Notes under the pieces: model-generated | What the model saw: the letters and a program-made list of their open reading frames with translations, nothing else | The model's database searches: none | Told to the model about the DNA's origin: nothing | In this document: positions 1 through 64,000 of the stretch, one piece after another | Layout of the letters: every line of letters begins with the position of its first letter | Position numbering within the stretch: position 1 is the first letter of the stretch | Program-made: the position numbers and the translations under genes | DNA from: Acetivibrio ethanolgignens | GTDB lineage: Bacteria > Bacillota > Clostridia > Lachnospirales > Lachnospiraceae | Assembly: GCF_001461035.1 (NCBI RefSeq) | Contig: NZ_LNAM01000197.1 | Location: 1-64,000 of the forward strand | Reading direction: 5' to 3' | Length of the DNA: 64,000 nt

Positions 1-2
1 AT

Positions 3-350
3 ATAACTAGAGAGGCAATTAAAATTGATAGCAAAATTGGGATTAAGAGTGGTAGTAAGAGTGGTAGAATATCTAATTTAGATGATGGTTTAAACTTTTC
101 TAACAGAGCATTAGAGCATATGGGAGAAAGCGGAAGACAAGTTCCGATACAAACATTGCAAGATGCAATTAGATATGGAGAGGCTATGCCAGACCCTAGA
201 GGTTCAAACGCAACGATGTATTATACAACTATGTATAAAAATGGAAAAATGTATAATTTGGAAGTGTTGTATGATGAAATTTCTAATACAGTGTATCACT
301 TTGAGTATGCAAGAAAAGCAATGGGAAACTTGCCAGCAATACCTAAGTAA
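3..350 (+). CDS. C-terminal end of a polymorphic toxin (5' end outside window)
   Basis: The frame is open from the left window edge, so only about the last 115 residues of a larger protein are visible. A linker rich in K, S and G (KSGSKSGR, about residues 16-23) leads into a compact domain of about 85 residues with an ALEH motif, a TLQDAIRYG segment and a C-terminal hydrophobic strand pattern. This layout resembles RNase-type (BECR fold) polymorphic toxin tips, but I cannot assign a family. The colicin-immunity-like gene 23 bp downstream supports a toxin role. The same KSG junction starts the two other toxin modules of this island (6220 and 10411). Inference: a secreted or contact-dependent toxin whose delivery domains lie left of the window. 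Confidence 0.6.
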   Translation: MTREAIKIDSKIGIKSGSKSGRISNLDDGLNFSNRALEHMGESGRQVPIQTLQDAIRYGEAMPDPRGSNATMYYTTMYKNGKMYNLEVLYDEISNTVYHFEYARKAMGNLPAIPK

Positions 351-373
351 GGAAGAAGGAGTGATGAAGAAGC

Positions 374-646
374 ATGACAGAAAAAGAGCAGTTATACTAT
401 CTGATTAATGGAGTTTTAGATGGCACATATCAGGTTAAGACATTTTGTTCAGAATTTACAAGAGTATATGATTTAGAGGTTGACTATGAGCAGTTGTCTG
501 AACTGGAGAATAAAGAATTTGGAGATTTGTGTGAAATGGCAGGTAGATTTTCTGATGACGAAAAAGAGTTAAAAATTCCAAATATGTTTTTCTCTGAGGA
601 AAGTATTTTGAATAAAGCACAATATGTAAAACAACTATTAGAGTAA
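374..646 (+). CDS. Immunity protein, colicin-immunity-like
   Basis: A 90-residue acidic protein that starts 23 bp after the toxin stop, with GAAGAAGGAG upstream. The body has the look of the small helical self-protective colicin immunity family (Colicin_immun, colicin D immunity type): an FCSEF segment, an acidic middle and a C-terminal PNMFFSEESILNKAQYV stretch. Its place directly behind a toxin tip supports an immunity role. Presumed function: binds the adjacent toxin domain in the cytoplasm and blocks it. The family assignment is from memory and tentative; the toxin-immunity pairing is the stronger inference. Confidence 0.6.
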   Translation: MTEKEQLYYLINGVLDGTYQVKTFCSEFTRVYDLEVDYEQLSELENKEFGDLCEMAGRFSDDEKELKIPNMFFSEESILNKAQYVKQLLE

Positions 647-655
647 GAGTTTGGC

Positions 656-700
656 AAAAGCCAGCAAGAGTAATCATAATGATTTTCTGCTGGCTTTTTT
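656..700 (+). terminator. Intrinsic terminator after the first toxin/immunity pair
   Basis: An 11-bp stem (AAAAGCCAGCA pairing with TGCTGGCTTTT) closes a 21-nt loop and ends in six T. It lies 10 bp after the immunity stop and would end the toxin/immunity transcript. Confidence 0.85.
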
Positions 701-717
701 ACTACATGTGGTATTTG

Positions 718-1005
718 CTACTTCAAATCCGTCAATTCCAAAAGCAGTGCGAAACAACACTGCATCGCCATACGGAAGACAACTGTGGTATAGGCTTCAT
801 TCATTGCATTGATAGTATCAATCCAGTTGAGTATAACTTTTCTCTGGTCATCAGATAAATTAAGGTTTTCATATTGGGAACATAATTCCTGCTCCTGCTG
901 TGAAAACTTCAGATAATCAGCATCTTGCATTACGTTCTGGTAGATATTGTCATGCTGACGTTCTTCTAGATGGTTATAGAGCAGATTCCAAAAATCAATA
1001 TTCAT
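718..1005 (-). CDS. Small acidic hypothetical protein (DUF6809-like)
   Basis: A 95-residue protein on the reverse strand with a strong site (AAAGGAGG about 10 nt before the ATG). It is helical and rich in Q, E, L and N, and ends in a hydrophobic helix (CCFALLLEL). The shape, an N-terminal LLY motif followed by helices, resembles small DUF6809-type proteins common on Clostridia mobile elements, but this match is tentative. It converges on the toxin/immunity unit and diverges from the HUH gene. Function unknown; probably part of the mobile island. Confidence 0.5.
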   Translation of the reverse strand: MNIDFWNLLYNHLEERQHDNIYQNVMQDADYLKFSQQEQELCSQYENLNLSDDQRKVILNWIDTINAMNEAYTTVVFRMAMQCCFALLLELTDLK

Positions 1006-1269
1006 TTACATGTGACCTCCTTTCAGAACCACAGGATACCGTAGATGTGGGGCATAATCTATTCAGACAAATGGACAATAATTTCAGATGAAATGTATCA
1101 AATTGAACAAATACATTGTTTTATGAGCGGTATCAGTTACATAAAAAGAAGTCCTAAAAGCGGTAATTCTTATGAGGTTACCTTTTGTAACGGCTGGTAG
1201 AGGATGCACTCTTCTTCTTTTTATTTATTATGTATCAACATAAGGACAACCAAAACCCTCCCCCATTAC

Positions 1270-1432
1270 ATGTATCTATTAATTAACAATCATGGCTCTG
1301 TTGCGAAGCAATTAAGAATCCATGATTTTAATTAATAGATACTAGCGAATTTTTTGCCATCTGGGTGCACATAAGGACATCCGAATTCAAAACATAATAT
1401 TTAGTTCCAAAATGCTGATATTAACGCACTTC
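1270..1432 (+). repeat. Hairpin-bearing direct repeat A, left copy
   Basis: This non-coding block is repeated at 11094-11252 in the same orientation. Its core is a long imperfect hairpin: arms 1272-1295 and 1320-1342 pair along about 22 bp with one bulge, around a 24-nt loop holding AAGCAATTAAGAATC. ACTAGCGA follows the hairpin in both copies, and further matches (AAGGACAT, ATATTTAGTTCCA, ATGCTGATAT) run to about 1430. The two copies differ at a paired position in a compensating way (A-T in this copy, G-C in the other), which suggests selection on the folded form. It lies directly upstream of the HUH gene, where an origin or transposon-end hairpin would be expected. The rest of 1006-1269 holds no gene I can support. 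Confidence 0.7.
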
Positions 1433-1471
1433 TTTTAAAACAAATTTTTGTTGCGAAAGAGGTGCGTTTTT
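1423..1471 (+). promoter_or_regulatory. Hairpin covering the HUH gene ribosome site
   Basis: Arms 1423-1435 and 1456-1468 pair at 12 of 13 positions around a 20-nt loop. The right arm contains the AAAGAGGTG ribosome site of the HUH gene and is followed directly by TTTTT and the ATG. It could hide the ribosome site or act as a leader terminator, keeping Rep-type protein production low. This part of the leader is not conserved in repeat copy B. Confidence 0.5.
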
Positions 1472-2404
1472 ATGCGTGTAAGAAAAATGAATCAAGTTGA
1501 CGTGAAACTACATGATTTAACCAAAGTAAAATTGAAAACTGCTGGTAACACTTCAGTTGTCCAGTTTACGGCTGGAAATAATAAAACCTGCACAGTCCGT
1601 AATCTGTCAAAAGATACTTACCTTGATACTCGTACTGGTGAGGTAAAGCAGAAGAAAAAATCCGAAAGTCGATACCAGTCTCCAAAGAGTGTGCGAAAAA
1701 GTATTAATCGTTTAATGGATTTAATACGGTGCAATGCCACAGACCCTGCCAAGTGTAAGTGGATTACGGTTACTTATGAAAATGTGATGACTGATGGCAA
1801 ACAAGCCTTTCTGGATGCAAAGTTGTTCCTGCGAAAACTCAAGAGATATCTTGCCAAGCAGATTGAAATTAGTTCTGGTCAGCAGTCTTTCAACTATATC
1901 ACAATAGCAGAACCTCAGGGGGAAAGTCATGGCAATTCGTGGCATCTGCACATTTTGTTAATTTTTGAAGATACTGCTCCATTTATCGAAAACGATACGA
2001 TTACGGAACTATGGAGTCATGGTATCACTTTCACTCATAAAGTTTTTGATGGGGATGGTCTTGCGTTATATTTTAAAGTCTATTTAAGTGACATCGAGTA
2101 CGAAGATGATAATGCTGAAGATGAAGATAAAGATAATACTGATAAACCTGCTACAGTAGAAAAGTTGGTAGATGGTGTAACGAAGCAATTTATAAAAGGT
2201 GAGAGACTGAAATATTACCCTAGAGGTATGAATCTGTTTTCTTCCAGTCGAGGAATGAAAAAGCCAGTAGTGGAAGAACTGACAAATAAAGAAGCTATGG
2301 CTCGTGTGGGAGATGCTAAGCTGGTGTATCGTGAGACTTATTCCATCGGTGCTGACAAGAAAGGCAATCTGGTAGATAAACGGTATTATAAGAAAAAAGT
2401 CTAA
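1472..2404 (+). CDS. HUH-family rolling-circle Rep-like protein
   Basis: A 310-residue protein. The metal-binding HUH motif is WHLHILLIF, about residues 158-166, after a YITIAEPQG strand. Further on, LALYFKVYLSD holds tyrosines placed like the catalytic Y of rolling-circle initiators. An acidic linker (EDDNAEDEDKDN) and a basic tail (RYYKKKV) follow. It would nick single-stranded DNA at a hairpin origin and stay joined through tyrosine. I chose the ATG at 1472 over an upstream TTG because AAAGAGGTG is spaced 7 nt from it. Repeat A, with its long hairpin, lies just upstream as a natural substrate. It could serve an integrated rolling-circle plasmid, a replicative transposon or an integrative element; no helicase or mobilisation gene is visible. 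Confidence 0.75.
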   Translation: MRVRKMNQVDVKLHDLTKVKLKTAGNTSVVQFTAGNNKTCTVRNLSKDTYLDTRTGEVKQKKKSESRYQSPKSVRKSINRLMDLIRCNATDPAKCKWITVTYENVMTDGKQAFLDAKLFLRKLKRYLAKQIEISSGQQSFNYITIAEPQGESHGNSWHLHILLIFEDTAPFIENDTITELWSHGITFTHKVFDGDGLALYFKVYLSDIEYEDDNAEDEDKDNTDKPATVEKLVDGVTKQFIKGERLKYYPRGMNLFSSSRGMKKPVVEELTNKEAMARVGDAKLVYRETYSIGADKKGNLVDKRYYKKKV

Positions 2405-2461
2405 AAAGTGGTAATCTGTTTCGGGATTTTATTCAGAATGGTAGCATTCAAACACCATATG

Positions 2462-2788
2462 TCTGTTTCGATTCATTCTGATTTTTCTAATATCAATCAA
2501 ACCAATATCCCCCGAAACCTGCTCATCAACCGATACTGCATAGTTCCATAAATCCGCAGAATATTTCTTCTATCATGGCATTTGAATTTTTGTATATGCT
2601 TGATTTTCTGCGTATTTTCAGAAGTAAGAAGTGTGGTATCAAAAAATAAGATGAAAAAAGTGTATAAATTTAAACAAATCTTTTAAACATTTCCTGCCGA
2701 CTTTAAGGAACTTTGGAAACTACAGACTGTTTTCAGAATGACGCATATAGGCATAAGTTAACCAACAATGAAAAGGAGGCTGGTGTTT
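2462..2788 (+). repeat. Conserved non-coding block upstream of serine recombinase, copy 1
   Basis: About 327 bp with no supported gene, matched by 8980-9306 in the same position before the second recombinase. Long stretches are identical, for example CCTGCTCATCAACCGATACT and TATCATGGCATTTGAATTTT. Conservation outside any frame suggests a recombination site or promoter region used by the recombinase. Two GGTA motifs (2410 and 2440) sit just upstream. Confidence 0.65.
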
Positions 2789-3250
2789 ATGATTTATGGA
2801 TTTATATCATCACTCGATGATGAGACAACAAAGGTGTTTTTCAGAAGTAAGAAGATTCGTGGGAATAATATTTATAATGCTGGAAGTCTTGGTGAACTTA
2901 CATCGGTTCTGCAGAGTGGAGATGTAGTTTATACCGTTAGCTGTAATCGTTTTGCATCGGTGCGACAGGTGTATACTTTTGCGAGGTTCTGTCATGAAAG
3001 GGGTATCGTTCTTCATTTTGTGGCAGAGCCTTATCTTGATATGGGCAACGGTAAGCAGTGGAGACCAGCTGTTGCCAAAGTCATTGCCAGCATGGTGGAG
3101 AGTGAACAGAAAGCAAAGGGAATGATGGCACAAGGATTCAAGATGAGTGATTCCCAGTGGGAGTATGCCTATCGGTGCTTTGAGTTGATGAACCTTGATA
3201 TTCTGGCACATCTGTTTTCTGCGGATGGTGTACTGAGGCGTGGTAGCTGA
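2789..3250 (+). CDS. Small serine recombinase-like protein, copy 1
   Basis: A 153-residue protein with the resolvase/invertase catalytic fold only: YGFISS near the N-terminus (candidate nucleophile serine), a GDVVYTVSCNRFAS strand-loop matching the conserved GD...DRLaRs segment, then CHERGIVLHFVAEPYLDM and an AKVIASMVESEQ helix. The usual C-terminal helix-turn-helix is missing, as in the second copy. The canonical DRL arginine pattern is altered to NRF, so activity is uncertain. The start is the ATG at 2789, 9 nt after AGGAGG. It is followed by a 390-bp gap and then a tyrosine recombinase. Confidence 0.65.
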   Translation: MIYGFISSLDDETTKVFFRSKKIRGNNIYNAGSLGELTSVLQSGDVVYTVSCNRFASVRQVYTFARFCHERGIVLHFVAEPYLDMGNGKQWRPAVAKVIASMVESEQKAKGMMAQGFKMSDSQWEYAYRCFELMNLDILAHLFSADGVLRRGS

Positions 3251-3640
3251 TTGATACTGGTAAGTTTGGCAGTGCGTATTGTGTTGGTTCTGGGGTAAAT
3301 GTGTAGGGTGGTTCTTTCGCCCTGCTCCTGCCTTTGGGGTATGGTCTTGCGGTTTCCGCTTGGCTTGCCCCTCACGCCTGCACACAATGCCCTACGGTGC
3401 GTTTTATTGGCTTTGGTGCGTACTACTGCCACCGTGGGGCAAAAATCGAAATTTGGGCTTTCTGGGGCTTGGGATTATAGTTCTTATTCGTACTGGTTTA
3501 GGAACTATGGCTATACTGGTGGGTTCTGTGGTATCGTTAGCGAATTTTAGGAACTATCTGGGTGTAGTTATTGGAACTTGGCATATTTTGGCTGACCTTT
3601 ACTGGTTGGTCTGTGATGATATTTGATTGGAGTTGGTGTA
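3251..3640. other. 390-bp gene-free gap between two recombinases
   Basis: No frame here has a ribosome site or recognisable product. The GC content is higher than in the neighbours (for example around 3300-3440), and the frames look like chance openings. A phrase near 3484 (CGTACTGGTTTAGGAACTATGGCT) recurs in the second module at 9728, where most of the gap has been deleted. It may be a decayed gene or a recombination site. Confidence 0.5.
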
Positions 3641-4216
3641 ATGAATAAGAGAACAAGAGCAATAGACGAAGATACCTACAAGCTGATTATAGCCACCATG
3701 AAGAATGGTTTTGTGCATGAAGGTGTGCAGTCTAAGCCCAATGGGAGGGTTGCCACAGTTCTTGTACTGGAATATAATCTTGGTCTGCGTGTTGGTGATA
3801 TCCTGCAACTTAAGGTAGACAGTTTTGTGAAAGATGGCAGTCGGTATCGTCTGGATATATATGAGCAGAAGACTGGCAAATACAGAAATTTCACAGTACC
3901 GAATGAAGTGTATCAGTTTGTGCGTGATTATGCTTATGCTCATGGTATCTCTTCAAGTGCAAGATTATTTCCGATTACAGAAAGAGCAGTATTGAAGCAT
4001 CTGAAGGCAGTATGCTCTTATCTGGCTCTTAACGGGGTAGGTTCTCACAGTTTCCGCAAAGGATTCGCCACTAACGTGTATGTGAACAATCATTACAATA
4101 TCGAACTGGTCAGAACCCTGCTCCAGCATTCCAGTGTGAATGTGACCCAGAGATATATCGGTATCGGTAGTAAGGAACTGGAAGAAGCCATCCAGAAGAA
4201 TGTCTGTCTTGGGTAG
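3641..4216 (+). CDS. Tyrosine recombinase, catalytic domain only
   Basis: A 191-residue protein carrying the tyrosine recombinase signature: arginine in LGLRVGDILQL, HSFRKGFAT (H-x-x-R), and LLQHSSVNVTQRYIGI with the final H and the catalytic Y. It lacks most of the N-terminal core-binding domain, being about 100 residues shorter than Xer or phage integrases and closer in size to FimB-type invertases. The start is the ATG at 3641 with TTGGAG 9 nt upstream. It could integrate or excise the island, or invert DNA. A 39-bp piece of its 3' end recurs at 9872-9910 in the collapsed second module. Confidence 0.8.
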   Translation: MNKRTRAIDEDTYKLIIATMKNGFVHEGVQSKPNGRVATVLVLEYNLGLRVGDILQLKVDSFVKDGSRYRLDIYEQKTGKYRNFTVPNEVYQFVRDYAYAHGISSSARLFPITERAVLKHLKAVCSYLALNGVGSHSFRKGFATNVYVNNHYNIELVRTLLQHSSVNVTQRYIGIGSKELEEAIQKNVCLG

Positions 4217-4248
4217 AATGGGCGAAAAAGAGAATATATTATTTTATT

Positions 4249-4294
4249 ACTGCATCCTATATGGCACTTTGTCAGTAGGGTGCAGTTTTCTTTT
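4249..4294 (+). terminator. Intrinsic terminator after the tyrosine recombinase
   Basis: An 11-bp stem (ACTGCATCCTA with TAGGGTGCAGT, one G-T pair) followed by TTTCTTTT, 33 bp after the stop codon. Confidence 0.7.
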
Positions 4295-4298
4295 GCTC

Positions 4299-4874
4299 TG
4301 GTAGCAAGAAATGTGTGTGTTGATAAGATGGATTATTTGATACGGGAAGATGTTTTAGCAGGAATAACAATGATAACCATGTGAGTTGGTGGCACAAATC
4401 CATTAGCTGGAAATATGGTGTGTATAAAATGCCTTTGAAACAGCTCAGCTGGTAAATCTACATCGATGAAAGTATATGGGACTTGGGGTATGGTTACAAT
4501 GTCTTTTTCTTTTAAGAGAAAGCAGAATTAACTTGAATACGATGGTATTCAGAGTTAACATCACGACACTTACAGAAGCAATTCGTAAGACTTTTGTAAG
4601 TCCTGCATTTCTTGCAGGAAGTATCCATCTCCATGAAAGTCAGCGGTATTCTGTTTGGAATATTTTGCGTCTGACCAGAAATGGATAGGCTGTACCACTC
4701 TTGCACACTTGGTTGCTGAAAAGATGCGTAATTCCGAGACAGATGCTTAAAAGTTGAGATTGCCACTATTTTGCTATTCAAGTGAGACATATAAACTTTT
4801 GATAAGGTTTGAATGACAAAATATGAATGCCATGTCTTACGCAAAGAATACTTGAGAGATAGGAGTTGATTTTT
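4299..4874 (+). ncRNA. Candidate IS110 left end and bridge RNA region
   Basis: About 575 bp without a credible gene, directly upstream of an intact IS110 transposase. IS110-group elements are known to carry a long non-coding left end that encodes a bridge RNA with loops pairing to target and donor DNA. Several local inverted repeats are visible (for example CTTACAGAAG...CGTAAGACTTTTGTAAG near 4567-4600 and TGCATTTCTTGCA near 4603-4615). The exact RNA ends and loops cannot be fixed by eye; the call rests on position and family knowledge. Confidence 0.4.
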
Positions 4875-6110
4875 ATGACAAAAGAGGATTTTATTTATGT
4901 GGGTATTGATTTACATAAGGAGACCCACACCGCAGTCATCATTGACTGCTATAACAACAAACTTGGCGAGATTACTTTGGCCAACAGACCAGCCGATTTT
5001 CCTAAGCTGGTAACTAAAGTAAAGAAATGTAATACTGATGGAAAAGCTGTAGTTTATGGTCTTGAGAATGCATATGGTTACGGCAGACCTTTAGCGGTGT
5101 GGCTGATTGATAAGGGGTGTCTTGTAAAAGATGTTAATACCGCTATTTCACATCGTCAGGCGAAACACCGAGGTGCCATGTATCGAAAGAGTGACAGTGA
5201 TGATGCAGAAGCCATTGCCCTTGCAACTCTAAATATGCTTGATAAACTTCCAGATGCGTGTCCGAATGATGCATACTGGTCACTTGGTCAGCTTGTGCAT
5301 CGTAGGGATAATATCATGAAACAGCGAACCAGACTGGTTAACCAGTTGCATGAACAGTTATGCATCGCATATCCATCTTACAAGCAGTTTTTCAATGATA
5401 TCAGCAGACCTACTGCACTGTATTTCTGGGAGCATTACCCATCAAGAAAGTATCTAAAGGGTAAGACTGTTGAGGATTTGCGTGAGGAACTTGTTCCTGT
5501 CAGTCACAATAAATGTTCCACCAAGACCTGCGAGAAAATCCTGGATGCTGTTGCCAGTGACAAAGTCAAAAATAATGACTTCCAAGATGCAAGAGATATG
5601 GTAACCCTTAGTATTGTCAGCGATTTACAGCACTATGACAAACAGCTGGCTGAAGTAGATAAGATGTTAGAGAAGATGTATAAAATGCTGGGTTGTACAC
5701 TTACCACAATCCCAGGGGTAAATGTTATCACAGCAGTGAAGATTCTATCAGAAATCGGTGATATCAAACGTTTTGCCAATGCCAATAAACTGGCACAGTT
5801 TGCTGGTATTGCACCGCTTCATTTATCATCCAGTGGTAAAGGTAAGGATTTTGCTACAAAGCAAGGCAACAGAAGATTGCAAGCTACGATTTACTTTCTT
5901 GCGATTCAGATGGTGCAGGTATCCTCTAAAGGTACACCGAGAAATCCAGTAGTTCGTGCATACTACGAGAAGCGTAAAGCAGAAGGTAAGACCAGCCAGC
6001 AGGCTTTGATTTGTATTTCAAGACGATTAATCAGTATTATTTATGGAATGTTAAAGAACGGTACAGAGTACCGAATGCCAGTAGTGGAAAATGCTGGCGA
6101 AACTGTATAG
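4875..6110 (+). mobile_element. IS110-family transposase, intact
   Basis: A 411-residue recombinase that moves its element through a RuvC-like DEDD domain guided by a bridge RNA. The N-terminal domain begins YVGIDLHKETHTAVI (first D), then YGLENAYGYGR (E) and KSDSDDAEAIA (D-D pair). The C-terminal Tnp domain has TIPGVNVITAVKILSEIGD, QFAGIAP and SSSGKGKDFATKQGNRRL, which includes the conserved serine region. Length is normal for the family. The start is the ATG at 4875, 9 nt after AGGAG, not the upstream TTG. A long non-coding left end and a short right end fit the IS110 group rather than IS1111. The element ends cannot be placed because this family lacks terminal inverted repeats. Confidence 0.9.
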
Positions 6111-6145
6111 TAATAATGGCAAATATGTGATATTATTTTTAGCAG

Positions 6146-6240
6146 ATGAAACAGTCGGCTTTGGGAAGTGCATTCATTTTTCGGAAGAGTGGCATCGGCT
6201 TGGATAATTATAAGGGTAAAGAGTCTCTGTCAAGAGTGGT
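6146..6240 (+). repeat. Conserved tail between IS110 gene and toxin module, copy 1
   Basis: About 95 bp that recurs at 10336-10430 behind the IS110 remnant. Shared stretches include GTCGGCTTTGGGAAGTG, GGCATCGGCTTGGAT and AAAGAGTCTCTGTCAAGAG. In both copies the match stops at AAGAGTGGTA, and a different toxin domain begins. This is either the IS110 right end plus a shared pre-toxin stretch, or the homology segment through which cassettes are swapped. Confidence 0.65.
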
Positions 6241-6606
6241 AGTAATGCTATAGACTATTATGTTGGACCAAATGGTAAAGTATTACCAAGTCAATATAAG
6301 GATTGGATTGGTACGAATATACAAGAGGAATTACTGAGCCAAGCAGAAAATCCACAGTTGAAAAATGCAATAAAACAGTTATATAGAGGAAAGTCATTTA
6401 TAGGGGATGGTGGAACTGCAGATGTGATTAGATTTGAACAGGAGACAGGAATTATGCTTGGAAAGAATGGTGGTTCTCATGTTCAAAAAGGAATAGACAT
6501 GGCAAGTTATATTCAAAACAAGATTTTGACACAAAATTTAAGTGACACCGACAGGACTTTAGCTACAAGATTATTAGACGATTTAAATAGCGCATTAGGT
6601 AGGTGA
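6220..6606 (+). CDS. Orphan polymorphic-toxin C-terminal module, headless
   Basis: The frame is open for 128 residues from just after a TAA at 6217 to a stop at 6606, starting SVKSGSNAIDYY without a ribosome site or good start codon (the first candidate is a TTG at 6358). The domain has YVGPNGKVLPSQY, a GDGGTADVIRFE motif, HVQKGIDMA and a C-terminal DRTLATRLLDDLNSALG. I recognise this pattern as a tip found on Rhs/LXG-type polymorphic toxins but cannot name the family. It begins at the KSG junction shared with the other modules and is followed 6 bp later by an immunity gene. It is likely silent unless recombined onto a full-length toxin gene. Confidence 0.65.
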   Translation, partial: RVSVKSGSNAIDYYVGPNGKVLPSQYKDWIGTNIQEELLSQAENPQLKNAIKQLYRGKSFIGDGGTADVIRFEQETGIMLGKNGGSHVQKGIDMASYIQNKILTQNLSDTDRTLATRLLDDLNSALGR

Positions 6607-6612
6607 TAAATT

Positions 6613-6978
6613 ATGAATTATGGTAAATTGTATTCGGAATTTAAAGCGGCTGTACCTGAGAGTGTTGGCTTTTGTGAGGAGAAAGAAGTGGAAAATTTTA
6701 TTGATGATACGGTTGGGATTCATGTGTCTTTTGGTATGATTGTTGTTCCTTACATACTTTGTATTGTAGATAATCGAGAAGATACGGTAATACAAAAAAT
6801 TTTCTGCTTTATGGAGCAAATGGCAATTTGTCAAGATATTAAAGTGCAAGAAGTGTTAGATTTTACAATACTGGAACAATTAGCGGATGAGGGACATGAT
6901 AAGCTTCAAGAATGTAAAAAATATATGGGAATGAATACCTTACAACATTGTGAAAAAGTTGAGGAATACTTTTATTAA
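6613..6978 (+). CDS. Immunity protein, DUF7674-like
   Basis: A 121-residue acidic protein starting 6 bp after the toxin module stop, with TAGGTGA before the ATG. It contains VVPYILCIVDNREDTVIQKIF, FMEQMA and ILEQLADEGHDKL, then KYMG near the C-terminus. This pattern of a short beta segment followed by helices matches my memory of the DUF7674 family, often found beside polymorphic toxins, but the assignment is tentative. Presumed role: neutralise the toxin domain encoded just upstream. Keeping an intact immunity gene behind a headless toxin fits an orphan cassette. Confidence 0.6.
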   Translation: MNYGKLYSEFKAAVPESVGFCEEKEVENFIDDTVGIHVSFGMIVVPYILCIVDNREDTVIQKIFCFMEQMAICQDIKVQEVLDFTILEQLADEGHDKLQECKKYMGMNTLQHCEKVEEYFY

Positions 6979-7037
6979 ATTTAATAATGGTTATATTTTA
7001 GGATTTCCAATTCCCTAAATCTCTTTTTCAAAAAAAT

Positions 7038-7089
7038 AACTGTATCGCCTACATATTATTCACTTTATAAACAGGTAGGTGATACAGTT
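7038..7089. terminator. Hairpin between convergent immunity and methylase genes
   Basis: Arms 7038-7052 and 7075-7089 pair at 14 of 15 positions. The stem has A/T-rich runs on both sides (TTTTTCAAAAAAA before, GATTTTATT after), so it can act as a terminator for both converging transcripts. Confidence 0.65.
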
Positions 7090-7123
7090 GATTTTATTCC
7101 ATTAGCAGAGGAAGTGGGGAAGA

Positions 7124-8371
7124 TTATATAATTTCCTGTTCTAATGAAGTCCACTGAAATTGAGATTCTTCATCATAAAGCTGATTGCTGATTATCAGTT
7201 CAGTGTCTTTCTTAAGAAAGGTTTTCTGGAAATAATACCCTTTATCTATGAAATGATATCCCAGTTTCATTTTCATAATATGTTCCGCATCAGCTCTGGT
7301 AGAAGTTTTGTCTGATTTCGGCGGTGTGCTTCGGCAGAAATATAGAAATGGATATTCAGCGTTCTGTAAATATTCAGCTACTTTCTGGTGGAAAGGCTGA
7401 TATTTGTAACTAGTAACAGCACAAGTATGCTCTGAACCGATGTATGGCACATCTAGAAGTAACAGTTTTTCAGTATTATCGTTTTTTAAATATCCGAGGC
7501 AATCCTGCTGGGTAATGATAGCATTCTGTAGTTTTAAATGTGCTGGTAAAAATCTGAAGATTCTCTCCATGATTTTACCAGCCCTTTCCACTATTGTCTT
7601 ATCAATACACTGGACGATGAACATCTTGTAAGCAATATCGATATCACAGTCAACCTTGTGGTAATTCACACGCTTTTCTGCATAATCATTGATTGCTTTC
7701 TTGAATGCAGATAACTTTGGATTCTTGGTTTCTGGCTGTTCGATGAATGAGAGGTTAGTTTCAAGAAGTTTTTTAATCAACTTCAAAGGTTCTTTTTTTA
7801 GCACATTCAGAAAATTGGTTCTTAGAGGATTAAGGTCATTTAAGACAACAGATTTCCAAGGATATGTTTTTAATCCCCAAAATAATGAACCAGTAGCACA
7901 GCACCCATCAATCAGTGTAAAAGACTCATGTTGGATTTCCATTGCATCTACAGCATCAGCAGTTGCTACTTGCATTGTATGATTCTTTGAACCAACAATA
8001 GTGTAGAGTGGCGAAATACAGTCAGTATAAAATGTTATGGGTAGAACCAGATAGTCGGCAAGTGCAGACTCTATCAGTTGATTATATGTAAAAGCTGGAT
8101 GTTGTTCCTGCAACCTATCCAGTAATCCATCATAAACAGCAATCGTCATGGATTTATATGCAGATGGAGCAAGCTGGTCTGGATGATTAACTGCCAGATA
8201 CAGATTGTCTGTACTGTGTAATTTGTTCTTCTTTTTATATAGAGCCAGTAACATAATAATTAACATACAATCTGTTTTTGTATATTTCTTTCCAAAGTCT
8301 GTTTCAATCTTTTTAACGGCATTCTCCCATAGAATTGTGTTGATTTGAATTTTGATATCCTTTCTTACCAT
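7124..8371 (-). CDS. DNA adenine methylase-like protein with DVPY motif
   Basis: A 415-residue protein. FTLIDGCCATGSLFWGL (about residues 150-166) fits the S-adenosylmethionine-binding motif I of D12-class (Dam-like) N6-adenine methylases, followed by SVVLNDLNPLRTNFLNVL, which matches their conserved ND-N segment. Motif IV, normally (D/N)PPY, appears as LLLLDVPYIG, with the first proline replaced by valine. About 120 extra N-terminal residues precede the methylase core. AAGGAGAC lies about 9 nt before the ATG. It is encoded opposite to its neighbours within the island. It may be a modification or anti-restriction enzyme, or an inactive relative; the motif IV change leaves this open. Confidence 0.6.
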   Translation of the reverse strand: MVRKDIKIQINTILWENAVKKIETDFGKKYTKTDCMLIIMLLALYKKKNKLHSTDNLYLAVNHPDQLAPSAYKSMTIAVYDGLLDRLQEQHPAFTYNQLIESALADYLVLPITFYTDCISPLYTIVGSKNHTMQVATADAVDAMEIQHESFTLIDGCCATGSLFWGLKTYPWKSVVLNDLNPLRTNFLNVLKKEPLKLIKKLLETNLSFIEQPETKNPKLSAFKKAINDYAEKRVNYHKVDCDIDIAYKMFIVQCIDKTIVERAGKIMERIFRFLPAHLKLQNAIITQQDCLGYLKNDNTEKLLLLDVPYIGSEHTCAVTSYKYQPFHQKVAEYLQNAEYPFLYFCRSTPPKSDKTSTRADAEHIMKMKLGYHFIDKGYYFQKTFLKKDTELIISNQLYDEESQFQWTSLEQEII

Positions 8372-8547
8372 GATCTTTCCGTCTCCTTGATGGTTTATTT
8401 GCCCTCAGAGAGGAAAAATACGATTCCAGTCATACTCAGCCTACTTTGCATAGAATAGTCTGTTTTGCATTGCTGACAAGATGAGGGTTTCCCTGAGGAC
8501 GGAAAGAGTAGAGCGATATCAGTGATTAAAAAATAAATATAAAAAAT

Positions 8548-8714
8548 GGTATATGTAATGAAGAAATTGATATAAAAGGCGGTATTTCAGATACAAAAAA
8601 ATCAAAAAAGCAGTAATCTAATCTCAAATTTCTTTCAAAAAAGCGGTAATTTCGACTCAAATATTGCTTCGAAAGGCGGTAAATAACATACAGATTTTTG
8701 TCATAAAGACGGTA
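8548..8714 (+). repeat. Six-unit GGTA array with about 33-bp period
   Basis: Short motifs of the form AAARGNGGTA recur with GGTA (AGTA in unit 3) at 8548, 8581, 8612, 8645, 8678 and 8711, that is at spacings of 33, 31, 33, 33 and 33 bp. The DNA between is variable. Read in frame, the units give K-G-G-I, K-S-G-N and K-G-G-K every 11 codons, broken by stops. The same motif marks the toxin junctions (AAGAGTGGTA at 6232 and 10423) and a 33-bp pair at 1129/1162. The rest of 8372-8979 holds no gene; an imperfect hairpin with GCTGGGG/CCCCAGC arms lies at 8858-8911. Confidence 0.6.
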
Positions 8715-8979
8715 TCGAATTCTTTTGATTTTGTTATCAAAGATATTGCAGGAGCCTTTTTTACTTTAGAAATCTAACTATTTTCTAAGAATTATTCGTA
8801 ATTAAGTTTCACTTCAAGATGGATTATGACATTCACAGACAGCTTACAAATAATTCGCTGGGGTCTCATGAATACAGACAACTAAGAGAATGAAGGATAA
8901 TCCCCAGCAATCTCAAATCATCATCCGTTGATACCATCAAAATTCTCCAATCTTAATCTGAACTTCTTAATATAACATC

Positions 8980-9306
8980 TCTGTTTTGATTCATTCTGAT
9001 TTTTGGAATATCAAATCAACTAATATCTTCAACAACCTGCTCATCAACCGATACTGCGTAGTTCCCTAAATCCGCAGAATATTTCTTTTATCATGGCATT
9101 TGAATTTTTGTATATGTTCGATTTTTTACGTATTTTCTGAAGAATAAAGTGTGCGACCAAGAATTAAGATGAACCACTGGTGGGGTGTTAAACTTCTTTT
9201 CTAAATATAACATGCCGACTTTAAAGAACTTTGGAAACTACAGACTGTTTTCAGAATGACGCATATAGGCATAAGTTAACCAACAATGAAAAGGAGGCTT
9301 GTGTTT
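8980..9306 (+). repeat. Conserved non-coding block upstream of serine recombinase, copy 2
   Basis: Matches 2462-2788, with small indels and substitutions concentrated around 9125-9215. The last 90 bp before the recombinase start are almost identical in both copies. Confidence 0.65.
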
Positions 9307-9825
9307 ATGATTTATGGATTTATATCATCACTTGATGACGAGACAACAAAGGTGTTTTTCAGAAGTAAGAAGATTCGGGGGAATAACATTTACAATGCTG
9401 GAAGTCTTGGTGAACTTATATCGGTTCTGCAGAGTGGAGATGTAGTTTATACCGTTAGCTGTAATCGTTTTGCATCGGTGCATCAGATATATACCTTTGC
9501 AAGGTTCTGTCATGAAAGGGATATCATTCTTCATTTTGTAGCTGAGCCGTATCTTGATATGGACAATGGTAAGCAGTGGAGACCAGCAGTTGCCAAAGTC
9601 ATTGCCAGCATGGTGGAGAGTGAGCAGAAAGCAAAGGAAATGATGGCACAAGGTTTCAAGATGAGTGATTCCCAGTGGGAGTATGCCTATCGGTGCTTCG
9701 AGATGATGAACCTTGTGAACCCTATTCGTACTGGTTTAGGAACTATGGCTGTACTGGTGGCTTTTGTGGTGGCAGGTAGTGGATTATGGAACTATAGGTG
9801 TGTAGGATTAGGAACTTGCCATTGA
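9307..9825 (+). CDS. Small serine recombinase-like protein, copy 2, fused tail
   Basis: The first 135 or so residues are nearly identical to the copy at 2789 (YGFISS, GDVVYTVSCNRFAS, VIASMVESEQ). After EMMNL the frame runs into DNA that in copy 1 is the non-coding gap, adding a foreign tail (VNPIRTGLGTMAVLVAFVV) of about 37 residues. A deletion joined position 3203 of module 1 to about 3484. The start is the ATG at 9307 after AGGAGG, as in copy 1. The catalytic domain is complete as far as copy 1 is, so it may still fold; the tail is probably meaningless. Confidence 0.6.
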   Translation: MIYGFISSLDDETTKVFFRSKKIRGNNIYNAGSLGELISVLQSGDVVYTVSCNRFASVHQIYTFARFCHERDIILHFVAEPYLDMDNGKQWRPAVAKVIASMVESEQKAKEMMAQGFKMSDSQWEYAYRCFEMMNLVNPIRTGLGTMAVLVAFVVAGSGLWNYRCVGLGTCH

Positions 9826-9871
9826 TGACTGGTGCTTGGCTGTATTGGTTTATTTTGTATCTGAAGTAGTT

Positions 9872-10301
9872 CCTGCTCCAGCATTCCAGTGTGAATGTGA
9901 CCCAGAGATAAATATCATCACAGCAGTAAAGATACTGGCTGAAATCGGTGATATCCGCAGATTCCCAAATAAGGACAAGCTGGCACAGTTTGCTGGTATT
10001 GCCCCAATCAAGCTGTCATCCTATGGAAAGGGGGAAAGATAAAGCCACAAAGCAGAGAAACAGACGATTACAAGCTATTATATACTTCCTTGTCATCCAG
10101 ATGGTGCAGGTATCTTCAAAAGGAACACCAAGAAACCCAGCATTCCGTGGGTACTATGAGAAGCGGAAATCAGAGGGCAAGAGCAGCCAGCAGGCGCTGA
10201 TTTGCATATCCAGAAGATTAATAAACATCATCTATGGGATGTTAAAAAGCGGTACAGAGTACCGAATACCAGTAGTAGAAAATGCTGGCGAAAATATGTA
10301 G
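9872..10301 (+). pseudogene. Collapsed tyrosine recombinase / IS110 transposase remnant
   Basis: Bases 9872-9910 match the 3' end of the tyrosine recombinase (the LLQHSSVNVTQR coding stretch). At 9911 the sequence jumps without a break into the C-terminal part of an IS110 transposase (IITAVKILAEIGD), which runs to a stop at 10301. One extra G near 10030 shifts the frame, so the remnant is read in two frames. The transposase part differs clearly from the intact copy at 4875 (roughly three quarters of bases match by eye), so it comes from a related, not identical, element. Neither recombinase can be functional here. Confidence 0.8.
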
Positions 10302-10335
10302 AGCAAATGTCGAATATGTGGTAGAATTTTAAGCA

Positions 10336-10430
10336 GATGCAGAAGTCGGCTTTGGGAAGTGTATTCATTTTTCAAAAGAGAGGCATCGGCTTGGATTATT
10401 ATAAGAGTAAAGAGTCTCTGTCAAGAGTGG
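10336..10430 (+). repeat. Conserved tail between IS110 remnant and toxin module, copy 2
   Basis: Second copy of the segment at 6146-6240. As in copy 1, it carries an in-frame TAA shortly before the KSG junction and ends where a different toxin domain starts. Confidence 0.65.
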
Positions 10431-11049
10431 TAAATATTCAACTCAAATTAGTCCCGAAATGGAGAAAAAAATATTAGAAGGACAAAGAAAAAGTCCTGTT
10501 AAAAATGAGGTGATAGGAGGACATTCTCCCCAGATTAATAATAGCAATGATTTATTTGCAGTGGAAGAACTGTCAGTAAATGCAGATGGAACTAGAAATG
10601 TAAAATTTGTAAAAGATTTACAAGATGGCAATATTTCTAAAATTAAGAAAAGCACTGTTTTCCCGGATTTATGGAGTGATTCGTGGTACGATGATGGCTT
10701 TCATATAGCACAAAGTATTATGAATGATTTTTCAAAGGATGATTGGGAAAAGCTTTCTAATGATATATTGAATAAAGACTTAGAATGGAAAAAAAAATTA
10801 GTATATTGTCTTGATAACCAAATAATCCAAGAGGAATTAGAGATAATAGGTAAATTGCTTCATACAAAAGATGATGAATTACTAGAAATGTGTATTGATA
10901 CATTGCGTTCATTTGATAATGAAATGGGACATTTATATATAAAAATGCATCCAGAAATAATAAAAGAAGCTAAAGAAAGAATGGATACTGCAGGAAATGC
11001 TACAAAAAGAATGTTACAATGCTTTTTGGAAGTGTTTGATATTCTTTAA
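10411..11049 (+). CDS. EndoU-type toxin fragment fused in frame to an immunity-like protein
   Basis: The frame is open for 212 residues from just after a TAA at 10408; an ATG lies at 10459 without a clear ribosome site. The first 85 or so residues match the start of a bacterial EndoU nuclease toxin tip: SVKSGKYSTQISPEMEKKIL, GQRKSPV, a GGHSP motif holding the catalytic histidine, and KKSTVFPDLWSD. The second half of EndoU is missing. From about SWYDDGF on, the sequence becomes an acidic helical protein of about 110 residues (DFSKDDWEKLSNDILN, ELEIIGKLLHTKDDELLEM, SFDNEMGHLYIKMHPEI) that looks like an immunity protein. A deletion probably removed the toxin C-terminus and joined the two. The product is likely a dead toxin with a possibly working immunity half. 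Confidence 0.65.
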   Translation, partial: RVSVKSGKYSTQISPEMEKKILEGQRKSPVKNEVIGGHSPQINNSNDLFAVEELSVNADGTRNVKFVKDLQDGNISKIKKSTVFPDLWSDSWYDDGFHIAQSIMNDFSKDDWEKLSNDILNKDLEWKKKLVYCLDNQIIQEELEIIGKLLHTKDDELLEMCIDTLRSFDNEMGHLYIKMHPEIIKEAKERMDTAGNATKRMLQCFLEVFDIL

Positions 11050-11093
11050 ATTAGGGTTATTCTTTCGGACTTCCAACAACCTACAACTCCTGC

Positions 11094-11252
11094 CCGTCTA
11101 TTAATTAACCATCATAGCTGCCCAGAAGCAATTAAGAATCCATAATGTTAATTAATAGACACTAGCGAAGTTTTGCCGAGTTGGGTATACGAAAGGACAT
11201 TGTAAAACCAAAATAGAATATTTAGTTCCAGAATGCTGATATAAACGTTCTG
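11094..11252 (+). repeat. Hairpin-bearing direct repeat B, right copy at island edge
   Basis: Matches 1270-1432 in the same orientation. Hairpin arms are 11096-11117 and 11140-11160; the loop retains AGAAGCAATTAAGAATC, and ACTAGCGA follows. Ordinary chromosomal genes begin about 35 bp to the right, so this copy marks or lies very near the island's right boundary. No HUH gene follows this copy. Confidence 0.7.
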
Positions 11253-11283
11253 CTTCAAAAATAAAAATGTAAAAATTGCACAA

Positions 11284-11301
11284 AAGAGGACGGCTGTCCT
11301 T
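11284..11301 (-). terminator. Short terminator-like hairpin after the hemolysin III gene
   Basis: AGGAC/GTCCT stem with a GGCT loop, read on the reverse strand and followed by CTTTTG, within 25 bp of the reverse-strand stop at 11307. The stem is short. Confidence 0.5.
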
Positions 11302-11306
11302 GAATA

Positions 11307-11969
11307 TCATGCGACAAAATTGTACATTAAAATAAAGTGACAGATACTTCCTCCTAGTACAAACAGATGAAAAATCTCGTGTGTACCGAAGTATTTGTGA
11401 CGGCTGTTAAAAAGAGGAAGCTTTAGTGCATAAATGATTCCACCGATTGTGTAGATGATACCGCCGGCTAAAAGAAGCCCAAAGGCTTTCGGAGGCAGTG
11501 CATTTACAATAGGGGCAAATGCTAGCACGCAGGTCCAGCCCATGGCAATGTAGATAATGGAGGAGAACCATTTGGGGCAGGTTACCCAGAAGGCCTTCAG
11601 GATAATGCCTGCCAGGGCGATGCACCAGATTAGAAGAAAAAGACTAAGGCCCAGCTTTCCGCCGAGAACAACAAGACAAATCGGTGTGTAGCTGCCGGCA
11701 ATCATGACGAAAATCATCATATGGTCAAATTTCTTCAGTATGCGGTTGGCATGCTCTGATAAATCAAAGGTGTGATACAGGGTACTGGCTGTATACAGCA
11801 AAAACATACTGATAATGAAAATGGCAAGGGAAATGGTGCATATTGGGTCTGGCTGTCTGTGAGCCTTGATAAGCAATGGTGTAGCGGCGAATAAAGCCAT
11901 CAGCATACCGATAAAATGAGTGATGGCGCTTCCTGGATCCTTTGGCAGATGGGTTTGTTGTCTGTTCAT
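11307..11969 (-). CDS. Hemolysin III / PAQR-family membrane protein
   Basis: A 220-residue integral membrane protein with seven hydrophobic segments. It carries the Hly-III/YqfA signatures: SAITHFIG near the N-terminus, LLYTASTLYHTF, KKFDHMMIFVMIAGSYTPICL, and a C-terminal FGTHEIFHLFVLGGSICHF. The conserved histidines and aspartate are the metal site of the PAQR/alkaline-ceramidase-like superfamily, though the bacterial substrate is unknown. I place the start at 11969, where AAAGGAG precedes the ATG, not at the longer upstream start. It is the first ordinary chromosomal gene right of the island. Confidence 0.85.
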   Translation of the reverse strand: MNRQQTHLPKDPGSAITHFIGMLMALFAATPLLIKAHRQPDPICTISLAIFIISMFLLYTASTLYHTFDLSEHANRILKKFDHMMIFVMIAGSYTPICLVVLGGKLGLSLFLLIWCIALAGIILKAFWVTCPKWFSSIIYIAMGWTCVLAFAPIVNALPPKAFGLLLAGGIIYTIGGIIYALKLPLFNSRHKYFGTHEIFHLFVLGGSICHFILMYNFVA

Positions 11970-12038
11970 AAAAAACTCCTTTCTATATCCATGCATTAAG
12001 AGTAGTATATGCAAATTTAATAACAATATTACAACATG

Positions 12039-12067
12039 TAGTTTTCAAAACTATGTATTATAGTTTT
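12039..12067. promoter_or_regulatory. Operator-like TAGTTTT/AAAACTA palindrome
   Basis: TAGTTTT-C-AAAACTA at 12039-12053 is a perfect 7-bp inverted repeat with a one-base centre, and a further TAGTTTT lies at 12061-12067. It is placed between the divergent hemolysin III and DUF951 genes, about 70 bp before the former. The regulator is not identifiable. Confidence 0.4.
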
Positions 12068-12115
12068 GATATTACACCTGTGAAACGAAAAAAGCAAGGT
12101 ATATTTTAAAAAAAA

Positions 12116-12145
12116 TTACAAATATCCGTAAAAAGGTGATATACT
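12116..12145 (+). promoter_or_regulatory. Probable promoter of the DUF951 gene
   Basis: TTACAA and TATACT separated by 18 bp, 35 bp before the DUF951 start. Confidence 0.45.
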
Positions 12146-12179
12146 TAATAATAAATGTACAGGATATCAGGAGGTTCTT

Positions 12180-12359
12180 ATGGATATACAGGTTGGAGAT
12201 GTTATTAGGTTGAAAAAGCCTCATCCTTGCGGAAGCAAAGAATGGGAGGTACTGCGGATAGGTATGGATTTTCGCTTGAAATGTATGGGCTGTGGACACC
12301 AGATTATGGTACCCCGGAAGCAGATTGAGAAAAATATCAGAGGAATAGAAAAAAGGTAA
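12180..12359 (+). CDS. DUF951 small protein
   Basis: A 59-residue protein starting at an ATG 6 nt after CAGGAGG. It matches the conserved Firmicutes DUF951 family almost end to end: QVGDVIRLKKPHPCGSKEWE, RIGMDFRLKCMGCGH and PRKQIEKNI. Three cysteines (C17, C35, C38), two of them in a CxxC pair, could bind a metal. Its function is unknown; in many Firmicutes it lies near chromosome-partition or ychF genes. Here it precedes the 845-residue exported protein by 11 bp, so the two are probably cotranscribed. Confidence 0.9.
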   Translation: MDIQVGDVIRLKKPHPCGSKEWEVLRIGMDFRLKCMGCGHQIMVPRKQIEKNIRGIEKR

Positions 12360-12370
12360 GGAAGGCACAC

Positions 12371-14908
12371 ATGCACAAGAGAGTTTATAAGCTGCTGATA
12401 CTTTTGACAGTTTTTGTAGCCGCTTTGTTTTTCATGAGCGGGCACATAAAGGAAGAAGAAATTACGCTGGAAAATACGGTAAAGATGAAGGAGGCGACAT
12501 TTCCACTTCTCTATCTGAAAAGCGGTGGATATGCTATGAACCAGCTGCATGGCTATAGCAGTAATATTGCTGCAGGAAAGATAAGAGAAACGATTACTCC
12601 TTTAGACTCCCGAAAGACCATAGAGATTTTTCTGGAGGAAAAGGGCAGGGAGATAAAGAAGCTTAAATTTGAGGTTAGAAAGCCTGGCGATATCCAGGTG
12701 CTGGAATCCGGTTTAATCAGTGCACTGGAGGAAGGCGATGGGGTAAAGACAGCGAAGCTTAAGCTCTCTGCAAATCTGGATACCAGCAGGGAATATGCCC
12801 TGAAGCTTACGGCAGTGACAGATGATGGAGAGAAGCTCCATTATTACACCAGAATTAAGTACTATGAAACAGATTTTTTCTTAAAGGAAAAGCTTGACTT
12901 TGTAGCAAGGTTTCATGAGTCCAGTATGGATAAGAAAAAGGCAGCTTCTTTGGCAGCGTATATGGAGCCGTCAAAGACAGAGGACAATACAAGCCTTGCC
13001 CGGGTTACGATTCATTCCAGTCTTGATAATTTGAGCTGGGGTAATTTAGAGCCTGAGGTGATTACGGAGATTATTCCTTCCATTAAGGAGATAAATGTAG
13101 AAACAGCAGCAGTTCTTCTGGACTATTTTGTGTCTGCAGATACAGAATCGGGACAGTGTGTATACCGGGTAAAAGAGTTTTACCGTATCCGTTATACCAG
13201 TAACCGGATTTATCTTTTGAATTATGAAAGAACCATGGAAGAGCTTTTCGATATTGAAAAGACCAGTGTTTCAAAAAGTGATTTTAAAATTGGAATCGCC
13301 AGTGAAGAAAATCTGGATTTAATGACGAATGCAGATAGTACGAAGGTGGCCTTTGTCAGGGAAGGAGCACTGTGGTACTATAGTCTGGCTGAAAATAAGG
13401 CAGTTTGTGTATTTTCGTTTTTAAGTGAAAATGGGGATTACTTAAGAGATGCTTATGATCAGCACAGTATTCGGATTTTAAATATGGATGACAGCGGAAA
13501 TATTGATTTTACGGTATACGGTTATATGAACAGGGGTGATTATGAGGGGAAAACCGGATTAGTTCTGTATCATTTTTATGCAGATAGTGGCCGTATTGAA
13601 GAGCGTGTATATATTCCGCTGGAGGCCAGCTACCAGATTCTGAAAGAGGATATGGAGGGCTTCAGCTATGTAAGCACAAAGGGTGTGTTTTATTTTACAG
13701 TAAATGACAGAGTATATTCATATAATATTGCTGCACGACGGTTGAAAACGGTGGCAAGGAAGGTTACAGAGGAGAATTTCACAGTACTTGAGGGAGCGGG
13801 AGCAGTTGCCTGGCTTGACAATCCGGAGATTGAAAAATCAAAGAGCATTTCAATTCTCGACCTGGAAAGTGATGATGTAACAAATCTTTCGGCACCGGAA
13901 GGGGAGTGCATTAAGATATTTGGCAGTATGGGCGGTAGCGTGATTTTCGGCTATGTTCATCCAGAGGACATCTTCCAGGCTGAAAATGGCGAGGAATATA
14001 CACCTGCTTATGAACTGGAGATAGCAGATAAAACTGGTAAAATCCAGAAAACCTATCAAAAAAAGAATATCTATATTACAAAGGCAGAGGTTAAGGAAAA
14101 TGTAGCAAGGCTTACCCGGGTAAAGAAAAGCGGGGACAGCCGGTATCCGTATCGTGAGATTTCCTCAGACAGTATTTTAAGCCAAGGCGGTGAAGTCCTT
14201 GCTGGGGTGGCCTTAGAAACGAGAGTGACAGAACAGACGAAGACAGAATATTATATTTCCCTGCCGGATACCTTTAGTATGGATGAGCAGCCGAAGGTTG
14301 TGTATACGGAGAATGCAATTCTTTCAGAGGACACGACATTACGGCTTCCAGAAGAAGAATGGGATATCAAAAAATACTATGTATATGCATTGGGTGAAAT
14401 TACTGCTTCCTATGATGAGCCGGCAGAGGCTGTTATAGAAGCGGACCGCCAGATGGGAGTAGTGCTTAACCATGAAAGCCTCCTGGTATGGGAACGGGGA
14501 GGCCGGTTCAATCATAAAACACTGGGACATATAAAGCAAACCAGAACGAAGGACGGGATAACGGCAAAGGGAGCCTGCCTATATATGCTCCTTTCTAATG
14601 CAGGTGTATCAAAGGATGCAAAAGCATTGTCCGAGGACAGCCGTTCTATACCGGAAATACTTGGCGACAGTCTTTTGGAGCCCATTAATTTAACAGGCTG
14701 TACTCTGGATGAGATGCTTTATTTTATCAGTAGCGGTAAGGCTGTGATTGCTATGAAGGCAGAAAACAGACCAGTAGTAATTACCGCGTATGATGAATCG
14801 ACAGTGACCTGGTTTGAACCAAAGGAAGGCAGTGTTAAGCAGTCAATTACTGCAGCAGCTTCTCAGTTCGAGAAGGCTGGCAATATATTTATAAGCTATG
14901 TAAACTAA
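12371..14908 (+). CDS. Large membrane-anchored extracellular protein with C39-like end
   Basis: An 845-residue protein. The N-terminal hydrophobic stretch (LLILLTVFVAALFFM) without a lipobox suggests a signal anchor. The central part (about 250-600) alternates strands and turns in a way that suggests a beta-propeller-like fold; phrases such as ADSTKVAFVREGALWYYSL and KGVFYFTVNDRVYSYNI recall WD/PQQ-like blades. The last 150 residues (KGACLYMLLSNAG ... GKAVIAMKAE ... PVVITAYDES) follow the order of a papain-like C39 peptidase domain, but the position expected for the catalytic histidine (HxVVI) reads RPVVI, so it is probably not a protease. The frame overlaps nothing and ends 15 bp before deoD. 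I do not recognise a named family. Confidence 0.6.
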   Translation: MHKRVYKLLILLTVFVAALFFMSGHIKEEEITLENTVKMKEATFPLLYLKSGGYAMNQLHGYSSNIAAGKIRETITPLDSRKTIEIFLEEKGREIKKLKFEVRKPGDIQVLESGLISALEEGDGVKTAKLKLSANLDTSREYALKLTAVTDDGEKLHYYTRIKYYETDFFLKEKLDFVARFHESSMDKKKAASLAAYMEPSKTEDNTSLARVTIHSSLDNLSWGNLEPEVITEIIPSIKEINVETAAVLLDYFVSADTESGQCVYRVKEFYRIRYTSNRIYLLNYERTMEELFDIEKTSVSKSDFKIGIASEENLDLMTNADSTKVAFVREGALWYYSLAENKAVCVFSFLSENGDYLRDAYDQHSIRILNMDDSGNIDFTVYGYMNRGDYEGKTGLVLYHFYADSGRIEERVYIPLEASYQILKEDMEGFSYVSTKGVFYFTVNDRVYSYNIAARRLKTVARKVTEENFTVLEGAGAVAWLDNPEIEKSKSISILDLESDDVTNLSAPEGECIKIFGSMGGSVIFGYVHPEDIFQAENGEEYTPAYELEIADKTGKIQKTYQKKNIYITKAEVKENVARLTRVKKSGDSRYPYREISSDSILSQGGEVLAGVALETRVTEQTKTEYYISLPDTFSMDEQPKVVYTENAILSEDTTLRLPEEEWDIKKYYVYALGEITASYDEPAEAVIEADRQMGVVLNHESLLVWERGGRFNHKTLGHIKQTRTKDGITAKGACLYMLLSNAGVSKDAKALSEDSRSIPEILGDSLLEPINLTGCTLDEMLYFISSGKAVIAMKAENRPVVITAYDESTVTWFEPKEGSVKQSITAAASQFEKAGNIFISYVN

Positions 14909-14923
14909 AGGAGGAAATGAGAA

Positions 14924-15628
14924 ATGGGAATACCAACACCACATAATGCGGCGAAGAAGGGCGATATTGCAAAGACAGTTTTAATGCCGGGTGATCCGCT
15001 ACGTGCCAAATTTATTGCTGAGACATATCTGGAAAATCCGGTATGCTTTAATACAGTCAGGAATATGTTTGGCTATACCGGAACCTATAAGGGAAAGGAG
15101 ATTTCTGTTATGGGAGGCGGTATGGGAATCCCTTCCATCGGAATTTATTCCTACGAGCTGTTTCATTTTTACGATGTGGATAGCATCATCCGTATTGGTT
15201 CTGCTGGTGGACTTTCCAGTGACATCAAGGTAAGAGACGTTGTAATTGCAATGGGAGCTTCTACAAACTCTAATTACGCAAACCAGTTTAAGCTTCCGGG
15301 AACCTTTGCTCCGATTGCGGACTATGGTCTGCTAAGAAAGGCAGTAGAGGTTGCTGAAGAAAGGGGAATTAAGACGGTGGTAGGAAATGTTTTATCCTCT
15401 GACACTTTCTATGATGACAACGCAGAAGCAAATGATTTATGGAAAAAAATGAACGTGCTCTGCGTAGAAATGGAAGCGGCGGGGCTTTATATGAATGCAG
15501 CACGGGCTGGTAAAAAGGCACTCTGCATCCTAACCATTTCTGACCATATTTATACTGGAGAAGCTCTTCCGGCAGAAGAAAGACAGAACACTTTCCGGGA
15601 GATGATGGAGATTGCTCTGGAGCTCTAA
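14924..15628 (+). CDS. deoD: Purine nucleoside phosphorylase (DeoD type)
   Basis: A 234-residue hexameric-type phosphorylase that splits purine (deoxy)nucleosides to base and (deoxy)ribose-1-phosphate. Motifs: MPGDPLRAKFIAE (phosphate site), VMGGGMGIPS, RIGSAGGL, VEMEAAGLY (nucleoside site) and TISDHI, where the Asp of SDH distinguishes 6-aminopurine-accepting DeoD enzymes. AAAGGAGG lies 11 nt before the ATG. The next genes encode nucleoside uptake, so imported purine nucleosides are likely its substrates. Confidence 0.95.
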   Translation: MGIPTPHNAAKKGDIAKTVLMPGDPLRAKFIAETYLENPVCFNTVRNMFGYTGTYKGKEISVMGGGMGIPSIGIYSYELFHFYDVDSIIRIGSAGGLSSDIKVRDVVIAMGASTNSNYANQFKLPGTFAPIADYGLLRKAVEVAEERGIKTVVGNVLSSDTFYDDNAEANDLWKKMNVLCVEMEAAGLYMNAARAGKKALCILTISDHIYTGEALPAEERQNTFREMMEIALEL

Positions 15629-15644
15629 AAAAACAGGAAAAACA

Positions 15645-15673
15645 TTGCAAAGAAAAAGACAGGATGTTATAAT
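15645..15673 (+). promoter_or_regulatory. Promoter of the nucleoside-binding lipoprotein gene
   Basis: TTGCAA and TATAAT with 17-bp spacing, about 90 bp before the lipoprotein start. The leader between holds a small possible stem (TGTGA near 15680 with TCACA near 15715) but no riboswitch class that I recognise; in particular I see no purine riboswitch core. Confidence 0.75.
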
Positions 15674-15762
15674 AATTTGTGTGATATAGGGGCAATGTTA
15701 AAGGTCCAAGCGTCACATAATTTATAATTATCACAAATAGTGAATGAAGGAGGAAACAAAAA

Positions 15763-16845
15763 ATGAAAAAAAGAGTATTGGCACTTTTGATGGTGGCAAC
15801 AATGGCAATGAGCTCTTTGGTTGCTTGTGGCAACAAGACAGAGACTCCTGCTGAAACACCGGCTGCAAGTGGTGCACCGGAAACAGAGGCTCCTGCAGAG
15901 CCAGCTAAGACCGTTAAGATTGGTATGGTTACTGACGTAGGTGGAGTACATGATGGTTCCTTCAACCAGTCTTCCTGGGAAGGTCTTCAGAGAGCACAGA
16001 AAGAGTTAGGCATCGAGGCTAAGTATTTAGAGTCTGCTACAGATGCAGATTACTCTCCAAACATTGAAACCTTTGTAGATGAAGGATATGACTTAATTAT
16101 CTGTGTTGGTTATATGTTAGCAGATGCTACCAGAAAGGCAGCAGAAGCTTATCCAGATCAGAAGTTTGCTATCATTGATGATTCTTCTAATGCTGATCTT
16201 CCAAACGTTACCTGCTTAATGTTTGAGCAGGCTCAGGCTTCTTATCTGGTAGGTGTTGTGGCTGGTATGGCTACACAGACTAACAACGTAGGTTTCGTAC
16301 TAGGTATGGCAAGTGAAACTATGAACCAGTTTGGTTATGGATACCTTGCAGGTGTTCTCGATACTAACCCAGATTGCAAAATTCAGCAGGTAAATGCTAA
16401 CAGCTTTGGTGATACCGCTATGGGTAAATCTACAGCAACTCAGATGGTAACTAACGGTGCAGATGTTATCTTCCACGCAGCTGGTGGTACAGGTATCGGT
16501 GTTATTGAGGGATGTAAGGAAAGCAAGATTTGGGCTATCGGTGTAGATAGTGACCAGAGTGTATTAGCTCCTGAGACTATTCTTACTTCTGCTATGAAGA
16601 GAGTAGATAATGCTTGCTTTGATATCGCTAAGGCCTGCGTGGAAGGCAATGTTGAGTCTGGTGTTAAGACTTATGATTTAGCAAGTGCTGGTGTTGACGT
16701 AGCTCCTACAACAGACAACTTAACAGATGAGATAAAGGTTGCTGTAGAAGATGCTAAGGCTAAGATTATCGCTGGTGAGATTGTAGTTCCTACAACTCAG
16801 GCAGATTTTGAGGCTAAGTACGGCGACGCTTACGAATTAGACTAA
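15763..16845 (+). CDS. nupN: Nucleoside-binding BMP-family lipoprotein
   Basis: A 360-residue lipoprotein (lipobox SLVACG at about residues 17-22) of the BMP/PnrA/NupN family, which captures purine nucleosides outside the membrane and passes them to an ABC transporter. Motifs: KIGMVTDVGGVHDGSFNQS after a low-complexity TPAETPAAS linker, then IVGYMLAD-type and AAGGTGIGVIEG segments, and VDSDQS. The transporter ATPase and two permeases follow at 19284-22826, separated from it by yjjI and yjjW. GAAGGAGG lies 8 nt before the ATG. Base use resembles highly expressed genes. The nupN name is by family resemblance to Bacillus. Confidence 0.9.
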   Translation: MKKRVLALLMVATMAMSSLVACGNKTETPAETPAASGAPETEAPAEPAKTVKIGMVTDVGGVHDGSFNQSSWEGLQRAQKELGIEAKYLESATDADYSPNIETFVDEGYDLIICVGYMLADATRKAAEAYPDQKFAIIDDSSNADLPNVTCLMFEQAQASYLVGVVAGMATQTNNVGFVLGMASETMNQFGYGYLAGVLDTNPDCKIQQVNANSFGDTAMGKSTATQMVTNGADVIFHAAGGTGIGVIEGCKESKIWAIGVDSDQSVLAPETILTSAMKRVDNACFDIAKACVEGNVESGVKTYDLASAGVDVAPTTDNLTDEIKVAVEDAKAKIIAGEIVVPTTQADFEAKYGDAYELD

Positions 16846-16865
16846 TTAAAGTAGATGATTAACTG

Positions 16866-16895
16866 CCGGGGGCTGTTATGAAACAGCCCCCGCGG
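16866..16895 (+). terminator. Strong GC hairpin after the lipoprotein gene
   Basis: CCGGGGGCTGTT and AACAGCCCCCGCGG pair around ATGA. There is no T-run behind it, so it may stabilise the lipoprotein mRNA end and reduce, rather than stop, read-through into yjjI. This is common for binding proteins needed in excess over their transporter. Confidence 0.65.
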
Positions 16896-16982
16896 TATTT
16901 AAAATCAGATGGATAAGGATTTTCGTAAGCTGCAGCAGGGACTGCATTTTACGAGAGTGTTTATCAAAGGAGATGAAGTAGC

Positions 16983-18521
16983 ATGAGAGATATTTCCATG
17001 GAACGAGTAAACCAGACAAGAGAAGAGATTTTAAACACCATTGAGAACAGAACCCTGACGCATGAGCAGAAGGTGGCTGCTATGGCTAATCTGGCAGATT
17101 CTTTGATGGAGGTTTTGGAGCTACCGGAAGGACTTTTAGAATTGATGGATCCAGAGCCGGAAAAGAAGATTATTTGCGACCTGGGTGAAGGTCATGCACC
17201 GGTAAGACCAAGGTATATTATACCGGATTATGCAAAGTTTATGAAGGAAGGCAGTGAATTCCTTCAGCTGAAGCCACCGACGGATATTTGGGAGGCTACC
17301 AATGCATTATTGATTTTTTATAAGCATGTACCAAGTGTTACGAATTTTCCGGTATATGTGGGTAATCTGGATGAGCTTTTAGAGCCGTTTATTAGGGACG
17401 AAGAGGAAGCAAGGAAGGCAATCCGCCTGTTCTTGACCCATATTGACAGAACGATACTGGATTCCTTTTCCCATGCGGATATCGGACCTTATGATACAAG
17501 GGCTGGCCGCATTATAATGGAGGTAGAAGCAGAGCTTTGCCAGGCAGTACCTAATCTGACTCTTAAGTATGACCCGGATATTTTGCCGGATGATTATGCA
17601 GCATTGGCAGCAAAGACTGCACTTACCTGTGCGAAGCCAAGCTTTGCCAATCATAGGATGTTTAAAAAGGAGCTGGGAGAGGACTATGTGATTGCCAGCT
17701 GCTACAACGGACTGAAGCTGGGTGGCGGCTCCTTTACACTATGTCGTATTTTATTAGGTAATCTGGCAAAGAAAGCTGACAGCATAGAAGATTTTAAGAA
17801 AAAGTATCTTCCATATGCCTTGGATATTATGGCGAGATATATGGATGAAAGAATTCGTTTTATGGTAGAAGAAAGTGGTTTCTTCGAAAGCAATTTCCTT
17901 TCTAAGGAAGGTTTTATACATAAGGATCGGTTTACTGCCATGTTTGGTATGGTAGGACTGGCGGAGTGTGTGAATGCCCTGTTTGAGAAAGAAGGAAAGG
18001 AGGGACGCTATGGACATTGCCAGGAGGCAGATGATTTAGGTGTTGAGATTGTGGAGCAGATTTGTGCCTTTAATGAGGCTCATAAGAACCCATATTGTGG
18101 AATTACAGGAGGACATTTCCTGATGCATGCTCAGGTGGGCTTGGATAGTGACAGAAAGTCAAGTCCTGGCTGTCGTATTCCGATTGGAGAGGAGCCGGAA
18201 AGCTTGGCAGAGCATTTAAGCCACTGCGGACGTTTCCATAAGTACTTCCCATCTGGTATTGGTGATATTTTCCCAGTTGAGGTGACTGCTCAGAAGAATC
18301 CGGATTATGTAGTGGATATTGTAAAGGGAGCTTTTGTAAAGGATGTGAGGTATCTTTCCTTCTATTCCTCTGACAGTGATGTAATCCGTATTACCGGCTA
18401 TCTGGTAAAACGCTCCGAGATTGAGAAGCTCAGAGCTGGTAATAATGTGCTTCAGGATACAACTAAGCTGGGTATGGGAGCCGCTGATAACAGCCATATT
18501 CTGGAAAGAAAGGTTCGTTAG
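16983..18521 (+). CDS. yjjI: YjjI-family glycyl radical enzyme
   Basis: A 512-residue member of the YjjI (DUF3029) glycyl radical enzymes. The radical motif is near the C-terminus as VIRITGY, with the glycine at about residue 472, in the place of RVSGY in pyruvate formate-lyase. Candidate active-site cysteines lie in SCYNGLKLGGGSF and NPYCGITGGHF. The activase follows after one base. In E. coli, yjjI-yjjW sits beside the deo operon; here the pair is embedded between a nucleoside-binding protein and its transporter, with deoD, cdd and pdp around. The substrate is not known, but the context points to (deoxy)ribose or nucleoside breakdown. AAAGGAGATG lies 10 nt before the ATG. Confidence 0.9.
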   Translation: MRDISMERVNQTREEILNTIENRTLTHEQKVAAMANLADSLMEVLELPEGLLELMDPEPEKKIICDLGEGHAPVRPRYIIPDYAKFMKEGSEFLQLKPPTDIWEATNALLIFYKHVPSVTNFPVYVGNLDELLEPFIRDEEEARKAIRLFLTHIDRTILDSFSHADIGPYDTRAGRIIMEVEAELCQAVPNLTLKYDPDILPDDYAALAAKTALTCAKPSFANHRMFKKELGEDYVIASCYNGLKLGGGSFTLCRILLGNLAKKADSIEDFKKKYLPYALDIMARYMDERIRFMVEESGFFESNFLSKEGFIHKDRFTAMFGMVGLAECVNALFEKEGKEGRYGHCQEADDLGVEIVEQICAFNEAHKNPYCGITGGHFLMHAQVGLDSDRKSSPGCRIPIGEEPESLAEHLSHCGRFHKYFPSGIGDIFPVEVTAQKNPDYVVDIVKGAFVKDVRYLSFYSSDSDVIRITGYLVKRSEIEKLRAGNNVLQDTTKLGMGAADNSHILERKVR

Positions 18522-18522
18522 A

Positions 18523-19236
18523 ATGGAAGCGGTAGTAAATAAAATTATTCCCTTCAGTGCTGTAGATGGTCCAGGGAACCGGACTGCTATATTTTTACAG
18601 GGCTGCAACTTTAACTGCCAGTATTGTCACAATCCAGAGACAATAGGAAAGAAAAACCCATATACAAAGCTTATGACACCAGAAGAGGTCATGGCAGAGG
18701 TGAAAAAAAATATACCCTTTGTCCGTGGAATTACGGTGTCCGGCGGCGAGTGTACACTGCAGGCTGACTTTTTAAAGGAGCTTTTTACACTGGCAAAGGA
18801 AAAGGGACTTACAACGCTAGCTGACAGTAATGGAAGCTATGCCTTTGATAAAGACCCGGAGCTGCTTTCTGTGATGGATGGAGCGATGATAGATATCAAG
18901 GCATTTTTTCTGGAGGATCATAAAAGGATTACCGGACAGGGGAATGAAGTGGTACTGAGGCAAAGCCGTTTTTTGGCAGAACAGGGAAAGCTGTTTGAAA
19001 TTCGGACAGTGATATCACCGGAACTGTTTGATGCGAAGGAAACGGTTAATCAGATATGCCGGTTTTTTGAAGAATACAATAAAAAGAAGTCCATTCGTTA
19101 TAAGCTGATTGCTTTTCGCCCGATGGGGGTAAGGAAAGCTTATGTGAAGGGATTGACAGTGCCGGAGGAGGCACTGATGAATGAGCTTAAATCCATTGCC
19201 AGAAGCTATGGATTTACAGATATAATAATTATTTAG
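18523..19236 (+). CDS. yjjW: YjjW-family glycyl radical enzyme activase (radical SAM)
   Basis: A 237-residue radical SAM enzyme that would install the glycyl radical on YjjI. The cluster motif CNFNCQYC (C28, C32, C35) follows FSAVDGPGNRTAIFLQG; TVSGGECTLQ is the SAM-binding segment, and DIKAF follows. It starts one base after the yjjI stop (the longer frame runs backward into yjjI and lacks a site). E. coli YjjW is about 50 residues longer, with an extra ferredoxin-like cluster insert; that insert is absent here, so this is the short, single-cluster form. Confidence 0.9.
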   Translation: MEAVVNKIIPFSAVDGPGNRTAIFLQGCNFNCQYCHNPETIGKKNPYTKLMTPEEVMAEVKKNIPFVRGITVSGGECTLQADFLKELFTLAKEKGLTTLADSNGSYAFDKDPELLSVMDGAMIDIKAFFLEDHKRITGQGNEVVLRQSRFLAEQGKLFEIRTVISPELFDAKETVNQICRFFEEYNKKKSIRYKLIAFRPMGVRKAYVKGLTVPEEALMNELKSIARSYGFTDIIII

Positions 19237-19283
19237 AAGAATTTAAATATTTCTAATGAGAATGGGAAAAAGGAGGAAAAGCC

Positions 19284-20831
19284 TTGGAAAAGCAAAGAAA
19301 TGTCCAAATGGATACGGTTGTTATTGAGATGCGTAACATTGTAAAAAAATTCGGTAGCTTTGTGGCAAACGATAACATTAATCTGACCGTACACAAGGGC
19401 GAGGTTCACGCTATTTTAGGTGAGAATGGAGCCGGCAAGAGCACACTTATGAATGTGCTTTATGGATTATACCATCCGACCTCCGGAGATATTTTAGTCA
19501 ACGGAGAAAAGGTAGCTATTGACAATCCAAAGAAAGCAATTGAGTTAGGAATCGGTATGGTACATCAGCACTTTATGCTGGTACAGCCATTCTCTGTTAC
19601 AGAGAATATCGTTCTGGGAATGGAGCCTATAAAGGGGATGACCCTTGATATGAAAAAGGCAAGAGAGGAAGTAGTTAAGCTTTCAGAACGCTATAACATG
19701 CAGATTGATCCGGATGCAAAAATTGAGGATATCTCCGTAGGTATGCAGCAGCGTGTGGAGATTTTAAAGGTACTCTATCGTGGTGCAGATATCCTGATTC
19801 TGGATGAGCCGACAGCTTCTCTGACACCACAGGAGATTGAAGAGCTGATTGAGATTATCGGTAATCTTACAAAGGATGGTAAATCTGTTATTCTGATTAC
19901 CCACAAGCTAAAGGAGATTAAGGCATCTGCAGATTACTGTACGATTATCCGCCAGGGTAAATATATCAATACAGTAGATGTAAATGAAGTAAATGAAAAT
20001 GAGCTTGCATCTATGATGGTAGGCCGTAATGTCGAGTTTGTAGTGGATAAGAAGGAGATTACCCCGGGGGAAGTGGTTCTTGAGGTAAATAATCTCCATG
20101 GCAAGGACTACCGTGATATTGAAATTCTTAAGGGGCTTGATTTAAAGGTACGGAGAGGTGAAATCGTAGGTATTGCTGGTATTGATGGTAATGGGCAGAC
20201 GGAGCTGGTAGAGATTATCACAGGACTCCGTAAAGGTGAAAAGGGCTCTGTAAAGATTAACGGTGAGGAAATCTTTAACTGTACACCAAAAGATGCCTTT
20301 AATAAAGGGGTATCCAGTATCCCGGCAGACCGCCAGAAGCATGGCTTGGTATTAGACTTCTCTGTAGCAGAAAATATGATTCTTCAGAACTTCGGAGAAG
20401 AGGAGTATTCTCATAAGGGGATTTTAAAAAAGGAGGCTATTAAAGAAAAGACCCAGAAACTGATTGAGAAGTTTGATATTCGTCCTAGCGGCTGTGAAAA
20501 CCGTCTGGCAGGACAGCTTTCCGGTGGTAACCAGCAGAAAGTCATCATTGCAAGAGAAATTACCAATGATAAGGATCTTCTGATTGCAGTAAATCCAACC
20601 CGTGGTCTGGATGTAGGAGCGATTGAGTTCGTACACCGTTATATTGTAGAACAGAGAAATAAAAATAAGGCAGTGCTTTTAGTATCCTTTGAGCTGGATG
20701 AGATTATGAGTCTTTCTGACAAGATTGATGTTATTTTTGATGGTAAGATTGTCGGAAGTATGGATGGCAAGGATGCAGATGAAAATACACTGGGACTTAT
20801 GATGGCAGGAGGTGGGCAGCATGAAAAGTAA
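19284..20831 (+). CDS. nupO: Nucleoside ABC transporter, ATP-binding protein
   Basis: A 515-residue double ATPase of the BMP-associated (YufO/NupO) type. The first nucleotide-binding domain has GENGAGKST and LILDEPTA; the second has GIDGNGQTE, SGGNQQKV and NPTRGLDVGA. The degenerate second Walker A is typical of the family. The start is a TTG, 8 nt after AGGAGG; the ATG 24 bp further in has no site. Its stop overlaps the next gene by 11 bp, so the three transporter genes are translationally linked. Confidence 0.95.
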   Translation: MEKQRNVQMDTVVIEMRNIVKKFGSFVANDNINLTVHKGEVHAILGENGAGKSTLMNVLYGLYHPTSGDILVNGEKVAIDNPKKAIELGIGMVHQHFMLVQPFSVTENIVLGMEPIKGMTLDMKKAREEVVKLSERYNMQIDPDAKIEDISVGMQQRVEILKVLYRGADILILDEPTASLTPQEIEELIEIIGNLTKDGKSVILITHKLKEIKASADYCTIIRQGKYINTVDVNEVNENELASMMVGRNVEFVVDKKEITPGEVVLEVNNLHGKDYRDIEILKGLDLKVRRGEIVGIAGIDGNGQTELVEIITGLRKGEKGSVKINGEEIFNCTPKDAFNKGVSSIPADRQKHGLVLDFSVAENMILQNFGEEEYSHKGILKKEAIKEKTQKLIEKFDIRPSGCENRLAGQLSGGNQQKVIIAREITNDKDLLIAVNPTRGLDVGAIEFVHRYIVEQRNKNKAVLLVSFELDEIMSLSDKIDVIFDGKIVGSMDGKDADENTLGLMMAGGGQHEK

Positions 20832-21891
20832 AAAATCGTTTATGGATAGTCAGGTATTGTTTACGCTGCTGTCTATTCTGATAGGCTTTGTTATTGGAGC
20901 GATTATGCTTTTAGTAGCAGGTATTAGCCCGGGAGAGGCCTATGGCCGTCTGATTACAGGTGTATTCAGTAAACCGAAGTTTATTGTATGGGCTATCGTA
21001 TATGCAACACCACTCATTTTTACAGGTCTTGCAGTAGCCTTCTCCTTTAGAACCGGTGTATTTAATATCGGTGCAGAGGGACAGTTTGTTGTAGGAAGTA
21101 TTGCAGCCTGTGTTGTAGGTATTATGGTAGATGTTCCGGCAATCATTCATATTCCGCTCTGCTTTATTACTGCTGCAGCAGCCGGAGCACTCTGGGGTAT
21201 TTTAGTAGGCTGGTTGAAGGTTAAGTTTGGCATTAATGAAGTATTATCTATGATTATGTTTAACTGGATTGCTTTCTACCTGTCAAATTATATTGTAAAT
21301 ATCAAGATTATTCATAAAGAAGGTGGAGGAGAGGCCAGTAAGGATATTCTGGATTCTGCTAAGATTATCCTGCCTCCAAGCATTACCGAAAAGCTTGGCC
21401 CAAGTGCTAACCTGGGTATTCTTCTTGCGATTGCAGCAGCAGTTGCTATCTGGTTCTTAATCAACAAGACAACTCTTGGTTATCAGTTAAGAGCCGTTGG
21501 TTTTAACAAATCAGCAGCAGAGTATGGTGGCATCAGTGCAAATCGTGCTGTTATGACAGCGATGGCTATTTCCGGTGCATTAGCTGGCCTTGGTGGAGCT
21601 GTACAGCTGATGGGTATGTCTATGCGTATCAGTCAGTTCTCTGGTCAGGAGGGATACGGTTTCCAGGGTATTACAGTAGCTCTGATTGCTTCCTCCAGTC
21701 CGATTGGATGTATTTTTGCAGGCTTATTCTATGGTGGAATGAAATATGGTGGCTCTAAGTTAAGTCTTGTAAATGCACCAGCAGAAATCGTAGATATCAT
21801 TATGGGATGTGTTATCTTCTTTATTGCAATTTCCCATGTATTGAAAAATTTGCTTCAGAAAATGAGTCAGAAAAAGGAGGTGCGTAAATAA
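20821..21891 (+). CDS. nupP: Nucleoside ABC transporter permease 1
   Basis: A 356-residue membrane protein with about nine hydrophobic segments and the family signatures PLIFTGLAVAFSFRTGVFNIG and GAEGQFVVG. I place the start at 20821, 8 nt after AGGAGG, inside the end of the ATPase gene. It pairs with the next permease to form the translocation channel. Confidence 0.93.
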   Translation: MKSKKSFMDSQVLFTLLSILIGFVIGAIMLLVAGISPGEAYGRLITGVFSKPKFIVWAIVYATPLIFTGLAVAFSFRTGVFNIGAEGQFVVGSIAACVVGIMVDVPAIIHIPLCFITAAAAGALWGILVGWLKVKFGINEVLSMIMFNWIAFYLSNYIVNIKIIHKEGGGEASKDILDSAKIILPPSITEKLGPSANLGILLAIAAAVAIWFLINKTTLGYQLRAVGFNKSAAEYGGISANRAVMTAMAISGALAGLGGAVQLMGMSMRISQFSGQEGYGFQGITVALIASSSPIGCIFAGLFYGGMKYGGSKLSLVNAPAEIVDIIMGCVIFFIAISHVLKNLLQKMSQKKEVRK

Positions 21892-22826
21892 TGGACGTAA
21901 TTATCAAAAATCTTGGACTTATTATCAATGCAACCTTAGTTGCTACACCGCCACTATTATATGCAGCCCTTGGCTCCTGTTTTTCTGAGCGAAGCGGAGT
22001 TGTAAATATTGGTATTGAGGGTATGATGACGATTGGTGCTTTTACCGGAGCTGTGGTTGCTTATTTCAGCCATAATGCATGGCTAGCCTTCCTCTGTGGA
22101 GGATTGGCAGGAGCCTTCTTTGGTCTGCTTCATGCAATCGCCTGTGTCAGCTTCTGTGCGGATCAGACCATTTCCGGTACAGCGATTAACTTCCTGGCAC
22201 CTGGCTTTGCGATATTCTTATCCAAGGCCATGTTTAATCAGTCCTCAGATACACCGCCAATCGATGCTGCATGGAAGCTTCCAAAGATGTTTAATGATGT
22301 CTTTGAACCAGGATCCTTCCTGTCGAATGTATTTAATACCTATTCTGCTGCTTATCTGGCTTTTATTGCCGTAGCTGTGGCATGGTTTATTTTCTACAAG
22401 ACAAAGCTGGGACTTCGTATCCGTGCAGTAGGTGAGCATCCAAAGGCTTGTGATACTCTGGGTATCAATGTATTCCGGGTGCGTTACTTCTGTGTTATTT
22501 TATCCGGTTTCCTGGCTGGTATCGGAGGAGCTTATGTAACACTGGCTACTGTAAACCAGTTCCGTCCAATCGTTATCGTAGGGCAGGGATTTATCGCTAT
22601 TGCAGCGGTTATCTTTGGTAAGTTCCGCCCACAGGGTGCAATGATTGGATGCTTGATTTTTGGTCTCTGTAATGGTGTCAAGATTTTGGCAAGTGCAGGA
22701 AACAAGGTATCGCCAAACCTGATTTCTATGATACCTTATGTTGTTACCATCATTGCTTTGATTCTCTTTGTTGGTAAGGCAAGAGTACCTGCAGCAAATG
22801 GTAAGCCGTATGAGAAATCCAAATAA
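21891..22826 (+). CDS. nupQ: Nucleoside ABC transporter permease 2
   Basis: A 311-residue membrane protein with the family signatures LLYAALGSCFSERSGVVNIG and IEGMMTIGAF. The start codon overlaps the stop of permease 1 (TAATG) and follows AAGGAGG. It completes the import system with nupN, nupO and nupP. Confidence 0.93.
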   Translation: MDVIIKNLGLIINATLVATPPLLYAALGSCFSERSGVVNIGIEGMMTIGAFTGAVVAYFSHNAWLAFLCGGLAGAFFGLLHAIACVSFCADQTISGTAINFLAPGFAIFLSKAMFNQSSDTPPIDAAWKLPKMFNDVFEPGSFLSNVFNTYSAAYLAFIAVAVAWFIFYKTKLGLRIRAVGEHPKACDTLGINVFRVRYFCVILSGFLAGIGGAYVTLATVNQFRPIVIVGQGFIAIAAVIFGKFRPQGAMIGCLIFGLCNGVKILASAGNKVSPNLISMIPYVVTIIALILFVGKARVPAANGKPYEKSK

Positions 22827-22851
22827 TTGAAATAAAAGATGGAAAATAAAG

Positions 22852-22886
22852 AAAGAGCTGCCGCCGTACAGGTCGTGCAGCTCTTT
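22852..22886 (+). terminator. Hairpin between transporter and cdd
   Basis: AAAGAGCTGC pairs with GCAGCTCTTT around a 15-nt loop, with only a weak T-rich tail (TTTGTGT). It probably allows partial read-through into cdd and pdp. Confidence 0.5.
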
Positions 22887-22917
22887 GTGTCTCTAAAAAT
22901 GAGGAGGTTAAATAAAA

Positions 22918-23325
22918 ATGGAGAATAAAATGTTGATTCAGCAGGCGATAAAGGCAAGAGAGTTTGCTTACACCCCATATTCCCATTTTAAGGTAGGGGC
23001 AGCTCTTTTGAGCAAAAATGGTAAGGTATATTTAGGCTGCAATATTGAAAATGCAGGTTATACACCAAGCAACTGTGCAGAACGGACAGCATTTTTTAAA
23101 GCGGTAAGTGAGGGCGTCACTGAGTTTGAAAAAATTGCGATTGTAGCTGGTAAGGAGGAAATCGAAACCTATACTGCACCATGCGGTGTTTGCCGCCAAG
23201 TAATGATGGAGTTTTGTAAACCGGAGGAATTTAAGGTAATTATGGCTAAGAGCCCGGAAGATTATAAGGAAATGACTCTGGCAGAGCTTCTGCCATTGGG
23301 CTTTGGGCCAGATGATCTAGCATAA
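22918..23325 (+). CDS. cdd: Cytidine deaminase
   Basis: A 135-residue zinc enzyme that converts (deoxy)cytidine to (deoxy)uridine. Motifs: YTPYSHFKVGAALL, GCNIENAGYTPSNCAERTA (zinc C and catalytic E of C-A-E) and PCGVCRQV (zinc C-x-x-C). Length is typical of the tetrameric form. ATGAGGAGG precedes the ATG. It feeds uridine to the pyrimidine phosphorylase 13 bp downstream. Confidence 0.96.
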   Translation: MENKMLIQQAIKAREFAYTPYSHFKVGAALLSKNGKVYLGCNIENAGYTPSNCAERTAFFKAVSEGVTEFEKIAIVAGKEEIETYTAPCGVCRQVMMEFCKPEEFKVIMAKSPEDYKEMTLAELLPLGFGPDDLA

Positions 23326-23338
23326 GGGGGATTTTGAT

Positions 23339-24661
23339 ATGAGAATGTACGATTTGATTGAAAAAAAGAAAATGGGCGAGGAGCTTTCTAAGGAAGAGAT
23401 TTCCTTTATGGTCGGAGGCTATGTAAAGGGTGAAATTCCAGATTATCAGATGTCTGCCATGCTGATGGCCATTTATTTTAAGGGAATGACTACGGAGGAG
23501 CTTACCAATCTGACACTTACGATGGCTCATTCCGGGGATATGGTAGATTTATCTCCAATCCAGGGAATTAAGGTTGACAAGCACAGCACCGGTGGTGTTG
23601 GCGACAAAACCACTCTGGTGGTGGCTCCGACAGTGGCAGCCTGTGGCGTAAAGGTAGCCAAGATGTCCGGCAGAGGTTTAGGCCATACCGGTGGTACTGT
23701 TGATAAACTGGAATCCATTCCTGGATTTGTAACTGCTCTGAGTGAGCAGGAGTTTTTTGACACAGTAAATAAAATTGGTGTCAGTGTTATCGGTCAGACC
23801 GGTAATCTGGCTCCTGCAGATAAAAAACTATATGCTCTAAGAGATACCACAGCGACGGTAAACAGTGTACCGTTAATTGCGGCATCTATTATGAGTAAGA
23901 AGCTGGCAGCCGGAAGCGATTGCATCCTTTTGGATGTAACGACGGGAAGTGGTGCCTTTATCAAGGATTTTGAGGAGGCTATTGTGCTAGCGCAGACCAT
24001 GGTAAATATCGGTGAGGGTGCCGGTAGAAGAACAGTGGCTCTGATTACTAATATGGATACACCTCTTGGTTCAGCTATCGGAAATATCAATGAGGTACAG
24101 GAGGTTACAGAGCTTCTAAAGGGTACTGGTCCAGAGGACTTAAAGACGGTATGTCTCCATCTGGCTGCTAATATGCTGTATCTGGCAGAAAAGGGCAGTA
24201 TGGATGAATGTATGAAAAAAGCAAAAGAAACCATGGAGAGTGGTGCTTCCTATAGAAAGTTCCTGGAAATGGTAGAGGCTCAGCATGGAGATAAATCCTA
24301 CATAGAAAACCCAGAGAAGTTTGATAAAGCAGAGTTTTATTATGAGGTAGCTGCACCGGCAACTGGCTATATCACTCACATGAACACCGAGCAGTGTGGT
24401 ATTGCATCAGTTGTTCTGGGGGCCGGCAGAGAAACCAAGGAAAGTGAGATTGATTTCACCGCAGGTATTCGGATTCAGAAAAAGACCGGAGATTATGTCA
24501 CAGTAGGTGATACTATCGCTACACTCTACTCTTCATCTGACAGTGGCTTTGCTTCTGCGGCAGATATGCTTGTAAAGGCATACACTATCAGCAGTGAGAA
24601 GCCAGAGCCAGAGAAGCTGATACTGGCAAGAGTAACAAAGGACGGGGTGCAAAAATACTAA
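23339..24661 (+). CDS. pdp: Pyrimidine-nucleoside phosphorylase
   Basis: A 440-residue enzyme of the thymidine/pyrimidine phosphorylase family. Motifs: KVDKHSTGGVGDKTTL (family signature), MSGRGLGHTGGTVDKLES and KKLAAGSDCILLDV, plus the C-terminal PYNP domain. It splits uridine and thymidine to base and sugar-1-phosphate. It ends the nucleoside salvage unit; no deoC or deoB is present in the window. Confidence 0.95.
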   Translation: MRMYDLIEKKKMGEELSKEEISFMVGGYVKGEIPDYQMSAMLMAIYFKGMTTEELTNLTLTMAHSGDMVDLSPIQGIKVDKHSTGGVGDKTTLVVAPTVAACGVKVAKMSGRGLGHTGGTVDKLESIPGFVTALSEQEFFDTVNKIGVSVIGQTGNLAPADKKLYALRDTTATVNSVPLIAASIMSKKLAAGSDCILLDVTTGSGAFIKDFEEAIVLAQTMVNIGEGAGRRTVALITNMDTPLGSAIGNINEVQEVTELLKGTGPEDLKTVCLHLAANMLYLAEKGSMDECMKKAKETMESGASYRKFLEMVEAQHGDKSYIENPEKFDKAEFYYEVAAPATGYITHMNTEQCGIASVVLGAGRETKESEIDFTAGIRIQKKTGDYVTVGDTIATLYSSSDSGFASAADMLVKAYTISSEKPEPEKLILARVTKDGVQKY

Positions 24662-24669
24662 ATCGGTGT

Positions 24670-24698
24670 AAAAGGGAGCTAAAACAGCTCCCTTTTTT
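24670..24698 (+). terminator. Intrinsic terminator after pdp
   Basis: AAAAGGGAGCT pairs with AGCTCCCTTTT around a short AAAAC loop and ends in six T. It closes the nucleoside salvage region. Confidence 0.9.
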
Positions 24699-24786
24699 AG
24701 ATAAACTTAAGAAATACCCCCTTTCATAACTTGACTAGAGAAGTTATAATAGAAGATAAGACTACTATAGAAATGGAGCGAGTTTC

Positions 24787-25944
24787 TTGAAGGATTGTAT
24801 CATTATCGGTTGTGGCTTTGCCGGAGCAACGGCGGCAAGGCAGCTGGCAGAAGCGGGCTGGAGGGCTCTGATTCTGGAGCAGAGAGACCACATTGGCGGC
24901 AATGCCTATGATGAAGAGGACGAATATGGAGTTTTAGTCCACAAGTATGGACCGCATATTTTCCACACAGAGAAAAAACGGGTATATGAGTATTTATCAA
25001 GGTTTACGGACTGGTATGCTTACAGCCATGAGGTTGTAGGAAAAGTGGGAGACAAGCTTTTGCCGATTCCCTTTAATCTAAATACACTGGGTATGGTGTA
25101 TGGAGAGAAAAAGGCAAAGGAACTTCGTGAGATTTTGGAGGCCGAGTATGGAACCGAGGTAAAGGTGCCGATTCTGAAGCTTAGGAAGCACAGCCGCCAA
25201 GAGATTAAGGAGCTGGCAGACTATGTGTATCAGAATGTATTCCTGAAATATACGATGAAGCAGTGGGGAAGAACCCCCGAAGAGATTGACCCGGCAATAT
25301 CCGGAAGGGTCCCGGTATTTTTGTCTTGGGACAACCGATATTTTCAGGATACCTGGCAGGGTATGCCAAGGGATGGCTATACACCACTTTTTAAGAAGCT
25401 TCTTGCTCATACCGGTATTGAGGTTCGACTTTCTTGCCCAGCAGCAAGTGTACTTTCCTTTGATAAGGAGGCTGGAAAAATTTATTTTGAAGGTAAGGAA
25501 TATACAGGGACTATGATTTATACTGGAGCGATTGATGAATTGTTTGATTGCTGCTATGGAAAACTTCCGTATCGTAGCTTGGATTTTGCCTTTGAGCATT
25601 ATCCAGAGAAATTTTATCAGAGCCATGGGGTTGTAAACTATACTGTCTCAGAGGAATATACCAGAATTACTGAATTTAAACGGCTGACTGGACAGGCTTG
25701 TGAGGGAACGACAATCATTAAGGAATATCCAAGGAGCTATACTGGCGGGAAGGGGCAGATTCCATATTATGCAATTCAGAATCCGGAAAATCAGGCACTT
25801 TATGAAAAATACTGCGAGCTTGCAGGCAGGTTCCCACACATGCATATGCTGGGACGGCTGGCAGAGTACAAATACTATAATATTGATGCGATTGTAGACC
25901 GGGCATTAGAGCTGGCAGAGAGCATCAGCAGGGAGGGTGTTTAA
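24787..25944 (+). CDS. glf: UDP-galactopyranose mutase
   Basis: A 385-residue flavoenzyme that turns UDP-galactopyranose into UDP-galactofuranose for surface glycans. The FAD motif is CIIIGCGFAGATAARQLAE; HIGGNAYDE, KYGPHIFHTE and PIPFNLNT are mutase signatures, with FLKYTMKQWG following. The start is a TTG at 24787, with GGAGCGAG upstream. A TATAAT box lies about 30 bp upstream (24756) without a good -35. The glycosyltransferase begins directly after its stop. Confidence 0.95.
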   Translation: MKDCIIIGCGFAGATAARQLAEAGWRALILEQRDHIGGNAYDEEDEYGVLVHKYGPHIFHTEKKRVYEYLSRFTDWYAYSHEVVGKVGDKLLPIPFNLNTLGMVYGEKKAKELREILEAEYGTEVKVPILKLRKHSRQEIKELADYVYQNVFLKYTMKQWGRTPEEIDPAISGRVPVFLSWDNRYFQDTWQGMPRDGYTPLFKKLLAHTGIEVRLSCPAASVLSFDKEAGKIYFEGKEYTGTMIYTGAIDELFDCCYGKLPYRSLDFAFEHYPEKFYQSHGVVNYTVSEEYTRITEFKRLTGQACEGTTIIKEYPRSYTGGKGQIPYYAIQNPENQALYEKYCELAGRFPHMHMLGRLAEYKYYNIDAIVDRALELAESISREGV

Positions 25945-26961
25945 ATGAAGCTGTTAAGTGTGGCAATTCCATGCTATAACTCAGAGGCTTATATGGCACA
26001 CGCGATAGAAAGCCTTTTGGTAGGTGGCGAGGACATGGAGATTTTAATTGTAAATGATGGCTCCAAGGATAGGACAGCAGAGATTGCAGAGGAGTATGCT
26101 AAAAAATATCCAACGATTGTCCGGGCGATTCACCAGGAAAATGGCGGTCATGGGGAAGCTGTAAACACAGGAATTCGTAATGCAACGGGCCTTTATTATA
26201 AGGTGGTAGACAGTGATGACTGGGTAGATGCTGAGGCACTGCATAGGATTTTGAAGGTTTTGCGAGAAATGGTGGAAAATTCCACTGGGTTGGATGTGCT
26301 AATTTCCAATTATGTATATGAAAAGCCATCTGTAAATAAACAAAAGGTCATTGATTATCGGAATGCCATGCCGACAGACCGCATTTTTACGTGGTCTGAT
26401 TTGAAACATTTTAAAGCAAGCCAGAATATCCTGATGCACTCGGTTATTTACCGGACGAAGCTGTTACGGGATTGTGGATTAGAGCTTCCGAAGCATACCT
26501 TCTATGTGGATAACATTTATGTGTATTACCCATTGCCTCATGTGATGACAATGTATTATCTGGATGTTGATTTTTATCGCTATTTTATCGGAAGAGAGGA
26601 TCAGTCGGTAAATGAAAAAGTTATGATTGGAAGGATTGACCAGCAGCTTAAGATTACTAGGATTATGATTGAAGCCCATGATTTAAGTAAAATTAAGAAT
26701 AAAAAGCTTCGTGGCTATATGACAAAATACTTAACTATGATGATGACAGTCAGTACGGTGCTGTTAATCCGTGAAGGCTCAGATGCCAGCCTGGCCAAGA
26801 GAGATGAGTTGTGGAAGTTCCTGGAAAAGAGTAACAAGAATCTTTACAAGGCTGTGAAACGCTGTTTCCTGGGACGCTCCATGCAGCTTCATGGAAAGAT
26901 GGGAAATCTTTTGATTATGTGGGGATATCAGCTTTCACAGAAGATTTATGGGTTTAATTAA
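25945..26961 (+). CDS. Family 2 glycosyltransferase
   Basis: A 338-residue GT-A enzyme: SVAIPCYNSEAYMAHAIESL at the N-terminus, EILIVNDGSKDRTAEIAEEY, NGGHGEAVNTGI and the DXD-type VDSDDW. It starts at the base after the glf stop, with AGGGAGGTG upstream, so the pair is translationally coupled. It plausibly transfers galactofuranose or a related sugar to a lipid or polymer; the C-terminal part holds no membrane span. Acceptor unknown. Confidence 0.88.
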   Translation: MKLLSVAIPCYNSEAYMAHAIESLLVGGEDMEILIVNDGSKDRTAEIAEEYAKKYPTIVRAIHQENGGHGEAVNTGIRNATGLYYKVVDSDDWVDAEALHRILKVLREMVENSTGLDVLISNYVYEKPSVNKQKVIDYRNAMPTDRIFTWSDLKHFKASQNILMHSVIYRTKLLRDCGLELPKHTFYVDNIYVYYPLPHVMTMYYLDVDFYRYFIGREDQSVNEKVMIGRIDQQLKITRIMIEAHDLSKIKNKKLRGYMTKYLTMMMTVSTVLLIREGSDASLAKRDELWKFLEKSNKNLYKAVKRCFLGRSMQLHGKMGNLLIMWGYQLSQKIYGFN

Positions 26962-27004
26962 TATGATACCAGGGGCAAAATACCTGTTTTATAGGGAGTA
27001 AATT

Positions 27005-27148
27005 ATGAATAAGGGTATTGGTTATATACTGGAGACAGAGCGAAAAAAGGCAGGGCTTTCTCTAAAGGAGCTTTCCCGTGGCTATACCAGTCCTTCCCAG
27101 CTTTGCAGGATGGAAATGGAAGAACATCAGATGGAGGATTTTAAGTGA
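27005..27148 (+). pseudogene. Truncated XRE-type regulator (N-terminal part)
   Basis: A 47-residue frame that begins NKGIGYILETERKKAGLSL and goes on KELSRGYTSPSQLCRMEME, which matches the first helix-turn-helix of XRE/TPR-type regulators of Clostridia. It stops just after HQMEDFK, before any further domain, and its stop overlaps the GTG of the next gene. ATAGGGAG lies upstream. It is either the left-over of a longer regulator or a short leader gene that couples translation of the lipoprotein. Confidence 0.6.
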
Positions 27149-28248
27149 GACATAAAATATCAGCAGTAGTGATTTTACTCCTAACAGAGCTTTTAATCGG
27201 TTGCAGTAAATGGGATTTTTCTTATAGCACCTACGAAATAAAAGAAAGTAAAATAGTAGAAAAGGCTAAAGAGGCCTTTGGAGAAGGCGATTATAGACTT
27301 ACGGTGAATAATGCTGTTGATGGGAAACTTCAGTGTACCTGGGATTTAAACAATCCGCTGGGAGATGGGGCGGACATTTTAAAGACAAAAAAGCTGTTTT
27401 CCTATGACTTTGATAAAAATGAGATAAGCTTAATCAAAGAAATAAAAGGGGAAGTGAGGGTATATGATTACATCTGCATAAAGAATTGCCTATATTATTC
27501 CACGGTGGAAAGGACTGGCTATAGCTATGATGAACCCTATAGCTGGAAGGTTTGGAAGGAAGATAGAAATACAAGGGATGGAAAAAGGGTTCTTTTAGAG
27601 GAAGGAAAGACCTTTGACGATTTAAAAACGCCGGTTTTCGGGAGAAAAGGGGATAGCGTTTATTATTTATCAGAAACGGTAGAGGATAAAAACCAATATA
27701 CCTGTAGTTATACGAAAATACAGAATGGGAAGCTGGAAAAGGTTTTTTCCTATACTGGAAAGATGAAGGACTATTATTTAGCAGAGGATACGTGGTATTT
27801 TACCGATAATGAACTTTCCAGGACAGGGGATAAATACTCTTTTGTTTTACATCAAAAAGGAAACAGTACGTTATTTTATTATGAAAGGGAGGAGCTTTTG
27901 CAGGAAAATTTTGAAAAAATGATAAGTTTCCAATATGACTTGGGAGATGTGGTTTTGCTTAAGTTTGCAGGAGATGATTATATTTCTCTGTTTGATAAAA
28001 AAACGAAAAAGATAAAGGAGACAACGGATAGACAAACATACTATTGTGGAGCTTATGTTAGTAAAAATGCAATCATGGTGTATGCGAAAAATAGCACAGA
28101 CGCTACTTTGCTTTGGAGTGAAAAAGGGGAATTGAAATCCATGAAGATAGAAAAACCGAAGAATACGTTAGTTCGTTTTTATTTTGTTGAAGAAAATAAG
28201 ATTTTGATGGGAAATGGAAATGATTATTATGAGGTAAGCCTGCGATGA
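27145..28248 (+). CDS. Putative lipoprotein of unknown function
   Basis: A 367-residue exported protein: a hydrophobic signal (AVVILLLTELLIGC) with a lipobox LIGC at about residue 17-20, then a mainly beta, charged body rich in Y, K and D (many YS, KYSF and YYE segments) that suggests a propeller-like outer domain. The start is a GTG inside the stop of the truncated regulator, 7 nt after GGAGG. It ends before a strong bidirectional terminator. I do not recognise a family. Confidence 0.6.
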   Translation: MRHKISAVVILLLTELLIGCSKWDFSYSTYEIKESKIVEKAKEAFGEGDYRLTVNNAVDGKLQCTWDLNNPLGDGADILKTKKLFSYDFDKNEISLIKEIKGEVRVYDYICIKNCLYYSTVERTGYSYDEPYSWKVWKEDRNTRDGKRVLLEEGKTFDDLKTPVFGRKGDSVYYLSETVEDKNQYTCSYTKIQNGKLEKVFSYTGKMKDYYLAEDTWYFTDNELSRTGDKYSFVLHQKGNSTLFYYEREELLQENFEKMISFQYDLGDVVLLKFAGDDYISLFDKKTKKIKETTDRQTYYCGAYVSKNAIMVYAKNSTDATLLWSEKGELKSMKIEKPKNTLVRFYFVEENKILMGNGNDYYEVSLR

Positions 28249-28458
28249 TAGATAATATGAAGTGCCCCTCCGCATTTGTAGCAACGTGGATTTACCTGGA
28301 AATCAATATGCTGCATATTTAGGGCTTGCTCTTGGCGAGAATTCCAGTTCTACAAACATCAATCGAAACGGAATCTGATTCACGCATATTGGAAAGCTTA
28401 GAACTTCAGATACGATATTGCTTATGCAAAATTGGGATTAGGGAGTGTATTTTTTATG

Positions 28459-28506
28459 AAAGAAGTGCTTTTTGCAGGATGTGACCTCAAAAAGCACTTC
28501 TTTTTT
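28459..28506. terminator. Bidirectional terminator between convergent genes
   Basis: AGAAGTGCTTTTT pairs with AAAAAGCACTTCT and ends in six T; the opposite strand reads into A/T-rich ends as well. It would serve the lipoprotein and the PAP2 gene. The 210 bp between the lipoprotein stop and this stem hold no gene I can support. Confidence 0.8.
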
Positions 28507-28508
28507 GA

Positions 28509-29177
28509 TTAACTAGACTTTGCGAACACTTCTCTTTTCTTACGGTTTTCAAACATATGACTGTAATCGATCTTATAAACAAAAGGATACATTACAGTAA
28601 ATAAGGCCAGTGCACAGATGCCGTCAAAAACAGAATGCTGTTTTAAAAATACGGTGGACATACAAATCAGAACCATCAGAACAAAGGAGCCTCTGCGAAT
28701 CCACTTTTTGTTTTTGAATAACTTGCTGTTCATAATAGCACTATGTGCTACCAGAGAATTAAATACATGGATACTTGGACATACGTTAGTGCTGGTGTCG
28801 GTCCGGTATAAGACCTGTACCAGAGAAACTAAAATATTGTTTCTTTCAAAGGTGGTCGGTCTTAAATTCTGGCAATTTGGCCAAAAGGTATAAATGATAA
28901 GGCAGATAGTCATTCCAATAAATAAAAAGGAGGTGGAACGGTAAAAATCCTCCTTTTTATGGAAGAAAAAGTATCCAACGACAATGACCATGTAACCAAA
29001 CCAAAGGATGTATGGAATATAAAACCATTCATTGAAAGGAATGGAGTCGTCAAGAGCTGTATGGATTGTTTTCATTGGAACACCGGTCCGAGCTTCCAGG
29101 GCGAAAAACCAATAAAAATAAATCGGCAGATAGGATAAAATCCATGCATGCTTATATTTTTGTAAAAATGCTCGCAT
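28509..29177 (-). CDS. PAP2-family membrane phosphatase
   Basis: A 222-residue membrane protein with six hydrophobic segments. Phosphatase motif 2 appears as CPSIHVFNS (usual form PSGH) and motif 3 as STVFLKQHSVFDGI with the H-x-x-x-D pair. Members act on lipid phosphates such as undecaprenyl or phosphatidylglycerol phosphate at the outer membrane face. Motif 1 (K...RP) may be NCQNLRPTTF. GGAAGGAG lies 8 nt before the ATG. It could also be an inositol-phosphorylceramide synthase-like transferase (AUR1 group), which shares this shape. Confidence 0.8.
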   Translation of the reverse strand: MRAFLQKYKHAWILSYLPIYFYWFFALEARTGVPMKTIHTALDDSIPFNEWFYIPYILWFGYMVIVVGYFFFHKKEDFYRSTSFLFIGMTICLIIYTFWPNCQNLRPTTFERNNILVSLVQVLYRTDTSTNVCPSIHVFNSLVAHSAIMNSKLFKNKKWIRRGSFVLMVLICMSTVFLKQHSVFDGICALALFTVMYPFVYKIDYSHMFENRKKREVFAKSS

Positions 29178-29296
29178 TTTTTAACTCCTTCCAAATAATT
29201 TCTTTCTTGCTTTCAGCATTATAGCACAGCTGAATTTTAGTTACAACCGGAAATTGGGAATTTTAAGAAATTGTTTATGGAAGCTTAAGAAATCAG

Positions 29297-29325
29297 TTGA
29301 AAATATATGTAAAAAGGCATACAAT
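29297..29325 (+). promoter_or_regulatory. Promoter of rpiB
   Basis: TTGAAA and TACAAT with 17-bp spacing, 55 bp before the rpiB start. Confidence 0.65.
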
Positions 29326-29380
29326 TATGCATGTATCCGATAATAATAAAAAATATTTTTAATAGAAAGGAATCTGGAAA

Positions 29381-29821
29381 ATGAAAATTGCAATTGGAAA
29401 TGATCATGCAGCAGTAGAGATGAAAAAGGAAATCTGTGCTTTTTTAGAGGAACTGGGGCATGAGGTTATTAACTTTGGTACAGATACTGGTGAAAGCGTA
29501 AATTATCCGGTTTATGGAGAGAAGGTAGGACGTGCTGTTGCATCAAGAGAAGCAGACTGCGGTATTGCCATCTGTGGTACTGGTGTAGGTATTTCTCTGG
29601 CGGCTAACAAGGTAAAGGGTATCCGTGCAGTGGTTTGCAGTGAACCATATTCTGCAAAACTGGCAAAGCTGCATAACAATGCAAATGTACTTTGCTTTGG
29701 GGCAAGAGTTATTGGGATTGAGCTGGCAAAGATGATTGTAACAGAGTGGTTGAATGCAGAATTTGAAGGCGGACGCCATGCAGACCGGGTAAATATGATC
29801 ATGGAAATTGAAAATCGCTAA
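29381..29821 (+). CDS. rpiB: Ribose-5-phosphate isomerase B
   Basis: A 146-residue RpiB/LacAB-family isomerase. Motifs: MKIAIGNDHAAVEMK at the N-terminus, NYPVYGEKV, and GIAICGTGVGISLAANK with the catalytic cysteine; HNNANVLCFGARVIG follows. It interconverts ribose- and ribulose-5-phosphate and could use ribose released by the nucleoside phosphorylases. AAAGGAATC precedes the ATG. Confidence 0.94.
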   Translation: MKIAIGNDHAAVEMKKEICAFLEELGHEVINFGTDTGESVNYPVYGEKVGRAVASREADCGIAICGTGVGISLAANKVKGIRAVVCSEPYSAKLAKLHNNANVLCFGARVIGIELAKMIVTEWLNAEFEGGRHADRVNMIMEIENR

Positions 29822-29846
29822 AACAAATGGTTTGTTCAAAGGATAA

Positions 29847-29960
29847 TCGGGTGGTGAAGAACAAAAGATGTGGTTTGTATTTCTTCATGAGAGCCTTACT
29901 GCTAAATCATTTGTAGGAGCTGTTTTGATTACTGCAGGAACACTGATTATGGTTTTATAA
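29847..29960 (+). pseudogene. C-terminal remnant of an EamA/DMT transporter
   Basis: A short frame ending FLHESLTAKSFVGAVLITAG-TLIMVL, the last transmembrane helix typical of EamA family proteins (GE.L....G..LI..G..L). No ribosome site or upstream part is present; the frame is closed by a stop at 29844. It is the leftover of a lost transporter gene. Confidence 0.65.
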
Positions 29961-29965
29961 TTGAA

Positions 29966-30010
29966 AAGAGGCCGCTGCCTGATGATTTGCTTATTAAGCA
30001 GCAGCCTCTT
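29966..30010. terminator. Bidirectional terminator between rpiB side and pyrI
   Basis: AAGAGGCCGCTGC pairs with GCAGCAGCCTCTT (one G-T), and both sides are A/T-rich. It lies 21 bp after the pyrI stop on the reverse strand. Confidence 0.8.
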
Positions 30011-30030
30011 AATATTTCCGGCTCTATCTC

Positions 30031-30456
30031 TTATTTTCCGGAAACCTTCTGGTCACAGTACATACATCTGTATATACCGTTTTTGCGGTCTACCAGCTTA
30101 AATACATGGTCTAACTCCTGCTCTACAGAGGTAATGCAGCGGGGGTTCTTACATTTTGCTACATTGACAATCTTTTCTGGCAGCTCCAGGTGCTTCTTGT
30201 CTACGATTTCGTTATTCTCAATAATGATTACAGTAATATTAGGGTCGATGTAGCCTAATACGTCCAGGTTGATATCGATGTTCTCGTTAATTTTGATGAT
30301 ATCCTTAGCACCCATCTTGTTGCTCTTTACATTTTTGATGATAGCTACGCTGCAGTCTAAAGCGTCAAGGTTTAAGTATTTGTAAATCTGCATTGCCTTT
30401 CCGGCTTTGATATGGTCAAGAACGATTCCTTTTTCGATACTGTCTACTTTTAACAT
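30031..30456 (-). CDS. pyrI: Aspartate carbamoyltransferase regulatory chain
   Basis: A 141-residue PyrI. The allosteric domain holds KVDSIEKGIVLDHIKAGKA (nucleotide-binding lysine and histidine). The zinc domain has CKNPRC and CMYC, the four cysteines that contact PyrB. It lies 68 bp after pyrB in the same direction. Its presence means pyrimidine synthesis here is under feedback control by CTP/UTP, as in enterics. Confidence 0.95.
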   Translation of the reverse strand: MLKVDSIEKGIVLDHIKAGKAMQIYKYLNLDALDCSVAIIKNVKSNKMGAKDIIKINENIDINLDVLGYIDPNITVIIIENNEIVDKKHLELPEKIVNVAKCKNPRCITSVEQELDHVFKLVDRKNGIYRCMYCDQKVSGK

Positions 30457-30524
30457 AATTGCCTCCTGTATATGTATATAATGAATGAATTTCTACTATA
30501 CTAGTTAGTGTTTTACTTTCCGGA

Positions 30525-31439
30525 CTATTTATCCAGGTCGAGAAGCTTCATGATTAATGCCATTCTCACAAACTTTCCATATTCCGCCTGATCAAAATAT
30601 ACGGCTCTTGGATCGCTGTCTACCTCTACAGAAATTTCGTTTACCCTAGGCAGTGGATGAAGAATCTTTAAATCATCCTTTGCAGTGGTCAGCTTGTCCA
30701 GTGTCAGGATGTAGCTGTCCTTTAAGCGAATGTAATCAGCTTCGTTAAAGAAACGCTCTCTCTGTACACGGGTCATATATAAAATATCCAGCTGACTGAT
30801 AACATCCTCCATCTGCTCAACCTCTTCAAAAGGAATATTCTTCTTAATGAGCTCTTCTTTGATATAATCCGGAATCTGTAACTCTTTTGGGGAAATCAAT
30901 ATAAACTTTGTATTTTCATATAAGGATAATTGTTTGATTAAAGAGTGAACCGTACGGCCAAATTTTAAGTCTCCACAGAAACCAACGGTAAGATTATCAA
31001 GTCTGTGTTTTGTTTCACGAATAGTAAGAAGATCGGTAAGAGTCTGGGTCGGATGATTGTGACCACCATCACCGGCATTGATAACAGGAATTTTAACATT
31101 CATAGAAGCAACTAAGGGAGCACCTTCCTTTGGATGACGCATTGCGATGATATCGGCATATTTTTCAACGGTACGGGCTGTATCAGCAACACTTTCACCC
31201 TTAGCAGCGGAACTGGAATTAGCGGATGAGAAACCGAGAACACTACCTCCTAATTCTAACATAGCAGCTTCAAAGCTTAATCTTGTTCGGGTACTTGGTT
31301 CAAAGAATAAGGTAGCCAGCTTTTTTCCTTTACATACTTCGGAATACTTAGGCCGGTCAGAAATAATTCTTTCTGCCAGTTCGAGAATCTCGTCAATTTC
31401 AGAGAGGCTTAAATCAGTTGGGTCAATTAAGTGTTTCAT
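30525..31439 (-). CDS. pyrB: Aspartate carbamoyltransferase catalytic chain
   Basis: A 304-residue enzyme that joins carbamoyl phosphate and aspartate in pyrimidine synthesis. Motifs: [21 protein letters not shown] (carbamoyl-phosphate loop), [18 protein letters not shown] and [10 protein letters not shown] place the start at the ATG of 31439 ([10 protein letters not shown]), as in relatives, not the longer frame at 31460. It is paired with pyrI. Confidence 0.96.
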
Positions 31440-31515
31440 GTGTCCACCAATCCTTTCCATATTTTGTTAGTTTGTTTTTTGCCGGGAAAATACAACTTCT
31501 GGGCAAATTTTTTTA

Positions 31516-31545
31516 ATTATACTATTTGACCTCTTTATTTGTCAA
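31516..31545 (-). promoter_or_regulatory. Promoter of pyrBI
   Basis: On the reverse strand, TTGACA (31540-31545) and TATAAT (31516-31521) are separated by 18 bp, about 75 bp before pyrB. Confidence 0.75.
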
Positions 31546-31557
31546 TCGTCATTTTGA

Positions 31558-32118
31558 TTAAAAAAAAGAGAATAGATAGGGGTTTTTGTAGCAATATATA
31601 GAATGGGACAATATATATGAAGTGTGAAAACAGAGAGAAAAACATGAAAATGCCTTTTTATATAGCTGTGAAAGTATTGAAAATACGCTGTTTTTGAAAA
31701 ATAGTGGACAAAACAAGATGTTTTTTTTGTAAAAAACGGTAAGTGGCAGCCAGAATTTGAATAAATAAATATAAAAAGGGTTTAAGAGGTATAAATAAAA
31801 CACGAATAAGGGAAAATAAAAAAGGGAAATGCATAAACATACTAAACAACTTAAGAATATTAGAGGAATTCACTGAATATACCAAAAATAATGCATATTC
31901 ATTCATTAGTAGTTATGATGTATAAAATGTGAATATTCATAAATAATTCAAATAAAACAAACAATTATACAGAATATACATGAAAAATGGTGAATATTCA
32001 TAGGAAAAATCTAGGAAGAAAAATACAAAATATCAACTATTAAAAATCAGACAAAAATAAAAAAAATCATGTATTATTAAGACATCAAAGGAAGCAGGGA
32101 AATGTAGTGCGATGTGTT
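31558..32118. other. AT-rich intergenic region upstream of the arginine deiminase operon
   Basis: About 560 bp, very A/T-rich, with only chance frames (for example the reverse-strand frames at 31558-31906, rich in F, Y and L and without ribosome sites). The left 330 bp hold nothing I can name. The right part carries the candidate ArgR boxes. Such a long regulatory region is unusual for this compact genome. Confidence 0.6.
31889..32003 (+). promoter_or_regulatory. Cluster of candidate ArgR boxes upstream of arcA
   Basis: At least three sites resemble the ArgR operator (ATGAATAWWWATTCAT-like): ATGCATATTCATTCATT at 31891-31907, GTGAATATTCATAAATAATTC at 31929-31949 (two half-sites in register), and TGAATATTCATA at 31991-32002. 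A weaker CTGAATATACC lies at 31873. Spacing between them is about 40-60 bp. The argR gene is at 39855. Arginine-bound ArgR activates arcABC in other Firmicutes, so the same is inferred here. Confidence 0.6.
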
Positions 32119-32247
32119 ATCGGTCATTATAAGATGTCATATGGATTGTAAAAAACAGGAAAACATGATATACTAATTACAACATTACTTGTTCTTTACT
32201 TAATAACTTGTTCTCTTTATATAATATGGCATCTTATAATGACCGAT
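32119..32247. repeat. 22-bp inverted repeat around the arcA promoter
   Basis: Left arm 32119-32140 and right arm 32226-32247 are reverse complements at 21 of 22 positions; with a small bulge the match extends a few bases outward (GATG/CATC). The 85 bp between contain the whole arcA promoter (-35 at 32146, -10 at 32169). Inverted repeats of this size around a promoter are the hallmark of invertible, phase-variable promoters. In this assembly the promoter faces arcA (ON). Two copies of ACTTGTTCT also lie inside. The alternative is a pair of regulator sites that loop DNA. Confidence 0.7.
32146..32174 (+). promoter_or_regulatory. Promoter of arcA
   Basis: TTGTAA and TATACT with 17-bp spacing. 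The predicted transcript would have a leader of about 135 nt that includes the right arm of the inverted repeat. Confidence 0.7.
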
Positions 32248-32315
32248 TCCATCGAGTGTCATTTCTAAAACAAATAAACTCGCGAAAAGCGACTAAGAAA
32301 AAGGAGGATATAAAA

Positions 32316-33539
32316 GTGGCTGCAATTAATGTAAAGAGTGAGATTAAACCACTTAAAAAGGTGCTGTTACACCGCCCTGGAAAAGAGTTAGAGAATTTAA
32401 CTCCAGATACTCTCGAAAGATTACTTTTCGATGATATCCCATTCCTGGAAGTAGCACAGGCAGAGCATGATGCTTTTGCACAGGTATTGCGTGAGAACGG
32501 AGTAGAGGTTGTTTATCTTGAGGATTTAATGGCAGAGGTTCTTGACTTAAGCGATGAAATTCGCGATAAGTTCATTCGTCAGTGGATTGAAGAAGCTGGT
32601 ATCAAGACTCGCAAATGGCAGGATAAGATTTACGACTTTATGATGCAGTACAAGGATGACAACAAGGCATTAGTATTAAAGACTATGGAAGGTATCGTTC
32701 TGAATGAGGTTAAGGTTAATAAGGCTGAGTCCTTAGTAGACTTAATGAGTGATAACTCAAAGCTCTTAATCGATCCAATGCCAAACCTGTATTTCACAAG
32801 AGACCCATTTGCTTGTATCGGTAATGGCGTAAGCTTAAATAGAATGTACTCTGTAACAAGAAACAGAGAGACAATCTATGGCGAGTATATCTTCAACTAT
32901 CATCCAGATTATAAGGGACAGGTTGATAAGTACTTTGACCGTTACAACCCATTCCATATCGAAGGTGGAGATATCTTAAACATCAACGATAAGGTACTGG
33001 CAATCGGTATTTCCCAGAGAACTCAGGCAGATGCTATTGAAATGTTAGCTCACAAGATTTTCTCTGATGAGAAGGCTACTATTAATACAATTCTTGCATT
33101 TGACATCCCTGAGTCCAGAGCATTTATGCACTTGGATACTGTATTTACTCAGATTGACTACGATAAGTTTACTATCCATCCAGGTATCTTAGGACCATTA
33201 GTGGTATATGAGATTACTAAGGGCGAAGATGGTCTTAATGTTACAAAGGTAGAGTCTGACTTAGAGCATGTATTAGCTAAGCATTTAGGCATTGATAAGG
33301 TTACATTAATCAAGTGCGGCGGCGAGGATAGAATCGCAGCTGAGCGTGAGCAGTGGAACGATGGTTCCAACACCTTATGCATTGCTCCTGGTGTAGTAGT
33401 TGTATATGAGAGAAATACAGTTACTAATGCATTGTTAAAAGAGCATGGTGTTAAGCTTCTGTCAATTCCAAGTGCGGAGCTGTCCAGAGGTAGAGGAGGC
33501 CCACGTTGTATGTCCATGCCTCTCGTAAGAGAAGATTAA
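32316..33539 (+). CDS. arcA: Arginine deiminase
   Basis: A 407-residue enzyme that turns arginine into citrulline and ammonia, the first step of ATP-yielding arginine breakdown. Motifs: [39 protein letters not shown] (catalytic E and H region), [10 protein letters not shown], and the C-terminal catalytic cysteine in [12 protein letters not shown]. The start is a GTG at 32316, 8 nt after AGGAGG; a longer frame would read through the inverted repeat and lacks a site. Codon use is that of a highly expressed gene. Confidence 0.96.
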
Positions 33540-33613
33540 TTAATGCTGTACTAAACAGAGACTATTTGGAAATACTTTATTTGTAACGATATATTGAAAA
33601 GGAGAATACTATT

Positions 33614-34606
33614 ATGGCAGTAAATTTACGTGGAAGAAGCTATTTAAAACTTTTAGACTTCACATCTGAAGAGATTCGTTATCTCTTAGACCTGTCCAAG
33701 AATTTCAAGGACTTAAAGAGAACTAACACACCTCACAGATATCTGGAAGGAAAGAACATCGTACTGTTATTTGAGAAAACCTCTACAAGAACCAGATGCT
33801 CTTTCGAGGTTGCTGGTTTAGATTTAGGTATGGGTGTTACCTACCTTGATCCAGGAAGCTCTCAGATGGGTAAAAAAGAGAGCATCGCAGATACCGCTCG
33901 CGTATTAGGAAGAATGTACGATGGTATTGAATATCGTGGCTTCAGCCAGGAATTAGTTCAGCAGCTATCTGACTATGCAGGAGTTCCTGTATGGAATGGT
34001 TTAACAGATCAGTTCCACCCAACACAGATGTTAGCAGATCTTCTTACAATTGAGGAGAAGATTGGACATCTTAAGGGTGTAAACTTCACTTACATGGGAG
34101 ATGCCAGAAATAACATGGGTAACTCTTTAATGGTTGCTTGTGCAAAGATGGGTCTTAACTTTACAGCTTGTGCTCCAAAGGAATTATTCCCAGAAGAGTG
34201 GTTAGTTGAAGAGTGTAAGAAGATTGCAGCAGAGAATGGCTGCACTGTTACCTTAACAGAAGATGTTAAGGCTGGAACTAAAAATGCAGATGTTATTTAC
34301 ACAGACATTTGGGTATCTATGGGCGAGCCTGACGACGTTTGGGAGACAAGAATTAAGTTATTAAAGCCTTACCAGGTAAACAAAGCTGTTATGGAAAATG
34401 CAAGTCCTGAAGCTATCTTCATGCACTGTCTGCCATCCTTCCACGACAGAAATACTACAATTGGTGAGGATATCGCTCAGAAATTCGGTGTAAACGAAAT
34501 GGAAGTTACCGATGAGGTATTTGAGTCAAAACAGTCTGTTGTATTTGACGAAGCAGAGAACAGAATGCATACAATTAAGGCAGTAGTATACGCTACTCTG
34601 TGCTAA
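33614..34606 (+). CDS. arcB: Ornithine carbamoyltransferase (catabolic context)
   Basis: A 330-residue transferase that splits citrulline with phosphate into ornithine and carbamoyl phosphate in this pathway. Motifs: [15 protein letters not shown] (carbamoyl phosphate loop), [15 protein letters not shown], and HCLPSFHD. It could also serve biosynthesis (argF); placement between arcA and arcC favours the catabolic role. AAAAGGAG precedes the ATG. Confidence 0.95.
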
Positions 34607-34631
34607 TTGTATTGAGTAAGGAGATAAAAAG

Positions 34632-35546
34632 ATGGAAAGTAAGAAAATCGTGCTTGCATTAGGCGGAAATGCTTTGGGAAATAATGCAGAGGAGCAGCTT
34701 CAGTTAGTTAAACACACTGCTAAGACAGTTGTAGACTTAATTTCCCAGGGTCACAAAGTCGTAATTGGTCATGGAAATGGTCCTCAGGTTGGTATGATTA
34801 ACCTTGCTATGGAAAGCGTGGCGATGCCATTCCCAGAATGCGGTGCTATGTCACAGGGATATATCGGTTATCATTTACAGCAGGCAGTTGGTCAGGAATT
34901 AAAAAGCCGTGGCATCAGGAAAGAAGTTGCTTGTATCGTAACTCAGGTTGTAGTGGACCCTGAGGATCCGGCATTCCAGAAGCCTACCAAGCCAATCGGT
35001 TCCTTTATGACAAAGGAAGAAGCAGACAAGGTTGCTGCTGAGAAGGGCTATGTATTCGTAGAGGATGCAGGTAGAGGCTATCGTAGAGTAGTTCCTTCAC
35101 CACAGCCAAAGAGAATCGTTGAGATTGATGTTGTAAACAAGCTGATTGAAGATGATGTAGTTGTTATCACTGTTGGAGGCGGTGGAATCCCGGTTGTTGA
35201 GACTCCGGAAGGCCTGCAGGGAACAGCAGCAGTTATTGACAAGGATAAATCCTGTGCAAAGCTTGCGGCAGACCTGAATGCAGATATGCTGGTTATTCTT
35301 ACTGCTGTCGACAGGGTATGCATTAACTTTAACAAACCGGATCAGAAGGAATTAGCAGAAATCACTCTTGATGAGGCAAAGCAGTATATTTCCGAAGGCC
35401 ATTTCGCTCCAGGAAGCATGCTGCCAAAGGTAGAGGCTTGTATGTCCTTTGTTGAGTCATCAGATGGCAGAGAGGCACTTATTACTTCTCTTGAGAAGGC
35501 TGGTTTGGCTATGACCGGAGAAACCGGAACAAGAATTAAAAAATAA
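34632..35546 (+). CDS. arcC: Carbamate kinase
   Basis: A 304-residue kinase that makes ATP from carbamoyl phosphate and ADP, the energy step of the pathway. Motifs: IVLALGGNALG at the N-terminus, VIGHGNGPQVGMINL, VITVGGGGIPVV, and LTAVDRVCINF. It follows arcB by 25 bp with a GGAG site. Confidence 0.95.
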   Translation: MESKKIVLALGGNALGNNAEEQLQLVKHTAKTVVDLISQGHKVVIGHGNGPQVGMINLAMESVAMPFPECGAMSQGYIGYHLQQAVGQELKSRGIRKEVACIVTQVVVDPEDPAFQKPTKPIGSFMTKEEADKVAAEKGYVFVEDAGRGYRRVVPSPQPKRIVEIDVVNKLIEDDVVVITVGGGGIPVVETPEGLQGTAAVIDKDKSCAKLAADLNADMLVILTAVDRVCINFNKPDQKELAEITLDEAKQYISEGHFAPGSMLPKVEACMSFVESSDGREALITSLEKAGLAMTGETGTRIKK

Positions 35547-35622
35547 TTCAAAATTAATTTATGGTTTATGCAAAGCCAATAAATTATAAATAAATATAAT
35601 ACTCCTAAATAAGGAGGGTGAA

Positions 35623-35650
35623 CAGAATTCCGCATATAAGCGGAATTCTG
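35623..35650 (+). promoter_or_regulatory. Perfect hairpin between arcC and the antiporter gene
   Basis: An 11-bp perfect stem (CAGAATTCCGC with GCGGAATTCTG) around ATATAA, extendable by GAGGGT/ACCCTC outside. It has no T-run, so it is more likely an mRNA-processing or stability element that sets different levels of arcABC and the antiporter than a full terminator. Confidence 0.55.
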
Positions 35651-35738
35651 AGAAACCCTCTCATAATTCCGTTTTCAGATGCATATTTATGCAGAAGAAT
35701 ATACGGGGAGATTGGCTGCATAGAAGAGGAGGCTAATC

Positions 35739-37151
35739 ATGGAAAACAAGAAAAAGTTTCAAATGCCGTCGGCATACAGTATCTTAATTTTAATCATTAT
35801 CGTACTTGCAATTATTACTCATCTGATTCCAGGTGATGCTGTTACAGGAGCGAAACTTTCTGATGTAGTTATGGCTCCAACAAATGGTTTTGTTAATGCT
35901 ATTGACGTTTGTGTATTCGTACTGGTATTGGGTGGTTTTCTCGGTACTATGACCAAAACAGGTGCTTTGGATGCAGGCATTGCTGCTATTGTTAAAAAGC
36001 TTAAGGGCAATGAGATTATGCTGATTCCAGTACTTATGATAGTTTTCTCTTTAGGTGGAACTACTTATGGTATGGCAGAAGAGACAATAGCATTCTACGC
36101 ACTTATCGTTGGTACCATGATGGCTGCTGGATTTGACGCCCTTGTTGGTGCAGCTATTATCATGATTGGTGCCGGTGTTGGTGTATTGGGCTCTACTGTA
36201 AACCCATTCGCAATTGCAGCAGCAGTAGATGCTCTGCAGGGTGCATATCCTGATATTCAGGTAAATCAGACAGTTATTATCGCTTTAGGAGCGGTTCTTT
36301 GGATTTCTTCTTTGGTTATCGGTATTATCTTTGTGGTGAACTATGCAAAGAAGGTAAAGGCTGAATCTGGTAGGTCTATTCTGACTGCAGTCGAAAGAGC
36401 AGCAGCTCAGGAGGCTCATGGAAACAAAGACTTAGACAACATCGTAAGCCTTACAGGAAGGCAGAAGGCTTGCCTGTGGATATTTGCTATTTCATTTGTT
36501 GTTATGATTGTATCTTTAATTCCTTGGACTGATTTTGGTATTACTATTTTTGAGAACTGGTCCGATATTTTAACAGGAACTGCTTTGGGCGGTTGGTATT
36601 TCCAGGAATTACAGGCATGGTTCCTGATAATGTCCATCATTATTGCTATAGTTTATGGTATTCCAGAGCGTGAATTTATAAATACCTTCATAGCTGGTGC
36701 AGCAGATATGGTCGGCGTTGTATTAGTTATTGCTGTATCCCGTGGTATTTCTGTCATTATGACAACTACAGGTCTTGGTGATTACATCCTTGCAAATGCA
36801 GCAAATGCATTATCTGGTGTAAACTCCTCCCTGTTTACAATCGGAAGCTACATTATTTACTTAGGATTATCCTTCTTAATCCCATCTACATCCGGTTTAG
36901 CAGCAGCTTCTATGCCTACCTTTGGTGGTCTAGCATATCAGCTTGGCTTAAGCCCAGAAGTTATGATTCTTATCTTCTCAGCTGCCTGCGGTGTAGTAAA
37001 CCTGGTTACTCCTACTTCCGGAGTAGTTATGGGTGGTCTTGCAATTGCTAAGGTTGAATGGCCTACATGGGTTAAGTTCGTAGCTAAGTTATTAGGTATC
37101 TTAATCGTTGCTAACATCATCATTCTTTCTGTAGCAATGATGATTCTGTAA
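35739..37151 (+). CDS. YfcC-family antiporter, probable arginine/ornithine exchanger
   Basis: A 470-residue membrane protein with about eleven hydrophobic segments, of the YfcC/ArcD-like DcuC superfamily. Motifs: VLVLGGFLGTMTKTGALDAGI, GGTTYGMAEETIAFY, FLIPSTSGLAAASMP, and TPTSGVVMGGLAIAKV near the C-terminus. It would exchange outside arginine for inside ornithine, so no energy is spent on uptake. The operon position behind arcABC makes this role likely; substrate is inferred. Confidence 0.85.
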   Translation: MENKKKFQMPSAYSILILIIIVLAIITHLIPGDAVTGAKLSDVVMAPTNGFVNAIDVCVFVLVLGGFLGTMTKTGALDAGIAAIVKKLKGNEIMLIPVLMIVFSLGGTTYGMAEETIAFYALIVGTMMAAGFDALVGAAIIMIGAGVGVLGSTVNPFAIAAAVDALQGAYPDIQVNQTVIIALGAVLWISSLVIGIIFVVNYAKKVKAESGRSILTAVERAAAQEAHGNKDLDNIVSLTGRQKACLWIFAISFVVMIVSLIPWTDFGITIFENWSDILTGTALGGWYFQELQAWFLIMSIIIAIVYGIPEREFINTFIAGAADMVGVVLVIAVSRGISVIMTTTGLGDYILANAANALSGVNSSLFTIGSYIIYLGLSFLIPSTSGLAAASMPTFGGLAYQLGLSPEVMILIFSAACGVVNLVTPTSGVVMGGLAIAKVEWPTWVKFVAKLLGILIVANIIILSVAMMIL

Positions 37152-37179
37152 TAACAGCTGAATAGAATATTGAAATAAA

Positions 37180-37241
37180 GATAAATCCACCGTATAACGA
37201 TAAATCGGGTGCAATCCATATTGTTATATGGTGGATTTATT
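37180..37241 (+). terminator. Terminator of the arc operon
   Basis: Arms 37180-37198 and 37223-37241 pair over about 18 bp, followed by AAAATAATTG rather than a T-run on this strand. It closes the operon before the AraC-type gene. Confidence 0.7.
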
Positions 37242-37311
37242 AAAATAATTGAATTATAACCATAAGATGTGGTATTATGATACAAAGGAGATTGGCTAAA
37301 GGAGGACAAAG

Positions 37312-38565
37312 ATGCAGGATACACTAGAAGTGCAGCAGCAGTACAGCTCAAGGACTGACATTCATAAAATCGCATCCTTTGATTATGAAATTATAGAAGG
37401 AAAAAAGAGGCCAATTCTTCACCAGGAAGCCCGATTTCTCTATATAAATAAGGGAAAGGGCAGAATTAAAATTAATGAAAGGGAGTATACAGTAAAGGAA
37501 AACACTCTGATTTCTTTGGCTCCATGGGATTACACGGAGATTCCTGAGGTGAAAGAGACCTTCCAGTATTATCTGGTAGTATACAATTCTTTCCTGATTA
37601 CTCATATGATAAAATCTGCTATGAATATCGAAGGAGAAAACATACCTCTGTTGCAGACCATGACAGAGCATCCTCTGGTGTATCTCGAGGGCAAGGAAGC
37701 AGAGGATATGAAAGAGCTCTTTCGGAAGCTTCGGGAAGAGGTAGGTATAGAGTCTACATTGGATTTTCCAGAAAAAAGGCAGCTTTCTACGATTTATACG
37801 GCAAATCTTCTGATTGAAATTATGATTGGTTTCTGTCGGCTGACCAGCAATGAGCACAAAGAAAATGCTGTCAGCTACGAGGAGGATAAAAAAGCCAGAA
37901 TCTACAAATACATTTTTACTCATCTGAGTGAGAAAATTACGTTAAATAAACTATCAAAGCTGTTTTACATGAGTGAATCGACGATAAGTAAATATATCAT
38001 GGATACAACGGGCTTGACCTTTAATAATCTGTTGAATGAAATTCGAGTGGCAAAGACGATGAACTATCTTTTGTATACAGATTATACGCTGGAGGAGCTG
38101 GCTTCCATCCTTGGCTATGTTGATGCGGCACATATTTCCAAGGTGTTTGAAAGCCGTGTGGAAAATAAAATCAGTGATTACAGAAAAACCTATCAGAAGG
38201 TTCTGAAGATATGTAATATAAAGGAACGCCGGATGAGCTATGAGGTTACCTCCTATGTGATTGAGAATCATAGAGAAGAACTGACGGCAAAAGTAGTAGC
38301 AGATCATTTTCATATTTCAGTTACGGAGCTTAACGGTATCTTGATTTTTCAAACGGAGCGGAATTTCACAGATTTTCTGAATTTCCTCCGGATTAATTCG
38401 GCCTGTGAGCTTTTGGTTTCCGGCGATACGGCGATTACAGACATTGCTATTGAGGTAGGCTATAATACAGTTAAGACATTTACGAGAAATTTTGTTCATT
38501 ATAAGCATATGAATCCAAGTAATTATCGCAAAAATATCAGTTTGGAATATGCTGGAAAGGAATAG
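37312..38565 (+). CDS. AraC-type regulator with two tandem HTH domains
   Basis: A 417-residue protein. An N-terminal cupin-like sensor (RFLYINKGKGRIKINEREY, LISLAPWDYTEIP) is followed by one AraC DNA-binding domain (about 200-295: ITLNKLSKLFYMSESTISKY, LEELASILGYVDAAHISKVF) and a second, weaker one (about 320-412: LTAKVVADHFHISVTELNGI, ITDIAIEVGYNTVKTFTRNF). Most AraC proteins have one such domain. It lies directly after the arginine deiminase operon and is a candidate regulator of it. AAAGGAGG precedes the ATG. Confidence 0.8.
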   Translation: MQDTLEVQQQYSSRTDIHKIASFDYEIIEGKKRPILHQEARFLYINKGKGRIKINEREYTVKENTLISLAPWDYTEIPEVKETFQYYLVVYNSFLITHMIKSAMNIEGENIPLLQTMTEHPLVYLEGKEAEDMKELFRKLREEVGIESTLDFPEKRQLSTIYTANLLIEIMIGFCRLTSNEHKENAVSYEEDKKARIYKYIFTHLSEKITLNKLSKLFYMSESTISKYIMDTTGLTFNNLLNEIRVAKTMNYLLYTDYTLEELASILGYVDAAHISKVFESRVENKISDYRKTYQKVLKICNIKERRMSYEVTSYVIENHREELTAKVVADHFHISVTELNGILIFQTERNFTDFLNFLRINSACELLVSGDTAITDIAIEVGYNTVKTFTRNFVHYKHMNPSNYRKNISLEYAGKE

Positions 38566-38569
38566 CTTC

Positions 38570-38914
38570 ATGACAGTAGATAATAAGTTAGAGGTTACAT
38601 ATGAAGAATTTATTAATATGCAGTTTTGCATTGGAGAAATAGTTGCATGTGAAGAGGTAAAGAAGTCCAGAAAACTTCTCTGTTTCCAGGTGCAGACGGG
38701 AGACGGAATTAAACAGATTGTTTCCGGAGTAAAAGATTATTATACACCGGAAGAGGTGATTGGAAAAAAGGTTATGGTTCTCACTAATTTAAAACCGGCG
38801 ACTATGGCTGGACTGGTATCTGAGGGAATGATTTTATCAGCAGAGGATAAAAATGGGAACCTTGCTTTTATGATACCTGAAAAGGAAGTAGAAGTAGGAG
38901 CGGAGGTCTGTTAG
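38570..38914 (+). CDS. Small tRNA-binding-domain protein
   Basis: A 114-residue OB-fold protein related to CsaA and the C-terminal domain of methionyl-tRNA synthetase: IGEIVACEEVKKSRKLLCFQV, GIKQIVSGVKDYYTPEEV, and NLKPATMAGLVSEGMILSA. It may bind tRNA or act as a chaperone. The start at 38570 follows AAAGGAATAG, 4 bp after the AraC stop. Confidence 0.85.
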   Translation: MTVDNKLEVTYEEFINMQFCIGEIVACEEVKKSRKLLCFQVQTGDGIKQIVSGVKDYYTPEEVIGKKVMVLTNLKPATMAGLVSEGMILSAEDKNGNLAFMIPEKEVEVGAEVC

Positions 38915-38929
38915 GAAAAGAGGAGGCTT

Positions 38930-39832
38930 ATGACAGAAAAGGAATTTTTAGGGCTTACAAAGGAAAAGATGTTACAGATACTGCCACAGTATGGGAAGAT
39001 TCTGGCAGGGTGTCTGCTGTTTTCACTGTCTGTAAATCTGCTGGTAGTGCCGACAGGGATGTACAACGGAGGGATTTATGGTCTGTCTCAGATTATCCGG
39101 ACGTTATTGATTCGATATTCTGATTTTAATATTCCTGCAGGCTTTGATATTTCTGGTATTATTAACTTTGTACTCAATATTCCGTTGTTTTATATTGCGT
39201 TCCGCTATATTTCAAAGCAGTTTTTTATCAGAACCATGTTCTGCTTGGTGGTACAGACTTTTTTGCTTTCGGTGATTCCAATACCAGCAGAACCGATTTT
39301 GGATGAGATGCTGCCAAACTGCTTGATTGGTGGTCTGATGGCAGGCTATGGGCTGGGACTTATGCTTCGCAGTCAGGGTTGTAGCGGTGGTGTTGATATT
39401 TTGGGAATTTATTTTTTGCACAATAATTCAAGAATTACCGTTGGTAAAATTTCAATTATTGTAAATACAGTAATTTATTGTATTTGTGCATGGCTTTTTG
39501 ACATCAATGTTGCATGCTATTCTGTTATTTATGCATCCATTATATCTTTTACCATTGATAAAACACATTATCAGAATATCAATATGCTCTGTTTTATTAT
39601 TAGTAAAAATGAGGGACTTAAATACGAACTTACCAGAGCACTGGGCAGAGGTGTGACCTATTGGAATGGTAAGGGAGCCTTTTTGGATGAGGGCAGAGTC
39701 GTTCAGGCAATTGTTATTTCAAAATATGAGGTCAAGGAATTGAAGAAGGTGATTAATTCTATTGACCCGGAGGCTTTTGTATTTATGAGTGAAGGTATTA
39801 CAGTAGATGGATACTATTTAAAGAAGCTTTGA
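38930..39832 (+). CDS. YitT-family membrane protein
   Basis: A 300-residue protein with five or six N-terminal hydrophobic segments (NLLVVPTGMYNGGIYGLSQI, LIGGLMAGYGLGLMLRSQGCSGG) and a soluble C-terminal DUF2179 domain (ALGRGVTYWNGKGAF, VFMSEGITVDGYY). The family is widespread in Firmicutes; its transport role is not established. AGGAGG lies close before the ATG. Confidence 0.88.
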   Translation: MTEKEFLGLTKEKMLQILPQYGKILAGCLLFSLSVNLLVVPTGMYNGGIYGLSQIIRTLLIRYSDFNIPAGFDISGIINFVLNIPLFYIAFRYISKQFFIRTMFCLVVQTFLLSVIPIPAEPILDEMLPNCLIGGLMAGYGLGLMLRSQGCSGGVDILGIYFLHNNSRITVGKISIIVNTVIYCICAWLFDINVACYSVIYASIISFTIDKTHYQNINMLCFIISKNEGLKYELTRALGRGVTYWNGKGAFLDEGRVVQAIVISKYEVKELKKVINSIDPEAFVFMSEGITVDGYYLKKL

Positions 39833-39854
39833 TTATAATATGTGAGGTAGGAAA

Positions 39855-40337
39855 ATGAAGGATACAAATGTAAAGGATTTAAACAGTTTGAAAGTGAGCC
39901 GGCAGGAAGTGATTCTGGAGCTGATTGAAAATGAAAATATTGGAACACAGAATGAATTGTCCAAACGGCTGGAGGATGCTGGCTTTGCGGTAACACAGGC
40001 AACGATATCCAGAGATATTCGTGAGCTTCGTCTGGTGAAGGTAGCTGATTCTCATGGGAATTACCATTATGAGGTTGGAAAGCCAAAGGAAAAATATCAG
40101 GCAAGCCATAAATTCTATTCTATTTTTATGGCTTCGGTATTTAAGGTGGATTATGCAAATAATCTGGTGGTTATCCGCTGCTATACAGGTATGGCACAGG
40201 CGGTATGTGCAACGATGGACAGTCTGGAGTGGCCTGGGGTAATCGGAACAGTTTCTGGTGATGATACTATTCTTGTAATTACAAGGGATGAAGAAAACGC
40301 TCATGAGCTGGTAAAGACTTTACGGGAGATTCGATAA
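39855..40337 (+). CDS. argR: Arginine repressor ArgR
   Basis: A 160-residue regulator. The N-terminal winged helix has TQNELSKRLEDAGFAVTQ and ATISRDIRELRLVKV (recognition helix); the C-terminal domain has CYTGMAQAVCATMD and GTVSGDDTILVI, the arginine-binding GTXXGDDT motif. With arginine it forms hexamers that bind ARG boxes; candidate boxes lie upstream of arcA. In Firmicutes the gene is often near recN; here it lies with the arginine fermentation genes. Confidence 0.96.
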   Translation: MKDTNVKDLNSLKVSRQEVILELIENENIGTQNELSKRLEDAGFAVTQATISRDIRELRLVKVADSHGNYHYEVGKPKEKYQASHKFYSIFMASVFKVDYANNLVVIRCYTGMAQAVCATMDSLEWPGVIGTVSGDDTILVITRDEENAHELVKTLREIR

Positions 40338-40355
40338 GCAGAAGGGGGAAAAGCA

Positions 40356-41432
40356 GTGAAACGTGTGGGTAAAATTATTGTGGGTATTATATTAGCCGTA
40401 GTATTGCTGATGGCAATAGGGATACTATATCTTACTTTGACGGAATATAAGCCAGAGGAGATAGAAGAGCTTGAGACAAGCGGCAATGTAGAAAAAGAAA
40501 TTTCTTTAGAAGATGGGTTGTCTGCAGTTATTTATAATATTGGCTACGGGGCAAATGATAAGTATTCAGACTTCTTTATGGACGGCGGTACCAGGGTGCT
40601 GGGTGAATCAAAGGAGACTGTACAAACTAATATGGAAGGTAATCTTCAGATATTGAGAACGCTGGGGGCTGATGTTGCGATGCTTCAGGAAGTAGATCAA
40701 GATTCCAAACGTTCTTATGGAATAAATGAAGTTGAAATATTGGAGAAAGAATTTAGAGGAGAGATGAGTAAAACCTTTGCCAACAATTATCTATGCAAGT
40801 ATGTACCATACCCGCTGCCAGTTACAATGGGAAGGGTGGACTCAGGGCTGGTTACTTTAAATGCCTACCGGGTAACAGAGGCAAAAAGGTATCAGCTGCC
40901 ATGTCCTTTTAGCTGGCCGGTTCGATTAGGGCAGTTAAAACGCGGTCTTTTAGTGCAGAGGATGCCAATAGCAGGGAGTGATAAAGAGGTTGTAATAGTA
41001 AACGTTCACCTGGAGGCCTATGACAGTGGTGAGGGTAAAATAGAACAGACAAAGGTACTGACAGAGCTTCTTCTTTCAGAATATGAAAAAGGAAACTATG
41101 TAATTGCTGGCGGTGATTTTAATCAGTGTCTGCCAGGAGTAGATATGGAAAGATATCCGATCATGAATGAACGCTACTTTGTACCGGGGCGGATAGAGGA
41201 AGATATACTTCCGGAGGGCTGGAGCTATGCAGTTGACAACGAAGTACCATCTTCACGGCTTTTAGATCAGCCCTATGACCCGACAGATGAAAATACACAG
41301 TATTATATTCTGGATGGGTTTATTGTTTCTCCGAATGTAATTGTGAAAAGGATAAGTACTATAGATGCAGGATTTGCGTATTCCGACCATAATCCGGTAT
41401 ATCTGGAGGTAGAATTTAAAAATGAATCGTAA
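40356..41432 (+). CDS. Membrane-anchored endonuclease/exonuclease/phosphatase-family protein
   Basis: A 358-residue protein with an N-terminal membrane anchor (IIVGIILAVVLLMAIGILYL) and an outer EEP domain: VIYNIGYGA, VAMLQEVDQDSKRS (catalytic E), VVIVNVHLEAYDSG, VIAGGDFNQCL (D-x-N), and YSDHNPVYLEVEF at the C-terminus. Targets of this group include nucleic acids, sphingomyelin and phosphoinositides; the substrate here is unknown. The start is a GTG after GAAGGGGG. Its 3' end overlaps the next gene by 11 bp. Confidence 0.85.
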   Translation: MKRVGKIIVGIILAVVLLMAIGILYLTLTEYKPEEIEELETSGNVEKEISLEDGLSAVIYNIGYGANDKYSDFFMDGGTRVLGESKETVQTNMEGNLQILRTLGADVAMLQEVDQDSKRSYGINEVEILEKEFRGEMSKTFANNYLCKYVPYPLPVTMGRVDSGLVTLNAYRVTEAKRYQLPCPFSWPVRLGQLKRGLLVQRMPIAGSDKEVVIVNVHLEAYDSGEGKIEQTKVLTELLLSEYEKGNYVIAGGDFNQCLPGVDMERYPIMNERYFVPGRIEEDILPEGWSYAVDNEVPSSRLLDQPYDPTDENTQYYILDGFIVSPNVIVKRISTIDAGFAYSDHNPVYLEVEFKNES

Positions 41433-41787
41433 CGATAAAATACTAATTGCGGTGCTGCTTGCAGTTGCCGCTTCCTTTTTCTTTCTATATCAGGGTTTTG
41501 TAAAGGAGAATGGAAACTGGGTCGTTATTACAGTGGATGGTATTGAATATAAGACCTTAAGTCTTATGGAGGATACCAGTCTTGCGATTGAGGGGGCTAA
41601 CGGTGGGAAAAACCATTTGATTATTGAGAATGGAACTGTACGGATGGATGAAGCGAGCTGCCCTGATCAGGTGTGCGTTCACCAGAGGCCAATCAGCTAT
41701 AATGGCGAGAGTATTATTTGCCTTCCCAATAAGGTTGTTATAAAGGTAAAAAGCAGCAAAACAGATGATGTTGATGCTGTACAGTAA
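41422..41787 (+). CDS. NusG domain II-containing exported protein
   Basis: A 121-residue protein with one N-terminal membrane segment (ILIAVLLAVAASFFFLY) and a NusG domain II-like body ending CPDQVCVHQRPI ... ESIICLPNKVVIKV. The C-P-D-x-x-C and later C are typical. It overlaps the EEP gene and is followed by a Gx transporter gene. This pair is common in Clostridia and Lachnospiraceae; the function is unsettled, possibly linked to isoprenoid, quinone or cofactor handling. Confidence 0.85.
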   Translation: MNRNDKILIAVLLAVAASFFFLYQGFVKENGNWVVITVDGIEYKTLSLMEDTSLAIEGANGGKNHLIIENGTVRMDEASCPDQVCVHQRPISYNGESIICLPNKVVIKVKSSKTDDVDAVQ

Positions 41788-41802
41788 ATGGAGGTTAAAA
41801 AG

Positions 41803-42294
41803 GTGGCAAAAAAGGTGGCGGTCAGTGGCGTATTAATTGCATTGGCATTTATTTTCAGTTATGTAGAGGTGCTGCTTCCATTTCAACTTGGGATACCGGG
41901 GGTGAAACTGGGACTGGCAAATATTGTAAGTTTGGTAGCCCTGTATTTGTTGGACGAAAAGATGGCAGCAACGATTACTGTAGTTCGTGTAATTCTGACC
42001 GGATTTACCTTTGGAAGCCTTTATAGTATGCTTTATAGTATGGCGGGTGCTTTGCTGAGTCTGGCTTTTATGATTGGAGCAAAGAGGTGGAATAAATTTA
42101 CGATGATAGGTGTAAGTGTATTGGGCGGCGTTATGCATAATGCAGGACAGCTGATTATGGCAGCCGTTGTACTGAAAACAGTGCCATTTTTTTACTATAC
42201 CCCCGTACTTATTTTGAGTGGAATTGTAACGGGAATCATGATTGGCTTTTTGGGAAAAGGTATTAGGGAGAGACTGGTAAAGCTAGAGGCTTAA
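41803..42294 (+). CDS. Gx transporter / heptaprenyl diphosphate synthase component I family
   Basis: A membrane protein of about 163 residues with five or six hydrophobic segments: LIALAFIFSYVEVLLPF, GVKLGLANIVSLVALYLL and GGVMHNAGQLI. The family (Hpre_diP_synt_I, ECF S-component-like) is named for heptaprenyl diphosphate synthase component I but looks like a transporter subunit. I favour the GTG at 41803, since GGAGG at 41790 is correctly spaced from it; the ATG at 41788 has no site. Confidence 0.85.
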   Translation: MAKKVAVSGVLIALAFIFSYVEVLLPFQLGIPGVKLGLANIVSLVALYLLDEKMAATITVVRVILTGFTFGSLYSMLYSMAGALLSLAFMIGAKRWNKFTMIGVSVLGGVMHNAGQLIMAAVVLKTVPFFYYTPVLILSGIVTGIMIGFLGKGIRERLVKLEA

Positions 42295-42312
42295 TACAAA
42301 GGAGAGGGAGTT

Positions 42313-43884
42313 TTGCAGCAGATTATCATTGGAGAAGACAGGGAAAGGAATGTCCGGGACATAAAAAAAGCTCTGGAGGGAACTGTAAAAAATGTAGAAT
42401 TCATTGAAGCACCACCATGTGAAAAGGATATTTTGGAGTATGTAAGAAAATACGAGCCAGCTGTTGTAATCATGGGTGTAAGTGCAGATGGATTAAATGG
42501 AATGGAAATGGCAAAGGAAATCCGGAGATTTAATGAAAGAGTACAGATTATATTAATATCAAGGCTGGAATATTTTGCTCTCCTTAAAGAGGCGATCCGA
42601 TTAAAAATCAGTGCCTACCTTTCGGAGCCGATACAGGAAAAGGAGCTTAGGAAGGCTGTGGAGGAAGCTCTGGACTATTATGAGCGAATTAATGCAGAAC
42701 GCTATGGCCTGGAGCGGCAGGAGATAATTTTAAAGGAGGCATTGAAATATGCAGAATACAGCTTTATTTATACGGCTCTGTTCAGTACCTCTCTTGAAGA
42801 AGAATACAGGGATTACAAAAGTCTTTTGAATTTGGGAGAATACGGATATATTCTAAATATTGAAATTGAGAATACAGAATGGGGAAAGGCGGAGGATAAA
42901 AAACTTTATTTTCATCTGAAAGACATTATCAGTGCACATAATCGCTGTGTGGTTGGTCCGAGGATTGGAAACAGGATTGTTGTATTTGTTAATTTTGAAG
43001 GCAATGCAGAGAAGATAGAAAAAAGGAATACTATGGATGATGTACGGATGGCGGCACATATTATTGTCAGTATGGAAGAACAATTTGGATACCGGGTGAT
43101 TATCGGAATCGGAGGCATCAAGGTACTTAATAATATTCATATATCCTATGAGGAGGCCATACGCTGTCTTCGGTATCGTGGTAATCGTAATGTAGTTGAA
43201 ATTCGGGATATTGAGGAAGAGGAGATTTCAAGGGAGGCCTACGTGGAGCTGGAAGAGCATTTCCTTAAGAGCGTCCGTTTAGGAAGTGCAGATGCGGTGG
43301 ATACCTTTACTGCTCTTATGGATGCAATGCGTACTCTGCGGCTGGAAAAGAAAAGGAATAAAATCTATGGACTTATCATTATGGCAGACCGTGAAGCTCG
43401 AAGTGACAGTAAGGATGAGATGGAATATATTTCTGTGGAACGTATTCTCGAGGAAACGAAGGAGCTGAACTCTAACGAGTTGGAAAAGTGGGCTTATAAC
43501 CGTGTTGAGTATGTTTTAAACAGTACCCGCTCCAATCGTATATTTCGGAAGTCGGAGGGGGTTAAGAATGCCATTCGTTATCTCGAGGAGAATTACATGG
43601 ATCAGATTAATTTGGAGGATATCTCCCGCTATATTGGCATCAGTCCGCAGCATTTGAGCAAAACCTTTAAGGAAGAAACAGGAATGAATTATATTGACTG
43701 GCTGACGAAGCTTCGGATTGAAAATGCCAAGAAGCTTCTGACCGAGGAAAAAAGTACGGTAAAAGAAGTGTGCTATATGGTGGGCTATAATGATCCAAAT
43801 TATTTCAGCCGTATTTTTAAAAAAATAGAGGGAGTATCGCCGACAGAATATGTCAGTGAAGTACTCCCTAGCAATAATAATTAA
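42313..43884 (+). CDS. AraC-type response regulator lacking the phosphoacceptor
   Basis: A 523-residue protein. The N-terminal receiver-like domain has the usual flow (IIIGEDRERNVRDI, then VVIMGVSADGLNGMEMAKEI, then LISRLEYFALLKEAIRL and AYLSEPIQEKEL), but the phosphorylated aspartate of VIMD reads VIMG, and the conserved K reads E. A middle region of about 270 residues is followed by a C-terminal AraC domain (INLEDISRYIGISPQHLSKTF, VKEVCYMVGYNDPNYFSRIF). It probably works without phosphorylation. No histidine kinase gene is next to it. The start is a TTG after AGAGGGAG. It overlaps the converging FliD-like gene by 17 bp. Confidence 0.82.
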   Translation: MQQIIIGEDRERNVRDIKKALEGTVKNVEFIEAPPCEKDILEYVRKYEPAVVIMGVSADGLNGMEMAKEIRRFNERVQIILISRLEYFALLKEAIRLKISAYLSEPIQEKELRKAVEEALDYYERINAERYGLERQEIILKEALKYAEYSFIYTALFSTSLEEEYRDYKSLLNLGEYGYILNIEIENTEWGKAEDKKLYFHLKDIISAHNRCVVGPRIGNRIVVFVNFEGNAEKIEKRNTMDDVRMAAHIIVSMEEQFGYRVIIGIGGIKVLNNIHISYEEAIRCLRYRGNRNVVEIRDIEEEEISREAYVELEEHFLKSVRLGSADAVDTFTALMDAMRTLRLEKKRNKIYGLIIMADREARSDSKDEMEYISVERILEETKELNSNELEKWAYNRVEYVLNSTRSNRIFRKSEGVKNAIRYLEENYMDQINLEDISRYIGISPQHLSKTFKEETGMNYIDWLTKLRIENAKKLLTEEKSTVKEVCYMVGYNDPNYFSRIFKKIEGVSPTEYVSEVLPSNNN

Positions 43885-45133
43885 ATAAAAGACCACTGTA
43901 GATGGAACTGGCATAAGGATGAAAAGCTGCAGGCTTAGACAGATTTGGATAGGTAACCAGAACCTTGTCTACATAATCCATAGGGTTGATTGTGATATAA
44001 TTGGTTTTATTAATTAAATTGTGAATCAGCCCTTTTTCTATGGAAAAAATTTCCTCCATCTCATGACTGCCAATGGCATCTGCTGCAAGAGCTGTATCGA
44101 TCTGCAGGCTTCCGTCGTCTGCAAAGGAAAAACCAGCAGCCTCCAGCTCTGAAAGGTAAGGGGCTACCGCCGCTTTGAGCTCGTTGATAACCCGGTTGGC
44201 AGTAGGTTGCTTTGCTCCAAAGCTTCTTGCCAGCTGCAGCGTATAGTTAAAGGTATCCTTAAACTGCTCCAACCGAGACAAAATTTTGTCTGTATCAGGA
44301 CCGTAGCCAATGAAAACAGGATTGTCAGAGACTTCCTTTAAATCAATCTGAAGGGAGCGGTTCAAAATAAAGGAATTGGTAAGTCCGCTGTGCTCTACAC
44401 CGTTGATGGAATAGGAAGCGTTTACTGCTGGAGAGGTTATATTGTTCATATGGTAAAAGGCAGCCAGTCCAGGAGCACCTGCAGGAGAAGCGGTGTCGCG
44501 AACTGTAAAAATTGGCTCTCCAACATTGCCTGTATCTTCGGATTCCAGCCGGAGTGCAACAGTATCCTTTTCCTGGAGAATAGAAGCCTTCACACCCACT
44601 TGTGACTTATTGATAAAGTCAGAAAGCTTAGTTAAGATATCCTGATTCTTGGAGTATTCCTTGATGTTGAATTGAAATTCATAGGTGCTATCTTCCACTT
44701 CAATGGTAAAGCTGTAGCTGCCGCCAACAGGAGCTTTTGAAAGCAGGACAGATGGCACAAAACTGGTAGTATTCACCTGTGATGTAGCAAGAGAATGAAC
44801 CTGGAGCTGAAAGCTATCTGGCAGAGAAGCTAAGTCATCCTTAAGAATCACTGCTTCGGCAGACTCAGGCTGATCTGACACCGCTTTAGTATAGGAAAAG
44901 GCAGCGTTTAAATCTGTCATCACCTGATTTAATGCCATCGAGGCTTCCTTCAAAGAAAGAGCAAAGACCTGGGTATCCATAGATAAATTTATCTTATACA
45001 AAGGAGACTTCTGATTCAGCTTAACCATATGGCTATAGAGACTGCGAAGCTCACTTGGCTTGTGAGTACGGTTCGAAGCCTGAGATTTTGGCATATAAGA
45101 TACCAGAAGATAATTATAAACCGGCTGTATCAT
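43868..45133 (-). CDS. FliD-like flagellar hook-associated protein, orphan
   Basis: A 421-residue protein related to flagellar cap/hook-associated protein 2: FQLQVHSLATSQVN (FliD N-terminal signature), then NQDILTKLSDFINKS, VKASILQEKDTVALRLESED (typical v.as......l.l.s..tG), and C-terminal FIGYGPDTDKILSRLEQFKD with DDGSLQIDTALAA. No other flagellar gene is nearby, and a long N-terminal extension precedes the FliD part. AAAGGAGG before the ATG at 45133 sets the start. It may be a structural cap protein encoded away from the flagellar cluster, or a paralogue with a different partner. Confidence 0.72.
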   Translation of the reverse strand: MIQPVYNYLLVSYMPKSQASNRTHKPSELRSLYSHMVKLNQKSPLYKINLSMDTQVFALSLKEASMALNQVMTDLNAAFSYTKAVSDQPESAEAVILKDDLASLPDSFQLQVHSLATSQVNTTSFVPSVLLSKAPVGGSYSFTIEVEDSTYEFQFNIKEYSKNQDILTKLSDFINKSQVGVKASILQEKDTVALRLESEDTGNVGEPIFTVRDTASPAGAPGLAAFYHMNNITSPAVNASYSINGVEHSGLTNSFILNRSLQIDLKEVSDNPVFIGYGPDTDKILSRLEQFKDTFNYTLQLARSFGAKQPTANRVINELKAAVAPYLSELEAAGFSFADDGSLQIDTALAADAIGSHEMEEIFSIEKGLIHNLINKTNYITINPMDYVDKVLVTYPNLSKPAAFHPYASSIYSGLLFNYYC

Positions 45134-45480
45134 AATAGGCCTCCTTTCCTGCAAATAATCACTTCCTGTGAACATAGTTCGTACATTATACTATTTATAA
45201 TACACGAAAGCTGAAGCTTTGTCGATAGGCTTTTTAGGCTAAAAATCTGATAAATCAGCATAGAACAATATTCATGTTGCCGCTGAAGCCGCTGTAGATG
45301 TGACCGGAAATCACCTTGGGTTGTCAGAAGCTCCCGGCTGTTTCCTTTCCTGCTCTTTTAGGGTAGCAGTGAGAAAACAAGTAAAAAAGCTTGACGTGGG
45401 ATAAAATATATGATATAGTTAACGGGCGAGATGAAATAGGTCTTTTTTTTATGCTCAAAAACTGAAAAAAATTTACAATT
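45134..45480. other. Intergenic region upstream of rpmG
   Basis: About 350 bp without a gene. The FliD-like gene would start from its left part and rpmG from its right end. A GC-richer stretch at about 45275-45345 (CCGCTGAAGCCGCTG, AAGCTCCCGGCTG) can fold locally but matches no RNA I recognise. Confidence 0.5.
45391..45419 (+). promoter_or_regulatory. Promoter of rpmG-secE-nusG-rplKA
   Basis: TTGACG and TATAGT with 17-bp spacing, 75 bp before rpmG. Confidence 0.8.
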
Positions 45481-45493
45481 GGAGGTGGCAATT

Positions 45494-45643
45494 GTGCGTG
45501 TAAAGATCACATTAGCATGTACGGAGTGTAAACAGCGTAATTACAATACAACAAAGGAAAAGAAGAACCATCCGGACAGAATGGAAACTAAGAAGTATTG
45601 CAGATTCTGCAAGGCACATACATTACACAAAGAAACAAAATAA
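45494..45643 (+). CDS. rpmG: 50S ribosomal protein L33
   Basis: A 49-residue protein starting at a GTG 8 nt after [22 protein letters not shown] and [17 protein letters not shown] hold the two C-x-x-C pairs, so this is the zinc-binding form. It precedes secE by 57 bp, the usual order in Firmicutes. Confidence 0.96.
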
Positions 45644-45700
45644 GATAGGTGTAATGTTACGAGCATGACTGCTCCACGATTCATGAAAGGAAAGTGAAAA

Positions 45701-45916
45701 ATGGGAGATACTGCAAAAACCAATGAACAGGCTCCAAAGAAGAGCTTTGTGAAGGGCCTGAAGGCTGAGTTCAGAAAAATCAGCTGGCCTGATAAGGAAA
45801 CCCTGTTTAAGCAGTCAACAGCCGTAGTGATTATTTCTATTATATTAGGACTTTTGATTACAGCGATTGACTTTTGTATTCAATTTGGCGTTGATAAACT
45901 TCTTCAAATAGGATAA
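45701..45916 (+). CDS. secE: Protein translocase subunit SecE
   Basis: A 71-residue single-span membrane protein: FVKGLKAEFRKISWPDKETL (conserved amphipathic helix) and then VVIISIILGLLITAIDFCI. It clamps SecY in the translocon. AAAGGAAAG precedes the ATG. Confidence 0.96.
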   Translation: MGDTAKTNEQAPKKSFVKGLKAEFRKISWPDKETLFKQSTAVVIISIILGLLITAIDFCIQFGVDKLLQIG

Positions 45917-45928
45917 GGGTGAGATAAT

Positions 45929-46444
45929 ATGGCAGAAGCGAATTGGTATGTGGTTCATACCTATTCTGGATATGAGAATAAGGTAAAGGCCAACATTGAG
46001 AAAACAATTGAAAACAGAAAACTCCAGGACCAGATCTTAGAGGTATCCGTTCCGATGCAGAATGTTGTTGAGGTAAAGAATGGTGCAAAGAAGCAGGTAC
46101 AGAAGAAGATGTTTCCTGCTTATGTGCTGATTCATATGGTAATGAACGACGATACCTGGTATGTAGTCCGCAACACCAGAGGTGTTACAGGCTTTGTTGG
46201 ACCAGGATCTAAGCCGGTACCGCTTACAGAAGAGGAAATGGCGTTCATGGGTATTCTTGGCAACGAGTCGGAAGCTGAGTTCGCAGTTGGAGATACAGTC
46301 GTTATTACTTCCGGAGTATGGGAGAATACGGTAGGCGTTGTTAAGGAAGTTAACAGTGCAAAACAGATTGTTACCATCAATATTGACATGTTCGGCCGCG
46401 AGACCCCAGTTGAGATTGGCTTCTTGGATATTAGAAAAGAGTAA
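45929..46444 (+). CDS. nusG: Transcription elongation/termination factor NusG
   Basis: A 171-residue NusG: WYVVHTYSGYENKVKANIEK, FPAYVLIHMVMNDDTWYVVR, and a C-terminal KOW domain (GDTVVITSGVWENTVGVVKE). It follows secE by 12 bp. Confidence 0.97.
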   Translation: MAEANWYVVHTYSGYENKVKANIEKTIENRKLQDQILEVSVPMQNVVEVKNGAKKQVQKKMFPAYVLIHMVMNDDTWYVVRNTRGVTGFVGPGSKPVPLTEEEMAFMGILGNESEAEFAVGDTVVITSGVWENTVGVVKEVNSAKQIVTINIDMFGRETPVEIGFLDIRKE

Positions 46445-46490
46445 CAGTAAATACGTTTGGTAGATTACCAAATTTAGGAGGTATGCTATA

Positions 46491-46916
46491 ATGGCAAAGA
46501 AAGTTGAAGGTTATATTAAATTACAGATTCCTGCTGGAAAGGCAACACCGGCTCCTCCGGTTGGACCAGCTCTTGGACAGCATGGTGTAAATATTGTTCA
46601 GTTTACAAAAGAGTTTAACGCAAGAACAGCAAATCAGGAAGGTATGATTATTCCTGTAGTTATCACAGTATATGCAGACAGAAGCTTTAGTTTTATTACA
46701 AAGACTCCTCCTGCAGCTGTATTATTAAAGAAGGCTTGTAACTTAAAGTCTGGTTCAGGTGCTCCTAACAAGACTAAGGTTGCTACCATTAAGAGAGCAG
46801 AGGTTGAAAAGATTGCTGAGCTTAAGATGAAGGATTTAAATGCTGCAACTTTAGAGGCTGCTACAAGTATGATTGCTGGTACAGCAAGAAGTATGGGTAT
46901 CGTAGTAGAGGATTAA
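46491..46916 (+). CDS. rplK: 50S ribosomal protein L11
   Basis: A 141-residue protein of full length: [44 protein letters not shown] and [13 protein letters not shown] small palindrome (TTTGGTAGATTACCAAA, 46454-46470) lies before its AGGAGG site. Confidence 0.97.
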
Positions 46917-47038
46917 TGAAAGACAATAATTCAGTTTAGGTATAAAAAAGATTTCATTTCAAATGTTCGTTAGTAGTGGGAGGTAGAGTCCTGATACAAT
47001 GGACAGTATCCCGATAATACCACAGGAGGTTGTTTAGA
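46917..47038 (+). promoter_or_regulatory. rplK-rplA intergenic leader
   Basis: A 122-bp spacer, longer than usual between these genes. It contains GTGGGAGG (46976-46983) and CCACAGGAGG (47020-47029), so GTGG could pair with CCAC and bring the rplA ribosome site into a stem. This could be a site for autogenous control by L1; the match to known L1 sites is not strong. Confidence 0.3.
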
Positions 47039-47731
47039 ATGAAAAGAGGAAAGAAATATACAGAGGCTGCTAAGCTTTTTGACAGAGCTACTCAGTATGA
47101 GACAGAAGAAGCTATCAGCCTGGTAAAGAAAACAGCAGTTGCAAAGTTCGATGAAACAGTAGAAGCACACATCAGACTTGGTGTTGATGGACGTCATGCT
47201 GACCAGCAGGTCCGTGGTGCAGTTGTACTGCCACACGGAACTGGTAAAAAGGTTCGTGTTTTAGTATTTGCTAAGGGAGAAAAGGTTGACGAGGCTCTTG
47301 CAGCAGGTGCTGATTACGCTGGCGGAGATGAACTGGTTCCAAAGATTCAGAACGAAGGCTGGTTCGAGTTTGACGTAGTAGTTGCTACTCCAGATATGAT
47401 GGGCGTTGTTGGTCGTTTAGGACGTGTACTTGGACCAAAGGGCTTAATGCCAAACCCTAAGGCTGGTACTGTAACAATGGACGTTACAAAGGCTGTTCAG
47501 GATATTAAAGCAGGTAAGATTGAGTACAGATTAGATAAATCAAACATCATCCATGTTCCAGTTGGAAAGGCTTCCTTCACAGAGGAGCAGTTAAATGATA
47601 ACTTCAAAACTCTTATGGATGCTATCATTAAGGCTAAGCCAGCTGCTGCAAAGGGACAGTATTTAAGAAGTGTTACCGTTGCAACAACCATGGGACCTGG
47701 AATCCGTGTAAATACAGCAAAAATACAGTAA
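47039..47731 (+). CDS. rplA: 50S ribosomal protein L1
   Basis: A 230-residue protein: [59 protein letters not shown] and [18 protein letters not shown]. The start is the ATG at 47039 with AGGAGG upstream. Normally rplJ follows closely; here it is 9.6 kb away, with a reverse-strand island in between. Confidence 0.97.
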
Positions 47732-47743
47732 TCGCGAAGGCGA

Positions 47744-47866
47744 GATAAGTGCAAAGATAAGGAAACTGCCAGTTCGAGTTCACTCGAAACTGGCAGTTTC
47801 CTTATCTTTATAAGCGGGCTCGCCCGCGTGCCGATGGGCCGAAAGGGCCAGTGGCTAGCACTTATC
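47744..47866 (+). ncRNA. Structured region after rplA, possible multi-branch RNA
   Basis: GATAAGTGC (47744-47752) is the reverse complement of GCACTTATC (47858-47866) and could close a multi-branch fold. Inside lie a long near-perfect stem (47753-47778 with 47783-47809, loop TTCA), which also works as an rplA terminator of unusual length, then GCGGG-CTCG-CCCGC (47814-47827) and GGCC-GAAAG-GGCC (47837-47849). The first 25 bp resemble those after rplL (58341-58370). No coding frame fits. Function unknown. Confidence 0.5.
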
Positions 47867-48055
47867 ATGGAGAGAGGCGAAAGCCCGCGTAGTAATAGAA
47901 TTGCCCGTGGTTTTTACGGGCAGTTCTATTACGCAGCAGCACGGCAGCGAAAGAAACTGGCAGTTTCCTTATCTTTATAAGCGGGCTCGCCCGCGTGCCG
48001 ATGGGGCGAAAGGACCAGCGGCTAGCACTTATCATGGAGAGAGGCGAAAGCCCGC
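47786..48055 (+). repeat. 103-bp direct repeat with central hairpin
   Basis: Bases 47786-47888 recur at 47953-48055 with about six differences. Between them is a strong hairpin (47892-47908 with 47916-47932) flanked by GC-rich sequence (ACGCAGCAGCACGGCAGCG). The second copy ends 18 bp before the lacZ stop on the other strand. It looks like a structured intergenic repeat element that was duplicated, perhaps when the lac island entered here. Confidence 0.75.
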
Positions 48056-48073
48056 ATACCGATGGGCATCCAA

Positions 48074-51178
<3,105 letters not shown>

Positions 51179-51985
51179 TTATTTCACCGCACCAGTAATC
51201 CCCTCTGTAAAGCTCTTTTGTAAAATAAAGAAGATAACTGCCGTTGGAATTGTACATAAGAATACGGCTAACATCAACATACCATAGTCGGTAACGTAGC
51301 CTTCCTTTAAGTTTGCTACCAGCATTGGCATTGTTATACTTTCCTTGCTGGTCATGATTACCTTTGGCCATAGATAGTTATTCCATGCATTCATAAAGGT
51401 AATTGTCATCGCTGCTGCATAGGTAGACTTCATCGTAGGCACAAACATACGGAAGAAAATCTGGAACTCATTTAAGCCATCGATTCTGGCAGCCTCAATA
51501 ATATCATGCGGAAAGGAACGGGCACTCTGCCGGAACATCATAATTAAAAATGGTGTTGAAATTGTTGGCAGGATAAAACCAATTGCTGTATTCAAAAGCT
51601 TTGCCTTTGCGAACATCTGATACAGCGGAATCATTGTTGCTGCAAATGGAACCATCATAGCCAACAGAATAACAGACATCAAAAAGTCCTTCCCCTTATC
51701 GTGATAGATTTCAAAGCCATAGCCGGCCAAAGAACATACTACCAGAGAAATAAAGGTCAGTAAAAGTGCATATTTGAAGGAATTTATCATAGCTCCACCA
51801 ACATTATACTGATCTATCAGGTTTTTAAAATTGTTAGCCAGTTCTGTACCAGGGAGCAGCCGTCCGCAGACAACATCTACACTCTTATTCGTAGCTGAAC
51901 AAATCATATAGTACAGTGGAAATATCGATATAAAGGAAACTATTGTTAAAATTATATAGGTTGCAATCTTTTTTCTTTTATTCAC
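51179..51985 (-). CDS. Sugar ABC transporter permease, MalG type
   Basis: A 268-residue membrane protein with six spans and the binding-protein-dependent transport motif (EAARIDGLNEFQIFFRMFVP). The GTG at 51985 is better spaced from AGGTGA than the one at 51994, giving an 8-bp overlap with the stop of the partner permease. An ATPase gene is absent, so the system probably borrows a shared MsmK-type ATPase, as many Firmicutes sugar importers do. Confidence 0.92.
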   Translation of the reverse strand: MNKRKKIATYIILTIVSFISIFPLYYMICSATNKSVDVVCGRLLPGTELANNFKNLIDQYNVGGAMINSFKYALLLTFISLVVCSLAGYGFEIYHDKGKDFLMSVILLAMMVPFAATMIPLYQMFAKAKLLNTAIGFILPTISTPFLIMMFRQSARSFPHDIIEAARIDGLNEFQIFFRMFVPTMKSTYAAAMTITFMNAWNNYLWPKVIMTSKESITMPMLVANLKEGYVTDYGMLMLAVFLCTIPTAVIFFILQKSFTEGITGAVK

Positions 51986-52871
51986 GAGAGTCACCTGCTT
52001 TCATCTGTATGAACGCCAGAACTGCTACCAGAACCAGAATCAGATAAGACATTGCTGCCGCATATCCGAAATTCGGCACATACTTAAAGGACATATCATA
52101 AATATAATGGGACATGGTAATGGTTGCATTAGCAGGACCGCCACCGGTCAGGTTTACAGACTCATCAAAAAGCTGCAGTGTGCCGTTGGTAGACATAATG
52201 ACTGTCAAAAGAATGGTTGGCTTCAAAAGCGGAACTGTCATCTTACGGAATATATCGAAGGCTGAAGCTCCATCAATGCAAGCTGCTTCATAAATAGAAT
52301 AATCAATATTCTGAAAAGCTGCCAGATAAAACACCATATTATAACCGGTCCATCTCCAGATTAACGCAAGAATAATGACAATTCTTGCACTTGTTGCATG
52401 GGTTAAAAAGCTGTAGCCTACATCCAGAATTCCCAGTTTGATTAAAGCGGTATTAATCAAACCGTCTGTCGCAAATAAGGAACGAAAAATCGTCGCATAG
52501 GATACCAGAGAGGTGGCACATGGCAGGAAAATTGCTGTTCTGAAAAGTCCTTTAAATTTAAGATCCTTGTTATTCAGCATAGATGCCAGCATTAATGCAA
52601 GAATCAGCATAATTGGCACCTGAATAATCAGATATAAGAAACAGTTTTTTACAGACTGGATAAATACCTGATCCTGCAGCATTCTTTGATAGTTATAAAG
52701 ACCTGCAAATTTTAAAATATTTCCTTTTCCTGTCTGGAAGGATAACAAAAGTGCCTTAAGCATTGGATAAAAATTCATTATCAGAATCAAAAGTGCTGCC
52801 GGCATCAGAAATCCCCATCCAGTCAGGCTGTGCTTTTTCTCCAAAGTCATTTTCTGTTTTCTCTGACTCAC
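51978..52871 (-). CDS. Sugar ABC transporter permease, MalF type
   Basis: A 297-residue membrane protein with six spans and the EAACIDGASAFDIFRKMTVPLL motif region that docks the ATPase. The start is a GTG at 52871, 7 nt after AGGAGG; the ATG two codons upstream is only one base from that site. It lies between the binding protein and the second permease. Confidence 0.92.
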   Translation of the reverse strand: MSQRKQKMTLEKKHSLTGWGFLMPAALLILIMNFYPMLKALLLSFQTGKGNILKFAGLYNYQRMLQDQVFIQSVKNCFLYLIIQVPIMLILALMLASMLNNKDLKFKGLFRTAIFLPCATSLVSYATIFRSLFATDGLINTALIKLGILDVGYSFLTHATSARIVIILALIWRWTGYNMVFYLAAFQNIDYSIYEAACIDGASAFDIFRKMTVPLLKPTILLTVIMSTNGTLQLFDESVNLTGGGPANATITMSHYIYDMSFKYVPNFGYAAAMSYLILVLVAVLAFIQMKAGDSRE

Positions 52872-52900
52872 GCTCATACCTCCTCTTGTAGAAGCTTTGC

Positions 52901-54223
52901 TTACTCGCCCATCTGGAATTTAATTGTATCCTCTGCATTTGCAATTTCGCTTTCAACGCTCGCACCACTGATGACATTGGTAATAGCAACTGCTACTGCA
53001 TCACGAGCTTCATAATAGTAAACACCGGTATTGTTAGAGGGTGTCTTTCCAGCAAACTCGGTAATCAGAGAGTAGATTGTCTGCCCACCGAAGAACTCCT
53101 GAGGTTCTCTATAAACATCACTTTTACCTGCTGGTAAATAAGTAGCTAATGCACCCGACTTTGGAAGAATCTTCTCATAGAACTCTACACTCCCTGCAAA
53201 AGTATTGTTTAAGAAATCTACTGCCAGATCTACATTCTTACAGTTAGAGGTAATCAGCCAGCTGGAGCCACCGTTATTAGAATAATGAGTAGCACCATCA
53301 ACACCTACAAGACATGGCATATTAGTAACAGCCCACTTACCGGACTGCTCCCCGGCAGTCTGGATAGAACCAAGAATCCAGCATCCATTAATCGTACCTG
53401 CTACAGAACCACTGGTAAAGGAACCAACATATTCATCCCAGTCATTAACCTCTGTTAATACACCACTTTCCTTTAATGCCTTATAGGTCTCCATAACCTT
53501 TACTAAGATATCATTTTCAACCATAGAAGGATTCCCTTCTGCATCAAAAAGAGAAGCACCTGCAGACTGAAGCATCATCATAATAACATCAGCTTCGCCT
53601 GCCAGGCAGGAAAGTAATGGCTTACCAGTCTTTTCAAGAACAGCCTTACCTTTTCCAATATATTCATCCCAGGTTATGTCAGTAAAATCATCCACGGTAA
53701 ATCCAGCCTCTTTTAAGACATCTGTTCTATAGGCTGCTACAACCGTACCATTGTCAAAAGGAACACCATAGTTCTTTCCATCTATTACAGAGTAAGCTGT
53801 CTTAGCTCCTGCAAATTGTGAAAAATCAATACCGGAATTCGTAATGTCAGTAAATGCTTCCGCATAGGAAATTACATTTTTCTGGAAGGCATTATCCTGC
53901 ATCAGTATAATATCAGCAAGAGAGCTCAAATCTCCAGAAGTAACTGCTGTTGTCAGCTTTGTCTGAATATCTGGCCAAGGTATTTCAATAACCTCAAGTT
54001 CAAAATCTGGATGGTCTGCTTTGTAAATTTCGCCTGCCTGCTCCATTGCATAAATATTAAATGCCGGATCCCAGCACCATACCGTCAGCTTATTGGAAGC
54101 TTCACCAGATGCTGCAGGATCTCCGCTTGCTGTCGGAGCATCATTTCCTCCCTTGCTTCCACAGGCAGTTAAAGATACAACCAGGGCTACACATACCATC
54201 AATGACAAAAGCTTTTTCTTCAT
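52901..54223 (-). CDS. Extracellular sugar-binding lipoprotein
   Basis: A 440-residue family 1 solute-binding protein: lipobox SLTACGSK after the signal LLSLMVCVALVV, a linker (PTASGDPAASGEAS), then KLTVWCWDPAFN and typical sugar-binding protein features (GKNYGVPFDNGTVVAAYRTD, NNGGSSWLITSNCKN). It would hand galactosides to the permeases next to it. AGGAGG lies before the ATG. Confidence 0.92.
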   Translation of the reverse strand: MKKKLLSLMVCVALVVSLTACGSKGGNDAPTASGDPAASGEASNKLTVWCWDPAFNIYAMEQAGEIYKADHPDFELEVIEIPWPDIQTKLTTAVTSGDLSSLADIILMQDNAFQKNVISYAEAFTDITNSGIDFSQFAGAKTAYSVIDGKNYGVPFDNGTVVAAYRTDVLKEAGFTVDDFTDITWDEYIGKGKAVLEKTGKPLLSCLAGEADVIMMMLQSAGASLFDAEGNPSMVENDILVKVMETYKALKESGVLTEVNDWDEYVGSFTSGSVAGTINGCWILGSIQTAGEQSGKWAVTNMPCLVGVDGATHYSNNGGSSWLITSNCKNVDLAVDFLNNTFAGSVEFYEKILPKSGALATYLPAGKSDVYREPQEFFGGQTIYSLITEFAGKTPSNNTGVYYYEARDAVAVAITNVISGASVESEIANAEDTIKFQMGE

Positions 54224-54333
54224 AACTTACCTCCTCATTTTGTGCAAAATGCATATTTTTAATATAAATTTGTTATATTTCTATGCACATTATACTATCA
54301 TTCTGAGAAGCATATGAAGTATATCCAATCTAA

Positions 54334-54398
54334 AAACGTGCAAATTCAACCATTTAATCCCGTCTTTTTCCAAGACATACTGTTGTTTTTGCACGTTT
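54334..54398. promoter_or_regulatory. Inverted AAACGTGCAAA sites before the sugar-binding protein gene
   Basis: AAACGTGCAAA (54334-54344) and its exact reverse complement TTTGCACGTTT (54388-54398), with centres 54 bp apart, close to five DNA turns. Downstream on the reverse strand lies a TATAAT box (about 54291-54296) with no good -35, which fits an activated promoter. The AraC regulator encoded at 54420 is the natural candidate to bind them. Confidence 0.6.
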
Positions 54399-54419
54399 CT
54401 TCTCTGTTTTTAGCTAATA

Positions 54420-55364
54420 TTACCAACCCTTGAGAGCTGAAATCTTATAATCAATCAGCTTACCCTTATGATTATCGGGGCGTTTCTTCCATTGGTATGG
54501 AGAAGTTTCCATGATTTTTCGGAAGTTCCGGTTGAAGGTAGAAGGTGTCACAAACCCGACACGTTCAGCGATTTCCTCCATGTCCAGATCCGTATTATCA
54601 ATCAGTTCACAGGCTCTTTTTATCCGGATAAAATTAACAAATTCAACAGGAGTCATATTCATCCGTTCCTGGAAAAATCGTCGGAAGTGGGTTTCACTCA
54701 TATAGCATTTCTCTGCAAGCTCTGAAATCTTAAAATTCCGGTCATAATTTTCCTCAACAAAGACAATTGCCTTATTCAGCTTTGTCCCCTCTCTTTTTTC
54801 CGCACCGTTCTCCTCTTTTTTCTTTTGAGCATTCAGCCCATTTCGCCTTGCACCCTCTAACAGTGTAGCATATAAAAGTCCCTTTACTGATTCACGATAA
54901 AACGGTCTTTTTTCACGGACTTCATCAAAGATCTGGCGTACCAGCATAGAAAGTGCCGGGTTATCTGACTCGCGAATAAAAAATCCATCTCTATTGATAA
55001 GCTCTAAGAGCTCCTTTTGTGTGTTCTTTTTTCCGTGATACATTTCTTCTACTATACGTTCAGGGTTTAAAAATAAATATTCCCAGAAACCGACACTTTC
55101 AATATCACTTTCTGTTGTATGTAACACATTTACTGGAATAAAGGAGAGCATATTCTTGCTGAAACGATACTGTCTGTCTTCAATAATCAGCATTCCTTCT
55201 CCATAGTGACAGAGCCCGATTTCCAAAAGATTATGAAAATGCAGATTATCTACATCTCTGCCGTATATCTGCACCCATTTTTCTCCCGTTAAAGCAAGAA
55301 CATCCTCTCCTTGTGGAAGCTCATATATTCTAAACTCAGCCGGCACCTTCTTCTTTTTTGCCAT
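54420..55364 (-). CDS. AraC-family regulator of the galactoside island
   Basis: A 314-residue regulator: an N-terminal cupin-type sensor (DNLHFHNLLEIGLCHYGEGML, with histidines of the sugar pocket) and a C-terminal AraC domain (FKISELAEKCYMSETHFRRFF, LDMEEIAERVGFVTPSTFNRNF). The start is the ATG at 55364 after GGGAGGGG. It lies upstream of the transporter and lacZ on the same strand and probably activates them when a galactoside is bound. Confidence 0.9.
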   Translation of the reverse strand: MAKKKKVPAEFRIYELPQGEDVLALTGEKWVQIYGRDVDNLHFHNLLEIGLCHYGEGMLIIEDRQYRFSKNMLSFIPVNVLHTTESDIESVGFWEYLFLNPERIVEEMYHGKKNTQKELLELINRDGFFIRESDNPALSMLVRQIFDEVREKRPFYRESVKGLLYATLLEGARRNGLNAQKKKEENGAEKREGTKLNKAIVFVEENYDRNFKISELAEKCYMSETHFRRFFQERMNMTPVEFVNFIRIKRACELIDNTDLDMEEIAERVGFVTPSTFNRNFRKIMETSPYQWKKRPDNHKGKLIDYKISALKGW

Positions 55365-55612
55365 AAAATCCCCTCCCCCGATTTTTAATCCAAATTTTCT
55401 CCGATGCTTGCAATTGCCTGCCAAGGCTGTGGCACAGCATTCTATTTTTCAATACAGAAAGGCTCCGCTGCCTATGAAAAGAATAGCATTTGATCGCAGT
55501 TCTGACAAGCGGTTTTATTATGCTAAGCCATGAAAGTCGTACATGCCCAGGTAGTGGGAATGCTACTACAAAGGAGTTTCTGAATAATTATCCTGCTAGG
55601 CAGGAATACTAA

Positions 55613-56794
55613 TCTACTAATCTGGCAGTAGCCGATCCAGATAGAGGTGAGAAAACAGTCTGCCTTGCAATTTCCCCATCCATGAAGGCACTTGGAATTA
55701 AGAACCGATGCAGAGTTTTTCAGATACCCAAAAGTGTGAACTATATCATGGCACCGCCACGAATGAAGCTGTACATTGAGTATTCTGCAGAAATTTATGG
55801 TGTGTACCTAAAGTACATTGCCAAAGAGGACATCCATGTCTATTCGATAGATGAGGCTTTTTTGGAGGTTACCCATTATCTTTCCATGTATAAGCTTACT
55901 GCTAAAGAGCTGGCTGTTAAGATTATGGAGGATATTATGAAGACTACGGGGATAACGGCAACTGCAGGGATTGGAACAAACATGTATCTGGCAAAAGTGG
56001 CATTGGATATTACAGCAAAACACGTTAAGGACAATATTGGTTATCTTGATGAAAGCATGTACCAGAAAACCTTGTGGAACCACAGACCGCTCACTGATTT
56101 TTGGAGAGTAGGAGCCGGAACTGAAAAAAGATTAGGCAGTATGGGGCTGTATACGATGGGTGATATTGCCCATGCCGATGAGGATATGCTCTACCATATG
56201 TTCGGAGTAGATGCAGAGCTTTTGATTGACCATGCGTGGGGCAGGGAAAGCACCACAATGGAAGATATAAAGGCGTATAAGCCGAAAAGCAGATCTCTAT
56301 CCAGTGGACAGGTGTTATCGAGGGACTATACCTTTACAGAATGTGAGCTGATTGTAAAAGAGATGACGGAGGTTCTGTGTCTTGATATGGCAGACAAGGG
56401 AATGACTACACAGTCGATTACTCTGAAAATCTCGTATTCTAAAGATCTTGAAATGAAGCCCGCAACGGGAACCGTTTCCATGAGAGAAGCAACAAATTCC
56501 TTCCGGGTGGTACTTCCCTATGTGCTGGAACTTTACAGGCATATCGTGCAGAGAGATCAGATGATTCGCAAGGTAAACGTGACCTGTAACAGCGTGGTAA
56601 ATGAAGCATACGAGCAGTACGATTTGTTTACGGACTATGCAGCCCTTGAGCGTGACAGAAAATTACAAAAGGCAGCCCTTGAGATAAAACGAAGGTATGG
56701 GAAAAATGCTCTTATCCGGGGAATGGATTTGCAGGAAGCCGGTACAGCTATAGAGCGAAATCAGCAGATAGGAGGGCATAGGAGCGGTGAGTAG
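55613..56794 (+). pseudogene. Y-family DNA polymerase, 5'-truncated
   Basis: The frame is open from just after a TAA at 55610 and reads NLAVADPDRGEKTVCLAISP before the first ATG at 55682. Relatives (UmuC/UvrX type, about 420 residues) begin some 30 residues earlier with IDLKSFYASVE, which carries the first catalytic aspartate; that part is missing and not found in the 250 bp upstream. The palm motif YSIDEAFLEVT and the little-finger domain remain. Without the first aspartate and a ribosome site it should not work as a polymerase. It still overlaps an intact YolD-like gene, as in normal uvrX-yolD pairs. The 55365-55612 gap upstream holds no other gene. Confidence 0.8.
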
Positions 56795-57131
56795 GATACG
56801 ACCAAAAATGGAACAAAGCAACCGGGCAAAACAGTTTATGCCCTTTGAGGCGTTAAAAGGCTTCAGGGAGGCTCTCCTAGAAAAGGAACGGATTATCGTA
56901 CCGAAGCGGGAGCTGTCCGAGGATCAGAAAGCTGAGCTTGACTATAAGCTGAGACAGCTTCGTAGGATGGATATGGTTACCGCAGAGTATTTCCAGAATG
57001 GGGAGTATGTGCAGCTGACAGGCGTGGTATCAGGAATAGATGAAACCAGCAGGGTTCTAAGGATTGTAAATACAAAAATCCCCTTTGAAGCTATTTCTGA
57101 TTTACAGGGAGATATGTTTATAGATTTGTAA
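56787..57131 (+). CDS. YolD-like protein
   Basis: A 114-residue protein: the start (MEQSNRAKQFMPFEALKGF) and GVVSGIDETSRVLRIVNTKI match YolD-like family proteins that follow Y-family polymerase genes in Firmicutes and may act as their partner, similar to UmuD. The GTG start overlaps the polymerase frame by 8 bp, with AGGAGCG upstream. Since the polymerase is truncated, it may now be without a partner. Confidence 0.85.
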   Translation: MSRIRPKMEQSNRAKQFMPFEALKGFREALLEKERIIVPKRELSEDQKAELDYKLRQLRRMDMVTAEYFQNGEYVQLTGVVSGIDETSRVLRIVNTKIPFEAISDLQGDMFIDL

Positions 57132-57187
57132 TGATAGCAACTAATTTTTGACCAAAACGCAGGAAAGAAGAAAAAATCAAGAAATAC

Positions 57188-57216
57188 TTGACAAGTCGTG
57201 AATCCTATGTTATAGT
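57188..57216 (+). promoter_or_regulatory. Promoter of rplJL
   Basis: TTGACA and TATAGT with 17-bp spacing, about 20 bp before the L10 leader. This strong promoter lets rplJL be made independently of rplKA. Confidence 0.88.
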
Positions 57217-57227
57217 AAAAAAGTTCT

Positions 57228-57391
57228 GTGCAGTAGTACAGATAATATAAAAGCTGCCGAAGACAGCAGGTGTCCGCGGAACACAGATTCCAAGGACGTA
57301 AGTATATCGCCTGCCGAGGAAGAGTATATGATGACTTTTCGCCCTCACTGTCTTGCAGTGGGGGCTTTTCGGTTTGTTAAATCTATAAGGA
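57228..57391 (+). ncRNA. Ribosomal protein L10 leader with attenuator hairpin
   Basis: This is the place and shape of the L10 leader (autogenous control by the L10-L12 complex): conserved GCCGAAGACAGCAGGTG (57254-57270), CCTGCCGAGGAAGAG further on, and then a terminator-like hairpin (57341-57350 with 57356-57365, followed by TTTT). L10 or its complex would bind the upper part and shift folding toward the terminator. Confidence 0.85.
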
Positions 57392-57401
57392 GGTAAACAA
57401 A

Positions 57402-57905
57402 ATGGCAAAGGTAGAATTAAAGCAGCCTATCATTGACGAAATCAAAGGATATGCTGCAAATGCTAAATCAGCCGTACTGGTTGACTACCGTGGATTAACT
57501 GTTGCTGAGGATACAGAGCTTCGTAAGCAGTTAAGAGAGGCTGGCGTTGTGTACAAGGTATACAAGAACACTTTCTTAAAGCGTGCATTTGAAGGAACTG
57601 ATTTCGCACAGTTAGACCAGCATTTAGACGGACCTACAGCAATTGCATTTGGTATCGATGATGCTACAGCTCCTGCACGAGTTTTAAAGAAGGCTGGCAA
57701 GGGCATGGCAGCATTAGAGTTCAAGGGTGCTGTTGTTGAGGGCAACTACTATGACGTAAAGGGTATTGAGGCACTTGCAGATATCCCATCCAGAGAAGAG
57801 CTTATTTCCAAGCTCCTTGGAAGCTTACAGTCCCCTATTACCAATTTTGCTCGTGTGCTTAAGCAGATTGCAGAAAAAGGCGGCAGCGAGGCAGCAGCTG
57901 AGTAA
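57402..57905 (+). CDS. rplJ: 50S ribosomal protein L10
   Basis: A 167-residue protein: KSAVLVDYRGLTVAEDTELR, VVYKVYKNTFLKRAFEGT, and a C-terminal helix that holds the L7/L12 dimers. AAGGAGG lies 7 nt before the ATG. Confidence 0.97.
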   Translation: MAKVELKQPIIDEIKGYAANAKSAVLVDYRGLTVAEDTELRKQLREAGVVYKVYKNTFLKRAFEGTDFAQLDQHLDGPTAIAFGIDDATAPARVLKKAGKGMAALEFKGAVVEGNYYDVKGIEALADIPSREELISKLLGSLQSPITNFARVLKQIAEKGGSEAAAE

Positions 57906-57970
57906 TATCGGAAACTGAAACAAACAGATTAACAAAACAAATAAAATTATTTTAATGGAGGTAATTAATA

Positions 57971-58339
57971 ATGACAACTCAGGAATTTATTGATGTTATC
58001 AAAGGCATGACCGTATTAGAGTTAAATGATTTAGTAAAAGCTTGTGAGGAAGAGTTCGGCGTATCTGCAGCAGCAGGTGTTGTTGTAGCAGCAGCTGGTG
58101 GAGCTGCTGAGGCAGCAGGTGAAGAGAAGAGCGAGTTCGACGTTGAGTTAACAGACGTTGGAGCAAACAAGGTTAAGGTTATCAAGGTTGTTCGTGAAGT
58201 AACCGGTTTAGGCTTAAAGGAAGCTAAGGACGTTGTTGACGGAGCTCCTAAGGTACTTAAAGAGGGTGCTACTAAGGAAGAAGCTGAGGACATCAAGGCT
58301 AAGCTTGAAGCTGAAGGTGCTAAGGTTACCCTTAAATAA
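57971..58339 (+). CDS. rplL: 50S ribosomal protein L7/L12
   Basis: A 122-residue stalk protein: an N-terminal dimer domain ([20 protein letters not shown]), an Ala/Gly-rich hinge, and a C-terminal domain ([20 protein letters not shown]). It binds elongation factors to the ribosome. The AATGGAGG site is strong. Confidence 0.97.
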
Positions 58340-58370
58340 TTATTGCGAAGGCAAGATAAGTGCAAAAATA

Positions 58371-58420
58371 AAAAAGGTCGGCACTTCGAGTTATTCGAAA
58401 GTGCCGGCTTTTTTTATTTT
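58371..58420 (+). terminator. Intrinsic terminator of rplJL
   Basis: A stem of about 14 bp (GGTCGGCACTTCGA with TCGAAAGTGCCGGC, one G-T) ending in seven T. The 30 bp before it (GCGAAGGC, AGATAAGTGCAAA) resemble those before the rplA hairpin. Confidence 0.9.
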
Positions 58421-58448
58421 GAATTATTAATGAAATTAAGGAAAAATC

Positions 58449-58476
58449 TTGAATAGTTAAAGGGAAGGCGTATAAT
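58449..58476 (+). promoter_or_regulatory. Promoter of the MBL hydrolase gene
   Basis: TTGAAT and TATAAT with 16-bp spacing, 42 bp before the start. Confidence 0.7.
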
Positions 58477-58518
58477 ATAGGGTAAAGGTAGAACAAAAGA
58501 GTTAGAGAGGAACTTAGA

Positions 58519-59322
58519 GTGGAAAAACTGATTATCTTAGGAACCGGCAATGCAAATGTAACAAAGTGCTACAATACCTGCTTTGCACTTTACAATGGTG
58601 AGGAATATTTTCTGGTGGATGCCGGAGGTGGCAACGGAATTCTGGCACAGCTGGAAAAGGCAGAGATTCCGCTAAATAAGCTGCATGAGATATTTTTAAG
58701 TCATGAGCATACAGATCACCTGTTGGGTATGATATGGATTATCCGTATGATTGCAGCACAGATGAAGCAGGGAAAATATGAGGGAAATTGTAATATTTAC
58801 TGCCACAGTGACCTGGTAGAAACGGTAAAGACCATTTGCCGCCTGACGATTCAGGAGAAGTTCTACAAGCTGATTGGAGAACGGATTTTCCTGCATCCTT
58901 TGGAGGATGGAGATAAAAAGCAGATTTTAAATTATTCGGTGGAATTTTTCGATATTCAATCCGGGAAAGCAAAGCAGTATGGCTTTGTTACACAGCTTGA
59001 GAATGGAAAGAAATTTACCTTTTTGGGAGATGAGCCTTGTAGGGAATGGGAATACGATTTTGCCAGAAATACCGACTGGATGCTGCATGAGGCCTTTTGC
59101 CTCCATTCCCAGGCAGATATATTTCATCCCTATGAAAAATGTCACACCACGGCAAGGGATGCCTGTGAACTGGCTGAAGAGCTGGGAGCAAAGAATCTAG
59201 TGCTTTACCACACAGAGGATAAGAACATAGAGAGGCGGAAAGAGCTGTATACTGCGGAAGGAAAGCAGTATTATCACGGAAAGCTTTTTGTGCCGGAGGA
59301 TTTAGAGGTAATTGAGCTATAA
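58519..59322 (+). CDS. MBL-fold metallo-hydrolase (RNase Z-like)
   Basis: A 267-residue metallo-beta-lactamase-fold protein: LIILGTGNANVTKCYNTCF, the metal motif SHEHTDHLLGM (H-x-H-x-D-H), FTFLGDEPCREW, and a late LYHTED segment supplying the last histidine. The first strand GTGNA and the overall length recall RNase Z and arylsulfatase-type members, but the substrate is not clear. The start is a GTG after GAGAGGAAC. Confidence 0.82.
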   Translation: MEKLIILGTGNANVTKCYNTCFALYNGEEYFLVDAGGGNGILAQLEKAEIPLNKLHEIFLSHEHTDHLLGMIWIIRMIAAQMKQGKYEGNCNIYCHSDLVETVKTICRLTIQEKFYKLIGERIFLHPLEDGDKKQILNYSVEFFDIQSGKAKQYGFVTQLENGKKFTFLGDEPCREWEYDFARNTDWMLHEAFCLHSQADIFHPYEKCHTTARDACELAEELGAKNLVLYHTEDKNIERRKELYTAEGKQYYHGKLFVPEDLEVIEL

Positions 59323-59434
59323 AGGATATCATTGAAATTAAAGGGGCCAGAGAGCTTACCTGGGTACAGATAAATATACCAAAAGAGAGGATTTCCCGGA
59401 CACAAAGGAAACCGAAGGAATTATGGATAAAAAG

Positions 59435-59452
59435 GCCGGCTACCGAGCCGGC
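59435..59452 (+). other. GC hairpin upstream of pth
   Basis: GCCGGCT-ACCG-AGCCGGC, a perfect 7-bp stem 20 bp before the pth start and close to the GAAAGGAAG site. No T-run. It may slow ribosome entry or be the remains of a terminator for the MBL gene. Confidence 0.45.
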
Positions 59453-59472
59453 AGAGAAAGGAAGTAAAAGGT

Positions 59473-60051
59473 ATGTACATTATCGTAGGACTTGGCAATC
59501 CGGGCAGGGATTACGCGGGAACACGGCACAATATCGGTTTTGATGTCATAACCCGGCTGTCGGATGATTATAATATACCATTAGATTTTAAAAAGCATAA
59601 GGCACTGTGCGGCCGCGGCTATATCGAGGGGCAGAAGGTGCTTTTGGCACAGCCGCAGACCTTTATGAATTTAAGCGGGGAAAGTGTCCGAGAGCTGATG
59701 GATTATTACAAGGTAAGTAATGAGGAAATTATCATTGTATATGATGACATCAGTCTGGATGTAGGACAGCTTCGGGTACGGCCAAAGGGCAGTGCCGGAG
59801 GTCACAACGGCATCAAGAGTATCATACAGCATATGGGAACCCAGGAGTTTCCAAGAGTACGAGTCGGTGTAGGAGACAAGCCAAAGGGCTGGGACCTGGC
59901 TGACTATGTGCTGGGGCGTTTTCCGGCAGAGGAGGAGCCAAAGGTAAGAGATGCTTTAGTCCGGGCTTCCCAGGCCTGTAAAAGGATTATCTTGGATGGT
60001 GTAGAGGAAGCAATGAATCAGTTTAACCGAAAAATCAGTCAGGATGAGTGA
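59473..60051 (+). CDS. pth: Peptidyl-tRNA hydrolase
   Basis: A 192-residue enzyme that frees tRNA from stalled peptidyl-tRNA. Motifs: IIVGLGNPGRDYAGTRHNIGF (catalytic H in TRHN), PQTFMNLSGESV, VYDDISLDVGQLR and GSAGGHNGIKS. It overlaps mfd by 8 bp, the common pth-mfd order in Firmicutes. Confidence 0.97.
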   Translation: MYIIVGLGNPGRDYAGTRHNIGFDVITRLSDDYNIPLDFKKHKALCGRGYIEGQKVLLAQPQTFMNLSGESVRELMDYYKVSNEEIIIVYDDISLDVGQLRVRPKGSAGGHNGIKSIIQHMGTQEFPRVRVGVGDKPKGWDLADYVLGRFPAEEEPKVRDALVRASQACKRIILDGVEEAMNQFNRKISQDE

Positions 60052-63000
60052 AATGAAAACGTTATTAGAACCATTAAAGGAATTAAATGAATTTATTGGA
60101 GCGAGGAGGAATCTGCTAAAAAAGCAGACACCGATACAGCTTTCCGGCTGTATCGATTCCCAGAAGAGCCATGTTATCTGTGGATTGGGTAAGGACTATC
60201 CCTACCGGATAATTATTACCTACAGTGAGCTAAAGGCAAAGGAAATCTTTGAGGACTATAAGCTGTATGACAGAGAGGTATTTCTCTATCCGGCAAAGGA
60301 CGTCATTTTCTACAGTGCGGATATTCACGGAAATGCCATAGTACGGGAGCGACTTCGCCTTTTACGGCGGCTGATAGAAAAAAAGCCGGCAACGATTATC
60401 ATGACGCTGGATGGTGGCATGGATCGTCTGCTTCCCCTGGAATTTCTGGCAGAAAAGGTCATAGCCGTAAAGGAAGCAGATATTATTGATTTGGAGCAGA
60501 TAAAAAAGGATCTTCTGCAGCTGGGCTATGAACGCTGCGGACAGGTGGAAGGACCAGGGCAGTTCGCTGTCAGAGGAGGAATTATAGATATCTTCCCGCT
60601 GACAGAGGAGTGTCCTTATCGTATTGAACTTTGGGATGATGAAATCGATACGATTCGTTCCTTTGATGTAGAGAGCCAGCGCTCCATAGAAACGGTACCG
60701 GAGCTTTCCATCTATCCGGCATCTGAGATTATCATGGATGAAGAAACCCTCGCAAGAGGTCTGACAGCCATTGAAAAGGACAAGGAGGCTTATGTTAAAA
60801 AGCTTCGTGAGGAAGGAAAGCTTGAGGAGGTCCGTCGGATTAAGGATATCATAGGTGAATTTAAGGAAACCATGGATATTTACAGTGGTTCTATGGGACT
60901 GGAAAGCTATATCCGCTATTTTTATGAGAATACCGTGTCCTTTTTTGATTATTTTACGGAAGAAAATGCCGTATTTTTCCTGGATGAGCCACTGCGGGCT
61001 GCTGAGAAGGGAGAAGCGGTAGAGCTTGAATTCCGGGAAAGTATGACGGGGCGTATTGACAAAGGCTATATCCTGCCGGGACAGATGGATGTCATCTTTT
61101 CTTATAAGGAGCTGTTTGGACGGCTTTCTACAAGACGTCTGGTACTGTTAAATACCATGGACATTAAACTTAAGGACTTCCCTGTAAAGGAGCAATTAAG
61201 CTTTACGGTAAAATCGGTAAATCCTTATAACAATAATTTTGAACTGCTGGTAAAGGATTTGGAACAGTTTCATAAAAAGGGCTATCGGGTACTTCTTTTG
61301 TCCGGCTCCCGGACGAGGGCTGTACGTCTCAGCAAGGATTTACGGGATTATGATTTAAATGTATTTTACAGTGATGATATGGAAAAAATGCTGCAGGGTG
61401 GACAGACTATGGTGACCTATGGAAGCCTGCACCGCGGCTTTGAATATCCCCTTATCAAGCTGGTAGTGATTTCCGAAAGTGATATTTTTGGAGCAGAAAA
61501 AAAGAAGCGGAAAAAGAAAAAGGCCGCTTATGAGGGTTCGCGAATACACAGCTTTACTGATTTAAATGTAGGAGATTATGTGGTTCATGAAAACCATGGA
61601 CTTGGCATCTACCGAGGTATTGAAAAAATCGAGGTAGATCAGGTGGTTAAGGACTATGTAAAGATTGAATATGGCGGAGGCGGTGTTTTATATATTCTGG
61701 CGACAGGACTGGAGGTATTGCAGAAATATGCCAGCTCTGAGGCTAAAAAGCCGAAGCTAAATAAGTTAAACTCTATTGAGTGGAAGAATACCAAGACAAG
61801 GGTTAAGGGTGCGGTAAAGGAAATCGCGAAGGAGCTGGTAGAGCTGTACGCAGATCGGCAGTCGAAGGAGGGATACCAGTTCAGTCCAGATACGGTATGG
61901 CAGAGGGAGTTTGAAGAGCTGTTCCCTTATGAAGAGACAGATGACCAGCTGAATGCTATCGAGGCAACGAAGAAGGACATGGAAAGTAGAAAAATCATGG
62001 ACCGGTTAATCTGTGGAGATGTAGGCTATGGAAAGACGGAGATTGCCATTCGTGCAGCCTTTAAGGCAGTATCTGATGGAAAGCAGGTGGTATTTTTAGT
62101 ACCGACAACGATACTGGCTCAGCAGCACTATAACACCTTCTCCCAACGGATGATGGATTTTCCAATCAGTGTGGATATGCTGTCCAGATTTCGGACACCG
62201 GCAGAGCAGAAAAAGACTCTGGAGCGGCTGAAAAAAGGACAGGTTGATATTCTTATCGGAACCCACCGGGTGCTTTCTAAGGATGTGGTATTCAAGAACC
62301 TGGGACTTTTAATTGTCGATGAGGAGCAGCGGTTTGGCGTTACCCACAAGGAAAAGATAAAGCAGATGAAAAAGGACGTAGATGTGCTGACCCTTTCTGC
62401 CACACCGATTCCAAGAACTCTGCACATGAGCCTGGTGGGTATCCGGGATATGAGCGTTTTAGAGGAGCCGCCGGTAGACCGTGTGCCGATACAGACCTAT
62501 GTACTGGAGTACAACGATGAGATTATCCGCGAGGCCATCAACCGGGAGCTTGTAAGAGGCGGGCAGGTGTATTATGTATATAACCGAGTAAAAAATATAG
62601 ATGAAACGGCGGCTGCCATAGCGAAGCTTGTACCAGAGGCAAATGTATCCTTTGCCCATGGCCAGATGAGCGAACGAGAGCTGGAAAAAATCATGTTCAG
62701 CTTCATAAATGGAGAAATTGATGTCCTGGTTTCAACAACGATTATTGAGACCGGCCTGGATATTTCCAATGTAAATACCATGATTATCGAGGATGCCGAC
62801 CGGCTTGGTCTGTCCCAGCTATACCAATTAAGAGGCCGTGTGGGACGTTCCAGCAGGACTGCCTATGCCTTTCTTATGTATAAGCGGGATAAGATGCTTA
62901 AGGAGGTAGCAGAAAAGCGTCTGCAGGCGATTAAGGAGTTTACAGAGCTTGGCTCCGGCTTCAAGATTGCTATGCGGGATCTGGAAATCCGTGGTGCCGG

Positions 63001-63616
63001 CAATCTTTTAGGGGCAAAGCAGCATGGACATATGGAGGCTGTCGGCTACGACCTTTACTGTAAGATGTTAAATGAGGCTGTAAGGACTTTAAAGGGTGAG
63101 GATGTCATTACCGAGGAGTTTGAAACAAATGTGGATATTGATATGAGTGCCTATATTCCGCCAAGCTATATGAAGAGTGAGGCCCAGAAGCTGGATATGT
63201 ACAAGCGAATTGCAGGAATTGAAAATAAAGAGGAATTCCTGGATATGCAGGAGGAGCTTTTAGATCGGTTTGGAGAGCTTCCGGCAGCGGTGAATAACCT
63301 TTTAAACATTGCTTTTATAAAGGCACTGGCTCATAGGGCGTATATCAAACAGATACTGCACCGGGGTTATCAGATTAAAATTTTTATGTACAATAAGGCA
63401 GCAGTGGACATTAACCGGATTCCGAAGCTTATTGAGAGCTATCAGGGGGCACTTAAATTTGTACCGGAGACTAATCCTTATTTTGCCTATGATTTAGCTT
63501 ATAAAAATAAGAATTACAAGCTGGAGTCCTATGACTTTTTTGAGCAGCTGAAAAAGCTGATTGAGGCTGTTGAAGGGCTTTTAGAGAAACAGGAGGAAAA
63601 CAGTGAAAAGAAATAG
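60044..63616 (+). CDS. mfd: Transcription-repair coupling factor Mfd
   Basis: A 1190-residue translocase that removes stalled RNA polymerase and recruits UvrA. Domains in order: UvrB-like N-terminal part (about 30-400, with VEGPGQFAVRGGIIDIFP), RNA polymerase-interaction domain (about 500-560, DLNVGDYVVHENHGLGIYRG), helicase core (Walker A GDVGYGKTEIAIR, box DEEQRFGV, SATPIPRTL, QLRGRVGRSSR) and C-terminal TRCF domain. The ATG at 60044 overlaps the pth stop; the next ATG at 60053 is also possible, with AGGA spaced before it. Confidence 0.97.
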   Translation: MSEMKTLLEPLKELNEFIGARRNLLKKQTPIQLSGCIDSQKSHVICGLGKDYPYRIIITYSELKAKEIFEDYKLYDREVFLYPAKDVIFYSADIHGNAIVRERLRLLRRLIEKKPATIIMTLDGGMDRLLPLEFLAEKVIAVKEADIIDLEQIKKDLLQLGYERCGQVEGPGQFAVRGGIIDIFPLTEECPYRIELWDDEIDTIRSFDVESQRSIETVPELSIYPASEIIMDEETLARGLTAIEKDKEAYVKKLREEGKLEEVRRIKDIIGEFKETMDIYSGSMGLESYIRYFYENTVSFFDYFTEENAVFFLDEPLRAAEKGEAVELEFRESMTGRIDKGYILPGQMDVIFSYKELFGRLSTRRLVLLNTMDIKLKDFPVKEQLSFTVKSVNPYNNNFELLVKDLEQFHKKGYRVLLLSGSRTRAVRLSKDLRDYDLNVFYSDDMEKMLQGGQTMVTYGSLHRGFEYPLIKLVVISESDIFGAEKKKRKKKKAAYEGSRIHSFTDLNVGDYVVHENHGLGIYRGIEKIEVDQVVKDYVKIEYGGGGVLYILATGLEVLQKYASSEAKKPKLNKLNSIEWKNTKTRVKGAVKEIAKELVELYADRQSKEGYQFSPDTVWQREFEELFPYEETDDQLNAIEATKKDMESRKIMDRLICGDVGYGKTEIAIRAAFKAVSDGKQVVFLVPTTILAQQHYNTFSQRMMDFPISVDMLSRFRTPAEQKKTLERLKKGQVDILIGTHRVLSKDVVFKNLGLLIVDEEQRFGVTHKEKIKQMKKDVDVLTLSATPIPRTLHMSLVGIRDMSVLEEPPVDRVPIQTYVLEYNDEIIREAINRELVRGGQVYYVYNRVKNIDETAAAIAKLVPEANVSFAHGQMSERELEKIMFSFINGEIDVLVSTTIIETGLDISNVNTMIIEDADRLGLSQLYQLRGRVGRSSRTAYAFLMYKRDKMLKEVAEKRLQAIKEFTELGSGFKIAMRDLEIRGAGNLLGAKQHGHMEAVGYDLYCKMLNEAVRTLKGEDVITEEFETNVDIDMSAYIPPSYMKSEAQKLDMYKRIAGIENKEEFLDMQEELLDRFGELPAAVNNLLNIAFIKALAHRAYIKQILHRGYQIKIFMYNKAAVDINRIPKLIESYQGALKFVPETNPYFAYDLAYKNKNYKLESYDFFEQLKKLIEAVEGLLEKQEENSEKK

Positions 63617-64000
63617 ATGGATAATCATAGGGCTGGTTTTCTGTCTGCTGCTGACAGGCTGTGGCAGAAAAAAAGCCGGAGAAGAGGGAGCAAAGGAGAT
63701 TTCAAAGGATGCAGTGATGATGGCTGTTGGTGAGGATAATGTATCAGCACAGGAGGCAATGGCCTATCTGTACCTCTTGAAGCAGCAGTATGAGGCCGGC
63801 ATGGGAGAAGAAGTCTGGAGCTATCAGCTCAGTGAGGATAAGACACTGGAGGATTACGCCAGAGAGGCTGTAATATCGAATCTTACCCAGTTAAAGATTA
63901 TGTGCCAGCAGGCGGCGAAAGAGGGCATAGAGCTGGATGAGGAGGAAAGCTATGAGGCAAAAAAGGCGGCACAGCAGATTATTAAGACTGCCGGCAAGGC
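63603..64000 (+). CDS. PrsA/SurA-like foldase lipoprotein, 3' end outside window
   Basis: The first 132 residues of an exported lipoprotein: signal IIIGLVFCLLLTGCG with the lipobox cysteine at about residue 20, then MAVGEDNVSAQEAMAYLYLL and helical segments typical of the SurA_N/PrsA chaperone region. A peptidyl-prolyl isomerase domain would be expected past the window edge. The GTG start lies 6 nt after AGGAGG and overlaps the mfd end by 14 bp, so it is cotranscribed with mfd. Confidence 0.75.
   Translation, partial: MKRNRWIIIGLVFCLLLTGCGRKKAGEEGAKEISKDAVMMAVGEDNVSAQEAMAYLYLLKQQYEAGMGEEVWSYQLSEDKTLEDYAREAVISNLTQLKIMCQQAAKEGIELDEEESYEAKKAAQQIIKTAGK

Follow-up and report, generated by a model that had tools for sequence, protein, structure and literature searches.

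The window, by which the whole stretch of 64,000 nucleotides is meant, is placed in the genus Velocimicrobium and carries an arginine deiminase operon, in which arcA, read from a GTG start, is followed by the genes for ornithine carbamoyltransferase, carbamate kinase (arcC) and a YfcC-type basic amino acid antiporter, behind which lie an AraC-family regulator and then, in this order, a tRNA-binding protein, a YitT-like protein and argR (Table 1). Upstream of arcA and divergent from it are pyrB and pyrI, with a perfect consensus promoter (TTGACA-18-TATAAT, 12 of 12 positions) on the minus strand at 31516-31545 upstream of pyrB. With arcA, ornithine carbamoyltransferase, arcC, the antiporter, argR and upstream ArgR-box-like sites, the locus resembles the ArgR/AhrC-controlled arginine deiminase operons of the Firmicutes, from which it differs in a long inverted repeat upstream of arcA that has no counterpart at this place in any of 78 arcA loci from outside Velocimicrobium. 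The GTGAATATTCATA repeats that resemble ArgR boxes, with a weak excess over shuffled sequence for the one at 31924-31941, lie, as the first-pass annotation had it, outside the segment framed by the repeat. Between these two boxes, 16 bp at 31963-31978 (AATTATACAGAATATA) are identical to the relative species compared, V. porci, and form the longest conserved intergenic block outside the repeat arms.

Table 1. Features of the arcA upstream region and of the arc gene cluster, in window coordinates.
Feature	Position	Strand	Remark
ArgR-box-like sequence	31924..31941	.	Outside the segment; weak excess over shuffles
ArgR-box-like sequence	31985..32002	.	Outside the segment
Left arm, candidate recombination site	32119..32142	+	ATCGGTCATTATAAGATGTCATAT; 23/24 identical in V. 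porci
Intervening segment, putatively invertible, 81 bp	32143..32223	.	V. porci: 97 bp, 56% identical, apparently same orientation
Promoter-like TTGTAA-17-TATACT facing arcA	32146..32174	+	Non-significant alone
Interior motif ACATTACTTGTTCT	32182..32195	+	V. porci segment has ACATAACTTGTTCT aligned here, same orientation
Second copy, AACTTGTTCTCTTT	32205..32218	+	Could pair, in predicted RNA, with the arcA Shine-Dalgarno
Right arm, reverse complement of left arm with one mismatch	32224..32247	-	22/24 identical in V. porci
TATAAT inside right arm, facing arcA	32235..32240	+	Would be the -10 of the best arcA-facing prediction in an inverted V. porci segment
arcA ribosome-binding site AAAAGGAGGATA	32299..32310	+	Identical in V. 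porci
arcA, arginine deiminase, GTG start	32316..33539	+	TIGR01078 above cut-off
Ornithine carbamoyltransferase gene	33614..34606	+	Many arc loci hold a co-located relative
arcC, carbamate kinase	34632..35546	+	-
YfcC-type basic amino acid antiporter	35739..37151	+	Below YfcC cut-off
AraC-family regulator, two AraC-type HTH regions	37312..38565	+	Relatives in Lachnotalea and Lacrimispora arc loci
argR/ahrC, arginine regulator	39855..40337	+	TIGR01529 above cut-off

The repeat had been described as 22 bp long, at 32119-32140 and 32226-32247, with 21 of 22 positions matching; that match is confirmed, and the arms in fact extend inward to 24 nt with 23 of 24 positions paired and 81 bp enclosed; the repeat ends 69 bp ahead of the arcA start. 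The inverted repeat is far beyond chance, its score of 20 comparing with a best of 16 in 3000 simulations under a first-order Markov model of the 700 bp that precede arcA. A survey of about 795 kb of V. porci gave five repeats scoring at least 17, four of them with loops of at most 67 nt, from which it follows that long arms with a loop of this size are rare in the genus. The arm is asymmetric and the two arms are strictly inverted in both species; around its own midpoint, each arm also shows weak dyad symmetry (14 of 24 positions, P about 0.04). Within the window genome, no second copy of the site was found beyond chance at up to 3 mismatches. A second 22-bp repeat, at 47753-47976, was considered as a further switch and rejected, since it is a terminator-like palindrome that follows a ribosomal-protein gene and is present in duplicate; over 47753-48060, the second arm of this palindrome, together with roughly the next hundred bases (ataagcgggctcgcccgcg...), recurs as a duplicate about 170 bp further downstream.

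Among the genomes searched, those nearest to that of the window are V. porci and one that is 88% complete and has no detectable arcA. V. porci carries an equivalent repeat at the equivalent place upstream of arcA (23 of 23 pairs around a 97-bp interior), with arms at -210 to -188 and -90 to -68 from arcA, compared with -197 to -174 and -92 to -69 in the window. Relatives that keep one arm only had been named in the first-pass annotation as part of what would speak against a switch; the opposite was found, V. porci keeping both arms perfectly. Between the two species the arms are identical at 23 and 22 of 24 positions, against 55% in the upstream region and 56% each in the interior and at the four-fold sites of arcA, which indicates that the arms are held by selection. 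No identical run elsewhere in the intergenic region is as long as those in the arms, and at a background identity of 60% the probability of at least 45 of 46 positions being unchanged is about 2e-9. Since the frame was kept while the surrounding DNA changed, this comparison argues that the repeat is almost certainly functional. Nearly all arm positions are preserved, the central TATAAG included, and the 23 arm pairs show one G-U and no compensatory change between the two species compared, so that the constraint would act on the sequence, beyond pairing. The distance between the arm centres is 105 bp in the window and 120 bp in V. porci, and with a difference of 16 bp in segment length the helical phase is not kept. 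As judged from the two genomes, the arms are two asymmetric, mutually inverted 23-bp sites under strong sequence-specific constraint.

Across the genomes searched, the repeat is confined to the arcA locus and to Velocimicrobium: about 395 other genomes of the family lack the site, bar two matches in other genera (at most 3 mismatches) that were dismissed as chance, both lying inside coding genes, and a search of IMG/VR gave no match. The repeat could be left over from a small mobile element that ended in inverted repeats, and have no present function; its size (129 bp) and layout suit a miniature element. However, it is single-copy in the genome, no target-site duplication is visible, and the ends are conserved where divergence of the interior and the flanks has reached saturation; this origin is disfavoured as very improbable.

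A constraint of this kind might also be exerted by a regulator, e.g. the AraC-family protein of the cluster, which would bind both arms as paired operators and control a promoter between or after them, with no inversion taking place. AraC-family proteins bind asymmetric sites of about arm length, the conservation of both arms is strong and sequence-specific, and the AraC-family gene in the cluster is 61% identical to its V. porci counterpart. However, Lachnotalea and Lacrimispora encode relatives of the regulator in their arc loci, and the arcA upstream regions there show no trace of the site, i.e. the site and the regulator do not co-occur in these loci. In addition, the genome holds no further site, and hence none before the regulator's own gene, and nearly every arm position including the centre is kept although spacing and helical phase are not; operators usually leave the centre free, whereas its conservation is expected if a strand-exchange region must match. 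Paired operators are on balance considered unlikely. The conserved centre, the asymmetry, the strict inversion and the variable spacing would, as far as two species can indicate, suit a recombination site better than either an operator pair or an RNA hairpin.

Inside the segment, where the full arcA promoter had been placed in the earlier annotation, the hexamers TTGTAA (32146-32151) and TATACT (32169-32174) are indeed present with a spacer of 17 and a TG upstream of the -10, but they are no better than shuffled DNA (their score of 9.2 stays below 9.9, the 95% point for shuffled sequence, with 7 promoter-like sites found in the region versus 5.8 expected) and are poorly conserved in V. porci. 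For the window, the best predicted site facing arcA comes from the segment as it now lies, and for V. porci only from the inverted one, where it would use the TATAAT in the arm. The interior also contains ACTTGTTCT twice, at 32188-32196 and 32206-32214, and the second copy with its continuation is complementary to the arcA Shine-Dalgarno.

These interior sequences allow for an RNA-based explanation, in which a transcript from an upstream promoter would fold the arms into a 24-bp hairpin whose loop traps the anti-Shine-Dalgarno UUGUUCUCUUU and leaves the ribosome-binding site free, while a transcript starting inside the segment would lack the left arm and mask it. Consistent with such a leader-RNA switch, the sole arm mismatch would be a G-U pair in the transcript, the conserved interior motif includes the pyrimidine tract that would pair with the Shine-Dalgarno, and in both species the Shine-Dalgarno is predicted to be unpaired at 0.18-0.20 for a start inside the segment versus 0.70-0.86 with both arms; the 231-nt fold has a z of -5.9, though any such repeat would give that. 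Against it, masking of equal strength arises when the upstream sequence is shuffled (values as low in 15 and 38 of 100 cases), no Rfam family and no terminator were found, and the two species show no compensatory change in the 23 pairs at a background identity of 55%, which speaks for conservation of the sequence itself beyond pairing. A leader-RNA switch acting in this way is regarded as quite improbable.

Site-specific recombination, i.e. an invertible-promoter switch, is taken here as the best explanation of the paired sites, with a confidence slightly better than even. In the mechanism that this would entail, the arms serve a site-specific recombinase as its sites; the enzyme would act in trans and probably belong to the tyrosine type, and exchange between the mutually inverted sites would flip the segment of 81 bp (97 bp in V. 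porci), changing the promoter elements and the leader sequence that face arcA. Expression of the arginine deiminase operon would thereby be set in part of the population, and arginine control via the upstream ArgR-type boxes would add to the flip. The more complete version, in which a trans-acting recombinase with a single target swaps both the promoter and the anti-Shine-Dalgarno leader and part of the Velocimicrobium population degrades arginine, is tentative and somewhat doubtful. The repeat has the layout of an invertible promoter and inversion is likely, but no inverted form was seen among the two assemblies, of the window genome and of V. porci, whose interiors align in the same orientation (a forward score of 50 against 29 +/- 5 for shuffled sequence, and 32 in reverse). 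The phase-variable switch put forward in the first-pass annotation is thereby upheld in its conserved repeat and its layout, and not in its promoter, which is close to background, nor in the orientation of the two assemblies or a cognate recombinase, which the searches did not find.

The arrangement can be compared with described switches. PhaseFinder-type invertons are bounded by inverted repeats of 10-40 nt (PMC11892184), a range into which the arcA repeat falls around its intergenic segment (24 nt, 23 of 24 paired; 23 of 23 in V. porci). It agrees with gut-bacterial invertons in arm length and intergenic position, and its promoter-like site, close to background as it is, would suit such a segment; unlike it, those were called from reads in both orientations, and many lie near surface-structure and invertase genes. 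The RecV-dependent cmr switch of C. difficile likewise has imperfect inverted repeats around a promoter segment upstream of an operon and further control upstream, with one promoter upstream of the segment, another in it and a third downstream (PMC8844915). It differs in controlling a signalling system and in that its inversion and its enzyme are proven, whereas for the catabolic arc operon we infer all three, the occurrence of recombination, its switching of arcA and its enzyme, from the sequence. RecV inverts several sequences (PMC8844915), which provides a precedent for an enzyme with more than one target. A search of the full-text literature, which leaves most subscription papers outside and is correspondingly weak evidence, gave no description of an arginine deiminase with phase variation or an invertible promoter, in agreement with the earlier statement that no established case is known for this operon. 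If the segment flips, a gut bacterium would toggle a central energy- and ammonia-producing catabolic pathway by DNA inversion, arginine use in the gut would be a bet-hedged trait, and the recombinase implied would have an unusually narrow target to which it is not linked; without flipping, the pair of conserved 23-bp sites would still give this well-studied operon a new control element.

No recombinase gene adjoins the repeat, as had been noted for a dedicated invertase. The window genome has 34 tyrosine and 25 serine recombinase matches and V. porci has 15 and 10, and among these no clear vertically inherited orthologue is shared by the two. The closest pair, of the serine type and 82% identical, was rejected because it sits among conjugative-element genes, and a 197-aa tyrosine recombinase at 3623-4216 was rejected with its relatives, all of them lying among mobile-element genes and without such repeats; it has a 94% identical copy on contig C4 and more distant ones on C201 and C208, and is 56% identical to one of V. 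porci. Velocimicrobium does carry recombinase genes framed by inverted repeats: tyrosine recombinases of 192 and 205 aa, 53% identical to each other, lie within their own repeats in V. porci (L171:4184-4962; 22 nt, perfect) and in the third genome of the genus (L115:1312-2110; 36 nt, near-perfect). Their site differs from that at arcA, and they were rejected as its enzyme. Both genes stand directly beside a csrA-like gene, to which a flagellin gene is added in L115, and these loci are likely self-inverting flagellar or csrA switches.
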